Shown: piece after piece, positions 1 to 43,130 of the stretch
How the letters are laid out: each line of letters begins with the position of its first letter
How positions within the stretch are numbered: position 1 is the stretch's first letter
Assembly: GCF_000786105.1 (NCBI RefSeq)
Contig: NZ_JTEV01000032.1
Span: forward strand, 1-43,130
DNA: 43,130 nt
Direction of reading: 5' to 3'
DNA from: Bdellovibrio sp. ArHS
GTDB taxonomy: Bacteria; Bdellovibrionota; Bdellovibrionia; Bdellovibrionales; Bdellovibrionaceae
Made by a program: the position numbers and the translations under genes
Notes under the pieces: model-generated
Told to the model about the DNA's origin: nothing
Databases searched by the model: none
Seen by the model: only the letters and a program-made list of their open reading frames with translations

Positions 1-2953
1 TAGGACGGCCCATTCCGTCGGTGGTGATTTCTATGCTGCTTCCACTTCCGTTCTTTACACTTCGTAGTCTTCCGAAAATGTCATAAGAAAAGAAGGTCTT
101 AGGTAGAACTCCGACTTGTTTTGAAAGAAGCTCACCGTTTTTGTTGTATTCAAATGAACTGTTTCCATACGTGAGCAATCTATCTTGGCTATCAAAGTTT
201 GCGTTATATGTTTTCCCCCCGATAACACTACTAACTCTGTTTCCATTGGTATCATATGAATACGTACTTATTGTACGATCATTCTTTTTCACTTCCACTA
301 AACGACCGATATCGTCGTAAAAGTAATCGAAGCTATTCGTATTGCCTAGTACCGTCTCTACTTTTCTAATTATCCTGCCGGCTGAATCACGTGTTAAGTC
401 ATAAGAAAACAGCTGTTTTGGCGGGATTCCAGAAGAGGAGAAATTTGAGGTATAAGACTTCAGATCTCCGTATACATCATATATTCTTTCATCCACAACT
501 CCGTTCAGTGTCGTTTCTGTCAATCGAGCGGAAGAGGAATCATAAGAAAGACTCATCGGCCCTAAACTCGAAAGCTTAGTGTTTAGCCCATAGCTGTAAT
601 CGATGACGCTTGGATGTGACATATAGTCGGCTAATATCGTTCTTCTTTTAGGCCGCCAGAGCTCATCTCGATCAAAAGATATTCGTGAGACCGAGGGCCC
701 TAAATATAGAGTCGAATGCTTTACAAAGTTCCCTTCATAGGAAAAGTCACTTCGAACATAATTAGACGTAATTAGAGATTTAATTTTATCGCTTTCTGGA
801 TAATAGGAATAGTTTATCGCTTCCGAACCACCCTCAACTTTCAATAGCAGTCCAGAACTTAGATCATATGAAAAAGAGATCCTTTTTCCATCAGGCCTTT
901 GAACGCTCTTAATCTGCCCATCTTGATTATAAATATACTGAGTATCCGTTCGATTCCCACTTAACATCGGAGGACTATATGAAGCGAGGGAATTATTTAG
1001 TCCATATGAAAATCTGTGCTTTTCTTTTCCTGAAGGTTTAATACTTATAAGATTGCCGTTACTATCATACTCAAAATCAATTTCCGACAGGTCTGGATTA
1101 ACACGTTTAATTACTCGGTCAGCAAGATCATATTGATAAAGGGTCTCCTCCCCCCGAATATTTGTTACCTTTTCAATTAGTCCTTTGGAGTTATATGTAT
1201 AATCGAAGGTTTTTCGAGTACCTTGCATTACCTGACTTAATCTTCCCCGAATGTCGTAGGAAAGACTCCAAGGAATATCTGTAGCATACTGATAGCTACT
1301 TGGTCTTTCATAGTTGTCGAGAGTTTCTGAAACGACTACCCCGTCGGAACCTTTGATCGTCAACTTTTTTGTCGCGGCGGTATATTTTGTTTCCTGGGTC
1401 AGAAGCATGCCTTCACTAAAAATCTCGTGTAGTTCTTTTAGCTCTGTAAATGAAAATGGATTTGATAATGATGTAGGCTGCACTGAATATAGAATATTTT
1501 TGATTAGCCCCTTACCCATTTCAGATTGCTCTAGTCTTGAAGTCACTTTTCGTGCGTCACCGAATCGGATGTCATCGGTGGTGACCAGATTTACGTACTT
1601 ACTATTTCCGTAGTTCGATGTACTATTATATGTAAGCGAACCGTCTTCGTATGAGTTCATGCTATTAAATTCGCCAGAGGGCTTGGTTTCGGCGGTTTGA
1701 TAGAAAGCATTTCCGTCATTTCCGTTACCAAAACGATAAGTTGAAATACGCCCCATAGCTGACTTCTTTTCAACCAAGTTATCATTAAAACTTTGTCCCA
1801 ATGTTAATTTCCAAGAAGATCCGGAACTGTGTCTGTCTTCTGTAAGCTTTCCGGCTTCTGAATATGTCATCGTTGAATGATGGCCGTTCGGACGATAGAA
1901 TTTATATAAAAGGTCATTGCCCGAATAGTATTCTATCTTATGTTGCTCATTATTTGGATTTTTGAAAGAAGCTATAAGTCCGTTCGTACCTATTTGAAGG
2001 CGAGTCTCTTGACCATAAGGGGAGGTTATAAGAACTGTGGTTCCAGAATATACGACCGTTGTTTCATTGCCATAAGGATCGGTGATTTTATTTAAACGAT
2101 CGTTAGAGTCATAAGAAAAAGTATATTTGGTATAGCCGGTAAGCTGACTACGTGTTTTTACGTGTCTGCCGAAAGCGTCAAATACATACAACTCACTTTC
2201 ACTCAGCACCGAGTCATACCCATCACCCAAGTCTAAATGTTTTTTTACGGCTGAGCGTCCGTCACCAAAAAAGATTCTCTGATCCTGTTTATTATACCGA
2301 TGTACTACGTTCATGCTCCAACCATACGGATTGAACGATGGGACTCGGTTAGGGTTTGATGTTAGATTAAAGAAGCCCGTTGCATTCGCCGACGAATAAT
2401 ACCACTTAAACGGAGTGCCTGAAATCGGCACCGACTCTCCTACGGTAAGATCTCCTATATTGATAATCGATCCGCATGCATAGCGTTCGTTACCTTCACC
2501 AATGGGTTCGCTATATCCCAAGGCTGTACCCTCAAATATCATGTCAATACTTGCATTTTGTTCAACGCCGTTCTCATCCAACCAGCTCATAGCTATTTTA
2601 TACTTTGAAATGGAGTTTTGAGGACTCAGTGGCTTAAACCTTAGCGTGAATGAGCATGATTGACCTGGGTTAAGAGTAACTCCTCCTGCACAGGTATTGC
2701 TAAGTACAGTAATATCCGAGTTTGCCGTTACCGTACTCCAACTCACCGAATATGGAACACTGCCGGTATTTCTTAGCTCCCCGCCAGCTTCGCTGCTATT
2801 TCCAATGTAGACTGTCTGAAAATAGAAATATTCCGTCGCCAGCTTAGATGAAACTTGTGTAGCAGCGAACGATAAGGGTTTTGTATTGACGGATTTCGCA
2901 GAGGCCATCAGCGAAATGTGAAGTCCTAAAACAATGGAAAACAAAATTTTCAT
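1..2953 (-). CDS. RHS/YD-repeat secreted protein, 3' end beyond window
   Basis: About 984 codons are open from ATG 2953 to the window edge with no stop, so the protein is larger and its C-terminus is not visible. Residues 1-19 form a signal peptide (MKILFSIVLGLHISLMASA). Residues about 45-145 resemble an ASPM/SPD-2/Hydin (choice-of-anchor D) Ig-like domain, including the segment CSFTLRFKP. From about residue 210 onward there are many YD repeats (SYDSNDRL, QYDLADRV, EYDSNGNLI, SYDTNGNRV, SYDIFGRL). A GAGG Shine-Dalgarno lies 5 bases before the ATG. RHS/YD proteins form a hollow beta shell that often encloses a C-terminal toxin or effector. Whether this one carries such a tip cannot be told here. 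It could also be a surface adhesin-like YD protein. The family is clear; the specific role is unknown. Confidence 0.9.
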   Translation of the reverse strand, partial: MKILFSIVLGLHISLMASAKSVNTKPLSFAATQVSSKLATEYFYFQTVYIGNSSEAGGELRNTGSVPYSVSWSTVTANSDITVLSNTCAGGVTLNPGQSCSFTLRFKPLSPQNSISKYKIAMSWLDENGVEQNASIDMIFEGTALGYSEPIGEGNERYACGSIINIGDLTVGESVPISGTPFKWYYSSANATGFFNLTSNPNRVPSFNPYGWSMNVVHRYNKQDQRIFFGDGRSAVKKHLDLGDGYDSVLSESELYVFDAFGRHVKTRSQLTGYTKYTFSYDSNDRLNKITDPYGNETTVVYSGTTVLITSPYGQETRLQIGTNGLIASFKNPNNEQHKIEYYSGNDLLYKFYRPNGHHSTMTYSEAGKLTEDRHSSGSSWKLTLGQSFNDNLVEKKSAMGRISTYRFGNGNDGNAFYQTAETKPSGEFNSMNSYEDGSLTYNSTSNYGNSKYVNLVTTDDIRFGDARKVTSRLEQSEMGKGLIKNILYSVQPTSLSNPFSFTELKELHEIFSEGMLLTQETKYTAATKKLTIKGSDGVVVSETLDNYERPSSYQYATDIPWSLSYDIRGRLSQVMQGTRKTFDYTYNSKGLIEKVTNIRGEETLYQYDLADRVIKRVNPDLSEIDFEYDSNGNLISIKPSGKEKHRFSYGLNNSLASYSPPMLSGNRTDTQYIYNQDGQIKSVQRPDGKRISFSYDLSSGLLLKVEGGSEAINYSYYPESDKIKSLITSNYVRSDFSYEGNFVKHSTLYLGPSVSRISFDRDELWRPKRRTILADYMSHPSVIDYSYGLNTKLSSLGPMSLSYDSSSARLTETTLNGVVDERIYDVYGDLKSYTSNFSSSGIPPKQLFSYDLTRDSAGRIIRKVETVLGNTNSFDYFYDDIGRLVEVKKNDRTISTYSYDTNGNRVSSVIGGKTYNANFDSQDRLLTYGNSSFEYNKNGELLSKQVGVLPKTFFSYDIFGRLRSVKNGSGSSIEITTDGMGRP

Positions 2954-3104
2954 GGCTACCTCGTAAGACTTAGATAGTATTTACGGTAATTGATAGCTCT
3001 TTGCTCAGCAAATGGATTTGAGTTTATATAAACAAATAATGTTTTATTTGCGCAACGACTAATTCGTCTTTCTGGACTTGACAGCTTTTTACCGGAAAGA
3101 TTTC

Positions 3105-3140
3105 TAAAATAGAAAGGGGCAATGAAGCCCTTTTCTATTT
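3105..3140. terminator. Long hairpin upstream of the RHS gene
   Basis: Two 15-base arms (3105-3119 and 3126-3140) pair with a single G-T wobble around a 6-base loop, AATGAA. The stem is GC-rich near the loop and A/T-rich at its base, so either strand ends in a U-rich tail. This is the shape of a bidirectional intrinsic terminator. It sits 150 bases upstream of the RHS start, so it may insulate that gene from transcription entering from the right. It could also be a remnant of an end-of-gene terminator. Confidence 0.55.
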
Positions 3141-3159
3141 TATAATCTATAGACTTTCT

Positions 3160-3318
3160 CATGAATACAAAAAATATCTTACGGCTTGGAGTAATGGCGC
3201 GCTCGAAACTCTTCGCGCTCAAGTTTCATACGTGAACCCAAATGAAAAATGGAACATGATGCAAGAATACCAAAAACTTTACAATAAGTCTTCAGGTGGC
3301 AGTCCCATGGAAACTTAA
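3160..3318 (+). CDS. Small hypothetical ORF or gene remnant (52 aa)
   Basis: An ATG-to-TAA reading frame of 52 codons lies in the otherwise empty 2954-3601 gap. It begins MNTKNILTAWSNGALET and ends KSSGGSPMET. It is followed 54 bases later by a good plus-strand terminator, as expected of a real gene end. No Shine-Dalgarno is visible. A perfect TATAAT (3140-3145) lies 14 bases before the ATG, which would suit a leaderless message, but its -35 is poor. The composition (NPNEKW, MMQEYQKLYNK) looks protein-like, yet I do not recognise a family. It may be a tiny gene or the leftover 3' end of a larger gene removed when the RHS region was acquired. Confidence 0.35.
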   Translation, partial: HEYKKYLTAWSNGALETLRAQVSYVNPNEKWNMMQEYQKLYNKSSGGSPMET

Positions 3319-3371
3319 AAATGTCCTAAATATTCTTGGCGCTAACTAAGGTTTTTTAAAGTAGTTCTAAG

Positions 3372-3403
3372 ATGGGGGTCCCCACAAAGGGTCTCCCATT
3401 TTT
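3372..3403 (+). terminator. Intrinsic terminator in the gap before the RCC1 gene
   Basis: Arms 3372-3382 and 3389-3399 form an 11-base stem with one wobble and one T-T mismatch, a 6-base loop, and a TTTTT tail (3399-3403). It follows the small ORF ending at 3318 and would stop plus-strand transcription. The rest of the gap, 3404-3601, shows no ORF or clear repeat; it presumably holds the promoter of the next gene, but I see no convincing -35/-10 pair. Confidence 0.65.
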
Positions 3404-3601
3404 AATAGTGCCATTTCACAGGACGCGTGACGTGCGCGATATCATCGCACCTTAAAGTTCATCCTGGTGTTCGTAGTGTTCGCTAAAAATCTGAGAATTA
3501 TTTCATGCTTATTATAGGGCTCGCATTATAAAGCTCTCTAAAAAAATTCCGATTAAATTCATATAGTTTGATTTGTATAACTCACTTTCGGTGGTGTTCT
3601 A

Positions 3602-6600
3602 ATGTTGAGTTCTTTCAGTCCCCGTATAGTTGCGGCTGTATTCGGAATCGCAATGTCGGGATGCTCACTTGATGTAAGTCTTCTTACGAAAAATGCGACA
3701 GACCTGCCATCGACGTCACCTGAAACATTTGTCATCGAAAATGGTGCTGAGTTTACGAACAAAACCTCTCTCTCCCTTCAACTGAATGTATCTGGCTATA
3801 CCGAAATGCAAATAACGGAAGGAAGTACCTGCTCTGACGGTGGCTCCTGGGAAGTATTCAACAATGCGCGGACTTTCTCACTAACAGACACTGCCGAGGG
3901 CCGCAAAGTCCTTTCTGCACGATTTAGAAAGGCTGATGGCGCAATTTCTGGCTGTAGCTCCCAGAGTATCATCTTGGATGTGACAGCTCCCTCCGCGCCG
4001 TCAGGCGCCTCCATTGCAAATCCTTACACCCAGCCTCTTGTTAGCTTTGTGTCTGGTTCAGACACACTCAGCGGCGTTAGAAAAAATCAGATCCGTGTTG
4101 TAAATGAAATAACATCCGAAGTTATAAACGACTGGATTGATATCGAAAATCCTGGCATAGGAACTTTGTTCAATTCTGCCAATTGGCAACATAGCAGTTA
4201 TGTTTTTGAATTTAAAACCATCGATAAGGCTGGCAACAGCAGCACAAACATAAAGCGACTTATTAATCCGCGATCCTCTGGTGTCCTTAGTGCCGGTTAC
4301 GCTCACAACTGCGCAATTTCCAGATCAAATACAAAAGTAAAATGCTGGGGCAACAATCCCTACGGAAATCTAGGTTTGGGACATGCCGATAACATTGGAG
4401 ACGACCCAAATGAAATGGCAACTGTCAATGGACTCAGCTTCGGCAGTGATAAGATTGTTCAGGTCACCTCGGGAAATCAGCACAACTGCATCCTTACAGA
4501 AAGTGGTAAGGTCAAATGTTGGGGAAGATCGGCAGATGGTCAACTGGGTTATGAAAACACCAACGACCTTGGCGATCAGCCGAACGAACTGCAAAATCTA
4601 GCCGATGTCTCACTTCCCGAGCCGATGGTTCAATTAAGTGCAGGTGACTTTCACACATGCTCATTAAGCATCACCGGTAAAGTACGTTGCTGGGGCTGGG
4701 GCGGCTGGGGGCAACTTGGAAATGGTGGAACCTCAAAGGGGTCCACCGTAGGCAGCATGAGCACGTTACACATTTTGGATTTTGGTGCAGGAAAAAAAGC
4801 ACTGCGCATAGCGAGCGGGAACACTCACAACTGCGCCCTCATCGATGATGGCCAAGTCATGTGCTGGGGGGAAAACTCCTACGGTGAGCTGGGCATTAAC
4901 AACTCTGTTTGGGTCAGTGGAAATCCCACAACAGCAGTTCAGCTTTCAGCAAGCGATAAAGTTGTCGACATCAGCGCTGGAATCTATTTTTCTTGCGCCC
5001 TTCTCGAGGCTGGTACGGTTAAATGTTGGGGGCGAAACGATGTGGGTCAATTAGGGCTAGGAACCACTTCGAATATAGGTCATACGACAGGATCGATGGC
5101 GACGTTAAACACCATAGACTTCGGCACAACAACAAAAGTGACGAAACTATTTTCAGGCAGGTCTCGGTCTTGCGCTATTTTTGATAATAACAGTGTTCGC
5201 TGCTGGGGAAAAACTGATGTGATAGGCACAGTGGGCTCACAGGCCGGCTCAGTGGCTTCGTCCTCTGCGCTCACTTTACCTGGCGGAAAAATTCCAAATC
5301 AAATCGCTCATGGGGATACACATATCTGCATTCGATACACAGATGATTCTGTTCAGTGCATAGGAACTCAGAATCGCGGTAATTTAGGCTACAATAGTCC
5401 CCACAATATAGATGGTATTAACTCCGTCGAAGCCTCTGGTAAAATCCCTCTTGGCTTACCTTTGCTTTCTCCAGCGAATGCAACTGATCGCGTTTTTGCC
5501 ACAAATAAGCTTAATAAATGTGCCATTCTAAATAATGGCAAAATCAAATGCTGGGGAACCCAGGATGCCGGCTCAATGGGAGACACCCCAGCAACAAATT
5601 CCGCAATCGGTGAAACAGTTGGTTCTATCGTCGCCTCTTCTTTTCTGGATCTTGGGGCAAGCTTGACATTTAAATCTATCAGCGGAAGCTCGAGCTCCTA
5701 TTGCGCAATTACAAATACTGATCAGGTAAAATGTTGGGGAGAAAACTCAAATGGGCAGACTGGTTACGACAACACTGATACCTATGGGAATGGCTTGACC
5801 ACAGAGAGCCGCAATAGCTTCCTCAATCTTCCCTCAACAATTAAACAACTTTGGACCTCGGCCGCAAACTGCGCTCTGCAAACGAATGATTTACTTGCCT
5901 GTTGGGGTCTTGATTGGGCGACACAGTCTTACGGCATCGGAAGTAGCCCAGGGTCCATGGCCACTATTACTCCCTTCACACTTCCCGACTTAATCTCGTT
6001 CTCGAACGGGAAAGGTTCAACTCATGCCTGTGGAATATTTACGAATGCCTCAAGCTTTCAAACACTTCATTGCTGGGGAAAAAGTACGACCGGAGCCTTA
6101 GCGACCAGCGATGGAACAACCCAAAAAAGCGCCACACCGGTAAACCCTGTCGATTTTGGCTCTGCCTCTGTCCTGAAGGTTGGTGTCGCTTTAGAAAAAA
6201 CTTGCGTGCTTCTTTCAGATAATTCCGTACATTGCTTCGGCAAAGGAGATCGGGGTCAAAATGGCAATGGACTGACCGGGAATGTTGGACTCTCTGCTGC
6301 CGACTTTCCAACAAAAAGTAAAGTCTCAATGATTCCCGCTGCTGAAACTCCGATAGACCTTTACGTTGGCGAAAATAAAGTTTGCGTGAAAACCTCGAGC
6401 GGAAAACTCTATTGCTGGGGAGAGACCTGGACAGGAGATCTTGGAACAGGCCTTTTAAGCCAATACCTAGGCGACTCCCCTTCCGATATTAATCTGGTCA
6501 AACCGGTATCTATCTCTTGGGTCCCGACAGATGTGGACGTCGACGATAATATCTGCGCCTCAAAAAGTAATGGGGAACTGTATTGTTGGGGTAGTAATGT

Positions 6601-6703
6601 AAGGCGCATAGGGCATGAAAAAAATCCCACAGTTAATCATGTCGGCATCGCTTTAGACTATCGCATTGAAAATGCAGCAATTCCTTTAATATTGACCGAT
6701 TAA
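3602..6703 (+). CDS. RCC1-repeat lipoprotein with 14 blades
   Basis: 1033 aa. The N-terminus is a lipoprotein signal: a hydrophobic stretch ending in M-S-G-C, with lipidated Cys21. Residues about 30-225 are Ig-like (TAPSAPSG and similar), a common surface-linker style. From about residue 230 to 1015 there are 14 RCC1/ATS1-like units of the form C-A-x(8-12)-C-W-G-x(4)-G-x-L-G, for example HNCALIDDGQVMCWG. Fourteen units fit two seven-bladed beta-propellers. Every unit keeps a cysteine pair about 10-14 residues apart, suggesting a disulfide in each blade, sensible for an exported protein. RCC1 propellers usually bind proteins; the partner is unknown. It stands alone, with a weak GGTGGTG ribosome site. 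The family call is firm; the role is not inferable. Confidence 0.9.
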   Translation: MLSSFSPRIVAAVFGIAMSGCSLDVSLLTKNATDLPSTSPETFVIENGAEFTNKTSLSLQLNVSGYTEMQITEGSTCSDGGSWEVFNNARTFSLTDTAEGRKVLSARFRKADGAISGCSSQSIILDVTAPSAPSGASIANPYTQPLVSFVSGSDTLSGVRKNQIRVVNEITSEVINDWIDIENPGIGTLFNSANWQHSSYVFEFKTIDKAGNSSTNIKRLINPRSSGVLSAGYAHNCAISRSNTKVKCWGNNPYGNLGLGHADNIGDDPNEMATVNGLSFGSDKIVQVTSGNQHNCILTESGKVKCWGRSADGQLGYENTNDLGDQPNELQNLADVSLPEPMVQLSAGDFHTCSLSITGKVRCWGWGGWGQLGNGGTSKGSTVGSMSTLHILDFGAGKKALRIASGNTHNCALIDDGQVMCWGENSYGELGINNSVWVSGNPTTAVQLSASDKVVDISAGIYFSCALLEAGTVKCWGRNDVGQLGLGTTSNIGHTTGSMATLNTIDFGTTTKVTKLFSGRSRSCAIFDNNSVRCWGKTDVIGTVGSQAGSVASSSALTLPGGKIPNQIAHGDTHICIRYTDDSVQCIGTQNRGNLGYNSPHNIDGINSVEASGKIPLGLPLLSPANATDRVFATNKLNKCAILNNGKIKCWGTQDAGSMGDTPATNSAIGETVGSIVASSFLDLGASLTFKSISGSSSSYCAITNTDQVKCWGENSNGQTGYDNTDTYGNGLTTESRNSFLNLPSTIKQLWTSAANCALQTNDLLACWGLDWATQSYGIGSSPGSMATITPFTLPDLISFSNGKGSTHACGIFTNASSFQTLHCWGKSTTGALATSDGTTQKSATPVNPVDFGSASVLKVGVALEKTCVLLSDNSVHCFGKGDRGQNGNGLTGNVGLSAADFPTKSKVSMIPAAETPIDLYVGENKVCVKTSSGKLYCWGETWTGDLGTGLLSQYLGDSPSDINLVKPVSISWVPTDVDVDDNICASKSNGELYCWGSNVRRIGHEKNPTVNHVGIALDYRIENAAIPLILTD

Positions 6704-6737
6704 AAATCTATGCGGGAGCAACTGTGTTGCTTTATTC

Positions 6738-6756
6738 AGGGGCTTTGCAAGCCCCT
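6738..6756. terminator. Hairpin between convergent genes
   Basis: A perfect stem (GGGGCTT, loop TGC, AAGCCCC, plus one A-T pair) lies between the RCC1 gene and the convergent gene ending at 6780. It has no strong T-run on either side, so it may act as a weak or Rho-assisted bidirectional terminator. Confidence 0.45.
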
Positions 6757-6779
6757 TGTGTCTGACAATTTTACAACGA

Positions 6780-7688
6780 CTATTTTGTGCCGTTGGATTT
6801 TTTTTCCTTAGGTGCCGGGATGCTTGGGCCTCCTGTCATCATGGCGCCCGCTTGCCCCATCATGCTGCCACCGCTCACCATCATACCCATGCCAAAGCTA
6901 ACGCCCATTCCAGGAACCATCTGACCACCCATAGCACACGCCGTGATGAAACCCGAAACATCCATACTTCCGCCAATTTCTTGCTTCGGCTTGCCTTCCC
7001 ACTCAAAAGTGACAAAAGATTTTCCCTCTTTTGCCAGCTCCTTTTTTCTTTGTTCAAAGGCCATCTGCGCAGAAGAGATCAAGCCCACACACTGGCTGGC
7101 GTTTTGGCTGCCGATTTGTTTCATCATCGGTTCGATTTTTGCGCAAAAATCTTTATCGTATGTGACTTTTGCTTCGACTTTTGTATCATCCGGCATTTGA
7201 TACATCAGACTTTGCTTGATATCACAGTCCGAACCGTTGCGCTCAAAAGATGTCTCGGCCGCCTTCGTAACAGGATAGTTCCATCCGCTTTTCTTGGCCA
7301 GATCGCGCATCTTTCGCTGCTCAGTAAGGTCAAATTCTTTTTTTACTGAAATAATTTTGCCGTCTTGCCTTTTCACATGAATAACACGTTGAACAGTTTC
7401 AAACTCGGGCTTACCAGAACCGGCAATCATTTTGATTTGTTTGGTCTTATAAACGATTGTTTCGAGACCCTCTTTATTACTACGAGAAACAATGTTTTCC
7501 GGGCGCAAAATTTGAGTGGCACCATTGGCATCGAAAAATAAGGAGGCTCCATCAGGATCCATTCCATAAGTCGCATCCTGAACAGTCCCATTCGCAGCCA
7601 ACACACATTTGTCGGTGACATAACCCATTCCCGAATTCGCCTGCGCAGCTCCAGCAAGCAAAACAATACCTAGAACTTTTATAAACAT
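6780..7688 (-). CDS. Exported protein of unknown function with Met/Gly-rich tail
   Basis: 302 aa. The N-terminus MFIKVLGIVLLAGAAQANSG is a clear Sec signal peptide, probably cut after AQA. The middle is a charged, soluble-looking domain with several cysteines (for example DCDIK and CAKI). The last ~50 residues are rich in Met and Gly (GMGVSFGMGMMVSGGSMMGQ), followed by a lysine-rich end. Methionine-rich exported segments sometimes bind copper, but that is only a possibility. A GGGGGAAC ribosome site lies directly before ATG 7688. It converges on the RCC1 gene and follows another exported unknown in the same direction. I do not recognise the family. Confidence 0.75.
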   Translation of the reverse strand: MFIKVLGIVLLAGAAQANSGMGYVTDKCVLAANGTVQDATYGMDPDGASLFFDANGATQILRPENIVSRSNKEGLETIVYKTKQIKMIAGSGKPEFETVQRVIHVKRQDGKIISVKKEFDLTEQRKMRDLAKKSGWNYPVTKAAETSFERNGSDCDIKQSLMYQMPDDTKVEAKVTYDKDFCAKIEPMMKQIGSQNASQCVGLISSAQMAFEQRKKELAKEGKSFVTFEWEGKPKQEIGGSMDVSGFITACAMGGQMVPGMGVSFGMGMMVSGGSMMGQAGAMMTGGPSIPAPKEKKSNGTK

Positions 7689-7810
7689 TGTTCCCCCGAT
7701 AAATTTTCGATTTTCTTAGAACACGAATATATCTAGGGTATAAATTGTGATTGTTTATTAACACTTAAAAAATGAAACCAGACTTCAAAGTGTTCTGTGT
7801 GACTTCGGAG

Positions 7811-7842
7811 AAGAAAGGCATCCCTACTTTCGTCGGGGTGCC
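7811..7842 (-). terminator. Possible terminator of the 7852-8541 gene
   Basis: Arms 7817-7824 and 7835-7842 pair over 8 bases with one wobble around a 10-base loop. On the minus strand the stem is followed by TTTCTTC. It lies just past the stop of the upstream exported gene and would separate it from the gene at 7688. Confidence 0.4.
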
Positions 7843-7851
7843 CTGCTGAGC

Positions 7852-8541
7852 TTAGGGAGTTTTTAATTTTGGACAGCGTTTCTGTACAAACGCAATCAAC
7901 GCTTGGTCACGGTAACGCAAATAGCTTTCACCGTCCGTGGTGTATTTGAAAATTTCCGTGTTCTTCAAAGTACAGGCAGAATTATTAACATCTTTCATGA
8001 CAGAGTTGGCATTGGGATTAGCCGTGGGTGAACTTCCCATTTTGAAGCCCCCATCCAAGAGCAGCCCTTGAAAATTCGAAATCTCGATACCACCGCGATT
8101 CGTCGCTTCAACATAGTCAGCCACGGACACGTTCGCGCGGGAAATACTTTTAAGGCGCGCCTTCTTGGATTCAAAGACAAATTTATCCCCGGTTACATGA
8201 GTGACTGTCAGTTCTCGGGTGTCGTCATTCCACTCATAAGAAAAGGTTTCCGAGACTCGGGGAAACATGTAGAACTCGCGAGCCGCTGTGGTTTTGGATT
8301 CTTCTCCAGGCCCGTACGAATTGAACACCATAAACATTCCTTCAGAGGTGAAAAGATGGTCGCGATAGACCAAGTCTTTCCAGGCATCGTCAGGAGTAAC
8401 AGAGAAAAAGCATTCTCCATTACCTGCTAATATCTGTTGAATTTTTGTGCCATCACGAAGTTCGCTAAAGTCAGGACAACTGGCTTCATCTGCCGCATGC
8501 GCGATACCTACTGAAAAAATAAGACTTAACAACAAAGACAT
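7852..8541 (-). CDS. Exported protein of unknown function
   Basis: 229 aa with a Sec signal peptide (MSLLLSLIFSVGIAHAADE, likely cut after AHA). The mature part has four cysteines, C-P-D-F near the start, G-E-C-F about 20 residues on, and A-C-T-L and K-R-C-P near the end, so two disulfides are plausible in the periplasm. The fold looks beta-rich (EFYMFPRV, FSYEWNDDTRELTVTHV). GGGGGATCC lies immediately before ATG 8541 as ribosome site. It lies 69 bases downstream of tatC in the same direction but its own terminator and leader suggest separate expression. The 6-base inverted repeat GCTGAC/GTCAGC in its leader may be structural. No family recognised. Confidence 0.75.
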   Translation of the reverse strand: MSLLLSLIFSVGIAHAADEASCPDFSELRDGTKIQQILAGNGECFFSVTPDDAWKDLVYRDHLFTSEGMFMVFNSYGPGEESKTTAAREFYMFPRVSETFSYEWNDDTRELTVTHVTGDKFVFESKKARLKSISRANVSVADYVEATNRGGIEISNFQGLLLDGGFKMGSSPTANPNANSVMKDVNNSACTLKNTEIFKYTTDGESYLRYRDQALIAFVQKRCPKLKTP

Positions 8542-8610
8542 GGATCCCCCTGGAAATAGCTGACCTTATGGCGGAACACTTGTCAGCCTTGGGGGCGGTT
8601 GGTCATAAAA

Positions 8611-9372
8611 CTATTCGCGCTCGTTCACTCGTTCAGTGAATTCTCTTTTCTTTTCAAAGACACCCACGATAAGGACGGCTGCTTCAAATAAAACCCACAT
8701 AGGTGTCAACATCATGACCATACTTAAAAGATCCGGTGGAGTGATAATCGCCGCAATCACCGCGATAGTCATAATTGCATAACGGCGATTCTTGCGTAAA
8801 AAAGATTGGGAAACAATGCCCAGCATTCCCAACACTACAATGACCAATGGCAACTCAAATGCCACGCCGAACATCAAACACATCTGGGTAAAAAAGCCCA
8901 TGTACTGATCAATAGAGATCATCGGCTTATCGACATCTCCCCCGAAATGCATCAGGAACTCGAACGCCATCGGCAATGCGATGTAATAAGAAAAGGCCGC
9001 GCCAAGAACGAACAGAACCGTTCCTGAAACGATGAATCCAAGAGTATACTTGCGCTCTTTAGAGTACAAACCAGGGGCAACAAAAAGCCAAACTTGATGA
9101 AGCCAAAATGGACATGAAACGAGAATACCGCACACAAAAGCCAGCTTTAAATGCGCAATGAATTTATCTAAGGGCCCCGTGTAGATAAGACCGCCACCTG
9201 GCAAATAGGGGGCAATCGGTGCACGAACAAAATTAAAAATCTGATCGCTGAAGCCATAACAGATTCCGGTCGCCACGACCAAAATCAAAGCGCAGTTGAT
9301 CAAACGCTTACGCAAATCAGCCAAATGCTCATACAATGATTGCGCTCGTGAATCCAGTTCTTCGCTTTTCAT
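8611..9372 (-). CDS. tatC: Twin-arginine translocase subunit TatC
   Basis: 253 aa, the usual TatC length (E. coli 258). TatC is the polytopic inner-membrane receptor that binds twin-arginine signal peptides of folded exported proteins, together with TatB. Visible marks are the cytoplasmic N-terminal motif EHLADLRKRL (Asp19 where many TatC have the signal-binding Glu), F-V-A-P-G-L-Y near residue 97-103, and Glu173 in FGVAFELP (E. coli Glu170 equivalent). About six membrane helices are apparent. The start ATG overlaps the tatB stop (ATGA), so the two are translationally coupled. No tatA is visible in the window. Confidence 0.96.
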   Translation of the reverse strand: MKSEELDSRAQSLYEHLADLRKRLINCALILVVATGICYGFSDQIFNFVRAPIAPYLPGGGLIYTGPLDKFIAHLKLAFVCGILVSCPFWLHQVWLFVAPGLYSKERKYTLGFIVSGTVLFVLGAAFSYYIALPMAFEFLMHFGGDVDKPMISIDQYMGFFTQMCLMFGVAFELPLVIVVLGMLGIVSQSFLRKNRRYAIMTIAVIAAIITPPDLLSMVMMLTPMWVLFEAAVLIVGVFEKKREFTERVNERE

Positions 9373-9683
9373 GAAGGTTTGTGCTCTTTATCTTCAGTGG
9401 GTTTTTGCTCGGTCAGTTCCATCTGTTGCGGATCAGAAGATGGTTGTGTGGGGCTTGCGGAGTCAGAAGAAGGCGGCGTCTTTTTTTTCGGTGGTTCATC
9501 GAAGTCGATTCTGTCAAAGCGCGCCTGTTGCTTGAGTTCTTCGCCCAGAACGTTGGTGCTTCTTTTAAGCTCATTTATGAAACGTCCCAGGGTGCGAGCT
9601 AATTCTGGAAGCTCTTTAGGCCCAATAACAATAAGGGCCAATACACCAAGGAAAATGAGTTCTGACATGCCTAAGCCAAACAT
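9369..9683 (-). CDS. tatB: Sec-independent translocase protein TatB
   Basis: 104 aa. A short N-terminal membrane helix is followed by an amphipathic helix and a charged, proline-rich tail (PPKKKTPPSSD), the TatA/B plan. MFGLGMSEL matches the TatB N-terminus (Glu8), and Gly21-Pro22 in VIGPKELP matches TatB rather than the FG-T/K hinge of TatA. TatB with TatC forms the receptor for twin-arginine substrates. There is no strong ribosome site; the gene starts 18 bases after the upstream stop, so coupling is likely. A dual TatA/TatB role is possible if no separate tatA exists elsewhere. Confidence 0.9.
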   Translation of the reverse strand: MFGLGMSELIFLGVLALIVIGPKELPELARTLGRFINELKRSTNVLGEELKQQARFDRIDFDEPPKKKTPPSSDSASPTQPSSDPQQMELTEQKPTEDKEHKPS

Positions 9684-9701
9684 GGCGACAGCATAGTGGA
9701 A

Positions 9702-10406
9702 TCAGCCTTGCTTGCCAAGCTTTACTTGGTCTTGCGGCAGAGTCAAAACACCCATTTCCACGAGCTTTTCGCGCGCCAGCTCCGACCCTGTTCGCATATA
9801 GCGGTCGTAGAGACGAAGAATACTTTCATCGCTCTTAATAAATGAATGATGGCTGATATATGTCAGGACATCCACAAAATCCAGGAACTGGCGGGAAAAC
9901 GTATTGTAAACTTTGGCCAGTGTATCTTCCCGTGTGCAGTGAGCCAGAGAGGCATAAGCCGCCCCACCGATTTCTGCATAGTAATCTACGTCCACAATTT
10001 TTCGCGAAAGAGAGTCCCCGAAAAAGCCGCTGATATAAAGAGTGCGATCGCCCAGCTTTCGAAGCAATTCCGCCTTCGTTGTGGCATCGGCGTTTTGTGC
10101 TGTTAGATACATTTCAGCCAAAGTCGTCGGATTCTTCCGCCCACTTTCGTTCGCGTATTCGCTTTCAAAAAGATTGCGGGCATCCAGATAGTGCTGCAAA
10201 AGATTTACAAGATAGTTTTCCACCAAAGGAAAGGTTTGGATCTTTCTTTGGCTTAAACCCTTTTGGACCATTTCTTGGAAATAGCCCTCAGGACTTACAA
10301 AAAGTTCTACTGAGTCGGTCGAACGCTTTTCCCTCATACCTAAGAGTTTAACAAATTTCAGGGGGGATACGGTTAATTGTTTTTTTGTATTCTGGGCCAA
10401 GGTCAC
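9702..10406 (-). CDS. Conserved-looking hypothetical protein upstream of tatBC
   Basis: 234 aa from a GTG start at 10406, with GGGAC about 7 bases upstream; an internal ATG at residue 24 (MREKRSTDS) is an alternative start. No signal peptide or membrane segment is visible. The protein looks mainly helical and soluble (LVNLLQHYLDARNLFESEY, VYNTFSRQFLDFVDVLTYIS), with a central GG-A-A-Y-A-S-L-A-H-C patch. It lies between the M16 peptidase gene and tatB, all in one direction, so it is probably co-transcribed with the Tat genes. I do not recognise a family and give no function. Confidence 0.8.
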   Translation of the reverse strand: MTLAQNTKKQLTVSPLKFVKLLGMREKRSTDSVELFVSPEGYFQEMVQKGLSQRKIQTFPLVENYLVNLLQHYLDARNLFESEYANESGRKNPTTLAEMYLTAQNADATTKAELLRKLGDRTLYISGFFGDSLSRKIVDVDYYAEIGGAAYASLAHCTREDTLAKVYNTFSRQFLDFVDVLTYISHHSFIKSDESILRLYDRYMRTGSELAREKLVEMGVLTLPQDQVKLGKQG

Positions 10407-10487
10407 ATTTGTCCCAAAGTGATACAGCTTTTCGACAGAATCGTTTCACATCCCGACCGAACCATTCTGCCAAACCTCAGACGCGAT

Positions 10488-13091
10488 TTAAAGATCGACG
10501 TCTGAAGGGCCTACCAAGCTGATGATTGAAGGTTGCGCAAAAATCTTCTGCGCCAGATCCTGAACCGCCTCGGGAGTCACGGCAAAATATTTATCCGCGA
10601 CGTCCAATGTCTCTTTGTAATCAAGACCATAAATGTCGTCGAAAAGAAGAGCATTACAGATGGTGCTTTTTCTTTGCAATTCAATGTCATGACGTCCGAT
10701 CAGATACCTTTGCGCCCGACCCAATTCCTCTTCTGAAATCTTCACATCGGCCAACTTTTGAAATTCAGCCTTCAGCATCTGAATGGCTTTTTCAGATTTT
10801 TCAGGAGAACAACCGATGTATCCACCGAAATATCCACACTCCAAACCTTCCATATGCATAGGTGATACCGAGTAGGCTAAAGAATTTTTATCACGCAGTT
10901 CGATAAATAGCCGACCACCCTGACCACTCAGAATGGACTGAATAATTTCAAGAGTGAAACGGTTTGGATCTTTCAGCGTCAAACCGCGATAGCCTACGAT
11001 AATATGGCTCTGCTCTTTTTTTAGCTCGTGATAAAGTTTTTTGCCGTTTTTCAAATCCGCAATGGGGAATTTATTGGATATACGCTCCCCTTTGGGAAGT
11101 TGTTTTGTGATCTCTTCAAGCTTATCCGCCCATTTGCTTTTATTGACGTCACCAACAACACAGAAAGTGAGGTTTTTAGCCTGAGCGATCTTTTTATAGT
11201 AAGCCATCAGATGCTCGGAATTGATCGCATCAATGCTGGCCTCAGTTCCAATAATGTCTCTGGCATAAGGGTGGCCCTTAAAGATTTCCTGCATGAAGCT
11301 TAAGACACAAATCTGCGCGGGGTTGTCGTTGCGCGCTTTGATCTGATTTTTAATAACGACCTTTTCCCGCTCTAGAATATCCTGAGGAAAAAGCGGGTGA
11401 AGTAAAGAATCTGCATAGACCTCAAGCATTTTGTCTTCAAACGGCGACAGGTAGTCCATCGACAAACCCGCAGAATTTCTGCCACCGAAAGCTCCTAAGC
11501 CCGCAGCCAGTTCATCGACTTTAAGATTGATATCGTCTTCGGTAAAGTTCTTTGATCCGGAAAGCCAGTTACGCGAAAAAAGCTCCGTCAAGCCATTCTG
11601 ATTTTCTTCTTCAACCCGCACGCCACCCAAAAACGCCGCCTTCATCGCAACATAGGGGGTATCTTTTTGTTCGCGAATTAGCAACGTCGCCCCAGACGAC
11701 AAGGTTATTTTTTCCGTTGTCGGAGAATGCTTAACTGCGCCAGTGTTGATGTTGAACTTCTTCGCTTTGAATTTGGTAATATCTTTAGAAAACTTAGCCT
11801 TCGCCAAAGCTTTTCTTAAATCCTTCGCAAAAGACTTAAGAATTGTTTCAGCTTCTTTCTTATCCATATTGGTCATCAGGGAAAGACCGAAGGTATCGGG
11901 TTTGAAATATTTTTTTGCAACCTTCTGAATGTCTTCGGGCTTTAACGCGTAGACCTCTTTCATGTACTTACGATAGTAGTCATGGTCATTATAATAGAAC
12001 TCGTTGCTTCCCGCTTTTCTCGCAATGTTATCCACCGTTTCCATCGAATACACTTCGTGACTTGCAAAATTTGTAATGGCTTTTTGCATTTCCGAGGACG
12101 TGGGCGGTTCTTCAATCAGCTTCACAAGTTCCGGCGTCATCTTCGCCAGGGCTTTACCCAGATTCTCTTTTTCCAGGTTAAACGAAATCGCAAACAGACC
12201 ATCATCCTGCATCGAATAACTGAAGGAACCTACAGAGTTCGTCAAAGGTTCACGAATACGCAAGCTTTGCATCAACCGACAGGAGTCCCCTTGCCCCAGG
12301 ATTGCAGAAAGGACTTCAAGGGCCGCGATGTCCTTATGTTTGACATTGGGTATACGCCACGTCAGATATCCGGTAGTTTGTTCGAACTTGGCTTGTTCAA
12401 CCTTGATACGGATTGATTTTTGCGCAGGCTCTTTCGTGCGCGCGACTTTTTTCAGCTTGTAAGGAGCAAAGGCGCCAAAGAGCGCTTCCACTTTTTTCTT
12501 CATTTCTTTTGAATCAAAGTCTCCCGCGACAACCAGGAACATGTTCGAAGGTACGTAACGACTGTGGTAATACTGCAGAATCTTCTTAGGTGAAACAGTG
12601 TTGACGACTTTATCATAGCCGATCACGGGTCGCCCGTAAGGATGTTTCTTAAACACATTGGTGAAGAGCAGTTGGCTTGCGCGCCGACCCGGGCTGTCCT
12701 GGCCGCGTTTGATTTCTTCGATCACGACTTCTCGCTCGTTATCAATTTCTTTCGGGTCAAATGTCGGAAAACCCATCATTTCACTGATAACATCCAAAGC
12801 CACATCCGAGAATTGCTTCGAGATCGTCACGTAAAAAACCGTTTGGTCAAACGATGTGTAGGCATTAAGCTCCCCGCCAGAGCCTTCGACCGTTGCGGCA
12901 ATTTCGCCGACATTGTACTTGCGGGTTCCTTTAAAGACCAAATGCTCGATGAAATGTGAAATCCCCTCTTCACCCTTTTTTTCGTCGGCCGAGCCCGTTT
13001 TCACCCACATTTGAACTGAGACCACCGGAGACTTGTGACTCTCTAAGAAAAGGACCTTCATACCGTTTTTTAGTTGAAATTTTTTAGACAT
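10488..13091 (-). CDS. M16 family zinc metallopeptidase (two-domain)
   Basis: 867 aa, two tandem M16 (pitrilysin/insulinase) repeats. The first half carries the inverted zinc motif HxxEH as His46-Phe-Ile-Glu49-His50, with the third ligand Glu126 in EREVVIEEI, so it should be active. The second half, from about residue 440, has NGLTELFSRNW where the motif would be, so it is the non-catalytic partner that closes the chamber. M16 enzymes degrade peptides or mitochondrial-type precursors. No signal peptide is visible, so it is likely cytoplasmic. The start ATG is 16 bases from the divergent hemW start. It heads a minus-strand series with the 9702-10406 gene and tatBC. Confidence 0.95.
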   Translation of the reverse strand: MSKKFQLKNGMKVLFLESHKSPVVSVQMWVKTGSADEKKGEEGISHFIEHLVFKGTRKYNVGEIAATVEGSGGELNAYTSFDQTVFYVTISKQFSDVALDVISEMMGFPTFDPKEIDNEREVVIEEIKRGQDSPGRRASQLLFTNVFKKHPYGRPVIGYDKVVNTVSPKKILQYYHSRYVPSNMFLVVAGDFDSKEMKKKVEALFGAFAPYKLKKVARTKEPAQKSIRIKVEQAKFEQTTGYLTWRIPNVKHKDIAALEVLSAILGQGDSCRLMQSLRIREPLTNSVGSFSYSMQDDGLFAISFNLEKENLGKALAKMTPELVKLIEEPPTSSEMQKAITNFASHEVYSMETVDNIARKAGSNEFYYNDHDYYRKYMKEVYALKPEDIQKVAKKYFKPDTFGLSLMTNMDKKEAETILKSFAKDLRKALAKAKFSKDITKFKAKKFNINTGAVKHSPTTEKITLSSGATLLIREQKDTPYVAMKAAFLGGVRVEEENQNGLTELFSRNWLSGSKNFTEDDINLKVDELAAGLGAFGGRNSAGLSMDYLSPFEDKMLEVYADSLLHPLFPQDILEREKVVIKNQIKARNDNPAQICVLSFMQEIFKGHPYARDIIGTEASIDAINSEHLMAYYKKIAQAKNLTFCVVGDVNKSKWADKLEEITKQLPKGERISNKFPIADLKNGKKLYHELKKEQSHIIVGYRGLTLKDPNRFTLEIIQSILSGQGGRLFIELRDKNSLAYSVSPMHMEGLECGYFGGYIGCSPEKSEKAIQMLKAEFQKLADVKISEEELGRAQRYLIGRHDIELQRKSTICNALLFDDIYGLDYKETLDVADKYFAVTPEAVQDLAQKIFAQPSIISLVGPSDVDL

Positions 13092-13107
13092 ACTCTAGAT
13101 AACTCCC

Positions 13108-14280
13108 ATGGCATTTGGCGTCTACGTTCACATTCCTTACTGTATTCAGCGCTGCACTTATTGTGACTTCGCGACTTATGAGCAAAGTAAGATTTTGCCT
13201 CCGGATCAGTATGTCGAATTGCTTTTCAAAGAAATTCGCCAGAAGCACCGCTATTACACCCCGCAAAAGTTGGACACGCTTTACTTTGGCGGAGGAACAC
13301 CGAGCTTGATCCCAGCTCCTCTCATTGTATCGATTATCAAAGAGCTGGGTAGATACGGATTTACAACTGGACCCGATAGCGAAATTACGATCGAAATCAA
13401 TCCGGCAACAATCAACGAAGACAAGTTAAAAATGTATTTAGATCATGGAGTGAACCGCTTCAGTGTTGGCGCTCAAACTTTCGATGATCGGTTGTTGAAA
13501 ATGGTCCACCGCGAACACTCGGCAAAGCAAACCCTGGAAACACTGGACCTTTTGCGGGCTCATGATTTAAACTTCAGTTTCGATATTTTATTTGCCCTGC
13601 CTTCACAAACAGTTGCGGGCTTGAAAAACGATGTGAAAATCGCGATAGAACAAGGTGCTAAACATATCAGCCCCTATTGTTTGACTGTTCCTGATGGACA
13701 CCCTCTGTCAAAAGGCCGTCCTTTGGAAGAAGAGCAGGTCGAAATGTTCGACATCATTGCCGATCAACTCACGACCAGCGGTTTTCAGCAGTACGAAATA
13801 TCCAACTTCGCCTTACCTGGATTCGAATCGCGTCACAATATGCTTTATTGGGTGGACGAGCCCTATTGGGGATTGGGACTCAGCGCCCACTCATACAGTT
13901 TGGAATCGGCTTGGGGCACTCGCTATTGGAACATCAACTCTATCAATGAATACCAAAAGCAAATTTTGGCGTTTGATGGGCAAGAGTTTACTTCACCGGC
14001 GACGCATCTGCCTGCTGCTCAACACGAAATTCTGGAGATGCATCAAGCTCTCACCGACTTTTGTCATACTTCGATGCGTTTAATGCGTGGGCTCAGTCAG
14101 GAAAAGCTGGCGCAAAAGTTTCCGTCAGACATCGCGCAAAAAGTCAGCGAAATCTTAAACTCTTTAATTCAAAAGCGCTGGGTTCAATATGGCCGTGGGC
14201 ATTGGTCGCTTACACGTGAAGGCTTGGTTTTAAGCAATAAAGTCTTTCAAGAATTAACCTTCCTCGCTGAAGATATTTAA
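13108..14280 (+). CDS. hemW: HemW-like radical SAM heme chaperone
   Basis: 390 aa (E. coli HemW about 378). The radical SAM cluster motif is C12-x3-C16-x2-C19 in YCIQRCTYCDF, and the HemW-type YFGGGTPS follows at about residue 56-63. The C-terminal HemN_C-like domain is present (LMRGLSQEKL). It lacks the N-terminal extension of the oxidase HemN, so heme trafficking is the better call than coproporphyrinogen oxidation. ATG 13108 is the first possible start, because an in-frame TAG lies at 13096. No good Shine-Dalgarno is visible. It is divergent from the M16 gene with only 16 bases between starts, and grpE follows. Confidence 0.93.
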   Translation: MAFGVYVHIPYCIQRCTYCDFATYEQSKILPPDQYVELLFKEIRQKHRYYTPQKLDTLYFGGGTPSLIPAPLIVSIIKELGRYGFTTGPDSEITIEINPATINEDKLKMYLDHGVNRFSVGAQTFDDRLLKMVHREHSAKQTLETLDLLRAHDLNFSFDILFALPSQTVAGLKNDVKIAIEQGAKHISPYCLTVPDGHPLSKGRPLEEEQVEMFDIIADQLTTSGFQQYEISNFALPGFESRHNMLYWVDEPYWGLGLSAHSYSLESAWGTRYWNINSINEYQKQILAFDGQEFTSPATHLPAAQHEILEMHQALTDFCHTSMRLMRGLSQEKLAQKFPSDIAQKVSEILNSLIQKRWVQYGRGHWSLTREGLVLSNKVFQELTFLAEDI

Positions 14281-14302
14281 AGGCCTGTCGCACCTCGGGA
14301 CA

Positions 14303-14331
14303 TTGACAATCCTAAACGAATACACAATCTT
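14303..14331 (+). promoter_or_regulatory. Possible sigma-70-type promoter for grpE
   Basis: A perfect TTGACA (14303-14308) lies 17 bases before AATCTT (14326-14331), a poor -10. The grpE ATG at 14354 would then have a leader of about 15-20 bases carrying AAAGGAA. No CIRCE repeat or heat-shock sigma-32 motif is visible. Confidence 0.35.
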
Positions 14332-14353
14332 AAGTATTGCGAAAGGAACTGTC

Positions 14354-14878
14354 ATGTCAGAAGAAAATAACTCTCAAAATTCCAATTCTGCCAATCCAGA
14401 AAATGCAGCCGCAAACGGCTCTTCTGAAATTCAGAAACTTCAAGAACAAGCAGAGAAGTTCAAAAACGACTTCTTGTATCTAAGAGCAGAGTTCGAAAAC
14501 TATAAACGCAACGCCATCAAGGAACGCTCTGATCTTGTTAAGTACGGCGGCGAGCGTTTTATCCGTGACCTTCTTGAAGTGGTTGATAATTTCGAACGCG
14601 CATTGCAAACCACTGTGAGTGCTGAAAATTTTGCGACGTTCCGTCAGGGTGTCGAAATGACAGCACAAGAACTTAAGTCTTTGTTGCAACGTCATTCGGT
14701 GAACGAAATCCCCGCGCAAGGTGCTGCTTTTGATCCCAATTATCACGAAGCCCTGGGCAGCGAGCCGACCGAACAGGTGGCGCCGGGACACATTCTTCGT
14801 GTCTTTAAAAAGCCTTATAAGTTTCATGACAAAGTTATTCGTCCAGGCCAAGTGGTGGTTGCTAAGAAACCAGAATAA
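14354..14878 (+). CDS. grpE: GrpE nucleotide exchange factor
   Basis: 174 aa from ATG 14354, chosen because AAAGGAA lies 7 bases upstream; an upstream in-frame TTG at 14303 has none and falls in the likely promoter. GrpE releases ADP from DnaK and so drives the Hsp70 folding cycle. The long N-terminal helix region (EIQKLQEQAEKFKNDF, LYLRAEFENYKR) and the C-terminal beta motif (PNYHEALG, VIRPGQVVVAKKPE) are typical. The Asn/Ser-rich first 25 residues are disordered. The dnaJ-class gene begins 10 bases after its stop, so they form an operon. No dnaK is in the window. Confidence 0.96.
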   Translation: MSEENNSQNSNSANPENAAANGSSEIQKLQEQAEKFKNDFLYLRAEFENYKRNAIKERSDLVKYGGERFIRDLLEVVDNFERALQTTVSAENFATFRQGVEMTAQELKSLLQRHSVNEIPAQGAAFDPNYHEALGSEPTEQVAPGHILRVFKKPYKFHDKVIRPGQVVVAKKPE

Positions 14879-14887
14879 GAGGGTTGA

Positions 14888-15898
14888 TTGTCTAAAAAAG
14901 ACTTATACTCCACATTAGGTGTCTCTCGATCAGCTTCCGCGGAAGAGATCAAGAAGGCGTATCGCAAACTTGCGATACAATATCATCCTGACAAAAATCC
15001 CGGCGATAAAAAAGCTGAAGAAAAGTTCAAGGAAATCAGTCAGGCCTACGATGTCTTGAGTGACGCCAAAAAACGTGAAATGTACGACCAGTTCGGCCAT
15101 GCGGGCGCTCAAGGTTTCGGCGGTGGTGCCGGACCTGGCGGGTTTGGTGGCGCTGGTGGCTTCGGAGGATTTGGCGGCTTTGGCAATCAAGGTGGTGCCG
15201 GCGGAGCTTCCGGTGGCGATCCCTTTCAAGATATCTTCGGGGATGTTTTCGGAGAAATATTTGGAAATGCTCGTGGCGGCGCTGGCGCTCGAGGCCGTCG
15301 TCAACAAGCCAAGGGCACGGATCTACGCTACACTTTAAATATCTCTTTTGAAGATTCGGCGCTGGGCGCGGAAAAAGTTATCAGCTTCGTTCGCCAAAAA
15401 GGCGGAAAAGAAGAAACAGCAAAGCTTTCGGTCAACGTCCCTGCCGGCGTCAAGGAAGGTCAAAGACTGAAACTTGCCGGAGAAGGCGACGCCCCGGCTG
15501 GCGCATCTGCTGGTGATCTTTATGTCATCATCAACATTCAGGAACATCCTTTATTTAAACGACATGAAAATGATGTCATCTTGGATCTTCCGATCGTTTA
15601 TACAGATGCCATTTTAGGTACAAACATTGAGGTTCCGACTTTAACGGGCAAGGCGATGATCCGCATTCCGCCGGGAACTCATTCGGGCCAGACGTTCCGA
15701 CTAAAAGGAAAAGGTTTTCCAAAGTTAGGTGGCTTTGGATCCGGTGACATGTTGGTCAAAGTCCTTGTCGATACTCCCCACCATATTTCAGCACGACAAA
15801 AAGAACTTATTGAAGAGCTTGCGAAGTCGACAGAGTCCTCGCCTCTTGTAAAAGCCTTTCAGGAAAAAGTCTCGCACATCATGAGGAACAGAAAATGA
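14888..15898 (+). CDS. DnaJ-class co-chaperone without zinc finger
   Basis: 336 aa from a TTG start at 14888, with AAGAGGG 6 bases upstream. The N-terminal J domain (residues 1-70) contains HPD in [12 protein letters not shown], which stimulates Hsp70 ATPase. It is followed by a long Gly/Phe-rich linker (residues about 75-140) and the two beta-sandwich substrate domains ([13 protein letters not shown]). The four CxxCxGxG zinc motifs of true DnaJ are absent, so this is a type II protein of CbpA style. Its position beside grpE suggests it serves as a main DnaK partner here, an inference. Its stop overlaps the next start (ATGA). Confidence 0.92.
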
Positions 15899-17571
15899 CG
15901 TTTCGATTCGCACTTTTGTTAAGCGCATGCCTTTTAGCTTCCTGTACGACGGTCGCAACAAAAAAGCGACCTCCCTACAAGCCTACACCGGTGACTTCAA
16001 CGACAAAAAAGCCAAAGTCTATGGCGGGCATGACGGCGGGCCGAACCCCCGAACAAATTCAAAGCGAAGCTTTGACTTTGCCGGAGCAGCCCAAGACAGA
16101 AGATGCGTTGGAATATTTAAAACTCCTTGTGAATAAATCCGTTCAGGCGCCGACTAAAACAGAACAAGATGCCAATCGCCTGCATGCCATCGATATCGTC
16201 GAAAACAAACTGAACGAGGATCAACTGGAAGAAGTCGCTGACGGGTCAGACTTTGGCTATCTTCGCGCCCATGCGATGTACCGTCTTGGTGAACTGGCTC
16301 TTGATAAAAAAGACACTTCAGCCGCAAAAAAGTATTTTTCCGCGGTAAATGATTTTGTCCCAGGAACAGATCAGGCCATTCGCGCGCAAGAGATGATCCA
16401 GCAGTTAGATGCCTCTAAAAATGTGCATACCGAAACCGTGGGGGTCATTCTTCCCTTAAGCGGCAAGAATGCTCCTGTTGGACAGCGAGCCTTGCGCGGT
16501 CTTGAGATGGGTCTGGGTCTTCATATTCCCGGATCGGGTTTCAAATTAGCTGTCATGGATAGCGAAGGAAATCCGGACTCGGCCCGCCGAGGTGTCGAGC
16601 GTTTGGTTAAAGAAGATAATGTGATCGCAATTGTCGGTAGCTTGTTAAGCAAGACGGCCCCTGCCGTGGCGGCAAAATCTGACGAGTTGGGTGTTCCCAC
16701 TGTAGCTCTTTCACAAAGATCAGGGCTGACAGAAATTGGACCGACTGTTTTTCGAAACTCTTTAACCAGCGGAATGCAGGTTCGTGCTTTAGTTCGCACC
16801 GCCATGGAAAACTTGGGCATGAAGAAGTTTGCGATCCTTTATCCAAACGATGCCTACGGTGTCGAGTTCACAAATATCTTCTGGGATGAAGTCCTGGCGC
16901 GCGGCGGGCAGATCACGGCCGTGCAAAACTACTCCACTAAAGAAACAGACTTCCGCCTTGTTATTCAAAGACTCGTGGGCACTTACTTCGGCGAAGCTCG
17001 CCAAGATGAATTCAATTTGCGTTTAAAAGAACTTCAGCACAGTGACAAAAAAAGATCCGTGCGTCAGTCGAATCTAGAGAATGTTCTGCCACCCATTGCG
17101 GACTTCGATGCGATATTTATTCCTGATAGCGTGAAAGCCATGGGACAGATCTCTGCTATGCTTTCTTATAATGATGTTAAGAATGTGAAGCTTATGGGTA
17201 CCAACCTTTGGAACACCAAAGACGTCGCACGCAGAGCGGGTAACTTTTCTAACAACCTGCTTTTCGTGGACAGTCTGACACCGACAGCCCAGGACAAGTC
17301 ACGTTTTGTTGCTGAATACAGAGCGCTCTATAATGAGGACCCTTCACTCATCGAAGTTCAGGCGTACGATGCAGGTCTTATTCTGCGCCAGCTTATCGTG
17401 GCCGGCGCCGACAGTCGCGAAAAGTTAACGGAAAAGCTTAGCCAGCTAAACCGCTTCCCTGGCGCCTTAGGGGCTCTTTCGATGAATTCTGAACGCGAAA
17501 TTGAGCGTCCGGTCACAGCCCTAACTGTTGAAAAAGGCGAAGTAATTCCTTTTAAAACCCTCGTTAAATAG
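15895..17571 (+). CDS. LpoA-like lipoprotein with periplasmic-binding fold
   Basis: 558 aa. Residues 1-17 form a lipoprotein signal ending L-A-S-C, with Cys17 the lipid site. Residues about 80-165 look helical and TPR-like ([20 protein letters not shown]). From about residue 180 a type I periplasmic-binding domain begins ([20 protein letters not shown]), as in leucine-binding proteins. This two-part plan matches LpoA/LppC outer-membrane lipoproteins, which activate penicillin-binding protein PBP1A. A ligand-binding role is the alternative. It is joined to the dnaJ-class gene by a 4-base overlap, an unusual pairing. A T-rich terminator-like hairpin follows. Confidence 0.85.
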
Positions 17572-17573
17572 GT

Positions 17574-17602
17574 GCCATAAGATAATTTAATGGCTTTTTT
17601 TT
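17574..17602 (+). terminator. Weak-stem terminator after the LpoA-like gene
   Basis: GCCAT (17574-17578) pairs with ATGGC (17590-17594) and is followed by eight T (17595-17602). The stem is short, so termination may be partial, leaving some readthrough into the DksA-like gene downstream. Confidence 0.5.
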
Positions 17603-17675
17603 AACCCCCTTCTGCGGTGTGCCGGTCTTAGGTACACCAGCGACGACGCAGTCGCAGAATCTAAAGAAGGGGGTT
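17603..17675 (+). promoter_or_regulatory. Branched RNA leader sequestering the SD of the first DksA-like gene
   Basis: AACCCCCTTCT (17603-17613) is a perfect 11-base complement of AGAAGGGGGTT (17665-17675), which contains the Shine-Dalgarno of the gene starting at 17679. Inside this outer stem are two further hairpins: GGTGTGCC/GGTACACC (17616-17623 with 17631-17638, one G-T wobble, 7-base loop) and GCGAC/GTCGC (17640-17644 with 17651-17655). An alternative pairing, TCTGCG with CGCAGA (17611-17616 with 17653-17658), would compete with it. Folded as drawn, the ribosome site is closed, so translation should depend on opening the stem. The pairing is seen; regulation is inferred. No known riboswitch class is recognised. 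Confidence 0.6.
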
Positions 17676-17678
17676 GTT

Positions 17679-18050
17679 ATGACGGGTCGTATTTCTGAAA
17701 ACTTAGTGATGGAGTGTAGAAAAAAGCTTCTCATTGCCAAACAGGATGTCCTGAATAGATTCAGAACGGCCCAGCGCGAACTTGCCCACACAGAGCGCGG
17801 CGGCGATGAAGCCGACCAATCCGTTGCCCACATCGCGGAACATTCTTTTTTAGTAACTCAAGCACGCATGCGAAACCAACTGGTCGAAATCGAAATGGCT
17901 TTGGCGCGCATTGAACAGGGCACATTTGGTATCTGCGAAGAGACGGAAGAAATGATCGAGACAGAACGCTTGTTAGCTATCCCTTGGACACGCCTCAGTA
18001 TCGAAGGTGCTGAGATGCGAGAAGCAGTTGGTCGTAAATTTGCGCGATAG
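17679..18050 (+). CDS. DksA/TraR-family protein lacking the zinc site
   Basis: 123 aa from ATG 17679, with AAGGGGG 7 bases upstream. The helical hairpin of the DksA family is present, with acidic tip RGGDEADQSVA (Asp43, Asp46) as used by DksA to reach the RNA polymerase secondary channel. Only one of the four zinc cysteines remains: Cys86, with Thr89, Ser107 and Gly110 at the other positions, while the surrounding residues (FGICEETEE, then ERLLAIPWTRLSIEG) still align with the family. It is the same length as its tandem neighbour (18168-18539), so the two likely arose by duplication. It may be a metal-free transcription regulator or a partner of the second copy. Confidence 0.85.
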   Translation: MTGRISENLVMECRKKLLIAKQDVLNRFRTAQRELAHTERGGDEADQSVAHIAEHSFLVTQARMRNQLVEIEMALARIEQGTFGICEETEEMIETERLLAIPWTRLSIEGAEMREAVGRKFAR

Positions 18051-18115
18051 GCACTGCGCCAATGGCCTGCTTACTAAAACGTCACGCAGCGCTTTTTTGA
18101 TGACATGATCTCAAA

Positions 18116-18162
18116 CCCCCGTAATAAGGAAGCCACATTCGGCCAGATCATCATATCGGGGG
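18116..18162 (+). promoter_or_regulatory. C-run/G-run pairing over the SD of the second DksA-like gene
   Basis: CCCCCG (18116-18121) complements CGGGGG (18157-18162), which lies in the strong ribosome site GGGGGGTGAG just before ATG 18168. The intervening 35 bases have only a weak GCC/GGC hairpin. The arrangement repeats the C-run/G-run plan of the first DksA-like gene, although with a shorter stem. Confidence 0.45.
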
Positions 18163-18167
18163 GTGAG

Positions 18168-18539
18168 ATGAACGTAACCGAACTTACGGAACAAGAATTA
18201 CAAAATTTGCGTGAATCGTTGCTTTTCCAAAAAAGCTCGATCCTCAATAAGACGCACGAATTTAAAGCTGAACAATCCAGCATCGGCAACGTTGCGGACG
18301 AGGCTGAAGTGGCGTCACAAGATATCTCAAATAATATATCCATTCATCTTCATGAAAGAGATCGTACTGCTCTTTATGCCATTGAAAGAGCTCTGTCGAA
18401 AATTGCTGACGGGACCTATGGCCAGTGCGAATCCTGCGGTGAAATTATCGGCGCACGTCGACTTCAGGCCAGACCGTTCACCGCTCTTTGCATTGAATGT
18501 ATGGAAGAACAAGAAAGCCATTCGAATCTTTTTCAATAA
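18168..18539 (+). CDS. DksA/TraR-family zinc protein
   Basis: 123 aa from ATG 18168, chosen for the GGGGGGTGAG ribosome site ending 1 base before it; the longer frame from 18105 has no such site. The coiled-coil tip reads NVADEAEVAS (Asp44). The C4 zinc finger is complete: Cys87 and Cys90 in GQCESCGE, Cys108 and Cys111 in LCIECMEE. Such proteins bind the secondary channel of RNA polymerase and change promoter output, often with ppGpp. At 123 aa it is shorter than E. coli DksA (151), so it may be a general DksA of this lineage or a TraR/YocK-like variant. It is followed by a strong terminator. Confidence 0.9.
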   Translation: MNVTELTEQELQNLRESLLFQKSSILNKTHEFKAEQSSIGNVADEAEVASQDISNNISIHLHERDRTALYAIERALSKIADGTYGQCESCGEIIGARRLQARPFTALCIECMEEQESHSNLFQ

Positions 18540-18554
18540 TTTCAAGTTTTACTC

Positions 18555-18602
18555 ATTGGACGAGGTCCACTGACATGGATGTCAGTCCAATTTTTCTTTT
18601 TT
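18555..18602 (+). terminator. Strong intrinsic terminator after the second DksA-like gene
   Basis: ATTGGAC...GTCCAAT encloses a perfect inner hairpin (CTGACAT/ATGTCAG, loop GG), and the tail is TTTTTCTTTTTT (18591-18602). It isolates lon from the gene pair upstream. Confidence 0.8.
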
Positions 18603-18679
18603 GATTTAAGCTCCCTCTGTCTCATGCCGAGAAGTTTCATACTAGAAACATAAATTCCCGCATTACGCGGAGGAGCGGT

Positions 18680-21085
18680 ATGAGTTTTGACGATAAAGTC
18701 CTAGAAATCCCACAGACACTCCCCATGCTACCTGTGAGAGACATCGTTGTATTTCCTTATATGATTATTCCGTTGTTCGTTGGCCGCGATGCCTCGATCC
18801 GCTCAGTGGAAGAAGCTTTGGCGAAGAATCGTTTGATCTTTTTAGCTTCCCAAAAAGACATTTCCGAAGAGAATCCTTCTCCTGACAACATCTACACGGT
18901 AGGTACCGTGGCGATGATCATGAGAATGAGAAAACTTTCTGACGGTCGAGTGAAAATCTTGATCCAAGGCGTAGCAAAGGGTCGTGTTAAGAATTTCACG
19001 AAAACATCTCCTTCTTTCGAAGTGGCTGTAGAAAAAATCGAAGAAATCCCAACACAGAAAACTGTCGTTGAAAATGAAGCACTTATCAGAACGGCAAAAG
19101 AGCACATCGAGCGCATCATTGCTCTCGGTCGCCCTCTTTCTCCAGACATCTTGTTGGTGTTGGATGATGTTTCTGATCCAGGTCGTATCGCTGACCTTAT
19201 CGCTTCTAACCTGGGGATTAAAGTTCAAGACGCTCAAAAAGTTCTTGAAACTTCAGATGCGACAGAAAGACTTAAGCTTGTTAACGAAATCCTGGCTCAA
19301 GAACTTGAAATCATGCAGACCCAACAAAAAGGTCGCACTGGTGGCAAGGAGGACATGTCTAAATCTCAACGTGAGTACTTCTTGCGTGAGCAGATGAAGG
19401 CTATAAAGAATGAGTTGGGCGAAGGTGATTCTAAATCTGAAGAGATGGATGAACTTCGTGAAAAACTTGTGAACGCAGGAATGCCGCCACAAGTAGAGGC
19501 GGAAGCCTTGAAGCAGCTAGGACGTTTGGAGCGTATGCATCCCGATGCGTCTGAAGCAACAATGGTTCGCACATATCTAGACTGGATGGCGGATCTTCCT
19601 TGGAGCAAAAAATCCGACGACGTGATCGATCTTAAACGTGCCAAAGAAATTTTGGACGAAGATCATTACGAACTGGAAAAAGCCAAAGACCGTATTATGG
19701 AATTCTTGGCAGTCAGAAAATTGAAGCCGAATCTGAAAGGTCCAATCCTTTGCTTCGGTGGTCCTCCAGGAGTAGGTAAAACGTCTCTTGGCAAATCTAT
19801 TGCTCGCGCAATGGGCCGAGAATACTTCCGTATCGCACTTGGCGGCGTGAAGGATGAAGCTGAGATCCGCGGTCACAGAAGAACTTATGTTGGTGCAATG
19901 CCTGGTAAAATCATCCAAGCACTTCGTCAAGCTAAGACAAACAACCCCGTTATCGTTCTCGATGAAGTTGATAAATTAGGTTCGGACTTCCGTGGCGACC
20001 CGTCAGCAGCAATGCTTGAGGTCTTGGACCCAGAACAAAATGCAACTTTCCGTGACAACTATTTGAACGTCGACTTCGACCTTTCAAACGTGTTGTTCAT
20101 CGCAACGGCCAACGTGTTGGAGAATATCCCACCAGCTCTTCGCGATCGTATGGAAATTTTGAATATCCCTGGCTACACAGAGAACGACAAACTTTTGATC
20201 ACGAAGAAACATTTGATCAGAAGACAAATTGAAGCCAACGGTATCACTGACGAGAACATCAAGTTCACAGACGAAGGTATCAAATACTTGATCGCGGGTT
20301 ACACTCGTGAAGCAGGTCTTCGTAACCTAGAGCGCGAAGTCGGTTCTGTCTGCCGTAAAGTGGCAAAAATGGTTGTGATGGGTGAGGCTAATTTTGTAGA
20401 AATCACTCCAGCGACGGTTCCAGAGTTATTGGGACCTCCTCGCTTCCAACGTGACGACAAGTTTGCCGACTCTCAAGTGGGTGTTGTGCAAGGTCTTGCT
20501 TGGACACAAGCCGGTGGTGAAGTTCTTACTATCGAAGCCTTGAAAATGAAAGGTAAAGGACATCTTGCATTGACGGGCCAGCTTGGCGACGTGATGAAAG
20601 AGTCTGCTCACGCAGCAATGTCTTACGCTCGTGCTCACCAAGAAGAATTAGGTATTCCTGAAGACTTCTTTGAAAAGTATGACGTGCATGTTCACTTGCC
20701 AGCGGGTGCAATCCCTAAAGATGGCCCTTCTGCAGGTATCACTCTTACAACTGCCCTTGTAAGTTTGATGACAGGAACTCCCGTTCGTCACGATATCGCG
20801 ATGACTGGTGAGGTGACACTACAAGGTCGCGTGCTTCCGGTCGGTGGTATCCGTGAGAAATGTTTGGCTGCTTTGAACCTAGGTATTACAAACATCATTA
20901 TTCCGATGGCCTGTAAGAAAGATATCGCAGATATTCCCAAGGTCTTCAAAGACAAGATCAATTTCATCTTCGCTGAAAACTTAGATGAAGTGTTCGCGGT
21001 CGCCTTCGACAAAGAAGCGAAAAGCCAAGACAAAAAGGCTCCGACAAAAAAAGAACCAAAAAAATCGAAGAGCTTGGCTGCTTAA
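18680..21085 (+). CDS. lon: ATP-dependent protease Lon
   Basis: 801 aa (E. coli 784). It is a homohexameric cytoplasmic AAA+ protease that degrades damaged and regulatory proteins. An N-terminal substrate domain (1-~210) and a coiled-coil linker are followed by the AAA+ module, with Walker A GPPGVGKT (Gly361 to Lys367-Thr368) and Walker B VIVLDEVDKLG. The serine-lysine catalytic pair is Ser684 in PKDGPSAG and Lys727 in GGIREKCLA, with the same 43-residue spacing as E. coli Ser679/Lys722. The C-terminus is a lysine-rich tail (KKAPTKKEPKKSK). A GGAGGAG ribosome site precedes the ATG. It appears to be its own transcription unit between two terminators. Confidence 0.98.
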   Translation: MSFDDKVLEIPQTLPMLPVRDIVVFPYMIIPLFVGRDASIRSVEEALAKNRLIFLASQKDISEENPSPDNIYTVGTVAMIMRMRKLSDGRVKILIQGVAKGRVKNFTKTSPSFEVAVEKIEEIPTQKTVVENEALIRTAKEHIERIIALGRPLSPDILLVLDDVSDPGRIADLIASNLGIKVQDAQKVLETSDATERLKLVNEILAQELEIMQTQQKGRTGGKEDMSKSQREYFLREQMKAIKNELGEGDSKSEEMDELREKLVNAGMPPQVEAEALKQLGRLERMHPDASEATMVRTYLDWMADLPWSKKSDDVIDLKRAKEILDEDHYELEKAKDRIMEFLAVRKLKPNLKGPILCFGGPPGVGKTSLGKSIARAMGREYFRIALGGVKDEAEIRGHRRTYVGAMPGKIIQALRQAKTNNPVIVLDEVDKLGSDFRGDPSAAMLEVLDPEQNATFRDNYLNVDFDLSNVLFIATANVLENIPPALRDRMEILNIPGYTENDKLLITKKHLIRRQIEANGITDENIKFTDEGIKYLIAGYTREAGLRNLEREVGSVCRKVAKMVVMGEANFVEITPATVPELLGPPRFQRDDKFADSQVGVVQGLAWTQAGGEVLTIEALKMKGKGHLALTGQLGDVMKESAHAAMSYARAHQEELGIPEDFFEKYDVHVHLPAGAIPKDGPSAGITLTTALVSLMTGTPVRHDIAMTGEVTLQGRVLPVGGIREKCLAALNLGITNIIIPMACKKDIADIPKVFKDKINFIFAENLDEVFAVAFDKEAKSQDKKAPTKKEPKKSKSLAA

Positions 21086-21117
21086 TCGTAGCCCAGCCCA
21101 TCGCCCCTCCTAAAAAT

Positions 21118-21147
21118 AAAAAAGGACCGTTTAAGCGGTCCTTTTTT
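21118..21147. terminator. Bidirectional terminator between lon and ldt
   Basis: A perfect 12-base stem (AAAAAAGGACCG with CGGTCCTTTTTT, loop TTTAAG) lies between the convergent lon and L,D-transpeptidase genes. A/T tracts on both flanks let it terminate in either direction. Confidence 0.9.
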
Positions 21148-21168
21148 ATTTGGTGCAAACTGCCGAAG

Positions 21169-21792
21169 CTATTCGTGGACTGTAATCCAAGTTTTATAGA
21201 TTCCGTGCTGGCGAACCAGGCGGTTGAAGACATAAGCATTGTCCGGGTGAACACGAATGCAGCCATGTGACGCCTTGGTACCAAGCTTTTTCCAATTGCT
21301 TGTCCCCGTGCCATGAATTGCAAATCCCCCTGAAATGAACACGGCATAAGGCATATTGCCTAGCCCTTGATAGTCTCCGCCGGGATATTTTGTCGATGTG
21401 TATTTATCATAAATACGACCGTTAGGATGCGTATCGAAATTAGGTGTCCCGTGGCCAGGTGCTCCAGTGGAAACAGCCCAGGTGTATGTGTGAATGCCAT
21501 CGATATGCAAATACATCTTTTGTTGCGATCTTGAAACCTGCGCCCACACCTTACAAGAACTGCGATAGCAAGAAGGGCCCATTGGGCCGATCAGGTTCTC
21601 AATAAACGGAGAAGAACCTGTTTCATCAAAGTAAAGCTGATCCATCTCTTCCAGAGTTTTTTCAATATTTGGATCAAAAGGATTAAGTTCATCCATCACG
21701 TTCTGGCTGTCCGCAACTTCCAAAGTTTGCGCAAATGATGTCGTAGCCAAAGAAGAAATAAGAAACAGTGCTGTCGCTAAAGATTTAAGCAT
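21169..21792 (-). CDS. Exported L,D-transpeptidase (YkuD family)
   Basis: 207 aa with a Sec signal peptide ending near residue 21 (TTSFAQ). The YkuD catalytic domain occupies residues about 80-200: His160 in FAIHGTG, then SHGCIRV with His176 and the nucleophile Cys178. These enzymes form 3-3 peptidoglycan cross-links, anchor outer-membrane proteins to the wall, or attach other amines to it, acting in the periplasm. In predatory Bdellovibrio such enzymes also modify the prey wall; that role is only a possibility here. A second cysteine pair (Cys75, Cys80) may form a disulfide. The start has GAAGGGAG upstream, and a perfect palindrome lies in its promoter region. Confidence 0.93.
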   Translation of the reverse strand: MLKSLATALFLISSLATTSFAQTLEVADSQNVMDELNPFDPNIEKTLEEMDQLYFDETGSSPFIENLIGPMGPSCYRSSCKVWAQVSRSQQKMYLHIDGIHTYTWAVSTGAPGHGTPNFDTHPNGRIYDKYTSTKYPGGDYQGLGNMPYAVFISGGFAIHGTGTSNWKKLGTKASHGCIRVHPDNAYVFNRLVRQHGIYKTWITVHE

Positions 21793-21852
21793 TCGACTCC
21801 CTTCAAGTCAGAGGTCGAAATAGCGGGGACGTTACTGTTTGGCAATGAAGAT

Positions 21853-21877
21853 ATTGTAAGAACGCACTGCTCTTACA
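21853..21877 (-). promoter_or_regulatory. Palindromic operator over the -10 of the L,D-transpeptidase gene
   Basis: TGTAAGA-N9-TCTTACA (21855-21877) is a perfect inverted repeat with 16 bases between half-site centres. On the minus strand the -10-like TACAAT (at 21853-21858) overlaps one half-site, so a dimeric repressor here could block polymerase. It lies about 60-85 bases before the start codon at 21792. No convincing -35 is seen. No poly-T follows the palindrome, which argues against a terminator for the upstream gene. Confidence 0.45.
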
Positions 21878-21895
21878 TGACACATCTTGGAAAAA

Positions 21896-22387
21896 CTACT
21901 GTTTGAAGCCCTTAAGACGGTCGTTTTCAGATTCTAGTACGCGAACCAAAGTTTTTAAGTCCGCGACTTCCTCTTTGAGCTGAAGAATTGTTTCTTCTTT
22001 GTCTTGCAGGATCTGAGTGTAGGCTTTTTTGAGTTCGTTCAGAAGTTTGTTAGCCGCAGTTAAAATGGGCTCGTCTTTGTTGGCCTTCACCGATTTATCC
22101 TGAAGGTCCTGAGCCTTAATAAGGTCGTCTTTTGAAGAAGCGGACATAGTGTCGTTACCTTTCATCATTCCATGATGAGCACCCACCAAGGCGTCGCTGT
22201 CTTGGGAGGGGCGATGTACTCTTTGATGGGTACCCATCGGTTCGTCCATGATGAAGTACTTGCCGTCTTCAAAACGAAATTTGATGTCGTCAGCCTTGAT
22301 TCGACGGCGGAGTGTACTCACACTAATTTTGTATTTAGTAGAGTAGTCCGTTAGCGGTAACCATGAACCAATTGCTTCTACGTTCAT
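21896..22387 (-). CDS. Excisionase-type HTH protein with C-terminal coiled coil
   Basis: 163 aa. Residues about 11-48 form a MerR/excisionase-like helix-turn-helix with a wing (LPLTDYSTKYKISVSTLRRR, then FRFEDGKYFI), which suggests DNA binding. The middle is disordered (SQDSDALVGAHHG). Residues about 110-160 form a strong coiled coil (LLNELKKAY, LKEEVADLKTLVRVLESEN), suitable for dimerization or for contacting another protein. AAGGAAATTAG just before ATG 22387 is the ribosome site. It lies upstream of the L,D-transpeptidase gene in the same direction, making it a candidate binder of the palindrome at 21855. Function unknown beyond regulatory appearance. Confidence 0.8.
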   Translation of the reverse strand: MNVEAIGSWLPLTDYSTKYKISVSTLRRRIKADDIKFRFEDGKYFIMDEPMGTHQRVHRPSQDSDALVGAHHGMMKGNDTMSASSKDDLIKAQDLQDKSVKANKDEPILTAANKLLNELKKAYTQILQDKEETILQLKEEVADLKTLVRVLESENDRLKGFKQ

Positions 22388-22446
22388 CTAATTTCCTTAC
22401 TAGCCAAACTTTTCGGGGTGGTCGCCCTACTCAGCTTGCGTATCCA

Positions 22447-22474
22447 ACATTAACACACGACTTCGGTCTGTCAA
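22447..22474 (-). promoter_or_regulatory. Probable promoter of the HTH/coiled-coil gene
   Basis: On the minus strand, TTGACA (22469-22474) and TAATGT (22447-22452) are spaced by 16 bases, about 60 bases before the ATG at 22387. The -35 is perfect; the -10 matches three of six bases. Confidence 0.45.
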
Positions 22475-22658
22475 ATTTTGTGTGAGTACTTATCCAAATT
22501 CAACAAAATTCAGGACCTTGATCTGGCTATTCACTTATTTTTTAGCCTATCCAACTAGACCTTCGTCTGATTAAGCAACCCTAAGTCATGGATTTTCTTA
22601 AGATCCAAAGAATTCTTTGCCCGAAAGTCCAAGAGCTCTCATACTAAGAGATAACACT

Positions 22659-23858
22659 ATGCGGATTCGTGATAAGAAAAAAGTGGCCCTGGTTTTAAGT
22701 GGTGGAGGCATCAAAGCCGCCGCCTTTCACATTGGGGTTTGCTTAGCTTTACAAGAAAAAGGCTTTCGCTTTGCCGGAGGCACTAAAGAGATGGTGCGTC
22801 AGAACTTCGGTGAAGACGATCCTTTTACCATTCGTTTGTATGTAGGATCTAGCGCTGGCGCTTTTGTGGCGTCGATTCTTGCCGCAGGTTACCCCATTGA
22901 ATCGCTGATCAATGCCTTTCAAATCGGATCTGGCAGCCATCCCTCTTTTGATAAGTCGGATCTACGTTATTTAAAACCCATCAGCTACCGCGATATTTTC
23001 AACTTAAACTCAAGCGGCTTACTGAAGTTTATCCCGCGGACTTTGATGGAAAAGGCCCTGGTCACTGGCGGACTGGAATCCCTTTTAAAGAATGGTTTGA
23101 AGCTCAACGGTCTTTTCTCCACAAAGGGCATCGAGGGCTACCTTCGCAAAGAAGTTCTATTGGACAATGACTTTGCCCGTTTAGGAGTGGGCCTTTTTAT
23201 TATCGGGACTCAACTGAACCATACCCGCAAAGCCATCTTCGGGAATTTCCCAGAGTCCTCCAAGACGGAAAACACCAAGTATATCAACTACTCCACCATC
23301 AGTGACGCCGTAGCTTGTTCAACGGCTCTGCCGCCCGTTTTTGCTCCTTATGGAATTAAGCGTCCGGACGGCAAAGAGATCTACTACTATGATGGCGAAA
23401 TTCGCGACACACTTTCCACGCATGTCGCCGCCGACTACGGTGCCGATCTGGTAATTTCATCTTTTTCGATCCAGCCCTATCACTACACTGAAGAGATGGG
23501 CTCATTGCACAACTACGGTATCCCTTTGATTGCCAATCAGGCGCTTTACCAGGTCGTGCAGCAGAAAATCATGCGCCATATTCAATATAAGAATGATATT
23601 CGCGGTATCTACAATGCCGTCGACGGATATTTCAAACAAATGAACTTGCCCGCTGAGCACAAAGACAAACTGCTTGAAATCATTCGCAATCGTGTGAACT
23701 TCCGCCCTGAGGTCGACTATATCTATATTGCTCCAAGGCCGAATAACTATGAAATGTTCTTCGTCGATCACTTCAGTTTAAATCCGGAAATTTTAGCGCG
23801 CATTGTGCGCATCGGTTTTAAATCTGCAATCAACGTTCTTCGGCATTACGACGTTTAA
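22659..23858 (+). CDS. Patatin-like phospholipase
   Basis: 399 aa from ATG 22659, with AAGAG about 8 bases upstream; an earlier in-frame TTG at 22617 has no ribosome site. Patatins are serine acyl hydrolases that act on phospholipids or other lipids with a Ser-Asp dyad. The oxyanion loop GGGIK (residues 14-18 in LSGGGIKAA) and the nucleophile elbow GSSAG (Ser65) are clear, and the dyad Asp is Asp245 in YDGEIRD, where DG is followed by Glu instead of the more usual Gly/Ala. No signal peptide is seen, so it is cytoplasmic or exported by another route. The stop interleaves with that of the convergent transglutaminase gene. Confidence 0.92.
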   Translation: MRIRDKKKVALVLSGGGIKAAAFHIGVCLALQEKGFRFAGGTKEMVRQNFGEDDPFTIRLYVGSSAGAFVASILAAGYPIESLINAFQIGSGSHPSFDKSDLRYLKPISYRDIFNLNSSGLLKFIPRTLMEKALVTGGLESLLKNGLKLNGLFSTKGIEGYLRKEVLLDNDFARLGVGLFIIGTQLNHTRKAIFGNFPESSKTENTKYINYSTISDAVACSTALPPVFAPYGIKRPDGKEIYYYDGEIRDTLSTHVAADYGADLVISSFSIQPYHYTEEMGSLHNYGIPLIANQALYQVVQQKIMRHIQYKNDIRGIYNAVDGYFKQMNLPAEHKDKLLEIIRNRVNFRPEVDYIYIAPRPNNYEMFFVDHFSLNPEILARIVRIGFKSAINVLRHYDV

Positions 23859-25783
23859 CGACTGCGCATTTGTCTTTTCCAGTTTCTTAGAACTTCTTTT
23901 CCCGACGAACTCGACTTGCCTGCATAAGTTTGCTGATCGTAGAAGAGTTCGATCTCTTGCAAAGACGATTTCAAATGGGGAAACTCAAACTGAAGCCTCC
24001 TGAAAAATTCCAGAGGTGGCTCGGAGGCTTCCCGAGAAATATTTTTCCGTTCCGCCCACTTTTCCACAGCTTCTAGTAAAACTTGGGCCTCGTTAAGCTT
24101 TCTTTTCTTATTGAAAAGACTGCGAAAAATAGAAACAAGGCCGAAAGCAATTGCTAATATCAAGAATACAGATTGAATTCTGTAATTTAGGAACGATTTC
24201 CAGAAACTCTGCTGAGACGTTTTATCAAAATCGATTAAAAAGTAAGTCCATCGATAGTTAAGATCTTCCACCCAGAAGCTGATTTCGTCCCACAAAAGAA
24301 AGTCCTCCTTCGTGGGCGGTCGCCAATCCACCGCGCGAGCAAAGGCTCGCTGATCTTCTTCCGAAAGCCCGAAGAATTCTTCGGCACCGATTACCAAACG
24401 CAAAGGGGCCACCCACAGTGTGGGGTCAACCCTTTGCCAAAAGCCTTCATGAAAAATTTCAACCCAGGCGTGCGCATCTTTTTGCGATATTTTCCAAAAG
24501 CCACCCAACGGGTTAAAGCGCCCTCCCTGATAGCCGACAACGACCCGGGCCGGAATTCCCAAGGATCTGGCAAGCGTTGCATAAGCACCCGCGAAGTGTT
24601 CACAGAATCCCCGCTTTCTTACAAAAAGAAAGGTCTCTAAATCATTCGGACCATACACACCCGGCGACAACGTATACACAAAGCCACCATCAACGAAGAG
24701 CTTCTGCAATTCGTCGACTTTTTGGGATGTCGAAAGCTTTCTATTTAAGATGTCATCAACCCAAGCTCGCACTCGCCCTTGAACAGGAGGAACTTGTAAA
24801 TCTTCGTCTTGAGGGGGGCTTTCATCTTTAAACTCCGACTTATAGTAACCGCGATATACTGACGACTTATTCAAAGGACGAGTAGACCTGTATATACTCT
24901 GAGGCAGAGCTAAAACTTGGTTGATATCCAAGTCCACATGCCTCGTTCCATCCAAGACAAAAAGATACAGCTGTGAAGTGGGTTCTATTGCCACTTCATA
25001 ACTCGGTAAATTTTTATACTCCTCTAGTGCGGGCGTTCGAAGTCCCAGCCTTCGTGGTCGCCAACTCAATCCGCGGGATTGATTAAGCACCGATCCCCGC
25101 CAATACAGATCGATCGATTTATTTACCGGAAGACGTTCGATTTTTGCCCGGAAAGCCACCGCCGTATTCGTGGCAAGCTCGGCCACCATCCCCGGATTTA
25201 TTTCATCTGTAAAGCCAATTTCGCCCAGTTGAGAAGACCCGCGCGACATGGCCCAGGGTAAAACGAAGCGCGGAAACGCAAAGAACAAAATTGCCGCCAG
25301 CGGTACCGATAAAACGAAAATCTTAAATAGCACCCTCGCCCGCGCTGGCAAATTTGGTGGCAACAATGAATACCATAGACCGATAAAGGCAACGCCCGAA
25401 GGAAGAATCCAATAGATGTCTAAACTGAATAGCGCTTTTACCGAAATCAAAAGAAAACCAAGAAGAATGACGAATTTATGATCCCGATCGTTTTGATAAT
25501 CCATAATTCTTAAGGAAGAAAGGGCGAGCAAAAATGTGTACGCGGGCTCTTGGCCGATAAGAGTGCGAAACTGAATCAGAACCTGGATTAAAAGTAGAAT
25601 ACTAAGAAATCCGGTCGCCTTTCTAGAAAGAGGTTTCCACTGCAAATTCTCTACGCCCCACTTCCAGAACAACATGATCAAACTAAAGGCGGCGATCCAG
25701 GCAGAAACTTCGAGGGCGACCATGACCATGGCGATGATGAAGGACGTTGCTAAAACTTTTTGGGCGTAAAATCTTCTGCTCAT
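23855..25783 (-). CDS. Membrane transglutaminase-like protein (TgpA type)
   Basis: 642 aa. The first ~180 residues contain several membrane helices (DUF3488-like), followed by a periplasmic transglutaminase-like domain and a further helix at about 545-565 with a cytoplasmic tail. The papain-like triad is Cys394 (GFCEHFAG), His438 (KDAHAWVEI) and Asp453 (QRVDPT). TgpA proteins of this plan are membrane transglutaminases of unclear substrate; TgpA is essential in Pseudomonas aeruginosa. ATG 25783 overlaps the DUF58 stop by ATGA. With MoxR and DUF58 it forms the common MoxR-DUF58-transglutaminase cluster. It ends convergently with the patatin gene. Confidence 0.93.
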   Translation of the reverse strand: MSRRFYAQKVLATSFIIAMVMVALEVSAWIAAFSLIMLFWKWGVENLQWKPLSRKATGFLSILLLIQVLIQFRTLIGQEPAYTFLLALSSLRIMDYQNDRDHKFVILLGFLLISVKALFSLDIYWILPSGVAFIGLWYSLLPPNLPARARVLFKIFVLSVPLAAILFFAFPRFVLPWAMSRGSSQLGEIGFTDEINPGMVAELATNTAVAFRAKIERLPVNKSIDLYWRGSVLNQSRGLSWRPRRLGLRTPALEEYKNLPSYEVAIEPTSQLYLFVLDGTRHVDLDINQVLALPQSIYRSTRPLNKSSVYRGYYKSEFKDESPPQDEDLQVPPVQGRVRAWVDDILNRKLSTSQKVDELQKLFVDGGFVYTLSPGVYGPNDLETFLFVRKRGFCEHFAGAYATLARSLGIPARVVVGYQGGRFNPLGGFWKISQKDAHAWVEIFHEGFWQRVDPTLWVAPLRLVIGAEEFFGLSEEDQRAFARAVDWRPPTKEDFLLWDEISFWVEDLNYRWTYFLIDFDKTSQQSFWKSFLNYRIQSVFLILAIAFGLVSIFRSLFNKKRKLNEAQVLLEAVEKWAERKNISREASEPPLEFFRRLQFEFPHLKSSLQEIELFYDQQTYAGKSSSSGKEVLRNWKRQMRSR

Positions 25784-26724
25784 GTGTTTTCTTCCGCGCC
25801 GAGCAAGGCCAACATCTCAAGACATTTTTTTCGATGCGAAAGCCCTTCGCCCCTGGGAACTTCCTGTGCTCTCAGCGTTAAGGAAAAGGCGTGTCCCAAC
25901 CTGTATGCCTGGTCCACCCACAAGCACAGTTGCGAAATTCGCTCTTCGTAGTTTTTCAGGTGCGCCGTCTGATTCCAGGAAAAATGCAAAGACGGTTTTT
26001 CCGCCTCTTCAAAACTTTTCACCAAAAGTTCCTGTCGACGGGCACTCGCCTTCCAATCAATTCTTCGCATCGAATCCGTATTTTGATAGCGGCGATGTTC
26101 TTTAAAAAGACCCGTCTTTTCGTTGTCGGCCTGCGAATAAGATCCTGCCGGAAATGCCTCAGTCCCCTTGCGCGCAGGATAAACAATAAACTCGTACTGA
26201 ATCCTGAAGACTCGCCAAGACCTTAATAGCGAAAATGGAAATGTACTTTGAACGCCTATCCGAGGAAGGGAGTGGCGCCCCCGTTTTTTGAAAGAAAATG
26301 GGGTGAAGACGTCTTCTTCTTTGCCCGCCTCAATATCTACGCTTGAGGAAACTTCTGGATATTTTTCGCAATAGCACTCTACTTGGTAAGACGGCGACCC
26401 CGATCTGTTTTTTAAGGTCACACTGAGCAACGCGGCTTCTTCCGCAAATGCCTCATCGATATGAACCTCCACCACGTCGACACCGTCGATATTTTTATTT
26501 GTAATAAAAGTTCCCGTAAATGCGACTGATATCAGAAAAAAGAAGAAGATGTAGATAAGATTGTTGGAATATCCAACCGCCATAAAAAACAGAACCAAAG
26601 ACATCAACCCAAAGGCGATGCCAAATCCTGTCGGAAGAATGTATGTGCGCGTTTTTTTCTTAGACAGGAACTGGCGTGCTTTTTTGTAAAATCCCTGCCC
26701 ATTCACGGCCGCGTTTGATGCCAT
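25780..26724 (-). CDS. DUF58 family protein
   Basis: 314 aa from ATG 26724, chosen because GGAGG lies 6 bases upstream; a slightly longer frame begins at a TTG. Two membrane helices lie near residues 35-80 (GFGIAFGLMSLVLFFMAVGY and the segment after it). The remainder is soluble, with the DUF58 signature (RRYQNTDSMRRIDWKASARR) around residue 220. DUF58 proteins pair with MoxR ATPases; many carry a von Willebrand A-like fold, but the biochemical job is unknown. The start lies 65 bases inside the moxR 3' end, and the stop overlaps the transglutaminase start. Confidence 0.93.
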   Translation of the reverse strand: MASNAAVNGQGFYKKARQFLSKKKTRTYILPTGFGIAFGLMSLVLFFMAVGYSNNLIYIFFFFLISVAFTGTFITNKNIDGVDVVEVHIDEAFAEEAALLSVTLKNRSGSPSYQVECYCEKYPEVSSSVDIEAGKEEDVFTPFSFKKRGRHSLPRIGVQSTFPFSLLRSWRVFRIQYEFIVYPARKGTEAFPAGSYSQADNEKTGLFKEHRRYQNTDSMRRIDWKASARRQELLVKSFEEAEKPSLHFSWNQTAHLKNYEERISQLCLWVDQAYRLGHAFSLTLRAQEVPRGEGLSHRKKCLEMLALLGAEENT

Positions 26725-27574
26725 GATTTCCTCCAAGACGATGACCCAATACAGGAACTAGTACTTGCTGAACATCCTCAGGCCTTATGTAGTTTCTGCC
26801 CTCCAAAAATGCCCAAGCTTTAGCGGCCTTCGCCAAAGCCATGCCCGCTCGCGTGGACAGAGGCGCCCCTTCAAAACCGGCGCGACGAGATCTTTCCAAC
26901 AGATCCGCAATATATTGGGCGACAGTGACCGATACCTGAACTTTTGCGACCTCAAGCAAAGCTTCTGCAATTTCGGCTTCGTTAAATAACGGACGAATTT
27001 TCTGCAAAAGCAGTCGTGGGTCTTCGCCCTGTAAAATTCGCACCTCTGTTTCCTTCGAGGCCGGATGAAGCTCAAGGCTCATAAGAAAACGATCAAGCTG
27101 ACTTTCCGGCAATGGAAATGTGCCCGTCTGCTGATGAGGATTCTGAGTCGCGATCACATAGAAGGGCTGTGGCAATGGCCAAGTGACACCCTCTACAGAC
27201 ACTTCGCCTTCTTCCATCGCCTGCAACAAAGCACTTTGTGTTCTTGGGCTTGCGCGATTCAACTCATCCGCCATCACCAGTTGAGAGAACAAAGGACCCT
27301 GGTGAAAAACAAATTTATGCTCTTGAGGGTGATAAATCTGACCACCAATTACGTCCGCGGGAAGAAGATCAATTGTAAATTGCACGCGACGAGTTTTAAG
27401 CCCCGTGAGTTTACCAAGAACCTGCACCAGCGTCGTCTTGCCGACGCCAGGTAAGTCTTCGATCAGCAAATGACCGCCCGCCAGCAGGCACGTCATGGCT
27501 AGACGAATCTCGACGTTTTTATCCAAGACAACGGCAGACGCTTGTTTGATGAGTTCGTGAAACTTTTCATTCAT
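26660..27574 (-). CDS. MoxR-family AAA+ ATPase
   Basis: 304 aa from ATG 27574; a TTG two codons earlier is the alternative, and neither has a strong ribosome site. Walker A is LPGVGKTT (Gly43-Thr48), Walker B is MADELNRA (Asp103-Glu104), and the sensor-like IATQNP and the arginine-rich QLDRFLM segment are present. MoxR ATPases act as chaperones that mature or assemble partner complexes, usually with DUF58 and VWA proteins encoded beside them. Here the partners are the DUF58 gene, which overlaps by 65 bases, and the transglutaminase. Substrate unknown. Confidence 0.95.
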   Translation of the reverse strand: MNEKFHELIKQASAVVLDKNVEIRLAMTCLLAGGHLLIEDLPGVGKTTLVQVLGKLTGLKTRRVQFTIDLLPADVIGGQIYHPQEHKFVFHQGPLFSQLVMADELNRASPRTQSALLQAMEEGEVSVEGVTWPLPQPFYVIATQNPHQQTGTFPLPESQLDRFLMSLELHPASKETEVRILQGEDPRLLLQKIRPLFNEAEIAEALLEVAKVQVSVTVAQYIADLLERSRRAGFEGAPLSTRAGMALAKAAKAWAFLEGRNYIRPEDVQQVLVPVLGHRLGGNHGIKRGREWAGILQKSTPVPV

Positions 27575-27672
27575 GCTCAATAAGAATATTAGGTCTTAAA
27601 GACCGGGTGTAGCTATTCCCCGAAGACACGATAAAAGACTAGGGTTCTTTGCAGTTAAATTCAAAAGGCCCC

Positions 27673-27707
27673 CAAAATAAAAAAGCCCTGGAGATGCTCC
27701 AGGGCTT
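27673..27707 (-). terminator. Terminator of the nuo operon
   Basis: A perfect 11-base stem (AAGCCCTGGAG with CTCCAGGGCTT, 27683-27693 and 27697-27707, 3-base loop) is followed on the minus strand by TTTTTTATTTT. It lies 30 bases past nuoN and ends the complex I operon. Confidence 0.9.
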
Positions 27708-27736
27708 AAAATGTATTTTATCGAACTGTAGCCAAC

Positions 27737-29197
27737 TTAGAATAGACTTCTTTCTACAGCTGAAAAGATCGGACCAGAAACAAAGCCCATAACAATAATG
27801 GCAAGGGCCATGATAACTGTTGTTACAGTCGTCGCATTCAAAGAATGACTTGCCACTTCGGCATTGCCCTCTTTCATGTACATAACAACAACCGGGCGCA
27901 GATAGTAGTAAACGCCGATCACAGAGCTGATCATACCCCAGATCGCCAACCACAATAGACCTTCACCAATGGCTGCATTGAACAAATAGAATTTACCGAA
28001 GAAACCTAGTGTTGGTGGAATCCCGGCCAATGACAACAAGAACACCGTCAGGCAAAGCGCCAACATCGGTCTTTGTTTTGCAAAACCGGCAAGATCGTCG
28101 ACGTTTACAATATGGTTTTCAGATCTTTCAAGCATGCTCGCGATAGCAAAAGCACCCAAAGTCATCAATGCGTAGCTAAGAAGATAGAAGATAACTCCTG
28201 AAGCACCGAAGGCGCCATTGTCGCTGACGCCAGCCGTGATGATTCCGATCAACAAGTAACCTGAATGGGCTACTGAAGAGTAGGCAATCATGCGTTTAAA
28301 GTTATTTTGGATGATTGCGGCTGTGTTACCCAAGATCATCGTGATCACTGCCAGCCACTGCAAGATATCAAACAAGTGGTCTGAACCGATCAAAGACTTC
28401 GTTGCAATCACACGCAAGAAGGCCGCAAAAGAAACAGTCTTCACCGCGGTTGCCATGAAAGCCGTGTGCGGAGTAGGAGCACCCTGATACACATCCGGAG
28501 TCCATGCATGAAACGGAGCAATTGACACCTTAAAGCAGAAGCCCAGGATCACAAACGTGATACCGAACAAGAACAAACGACTTGTTTGAACTAGTTCCGC
28601 AGCGCTGTCCATGAATGCCAGGATGTTTGTTCCACCTGTTGAGCCAAAAATAAAGGCAACACCATATAAGAACAGTGCTGATGCGAAAGAGCCCAGGATG
28701 AAATACTTCAGGGCCGCTTCTTTAGAAAGCTTCTCTTCGTGGCTCATTGCGATCATTAGGTATAATGCCAAAGACATCATCTCTAGACCGATGAAGACCA
28801 TCAATAGATCCACGGCAGAGACAAGAATCAACATTCCGACAGCCGAACTCATCGCCAAGAAGATCAGCTCAGAAAACTGCTTCCCTGTCGTCGCTGGATT
28901 TTCATACATCATGACCATCGCGGCACCAGCGGCACCCAAAGCAATAACGCCCATCCACTGGGTCACGCCGTCAAAGATCAGGCCATTATTAAAGGCCGTT
29001 TTTCCACCGCCGCCGAAAACAATCAAAAGTCCGATGGCAATCACGATACCGATAAGCGCCTGTGCCAAAGTCACGGCATGAGGTTGTTCGCGGTTGCCGC
29101 GAAGAACTTTTGCGGTGATCGGGATCAAACTTACCAGGAACAAAGCGATCATCGGAGAAATCAACAAGATATCACTAAGACCGATATTCATATTCAT
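27737..29197 (-). CDS. nuoN: NADH-quinone oxidoreductase subunit N
   Basis: 486 aa with about 14 membrane helices, the antiporter-like (MrpD-type) subunit N of complex I, which pumps protons in the membrane arm. Recognisable motifs are the proton-antiporter block around KVSIAPFHAWTPDVYQGAP and the lysine/glutamate residues in the hydrophobic core (IGLEMMSLALYLM). The start overlaps the nuoM stop by one base (TAATG), and GGAGGTAAC is its ribosome site. It is the last gene of the operon and is followed by a strong terminator. Confidence 0.97.
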   Translation of the reverse strand: MNMNIGLSDILLISPMIALFLVSLIPITAKVLRGNREQPHAVTLAQALIGIVIAIGLLIVFGGGGKTAFNNGLIFDGVTQWMGVIALGAAGAAMVMMYENPATTGKQFSELIFLAMSSAVGMLILVSAVDLLMVFIGLEMMSLALYLMIAMSHEEKLSKEAALKYFILGSFASALFLYGVAFIFGSTGGTNILAFMDSAAELVQTSRLFLFGITFVILGFCFKVSIAPFHAWTPDVYQGAPTPHTAFMATAVKTVSFAAFLRVIATKSLIGSDHLFDILQWLAVITMILGNTAAIIQNNFKRMIAYSSVAHSGYLLIGIITAGVSDNGAFGASGVIFYLLSYALMTLGAFAIASMLERSENHIVNVDDLAGFAKQRPMLALCLTVFLLSLAGIPPTLGFFGKFYLFNAAIGEGLLWLAIWGMISSVIGVYYYLRPVVVMYMKEGNAEVASHSLNATTVTTVIMALAIIVMGFVSGPIFSAVERSLF

Positions 29198-30750
29198 TAG
29201 TTACCTCCTTGCGCATGCTGAGTCGAAGTTGCGCCAGGCTCTACAATAGTCAGGTTATAGTTGCTTCTGTTGTTCACAAGATAATCAATACTTGCCTTGG
29301 AGTAGTTCAAGAAATGATTTGGGAACAGACCCATCCAGAAAACCATAATTACTAAAGGAACAAGAACTGCGATTTCGCGAGCATTCAAATCATGCAGCGG
29401 GTGATGCTCGTCTTTAACAAGTTCTCCCTTTTCGCCAAAGAAAACGCGTTTGAACATCCACAACATGTAAACAGCGCCCAAAACCACACCCGAAACTGCG
29501 AAGTACGCAAACACGGGTTCAGCTTGGTAAGTGCCTAGAAGAATCAGGAACTCGCCGACAAATCCGTTCGTTAATGGAACCGCGATTGAAGACAATGTAA
29601 TGATGAAGAAGAAGATTGTGAACAAAGGCAAGACCCCTGCCAATCCACCGTATTTGCTGATTTCGCGAGAGTGCGTTCTTTCGTAGATCATACCGATCAA
29701 CAAGAACAGGGCACCCGTTGAAATACCATGATTCAACATTTGGTAAAGACCACCGGTCATACCGTAAGCGTTGAAAGCAAAGAGGCCGACCAGGATATAA
29801 CCCATGTGCGAAACTGAAGAGTACGCCACCAGTTTTTTTACGTCCGGCTGAACCATCGCTACCAAGGCACCATAGATAATTCCGACTGTTCCGATCAACA
29901 TGAACAACCACGCCCAGTATTCAGAAGCCTCTGGGAATAATGGAATCACCCAGCGCATGAAACCGTACGTACCCATTTTAAGCATCACACCGGCAAGGAT
30001 GACAGAGCCAGGTGTTGGTGCTTCAACGTGGGCATCAGGCAACCACGTGTGAACTGGGAAGGCCGGAACCTTGATCGCAAAAGCCAAAGCAAAGGCGAAG
30101 AACAATAAAGTTTGCAGGCTGAAGAAAGTACCACCCACAAACGGAATCTTAAGTTTATAGAAATCAAGAAGACTTGCGCTCATCGTGCCCGTCGCTTCTT
30201 GAGTCAGGTACATCATGTAGATGATCGCAACAAGCATCATCACAGAGCCCGCAAACGTATAGATGAAGAACTTCACCGTCGCGTAGATGCGGCGAGCCCC
30301 ACCCCAGATACCAACCATGAAGTACATTGGCACAAGAGAAAGCTCCCAGAACACATAGAAGAAGATCGCATCCATCGCTAAGAACGTTCCTAGCATGGCT
30401 GTTTGCAGAACAAACATCGCCACATGGAAGCCTTTAACTCGCTCTGTGATCGACGTCCAAGAACCCAGAATAATGATCGGAGTAAGGAACGTTGTTAAAA
30501 GAACCAGCCACAACGAGATGCCGTCAATACCCATGAAGTATTGAATGCCGAAGCGTTCAATCCACATGAATTTTTCGACCATCTGAAGGCCCGCAGAGTT
30601 CGGATCAAACTGTCTGAAAAGGGCCAAGCTTAAAACAAATTCAACGAGAGAAAGCCCCAGGGCCAAGTGACGAATCGTATTCGACTTTGGCCATACAGCG
30701 ACGATCAACGCGAACAAAAGAGGTAGGAAAACAATGCTACTCAGGATCAT
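29197..30750 (-). CDS. nuoM: NADH-quinone oxidoreductase subunit M
   Basis: 517 aa, antiporter-like proton-pumping subunit M of complex I with about 14 helices. The conserved Glu region (YVFWELSLVPMYFMVG) and the HTWLPDAHVEAPTPGSV motif are present. GAGGTAAT upstream is the ribosome site. There are 3 bases from the nuoL stop to its start, and it overlaps nuoN by one base, consistent with coupled translation. Confidence 0.97.
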   Translation of the reverse strand: MILSSIVFLPLLFALIVAVWPKSNTIRHLALGLSLVEFVLSLALFRQFDPNSAGLQMVEKFMWIERFGIQYFMGIDGISLWLVLLTTFLTPIIILGSWTSITERVKGFHVAMFVLQTAMLGTFLAMDAIFFYVFWELSLVPMYFMVGIWGGARRIYATVKFFIYTFAGSVMMLVAIIYMMYLTQEATGTMSASLLDFYKLKIPFVGGTFFSLQTLLFFAFALAFAIKVPAFPVHTWLPDAHVEAPTPGSVILAGVMLKMGTYGFMRWVIPLFPEASEYWAWLFMLIGTVGIIYGALVAMVQPDVKKLVAYSSVSHMGYILVGLFAFNAYGMTGGLYQMLNHGISTGALFLLIGMIYERTHSREISKYGGLAGVLPLFTIFFFIITLSSIAVPLTNGFVGEFLILLGTYQAEPVFAYFAVSGVVLGAVYMLWMFKRVFFGEKGELVKDEHHPLHDLNAREIAVLVPLVIMVFWMGLFPNHFLNYSKASIDYLVNNRSNYNLTIVEPGATSTQHAQGGN

Positions 30751-30753
30751 ACA

Positions 30754-32685
30754 TTACCTCATGATCACAAATGAAAGAGCCACAACAACACCGATACCGA
30801 TGTACATCGCGTACTGTTGCATATTACCAGTTTGGATAGAGCGCACGAACGAACCCATGCCGCGAACCAAGTCGCCAGCCAAGTAAGTCGCTTTATCGAT
30901 GAAATTGACATCGATGTAGTACCAAGTGTTTTTGCTGATGCTAACAAGTGGATTGATGATAAATCCGAAGTAAGCTTCATCAACGAAATATTTGTTATAC
31001 ACAAGGTTGTACACAGGCTTGATGCTTTCGGCGATTTTCTTCGGAGTCTCTGGAGACTTCACATAGAATTGGTACGCCACGATCGCAGAGATCAAAGCCA
31101 AACCAACAGAAACGCCCATCAAAGTCCACTCTGTCGTCACATCAATCGCCGTCCAGCCTGGGATCGGAGAGATCAAAGGATGCAACCAGTGCTCCCACAC
31201 GTTAGGAAGGTGACCCAAATGTTCACCGATAACGTGCGGAATACCAATCCAACCACCGATCACCGAAAGAATGCCCAAAACGATCAATGGAATTGTCATA
31301 AGCGCTGGAGATTCATGCGGGTGTACGTCGCTTGGAACGCGGCTTTTACCCCAGAAGGTCAACGCCATTAAACGAGTCATATAGAACGCTGTTAAAGTGG
31401 CACCCAAAGCACCCATCGCCCACAAGATCGGAGAGCCTAGTGGCGAATTAAATGCGTAAGCCAAGATTTCATCCTTAGAGAAGAAGCCCGCAAACGGCGG
31501 CATTCCGATGATCGCAAGCCAGCCCAAGAAGAACGTCACGTGCGTGATCGGCATGTACTTTTTAAGGCCGCCCATCTTGCGTATATCTTGTTCCTCGTGC
31601 ATCGCATGGATCACAGAACCAGATCCCAAGAACATCAAGGCTTTAAAGAATGCGTGAGTCATCAAGTGGAACATCGCTGCGCCAAAAGCTCCCACACCAC
31701 AAGCCAAGAACATGTAACCAAGTTGAGAAACTGTCGAGTACGCCAAGACCTTTTTAATATCCCATTGGGTCATACCGATTGTTGCCGCCAGAACCGCTGT
31801 CGCCGCACCGATGATCGCAATAACCATCATCGTGTTCGGAGCCATAATGAATAACGGATTCAAACGCACGATCATGTAAACACCGGCAGTAACCATCGTC
31901 GCCGCATGGATAAGTGCGGACACAGGTGTTGGGCCGGCCATCGCGTCTGGAAGCCAAACGTACAATGGAATCTGCGCAGATTTACCCGTAGCACCGATGA
32001 AAAGGAACAAAGTTCCCAAGGTCACCGCGCCCAACCAAGAAGCTTCCACTGTAGTTGGAGCCAAAGCGTTTAGTTCAGAAAAGTTCAATGTTCCGAAAGT
32101 GATGAACAAGATGAACATGCCAAGCAAGAATGCCGCATCACCCACACGGTTTGTGATGAAGGCTTTCATGCCCGCAGCGGCTTTTTCTTTGTCTGTGAAC
32201 CAGAAACCGATCAACAAGTAAGAACAAAGACCAACGCCTTCCCAACCAACAAACATCACCAGCAAGCTGTCACCAAGAACCAGCAACAACATATTAAAGA
32301 TGAACAGGTTAAGGTAAGCAAAGTACTTTGCAGCACCCTTATCGTGGTGCATGTAACCGATCGAGAATAAGTGGATCAAAGTACCCACACCCGTGATTAC
32401 GAGAATCATGATAGAGCTGATTTGGTCGACGACGAAACCCGCGTTGACTTTGAATTTATCGACGGCCATCCATTCAAAAAAGCTCACGGCAATTTTGCGG
32501 GATTCCGCTGGCATCGCCACGACATCCAAAACCAGCAAGATCGCGCTGATGAAAGAAATCGCAATTGCGGAAGTGGCAATCACACCAGCCACATTGGCCG
32601 AGTGCTTTTTATAACGAACTCCGTTAATCAAGAAGCCAACAAACGGAGCCAGGATCAAAAGGGCCATTAAAAGAGAATGATTCAC
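30754..32685 (-). CDS. nuoL: NADH-quinone oxidoreductase subunit L
   Basis: 643 aa, the distal antiporter-like subunit L. It has the usual block LYVWLPDAMAGPTPVSALIH and the long C-terminal lateral helix with a final membrane anchor that braces the proton-pumping subunits. The start is GTG (32685), with AAGGGAG 6 bases upstream. It lies 10 bases after nuoK and 3 bases before nuoM. Confidence 0.97.
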   Translation of the reverse strand: MNHSLLMALLILAPFVGFLINGVRYKKHSANVAGVIATSAIAISFISAILLVLDVVAMPAESRKIAVSFFEWMAVDKFKVNAGFVVDQISSIMILVITGVGTLIHLFSIGYMHHDKGAAKYFAYLNLFIFNMLLLVLGDSLLVMFVGWEGVGLCSYLLIGFWFTDKEKAAAGMKAFITNRVGDAAFLLGMFILFITFGTLNFSELNALAPTTVEASWLGAVTLGTLFLFIGATGKSAQIPLYVWLPDAMAGPTPVSALIHAATMVTAGVYMIVRLNPLFIMAPNTMMVIAIIGAATAVLAATIGMTQWDIKKVLAYSTVSQLGYMFLACGVGAFGAAMFHLMTHAFFKALMFLGSGSVIHAMHEEQDIRKMGGLKKYMPITHVTFFLGWLAIIGMPPFAGFFSKDEILAYAFNSPLGSPILWAMGALGATLTAFYMTRLMALTFWGKSRVPSDVHPHESPALMTIPLIVLGILSVIGGWIGIPHVIGEHLGHLPNVWEHWLHPLISPIPGWTAIDVTTEWTLMGVSVGLALISAIVAYQFYVKSPETPKKIAESIKPVYNLVYNKYFVDEAYFGFIINPLVSISKNTWYYIDVNFIDKATYLAGDLVRGMGSFVRSIQTGNMQQYAMYIGIGVVVALSFVIMR

Positions 32686-32695
32686 GGCTGCTCCC

Positions 32696-33019
32696 TTATC
32701 CTTTCAAGTGTTCAAAGAAGCGAATATTCACTTCGTTAAAGCGTTTAAAGATTGAAACGGCCAAAGCCAAGCCTACTGCCGCTTCTGCTGCAGCAATCGT
32801 CATGACAAAGAAAACCATGATGTGACCATCCAGAATGCCCAGGTATTTACTGAAAGCGATGAACGTCAAGTTCACTGAATTCAGCATCAATTCAACGGAC
32901 ATCAATAAAACGATCACGTTACGGCGAAGCAAAACACCCGCCATACCCATCATGAACAAAAGTGCTGCCAAAACCAGATAGTGAGTCAGGCCAATGTTAT
33001 TAATGAAATCAGTGTTCAT
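32696..33019 (-). CDS. nuoK: NADH-quinone oxidoreductase subunit K
   Basis: 107 aa with three membrane helices. Glu in LMSVELMLNSVN and Glu in AAAEAAVGLAL are the conserved membrane carboxylates of subunit K that link quinone chemistry to proton pumping. ATG 33019 is preferred over the in-frame GTG at 33028 because AAGGTGG sits 6 bases upstream of the ATG. It overlaps the nuoJ end by 11 bases. Confidence 0.94.
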   Translation of the reverse strand: MNTDFINNIGLTHYLVLAALLFMMGMAGVLLRRNVIVLLMSVELMLNSVNLTFIAFSKYLGILDGHIMVFFVMTIAAAEAAVGLALAVSIFKRFNEVNIRFFEHLKG

Positions 33020-33545
33020 GTGTTCCACCTTTACTGCGCGCTAATGCTACTGCACCGACAGCGATCACCAACAAAAGAACGCCCAATGCTTCAAAGCCGA
33101 AGATGTATTTAGAGAAAAGGATCTGCCCCAACGCCTTGGTTGATTCCATCCCCGTTCCTGCGGTCACTGGATTGTCTGTCGTCTTCTCATTCAAAAGACC
33201 TACAGACATTGCGATGGCCCCAACCACCAAGCCAGCTAGCAATCCTACAGAGGCGATTTTCACGGCCCCTGAAAACTTACCCTTCGTAAAAGCTTGAAGA
33301 TCTTTCTTCAAGTCGAAAAGCATGATCACCATGACGAATAGAACCATCACGGCGCCGGCATAAACAATCAGCTGAACCCCGGCAATAAAGTAAGCGTTCA
33401 ACGTCACGAATAAAGCCGAGATACCCACCATCGTCATCGCCAAACAAAGTGACGAATAAATTGGGTTGGATAAAAGAATCACACTTAGTCCGCTGACCAG
33501 AGTGACTATCGCTAAAAACCAAAAAAGAAATGCATCTGCTGTCAC
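33009..33545 (-). CDS. nuoJ: NADH-quinone oxidoreductase subunit J
   Basis: 178 aa, membrane subunit J with five helices. VYAGAVMVLFVMVIML matches the conserved third helix. It starts with GTG (33545), with GAGGAGAA 6 bases upstream. It follows nuoH directly; the nuoI gene, which stands between H and J in the standard cluster, is missing. Confidence 0.95.
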   Translation of the reverse strand: MTADAFLFWFLAIVTLVSGLSVILLSNPIYSSLCLAMTMVGISALFVTLNAYFIAGVQLIVYAGAVMVLFVMVIMLFDLKKDLQAFTKGKFSGAVKIASVGLLAGLVVGAIAMSVGLLNEKTTDNPVTAGTGMESTKALGQILFSKYIFGFEALGVLLLVIAVGAVALARSKGGTHEH

Positions 33546-33555
33546 GTTATTCTCC

Positions 33556-34713
33556 TCACAAAGATGCGATGTAGATCACAAGCGCTGTAATAATCGTGTT
33601 TGCCAACGCCCAGGGAAGTAAAGTCTTCCAACCGAAGTCCATAAGTTGGTCATAACGGAAGCGTGGAAGCGTCCAACGAACCCAGATAAAGACCCACAAA
33701 AAGAAGGCAAACTTGATATTAAACACAAGGAAATGGATAAGAGCTACCAAAGCACTTGCCCAACCTGCTGAAGACGTGACCGACGCCGCCCACTCTTGAA
33801 CTTGTTCGACAGAGACATACGGGATGCCGTAACCACCGAAGAAGAACAAAGCCATCAATCCCGATGCGATCATCATGTGACCATATTCACCGATGAAGAA
33901 CATGTTGAACTTGAATCCGCCGTATTCAGTATGGAAACCCGCAACAAGCTCGGACTCACCTTCCGCCAAGTCGAATGGCAGACGATTTGATTCGGCAAAG
34001 GCCGTTGTGAAGAACAAAAGGGCCGCCAACGGTTGATAGAAGATACCCCAGTTTGGAAGCCAGCTTGCTGTCACTGTGTGGCCAAAGAACACGAATTGAA
34101 GTGGGCCCTGTTGAGCCACGGTCATGTCTTGAAGGTTGAACGTACCGTAAAGCATGATCACGCCGACGATTGAAAGGCCCAAAGCCAGCTCATAAGAGAT
34201 CGTTTGCGCAGAAGCGCGAAGCGCGCCCATCAACGAGTACTTATTTCCCGATCCCCAACCAGCCATCAGCAATGTGTAAGCAGCCAAAGAGGAAATACCC
34301 AAGATGAACACAATGCCCACGCCAATGTCATAACCTTGCACAAGGAAGGTATAAGGGCCCCAAGTTGAACCGAACATTTCAAATGTTCCGACCTGAATAG
34401 GCGTCGACATCGGAATCGCGGAAAACGCGACCGCACCCGGAATCAAGGCAAACACAGGAGCTGCGTAGTACAAAAATGGTTTCGCCGTATCAGGAACAAA
34501 GTTTTCCTTCGTTAAGAACTTCACGGCGTCAGCCAAAAGTTGCATTAAACCCAAAGGTCCAACGCGGTTCGGCCCCAAGCGGTTCTGAATGAATGCAGAA
34601 CCACGGCGCTCTAGCCATACAAGAATAGGTACCGCTTGAACCATCAACAAAAAGATGACGACAAGTTTTAAACCGTTAACGGTAATTTCAAAAAGATCTT
34701 TACCCATTCCCAT
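33556..34713 (-). CDS. nuoH: NADH-quinone oxidoreductase subunit H
   Basis: 385 aa, the membrane subunit that forms much of the quinone chamber. Typical segments are ERRGSAFIQNRLGPNRVGP, the acidic loop AEGESELVAGFHTEYGG, and the C-terminal RWTLPRFRYDQLM. About eight membrane helices are present. It begins 3 bases after nuoA, in a layout where nuoBCDEFG are absent. Confidence 0.97.
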   Translation of the reverse strand: MGMGKDLFEITVNGLKLVVIFLLMVQAVPILVWLERRGSAFIQNRLGPNRVGPLGLMQLLADAVKFLTKENFVPDTAKPFLYYAAPVFALIPGAVAFSAIPMSTPIQVGTFEMFGSTWGPYTFLVQGYDIGVGIVFILGISSLAAYTLLMAGWGSGNKYSLMGALRASAQTISYELALGLSIVGVIMLYGTFNLQDMTVAQQGPLQFVFFGHTVTASWLPNWGIFYQPLAALLFFTTAFAESNRLPFDLAEGESELVAGFHTEYGGFKFNMFFIGEYGHMMIASGLMALFFFGGYGIPYVSVEQVQEWAASVTSSAGWASALVALIHFLVFNIKFAFFLWVFIWVRWTLPRFRYDQLMDFGWKTLLPWALANTIITALVIYIASL

Positions 34714-34716
34714 TGC

Positions 34717-35085
34717 TTAGTCCCATTCCAATGCTTTTGATTTAACTTCCCAGAAAAGTCCGAAGATGAAGATTCCGATGAAGACCATCATCGAAATAAG
34801 CACAAACAAACCCTGTCCTGATGTTAAGAAATCACGGAAAGATGTCGCCCACGGATACATGAAGATGATCTCGATATCGAAAAGGATGAATAGGATTGCA
34901 GTAAGATAATATTTTACTGAAACCTTCGTATCTTTCTTATCAAGAGCAGGAATACCGCACTCATAGGGCTCATACTTGATAGAGTTATAAACGGGTTTGC
35001 CGCCTGTTTTGGACGCGACCCATACTAAAAATGCTCCGAATAGAGCGATGAAGATGACGATGAAAATGACTCCACCGAGTGGCAC
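34717..35085 (-). CDS. nuoA: NADH-quinone oxidoreductase subunit A
   Basis: 122 aa, three membrane helices, the usual small subunit A near the quinone site. The conserved loop YEPYECGIP and the helix LFDIEIIFMYPWA are clear. A GTG start at 35085 is supported by GGAGGGG 4 bases upstream. It heads the operon nuoA-H-J-K-L-M-N. The soluble subunits B, C, D, E, F, G and I are not in this cluster and must be encoded elsewhere if complex I is complete. Confidence 0.96.
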   Translation of the reverse strand: MPLGGVIFIVIFIALFGAFLVWVASKTGGKPVYNSIKYEPYECGIPALDKKDTKVSVKYYLTAILFILFDIEIIFMYPWATSFRDFLTSGQGLFVLISMMVFIGIFIFGLFWEVKSKALEWD

Positions 35086-35127
35086 TGTACCCCTCCAAAG
35101 TTGTCGTTATTATTTGGATTTCAATTA

Positions 35128-35156
35128 GTTATATATGTGTCGTCTGTGAAAACCAA
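35128..35156 (-). promoter_or_regulatory. Probable promoter of the nuo operon
   Basis: On the minus strand, TTGGTT (35151-35156) and TATAAC (35128-35133) are separated by exactly 17 bases, upstream of nuoA by about 43 bases. The mfd gene is divergent. Both boxes are fair matches to sigma-70. Confidence 0.5.
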
Positions 35157-35206
35157 GAAATATGAATGGAAACAAGGCGATAAGCATGGCAAGATGAGCC
35201 CACCAA

Positions 35207-38200
35207 ATGAAAGCCGAAATGACTCATACAAGGCTTGAATCCATTCTGGAAAGGGCCTTCGAAACTACACGCGGAAAAATTCAAGTGACCGGAGCTGCAT
35301 CTCCGCTCGCGCTTGCTTACTTTTTGTCGCAGACTTATTCTAAAAAAATCAACAGCTTGCCGCACTTGGTTGTTGTTAGTAGTCTTTCCGAAGCCAATAA
35401 GCTTCAGCAGCTCTTGGAGTTCTTTGACCCATCTCGTCACAGCACTATTTTGCCTGCTTTCGATGTTTCACCCTATTCGGGACTTTATCCAAACTCTCGG
35501 GTCGTCAGCGATCGCATTCGTTTTCTATCCCGGGCCCAACAAGCGAAGGCCGGTGAAATCTTCATCTCTGCTTCTGACGCGCTGACGCAAAAAACTTTGC
35601 CGGTGAAAATTCTGAAAGAATATTCACGTCTTCTGAAATCCGGCGACGAACTTCCAGAAGATATCGCCGAGTATTTGAATTCTTTAGGTTACGTCTCTGC
35701 GCCCATGGTTGAAGACAAGGGACAGTATGCCTTGCGTGGAGGTATCGTCGATCTGTTTCCTCCTACTGAAGACGAGCCGGTGCGCTTAGATCTTTTTGGC
35801 GATCAGATTGAATCCATCCGTCACTTCAATGTTGCAGATCAAAGAAGTACTGAAGAGGTTACCTCTTTTGTTCTGACTCCCGCGCGCGAAATTCTTTTCA
35901 GGGACGAGAATCACGAACGGCTTCTGCAAAGAGTTCGTACCATGATTGACGGTCGCGAGGTTGATAAAGCAGAGGCGGAAGAGACCCTGCGTTCACTGGT
36001 TCTTAAAAACTCTTTTCCTGGAATTGAATTTCTACTGCCATATTTTTATGGTGAGCTGGCAAGTCCCCTTGAGCATTTCTCTTCTTCGGTGAACGTGTGG
36101 TTCCTAGATCCAATCGAAATATCTAGATGGAGTGATGAAGTCTGGGCCGAGATTAAAGCCGACTATGCTTCAAGCACTCAGCATGTGATTCGTCCCGAAT
36201 TAGATTTACTTTATACGCCATTTGAAAAACTAAGTTTTCCGCCAGGTTCCCGGGAAATCTATTTTTCTTCCTTAGAGTATCTTGAGGATGCGGACGTCGG
36301 TGAAGATGGAAGAGTGGAGTATCGCACAGCTCTTACCCAAGACTTTACAAATCTCAGCCTGAATAACGCTGTCGGATCTGAGATGTGGTTGCAGGCGGCC
36401 ACCCATAAGTTGAACAAGTGGCGCGATGATGGGTATCGCATTTTTATCGGTACGAAAAATCAGTCGCACATTGAACGCCTCAAATTAATCTTCGACAAGC
36501 TGGGCTTGAAAGTCGCCCGCGCCAACGAAGATGAATATCGTTGGGACTCGTGGCTGATGGAGCAAGAGCGCGACAGCCATCTTGTCCACGTCGTGCCCCG
36601 CTATCTCAGTGAAAGTCTTCGTCTTGAAGAAGAAAAAGTCATCTTCCTTAGGGATGAGGATTTTTACGGAAAAAAACAAAGATCCCGAGAGTCTTCCGGG
36701 GCCCAAGACTTTCAAAAGCAGGCAAAGCGTCTGGCCTTCGGTGATTTGAAGCCCGGCGATCTCGTCGCTCACGTCAAACATGGCGTTGGTCAATATGAAG
36801 GCCTTAAGATCATGAATATCGGCGGAGTCGAATCTGAATACATTCAGGTCGGCTACAAAGATAAAGATAAACTATATCTTCCGGTTTATCGTGTCGGCCA
36901 GCTGCAAAAGTTTTCAGGCGCCGCCAACACCACCATTCTTGATAAGCTGGGCGGCACCGCCTGGGAAAAAACCAAAGCCAAAGTTAAAGCCCACGTCCGT
37001 GATATTGCGGCTGATCTGCTGGCTCTTTATGCAAAGCGCGCAGAACTTCATCGTCCGCCTTTTGTTTTTAAAGAGAGCGAAATTCAAATGTTTGAAAACA
37101 GCTTTCCTTACGAGGAAACAGACGATCAGATGCGCGCCATTAATGATATTATGCGAGATCTGAAGTCGACAAAGCCCATGGATCGTTTGGTTTGCGGCGA
37201 TGTCGGTTTCGGGAAAACAGAAGTGGCTATGCGAGCTGCTTTCTTCGCAGTTCAAGCACGACGTCAGGTCGCCCTGCTGGCGCCGACGACTGTTTTGACT
37301 TTCCAGCACTTCGAAACTTTGAAGAAACGCTTTGAAGGATGGCCGGTTGATATTCGCGTATTAAACAGATTCGTATCGCCGTCAGAGACTAAAAAGACCT
37401 TGCAGGATCTAAAAGACGGCAAAGTAGATATCATCGTGGGTACACATAAACTTTTGGGTTCCGCCATTCAATACAAAGACCTGGGTCTTTTGATTGTCGA
37501 CGAAGAGCAAAAGTTCGGTGTCACTCACAAAGAAAAAATCAAGAAGATGAAGGTCAGCGTCGACACCTTGACCTTGTCGGCGACACCCATCCCACGAACT
37601 TTAAATATGGCCTTAGTGGGAATTCGCGACCTCAGCTTGATCAACACAGCGCCCGTCGATCGCTTGCCAACACGGACCTTTGTAACTAAGTTTGACGAAG
37701 AGACGATTCGCAAAGCCATCACGGCCGAAATATCGCGCGGCGGTCAGGTTTATTTTATTCACAATCGTATCGAATCCATCTACGGGCTGGCCGATGAAAT
37801 TCGCAACATCGTACCGGAAGCGCGTATTCGTATTGGCCACGGACAGATGGAAGAACATGAGTTGGAAAAAACCATGTTGGCGTTTTTCCACCACGAAATC
37901 GACGTTCTTATCTGTACGGCGATCGTTGAGTCCGGCATGGATGTTCCGCGCGCCAACACTATGTTCATCGATTCTGCCCACATGTTTGGTCTGTCACAGC
38001 TCTATCAATTGCGGGGCCGGGTTGGTCGAAGCAAGACTCGCGCTTACTGTTATTTGATGATGCCGCGAAATCGCAAGCTCGACAAAGAACAGCAGGAACG
38101 ACTAAAAATCATTCAGGAAAACACCGCCCTGGGAAGCGGAATCAAGATCGCTCAGTACGATCTTGAGCTTCGTGGTGCCGGCAACATCTTGGGTGAAGAG

Positions 38201-38731
38201 CAGTCGGGCCATATTAATTCCGTCGGCTACGAAATGTACATGGATCTGTTAAACGAAGCTCTGGCAGAGGCCAAAGGTGAATCTGTTGATGATATGGATT
38301 TGGATCCGGAAATCAATTTGCGAATCCCTGCGATGATCCCGGACAATTATATTTCTGACATTCGCATTCGTCTTAGCTACTACAAAGCTTTGGCAGAAAT
38401 CACATCTAATGAAGACTTGGATCGTATCGAAGAAGAATTGCGCGACCAGTTTGGTCCGATTCCAGATCCAACCGTGAATTTGATGGGACTGATGCTGATT
38501 CGTCGTCAGTGTAAAGAGCTTGGCGTTCGTGATATCAGCGCCGGCTTAAAATCTGTCTCATTGATCTTCACTGAAAAGACCAAATTGAAACCCGAGACTG
38601 TCATCCAGTTGGCTGTACGCGAAAGTAAGAAATATTCACTGACGCCAGACAACCGCTTGAACATCAAGCTGGCAAATATCTCTTGGTCTGCGGTCCACGA
38701 GGAACTCGAAAATTTACTAAAGCTTATTTAG
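35207..38731 (+). CDS. mfd: Transcription-repair coupling factor Mfd
   Basis: 1174 aa (E. coli 1148). Mfd releases RNA polymerase stalled at DNA damage and recruits UvrA. The N-terminal UvrB-like modules are followed by the CarD-like RNA polymerase interaction domain (residues about 510-575: GDLKPGDLVAHVKHGVGQYE), the translocase with GDVGFGKTE (Gly669-Lys670-Thr671) and DEEQ (765-768), and the TRCF C-terminal domain. No strong ribosome site precedes ATG 35207; a second ATG at 35219 is possible. It is divergent from nuoA, and its stop interleaves with that of the convergent gene. Confidence 0.97.
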   Translation: MKAEMTHTRLESILERAFETTRGKIQVTGAASPLALAYFLSQTYSKKINSLPHLVVVSSLSEANKLQQLLEFFDPSRHSTILPAFDVSPYSGLYPNSRVVSDRIRFLSRAQQAKAGEIFISASDALTQKTLPVKILKEYSRLLKSGDELPEDIAEYLNSLGYVSAPMVEDKGQYALRGGIVDLFPPTEDEPVRLDLFGDQIESIRHFNVADQRSTEEVTSFVLTPAREILFRDENHERLLQRVRTMIDGREVDKAEAEETLRSLVLKNSFPGIEFLLPYFYGELASPLEHFSSSVNVWFLDPIEISRWSDEVWAEIKADYASSTQHVIRPELDLLYTPFEKLSFPPGSREIYFSSLEYLEDADVGEDGRVEYRTALTQDFTNLSLNNAVGSEMWLQAATHKLNKWRDDGYRIFIGTKNQSHIERLKLIFDKLGLKVARANEDEYRWDSWLMEQERDSHLVHVVPRYLSESLRLEEEKVIFLRDEDFYGKKQRSRESSGAQDFQKQAKRLAFGDLKPGDLVAHVKHGVGQYEGLKIMNIGGVESEYIQVGYKDKDKLYLPVYRVGQLQKFSGAANTTILDKLGGTAWEKTKAKVKAHVRDIAADLLALYAKRAELHRPPFVFKESEIQMFENSFPYEETDDQMRAINDIMRDLKSTKPMDRLVCGDVGFGKTEVAMRAAFFAVQARRQVALLAPTTVLTFQHFETLKKRFEGWPVDIRVLNRFVSPSETKKTLQDLKDGKVDIIVGTHKLLGSAIQYKDLGLLIVDEEQKFGVTHKEKIKKMKVSVDTLTLSATPIPRTLNMALVGIRDLSLINTAPVDRLPTRTFVTKFDEETIRKAITAEISRGGQVYFIHNRIESIYGLADEIRNIVPEARIRIGHGQMEEHELEKTMLAFFHHEIDVLICTAIVESGMDVPRANTMFIDSAHMFGLSQLYQLRGRVGRSKTRAYCYLMMPRNRKLDKEQQERLKIIQENTALGSGIKIAQYDLELRGAGNILGEEQSGHINSVGYEMYMDLLNEALAEAKGESVDDMDLDPEINLRIPAMIPDNYISDIRIRLSYYKALAEITSNEDLDRIEEELRDQFGPIPDPTVNLMGLMLIRRQCKELGVRDISAGLKSVSLIFTEKTKLKPETVIQLAVRESKKYSLTPDNRLNIKLANISWSAVHEELENLLKLI

Positions 38732-39456
38732 AATTCAATACGCAAACCCGCGCCATACAGGAAGTCTGTCGTGGTGTCTGGATCATCTGCGGCTGAGGTG
38801 GCGGCGTACTGGGTGGCGTACAAATCGATAAACGTATTTTCCATGCCCCAATTGAAAGTCGTCTGTTTTGCCGTATCGTAGTCCAGCCAATCTAACTGAA
38901 GCAAAACCCCCAGCGTGTAGTTATATCCCATTTGCGTTGTTGCGGAAAAAGAATCCGTAGGTGAAGACTCTGCAAGACTCATTTGCCAAATGTTAAGACC
39001 CAAGTAAGGGGCTAGATACGGCTCTGGCATTATGTTGTCGATTACATATTTGATTCCGACGCCGTATTTGGTGACTTCCAGGGAACGATCTGTGCCAGAA
39101 CGATTGTCCTCAATTTTGCCCATTCCATAATCCACACCCAAGGCCACCGCCCCCAATGCGAAGTTGTACTTGTAGTCGATATTGAAACGAATCAACGGGA
39201 TCGGATCGGACCCAAAAAGGTCCGCGTATCCTAAGTTGTCCAGTGTGGATATGTAGTTTTTTAAATCCAAGCCTTCGTAGTCGACCCCGATGTACATTCC
39301 GTGCGTTTCGCGACGATCTTTGTACGGCGCCAAATTGTCTTGAACGACTTCAACTTCAACAAGTGTCGCGGACTCTTCCTGCGCCAGTACCCACGAACCA
39401 CAAATGATCGTAAGGATGAAGCAGACTTTAGATATCAGACTTAGGTGCAATTTCAT
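38728..39456 (-). CDS. Outer-membrane beta-barrel protein
   Basis: 242 aa from ATG 39456, chosen because a signal peptide (MKLHLSLISKVCFILTIICG, cleaved near VLAQ) follows and GAGAG lies 5 bases upstream. Alternating hydrophobic and polar beta strands fill the mature part (TQMGYNYTLGVLLQLDWLDY, for example), and it ends with phenylalanine (GAGLRIEF), the Bam recognition signal of outer-membrane proteins. It is probably an 8- to 10-stranded barrel. The ligand is unknown. It is divergent from the NagZ-like gene, with 55 bases between starts, and its stop overlaps the mfd stop. Confidence 0.85.
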   Translation of the reverse strand: MKLHLSLISKVCFILTIICGSWVLAQEESATLVEVEVVQDNLAPYKDRRETHGMYIGVDYEGLDLKNYISTLDNLGYADLFGSDPIPLIRFNIDYKYNFALGAVALGVDYGMGKIEDNRSGTDRSLEVTKYGVGIKYVIDNIMPEPYLAPYLGLNIWQMSLAESSPTDSFSATTQMGYNYTLGVLLQLDWLDYDTAKQTTFNWGMENTFIDLYATQYAATSAADDPDTTTDFLYGAGLRIEF

Positions 39457-39511
39457 GTCGTCTCTCAAATATCGCCTACCTTCAAAAGAGGCGAATGATA
39501 TTCTTTTATCT

Positions 39512-41182
39512 ATGACCAAGTATATCAGGGAAATAATTCGAATTTTGAGCGTTACTCTTCCCTGCTTGCTCTTTCCCTACCTTGTGCCAGCTCAAACTCC
39601 TGCTCTCGGCCGCATAATCGACAAAAAGATTGCCGCCATGACCGTTGACGAAAAAGTCGGACAACTTTTTATCGTCGGCTTCCCGCAGAAGACGGTCACT
39701 TCGGACTTAGAAAAATTCATCGCTACTTATAAGCCCGGTTCCTTTCTTCTTTTCAAAAGAAATATTGTTTCACTCAGCCAAATCAGCGACTTAAATACGG
39801 CCCTTTATCGAACCAGTTTTAAATACTCTAAACTGCCTCCACTCATTTCAATTGATCAAGAGGGCGGATCAGTTTCGCGCCTGCCGATTACACCGGCCCC
39901 GCCCAATGCGTTGGCCATTGGACAAACACAATCACCACTTCTTGCAGAGGAAATGGGTTATCAAACAGGACTGTTCTTGCGGGAAGTCGGTTTCAACATG
40001 AATCTTGCGCCCGTTTTAGACGTTGCCGATCCTTTGGTGAGCAGTTTTATTGGCGTTCGTTCCTTCGGAGCCGACCCCGATATTGTTAGTGAATTAGGCG
40101 TGGCCTATTCAAAGGGCCTTCTAAAGGCGCGGGTTATTCCGACCGCAAAACATTTTCCCGGAACTGGAAATCTAAAAGCGGATCCTCATGTCAGTGTCGT
40201 GTTGAACAACTCAAGCCTCGAAGATCTTAAGCGAACTGATTTGAAGCCGTTCATGGCCTACACACAGCTCGGTGAAAACATAGCTTTAATGCTTTCCCAC
40301 TTAATTTATCCTGCCCTCGATCCAGCGCGAGAGCCAGCCAGTTTTTCCAAACCTATTTCGCATGACTTGCTTCGCTCTGAGATGAAATACCGCGGCCTAG
40401 TGATTACTGACGATCTTCAAATGCAGGGATCAAGGCAGCTTCTACGTCCCGAGGCCGCCGCTCTGAAGGCTCTACTTTCTGGCGCAGACATGGTCATGCT
40501 AACGTGGTCCTTTGCGGATCAGGGAAAGGCTTTCGAATTCGTCCGCAAAGCCGTTGAGACCGGTGAGATGAAAGAGTCCTACTTAAATGAAAAACTTCAG
40601 CGCATCCTTACCGTGAAGGCCTATGCCAACCTCTATCGAAAAAATCCTAGTCAGCCCTCTTTAACACAGGGATTGACGTTGACCTCGAAAGACTATTCAG
40701 AAGTTGAAGCGAACATTTTGGCTCAAAATCTTCGGACCAACCTCTTACCAAGATCACTTCCCGGAAAAGAGACTCCGCAAAAACGCAAGGTGGCTTCTTT
40801 GAAAAAGGTCTGTGTCTTAGCTCCGTCGAATTTATTTATTCAGTCGTTTAAGAAAGCCTCGGGCCGTATGGTTTCGGCGAAATATCTTACGGGTGACTTT
40901 GATCGGGAATCAGCTGCCACTTGGATTAAAACCTCAAAGTGCCCTTTATCAGTTATTGCTATCACGGGTCCCAAAACAGCCGGTCTTGTTAAACGTTTGA
41001 ACTCGGTGGAAAAAAAGTCTGTCATCGTCGTCAACTTGGGAGCTCCTAAACTTCTCTCGAGTGAAAAAGGTTATCTTCGTGTCTTACAGCTCTATTTTAA
41101 TCACCAAGATTCTGGGCAAAGAGTTGCCGAGCATCTTGATGATATTTTGGCCTCTAGTTCAAATAGCTATGTACTTCGTTGA
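39512..41182 (+). CDS. Exported GH3 beta-N-acetylglucosaminidase (NagZ-like)
   Basis: 556 aa from ATG 39512. A signal peptide follows (MTKYIREIIRILSVTLPCLL, cut after PAQ), supporting this start over upstream in-frame codons that run into the divergent gene. The GH3 barrel has KHFPGTGNLKADPH, giving the catalytic Asp224/His226 dyad of NagZ, and VITDDLQM with nucleophile Asp300. NagZ removes N-acetylglucosamine from anhydromuropeptides; in E. coli it is cytoplasmic and about 340 aa. This version is exported and has an extra ~180-residue domain, as in two-domain Gram-positive NagZ. A periplasmic wall-turnover role, perhaps on prey wall, is inferred. Confidence 0.93.
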   Translation: MTKYIREIIRILSVTLPCLLFPYLVPAQTPALGRIIDKKIAAMTVDEKVGQLFIVGFPQKTVTSDLEKFIATYKPGSFLLFKRNIVSLSQISDLNTALYRTSFKYSKLPPLISIDQEGGSVSRLPITPAPPNALAIGQTQSPLLAEEMGYQTGLFLREVGFNMNLAPVLDVADPLVSSFIGVRSFGADPDIVSELGVAYSKGLLKARVIPTAKHFPGTGNLKADPHVSVVLNNSSLEDLKRTDLKPFMAYTQLGENIALMLSHLIYPALDPAREPASFSKPISHDLLRSEMKYRGLVITDDLQMQGSRQLLRPEAAALKALLSGADMVMLTWSFADQGKAFEFVRKAVETGEMKESYLNEKLQRILTVKAYANLYRKNPSQPSLTQGLTLTSKDYSEVEANILAQNLRTNLLPRSLPGKETPQKRKVASLKKVCVLAPSNLFIQSFKKASGRMVSAKYLTGDFDRESAATWIKTSKCPLSVIAITGPKTAGLVKRLNSVEKKSVIVVNLGAPKLLSSEKGYLRVLQLYFNHQDSGQRVAEHLDDILASSSNSYVLR

Positions 41183-41222
41183 ATCATAGTCTCTTATTTT
41201 CTCTGACTATATTCTAGACATG

Positions 41223-41265
41223 AAGGCCCTTGATTGTCGTTCGTCCCCGAGGCCTTTCTTTTTTT
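41223..41265 (+). terminator. Probable terminator after the NagZ-like gene
   Basis: AAGGCC (41223-41228) pairs with GGCCTT (41251-41256) around a long loop, followed by TTTCTTTTTTT. The T-tract is strong but the stem is short. Confidence 0.5.
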
Positions 41266-41301
41266 CAAGGTCGTAAGCATATCAAGTCGTCTAAAACTCA
41301 G

Positions 41302-41307
41302 TATACT
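41302..41307 (+). promoter_or_regulatory. Possible -10 element for the metalloprotease gene
   Basis: TATACT (41302-41307) lies about 60 bases before the GTG start, but no good -35 is seen 17 bases upstream (ATATCA). Confidence 0.3.
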
Positions 41308-41367
41308 GCCTCGACCCTGGGTTCAATCTTGCATTGGTCTTTAGCTAAGAACAAGTGAGGCGGTAAC

Positions 41368-42333
41368 GTGACTGTAAACCCACTACAAATCTTATCATTT
41401 CATACACATCGAATTTTTAGACATTTCTTGCTTCTGGCACTGACTCTTTGCGCGGGACTTGTTTTCTGCGCAGGGACTTCGGAAGCAGCTCCAAAGCAAA
41501 GCCGCAAGTCCGCCAACAAGGGGACGCCGGCGGGTGTTTTTGCTCTTTATCAGAACCCTCTTTTTGGATATGGAAAATGCTTACCTCGCCTAGTCGAGTC
41601 TGCGGATCAAGTTTTGGATAGAAACGGTATTGATACTCACAAAGCTTCTGAACAAGAAAGAATCGCCTTAGCTAAAGGTATCGCACAGGTTGAGCGTCTG
41701 CTCGGTAAGCCGATTCCAGGTGACTATCAATACGACTATCAATGGATAGACGCCTCTGGCGCATGGAACTCTGGAATTTCCCGTCGCGGTTTTGTGACGG
41801 TCAAGCGTCCCCGTGGTTCACCAAAGGGGCAGCTTACGGGACGAATGATGCACGAGTTAGGTCATCGCTTCGGTCACGCCAATAACAATGAAAATTACAA
41901 TGAGTACCGACAGCACATGCGCGGTAAAAAATGTATGATTACCACTTATTGTGGAAAAAGTCTGAATGAAGAGTTTGCCGAGGTCTTTGAAGCTTATATC
42001 GTTAATCCCGACTTCCTGGCAAAACACTGTCCTGATTCCTACGCCTATTTCAAGAATAAGCTTTTTAGAAATCCCGAAGCACTTAACGTATCTTGTGAAG
42101 ATCCGGATTCTATTTTGGATCATGACGACGATGATGACGTCAACGCCGTTGAAGATTCAGACGAAGAACAAATTGACGAAAGCAAAGAGTTTAAAACACT
42201 TCTTCCTGAGCTGGTTCCTATCCCCAAACCAAAACCTAGCTTCTTAGGTAGCGACGACCTTGCGGACGCGGCCACTCCATCTTCTGAAGCGCAAATGCGG
42301 ATTCCGACGCCAATGCCACGTCCTCAAAAATAA
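41368..42333 (+). CDS. Exported HExxH metalloprotease, possible ATLF-like
   Basis: 321 aa from GTG 41368, with GAGGCGG 5 bases upstream. A Sec signal peptide ends near residue 40 (GTSEAA). The zinc motif is His162-Glu163-Leu-Gly-His166 in MMHELGHRFGHAN. Downstream, NEEFAEVFEAYI (Glu201, Glu202, Glu205) fits the third-ligand helix of gluzincins and resembles the EFAE motif of anthrax lethal factor-like (ATLF/M34) peptidases. It is not a metzincin, because the HExxHxxGxxH spacing fails. Four to five cysteines suggest disulfides. The C-terminus has an acidic run (DHDDDDD) and a Pro-rich tail. Substrate unknown; a role in prey-protein digestion is only a guess. Confidence 0.85.
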   Translation: MTVNPLQILSFHTHRIFRHFLLLALTLCAGLVFCAGTSEAAPKQSRKSANKGTPAGVFALYQNPLFGYGKCLPRLVESADQVLDRNGIDTHKASEQERIALAKGIAQVERLLGKPIPGDYQYDYQWIDASGAWNSGISRRGFVTVKRPRGSPKGQLTGRMMHELGHRFGHANNNENYNEYRQHMRGKKCMITTYCGKSLNEEFAEVFEAYIVNPDFLAKHCPDSYAYFKNKLFRNPEALNVSCEDPDSILDHDDDDDVNAVEDSDEEQIDESKEFKTLLPELVPIPKPKPSFLGSDDLADAATPSSEAQMRIPTPMPRPQK

Positions 42334-42355
42334 ACGAATGCGGCAACCTAAAAAG

Positions 42356-42386
42356 AAAAAGGCCCTCTTTTCAGAGAGCCTTTTTT
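42356..42386. terminator. Bidirectional terminator between metalloprotease and atpC
   Basis: AAAAAGGC with GCCTTTTT forms the outer stem and CTCT/AGAG the inner stem (one internal mismatch), with A and T tracts on both sides. It lies between the convergent metalloprotease gene and the atp operon, and would serve both. Confidence 0.85.
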
Positions 42387-42445
42387 ATTTTTAATATCGG
42401 CAGCGACTGACGGCCCTTTAAGGCAAACAGAGGCTGGGACCTTGG

Positions 42446-42859
42446 TTACTTCTTCGCTTGCGAAGCAACTTCAATTTTCGCTCTTGCGCGAGCCCACTCA
42501 CGTTGGAACTCTGTCCAGTCTTCGTCAGTGATAAGTTCATTCATCACTTTCTTCTCTGACTCCGCAAGGTATGCTTTAGTCATTTCAAGGTCGATTTCTT
42601 CTGGCAAATCAGCGATATTCGCTAAAATGTTCACGCCTTCAGGACTTACTTGGCAATACCCCCAGCTGATAACAGCCAGTTCCTGCCGTTCTTTTCCTTT
42701 TAGTTTCCATTTCATCACGCCTGTTTCCAATGTCGTGATCAAAGGCGCGTGACCAGGAAGAATATTTAGCTCTCCCTTAAATGCAGGAACAGTGACCTCT
42801 TCAACCTCTTGGCCTACGAGGATGCGCTTTTCCGGAGTCACGATCGTTAATTTAAACAT
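42446..42859 (-). CDS. atpC: ATP synthase F1 subunit epsilon
   Basis: 137 aa from ATG 42859, chosen over a longer frame because AAAGGGCGAG lies just upstream. Epsilon is the rotor-stalk subunit that links gamma to the c-ring and can inhibit ATP hydrolysis. The N-terminal beta sandwich is clear (MFKLTIVTPEKRILVG, then GELNILPGHAPLITTL), with a two-helix C-terminal domain ending RAKIEVASQAKK. It follows atpD by 58 bases and is the last gene of the operon. Confidence 0.95.
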   Translation of the reverse strand: MFKLTIVTPEKRILVGQEVEEVTVPAFKGELNILPGHAPLITTLETGVMKWKLKGKERQELAVISWGYCQVSPEGVNILANIADLPEEIDLEMTKAYLAESEKKVMNELITDEDWTEFQREWARARAKIEVASQAKK

Positions 42860-42917
42860 ATCTCGCCCTTTCAAGCGGCAGACGCTTTAGGCAGCCTGCC
42901 GATGGGAAGCGCAGGTA

Positions 42918-43130
42918 TTACGCCTGCAACTTCTTCGCTTTCTCGATAACGTCTTCGATAGTTCCAACAAGGTAGAACGCCTGCTCTGGAAGAGCATCGT
43001 GTTTACCATCAAGGATCTCGCGGAAACCTTTAACAGTGTCTTTGATATCAACGTAGCGACCTGGCAAACCAGTGAACTGCTCAGCAACGAAGAATGGCTG
43101 AGACAAGAAACGTTGGATTTTACGAGAACG
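42918..43130 (-). CDS. atpD: ATP synthase F1 subunit beta, 3' end (partial)
   Basis: The last 70 codons before TAA 42918-42920; the 5' part lies beyond the right edge. [19 protein letters not shown] and [20 protein letters not shown] match the C-terminal helical domain of the catalytic beta subunit. The gene order atpD-atpC on the minus strand is the usual end of an F1Fo operon. Confidence 0.97.

Follow-up and report, generated by a model that had tools for sequence, protein, structure and literature searches.

The two tandem DksA-like genes of Bdellovibrio sp. ArHS are each preceded by a promoter-like element whose DNA is complementary to the ribosome site of the same gene and, judged by comparison with relatives, in which it is kept beyond chance, this complementarity is not accidental. 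The best account of it, which we hold with moderate confidence, is that transcripts reading through from upstream are silenced by folding back, while messengers started at the genes' own promoters stay open. According to this proposal, each gene would have its own promoter, the DNA of which would double as an arm directed against the ribosome site. An own-promoter messenger would begin downstream of this arm, leaving the ribosome site open, and for gene 1 it would bear a short protective hairpin at its 5' end. An incoming transcript, running from the upstream lipoprotein gene into gene 1 or from gene 1 into gene 2, would carry both arms, fold back and be poorly translated, and DksA-like protein would be made only when the own promoter fires. 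Computation supports the pairings and promoter-like elements, the complementarity specific to each species, and the predicted folds, open or closed; the transcription starts, the read-through and the block of translation in the cell we infer.

The window, i.e., the whole stretch of 43,130 nucleotides analyzed here, contains in this order genes encoding a HemN-like protein, GrpE and DnaJ (all three named from their translations), a LppC/periplasmic-binding-like lipoprotein, the two DksA-like proteins and Lon (18680):

17679-18050, forward strand: DksA-like gene 1, 123 amino acids, Pfam PF01258, below the cut-off of the NCBIfam DksA model
18168-18539, forward strand: DksA-like gene 2, 123 amino acids, with a C4 zinc finger

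Both proteins pass the Pfam model zf-dskA_traR (PF01258) and both stay below the curated cut-off of 115.5 bits of the DksA models TIGR02420/NF033459 (52.4 and 82.8 bits), and are therefore labeled DksA-like. The zinc finger of the gene 1 product is degenerate and retains a single cysteine. Most DksA zinc-finger cysteines are lost from it, while its C-terminal end RLSIEGAE varies at a single position among the family members sampled; from sequence, the conserved end suggests a different role for this part of the protein. A relative of gene 1 was found in all 61 family genomes searched, and genes 1 and 2 stand in tandem, mostly followed by lon, at 62 loci, from which the leaders were extracted together with the start codons. 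A third, non-tandem paralogue is encoded elsewhere (C13 in this genome; L002); in L002 a strong hairpin of terminator type precedes it by approximately 350 nt.

The leader of gene 1 contains the following features:

17601-17606, forward strand: -35-like box TTAACC, overlapping the 5' arm and conserved family-wide
17603-17613, forward strand: AACCCCCTTCT, the 5' arm that pairs with the ribosome-site region, within the -35/spacer DNA and covered by the swap test
17616-17638, forward strand: inner hairpin 1 (17616-17623 with 17631-17638), its loop formed by the -10 box
17625-17630, forward strand: -10-like box GTCTTA, 18 nt after TTAACC
17636-17639, forward strand: predicted transcription start, placed 6-9 nt past the -10 box
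17640-17655, forward strand: 5'-terminal hairpin GCGAC/GTCGC, the second inner hairpin (17640-17644 with 17651-17655)
17665-17675, forward strand: 3' arm AGAAGGGGGTT, including the ribosome site AAGGGGG of gene 1 (ATG at 17679)

The original prediction described a perfect 11-base pairing that buries the ribosome site of gene 1, and this was found to be correct: the 5' arm is the exact reverse complement of the 3' arm, and none of 200 dinucleotide shuffles folds as well as the native leader (z -5.34). The RNA fold of 17600-17690 consists of the 11-base stem and two inner hairpins (-42.1 kcal/mol; the range for the gene 1 11-base match is -42 to -48 kcal/mol). Both inner hairpins had likewise been described, as had an alternative pairing, which is contained in the match of TTCTGCG (17610-17616) with CGCAGAA (17653-17659). 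When 29 genes, roughly called across the window, were ranked by how well the upstream region complements the ribosome site, gene 1 came out as the extreme case (z -3.2, p 0.015); lon also stood out (p 0.03), and gene 2 did not (p 0.10). The lon leader (18610-18688) folds over its own ribosome site and start codon via CTCATGCCG/CGGTATGAG and GCTCC/GGAGC (z -3.7), a fold that is weak across the family (swap z -1.8). The T run at 17594-17602 was considered as terminator of the upstream gene and rejected, its hairpin being weak (z -1.1) with GC pairs missing in relatives, and no good terminator was found in the gap separating gene 1 from the lipoprotein gene. In L045, L051, L053, L055, and L078 a TTAAGAC (or AAGGAC) abutting the gene 1 ribosome site complements the -10 box GTCTTAA.

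In front of gene 2, the corresponding features are:

18051-18096, forward strand: terminator-like hairpin and T run in the intergenic stretch after gene 1, more distinct in several relatives
18100-18105, forward strand: -35-like box ATGACA, belonging to a [AG]TGACA-N16-TAATAT-like pair found throughout the family
18116-18121, forward strand: 5' arm CCCCCG, the final six spacer bases, abutting the -10 box
18122-18127, forward strand: -10-like box TAATAA
18157-18163, forward strand: CGGGGGG, ribosome site and 3' arm of gene 2, before the ATG at 18168

The pairing of CCCCCG with CGGGGG is thus present as predicted and would bury the ribosome site, but its stability against shuffles is weak (z -1.6 to -2.0; 10-11 of 200 shuffles fold as well). 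In the genus member L031 the arm of gene 2 is lost and the ribosome site is kept; in some other genera the arm lies between -10 box and start, as in L051 (TAATAT CCCTAGA/TCTAGGG) and L052 (CCCCTCAGA/TCTGAGGGG). In the 5' region of the gene 2 leaders L004 to L038, TTTCGG and ATCATCATATCGGGGGGTGAG are nearly unchanged in the genus, though the folds predicted for the native messenger leave most of this region unpaired.

Across the family, [T/C]TAACC-N19-TCTTA/TCTAA precedes gene 1 with at least 9 of 11 matches in 60 of 61 leaders, a score that taken alone is biased as the scan takes the best site per leader; the box spacing is 19 in 55 of the 61, and the spacer sequence is free. Other genomic loci served as the independent test. 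A scan of 24 genomes of the genus for TTAACC-N15-23-GTCTTA, with the DksA locus removed and the hits clustered, gave spacing 18 in 22 of 53 clustered matches compared to an expectation of 1 in 9 (p 1.5e-8). At 11 of 25 loci examined, TTAACC-N18-GTCTTA is followed within 20-41 nt by a start codon that has a ribosome site, and the start codons at other genes of this class lie as near as 20-23 nt after the -10 box. Further occurrences are L086, L088, L090, L111, L113, L116, L118, L121, L122, L123, and L125. Besides DksA-like gene 1, the genes downstream include those for a PrkA-type kinase, for a second Lon and for small secreted proteins (a family of MRF... peptides), which looks like a stress set. 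The element constitutes a candidate promoter class whose sigma factor can be sought experimentally. Group IV (ECF) sigma promoters resemble the gene 1 element in having AAC as part of the -35 box and GTC as part of the -10 box. The distance from AAC to GTC is about two bases longer here than in E. coli RpoE promoters. For Bdellovibrio RpoE-like factors altered -35 contacts were reported and their consensus is not known (PMC3464611). The element does not fit the attack-phase FliA consensus TTAAG-N16-CCGATA (PMC3627812), and the Bdellovibrio papers examined here, these two among them, describe promoters and give no starts for these DksA-like genes. For gene 2, a T run, [AG]TGACA, N16 and TAATAT/TAATAA/TAAGAT/TAATTA occur in approximately 47 of 61 family leaders, a count somewhat biased by a scan that favors spacing 16.

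Given the position of the gene 1 promoter-like element, the predicted start falls past the 5' arm and past most of inner hairpin 1, which is probably absent from the native messenger. As CCCCCG is part of the promoter spacer, it would also fall outside the gene 2 messenger. The 5' arms of both genes are, as far as the sequences indicate, probably missing from the messengers of their own promoters.

Covariation at fixed register, which had been proposed as a check, was nearly negative: counted over all 11 pairs for 21 leaders of the genus, 77.8% of cells are paired compared to 76.4% in shuffled controls, a weak effect, with double changes at two pairs. Together with the lack of an Rfam family matching these leaders, this does not bear out the suggestion that the 11-base stem founds a new class of structured RNA. 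Because the arms shift and MAFFT aligns neither them nor the hairpin correctly, we turned to swap tests that need no common register, in which the duplex energy of each promoter segment with its own ribosome-site region is compared to that with swapped regions over clustered lineages, preserving base composition and conserved boxes. In these tests the complementarity was kept: own-species pairing is better for gene 1 (z -5.8, 45 lineages) and gene 2 (z -3.0, 36 lineages), also with stricter windows (z -5.6 and -2.5) and with the spacers alone (z -3.3 for each gene). The 45 nt preceding each promoter gave z -0.3 (gene 1) and +1.6 (gene 2), the first 26 nt of the coding sequences -2.6 and +0.9, lon -1.8 and the non-tandem paralogue +0.8; the values for lon and for the start of the gene 1 coding sequence suggest that general local folding may contribute part of the signal. 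For gene 1 the effect is seen inside (z -2.8) and outside the genus (z -3.8); for gene 2 the value inside the genus is z +0.5, both arms varying too little there for coevolution to show. In a shuffle-based duplex test 14 of 24 genus leaders of gene 1 reached p<0.01, and outside the genus 6 of 37 species reached p<0.05 for each gene, which is only a slight excess. In L013, L017, L018-L021, L022, L028, L066, and L084 the arms pair via very different sequences, such as CGACCTCCTTC/GAAGGGGGTCG (L017), CCCCTTTCCTGG/CCAGGAAAGGAG (L028), and GGGCGTCGTCTTATG/CATAAGGAGGCGCCC (L084). A role of the inverted arms as DNA-level operator or protein site was rejected, as the arms of different species keep their complementarity without any sequence in common.

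These data bear on the explanation that the elements are ordinary promoters only and that the complementarity to the G-rich sites is a functionless by-product of C-rich spacers. Any C run pairs with GGGGG sites, and the weak fixed-register covariation, the many species outside the genus without pairing and the mild effect at lon agree with it; we nevertheless regard it as unlikely, since the swap signals of both genes arise with composition and boxes kept and persist for the spacers alone, and since no such signal is seen in the upstream segments or at the non-tandem paralogue.

The fold-back proposal is further consistent with the predicted cost of opening the ribosome site, a value derived from the energy model. 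In the genus the median predicted cost for gene 1 is 3.5 kcal/mol from the predicted native start compared to 12.0 kcal/mol with the promoter segment included; for gene 2 the values are 4.7 and 10.0 kcal/mol. If the promoter segment alone is shuffled, the mean cost is 7.4 (gene 1) and 5.7 (gene 2) compared to 13.7 and 10.0 observed. The non-tandem paralogue shows no fold-back in duplex, opening-cost and swap tests, which, with the terminator-like hairpin in front of it in L002, fits the proposal. Read-through from gene 1 into gene 2, in turn, could be rare because of the terminator-like hairpins that separate them.

Judged by lineage comparison, the best-supported RNA element here is the hairpin at 17640-17655, which is kept by compensatory change. 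It lies 2-5 nt from the predicted 5' end of the gene 1 messenger in nearly all species, and in the swap test its pairing is kept while its sequence is free (z -10.3, p 0.0002, 34 lineages), with stems such as GCGAC/GTCGC, AGCAGC/GCTGCT, GACGAC/GTCGTC, and CAGTGTG/CACACTG. The E. coli ompA mRNA carries a stabilizing hairpin at its 5' terminus. The gene 1 hairpin resembles it in lying a few bases from the 5' end and in keeping structure while sequence varies, a likeness in position and conservation alone as compared to the stabilizing function of the ompA hairpin. On a plain reading the gene 1 hairpin would be a stabilizer of the 5' end; it may have another role. Most gene 2 leaders, including that of the window, show no obvious equivalent. 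The view that both genes repeat the same architecture is not supported: their promoter classes differ, the covarying 5' hairpin belongs to gene 1 only and the pairing of gene 2 is weak.

The original prediction inferred from the structures a shared switch, i.e., a leader RNA containing both arms that would control translation in response to a ligand, a protein, temperature or the ribosome. The stable fold of gene 1 (z -5.3) and its alternative pairing would suit such a switch, but it is very improbable, as both 5' arms lie within family-wide promoter-like elements and probably outside the normal messenger, the gene 1 class recurs at unrelated genes and the leaders match no Rfam family. Moreover, the -10 box is only 22 nt from the ATG in L052 and 18 nt in L075, which leaves no room for the 5' arm stem in the messengers of these relatives. 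A choice between start sites of the E. coli pyrC type, in which small shifts linked to nucleotide pools or DksA/ppGpp include or exclude the pairing bases, would suit the gene 2 arms of L051 and L052 and is just as remote for the window, whose arms lie upstream of the -10 boxes beyond a small start shift. We therefore consider the promoter-embedded arms, on balance, as an insulation trick and not as a new riboswitch.

Fold-back silencing of read-through transcripts is known for the IS10 (and IS50) transposase. As in IS10, the inverted arms flank the gene's own start, here a predicted one, and of the two arms the own-promoter RNA would contain just the 3' one, which bears the ribosome site, while the incoming RNA would contain both and stay untranslated. 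In contrast to IS10, the genes are chromosomal and encode DksA-like regulators instead of a transposase, two genes with different promoters are arranged in tandem, arm sequence and register vary among species, and the system is known from computation alone. For T4 gene e and other phage genes, ribosome sites are hidden in early, longer transcripts. Similarly, promoter identity is predicted here to set whether the ribosome site is folded away; in T4 this serves the timing of phage development, whereas here it would insulate from a neighboring bacterial gene. Fold-back before DksA-like genes that stand in tandem on a chromosome, using promoter-borne arms whose sequence turns over, would be new, if confirmed.

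Also for the interpretation of raw sequence a caution arises, as a stable leader fold can mislead if the arm is assumed to be transcribed. For the family we tentatively suggest, at somewhat less than even confidence, that the promoter cores of the tandem DksA-like genes stay complementary to their own ribosome sites through sequence turnover, that only own-promoter messengers are translated and that promoter identity is thereby read at translation for global transcription regulators. If this is true, two selective demands would act on the promoter core, transcription and the silencing of incoming transcripts, and the fold-back insulation against read-through used by transposons and phages would also guard chromosomal regulators of RNA polymerase.
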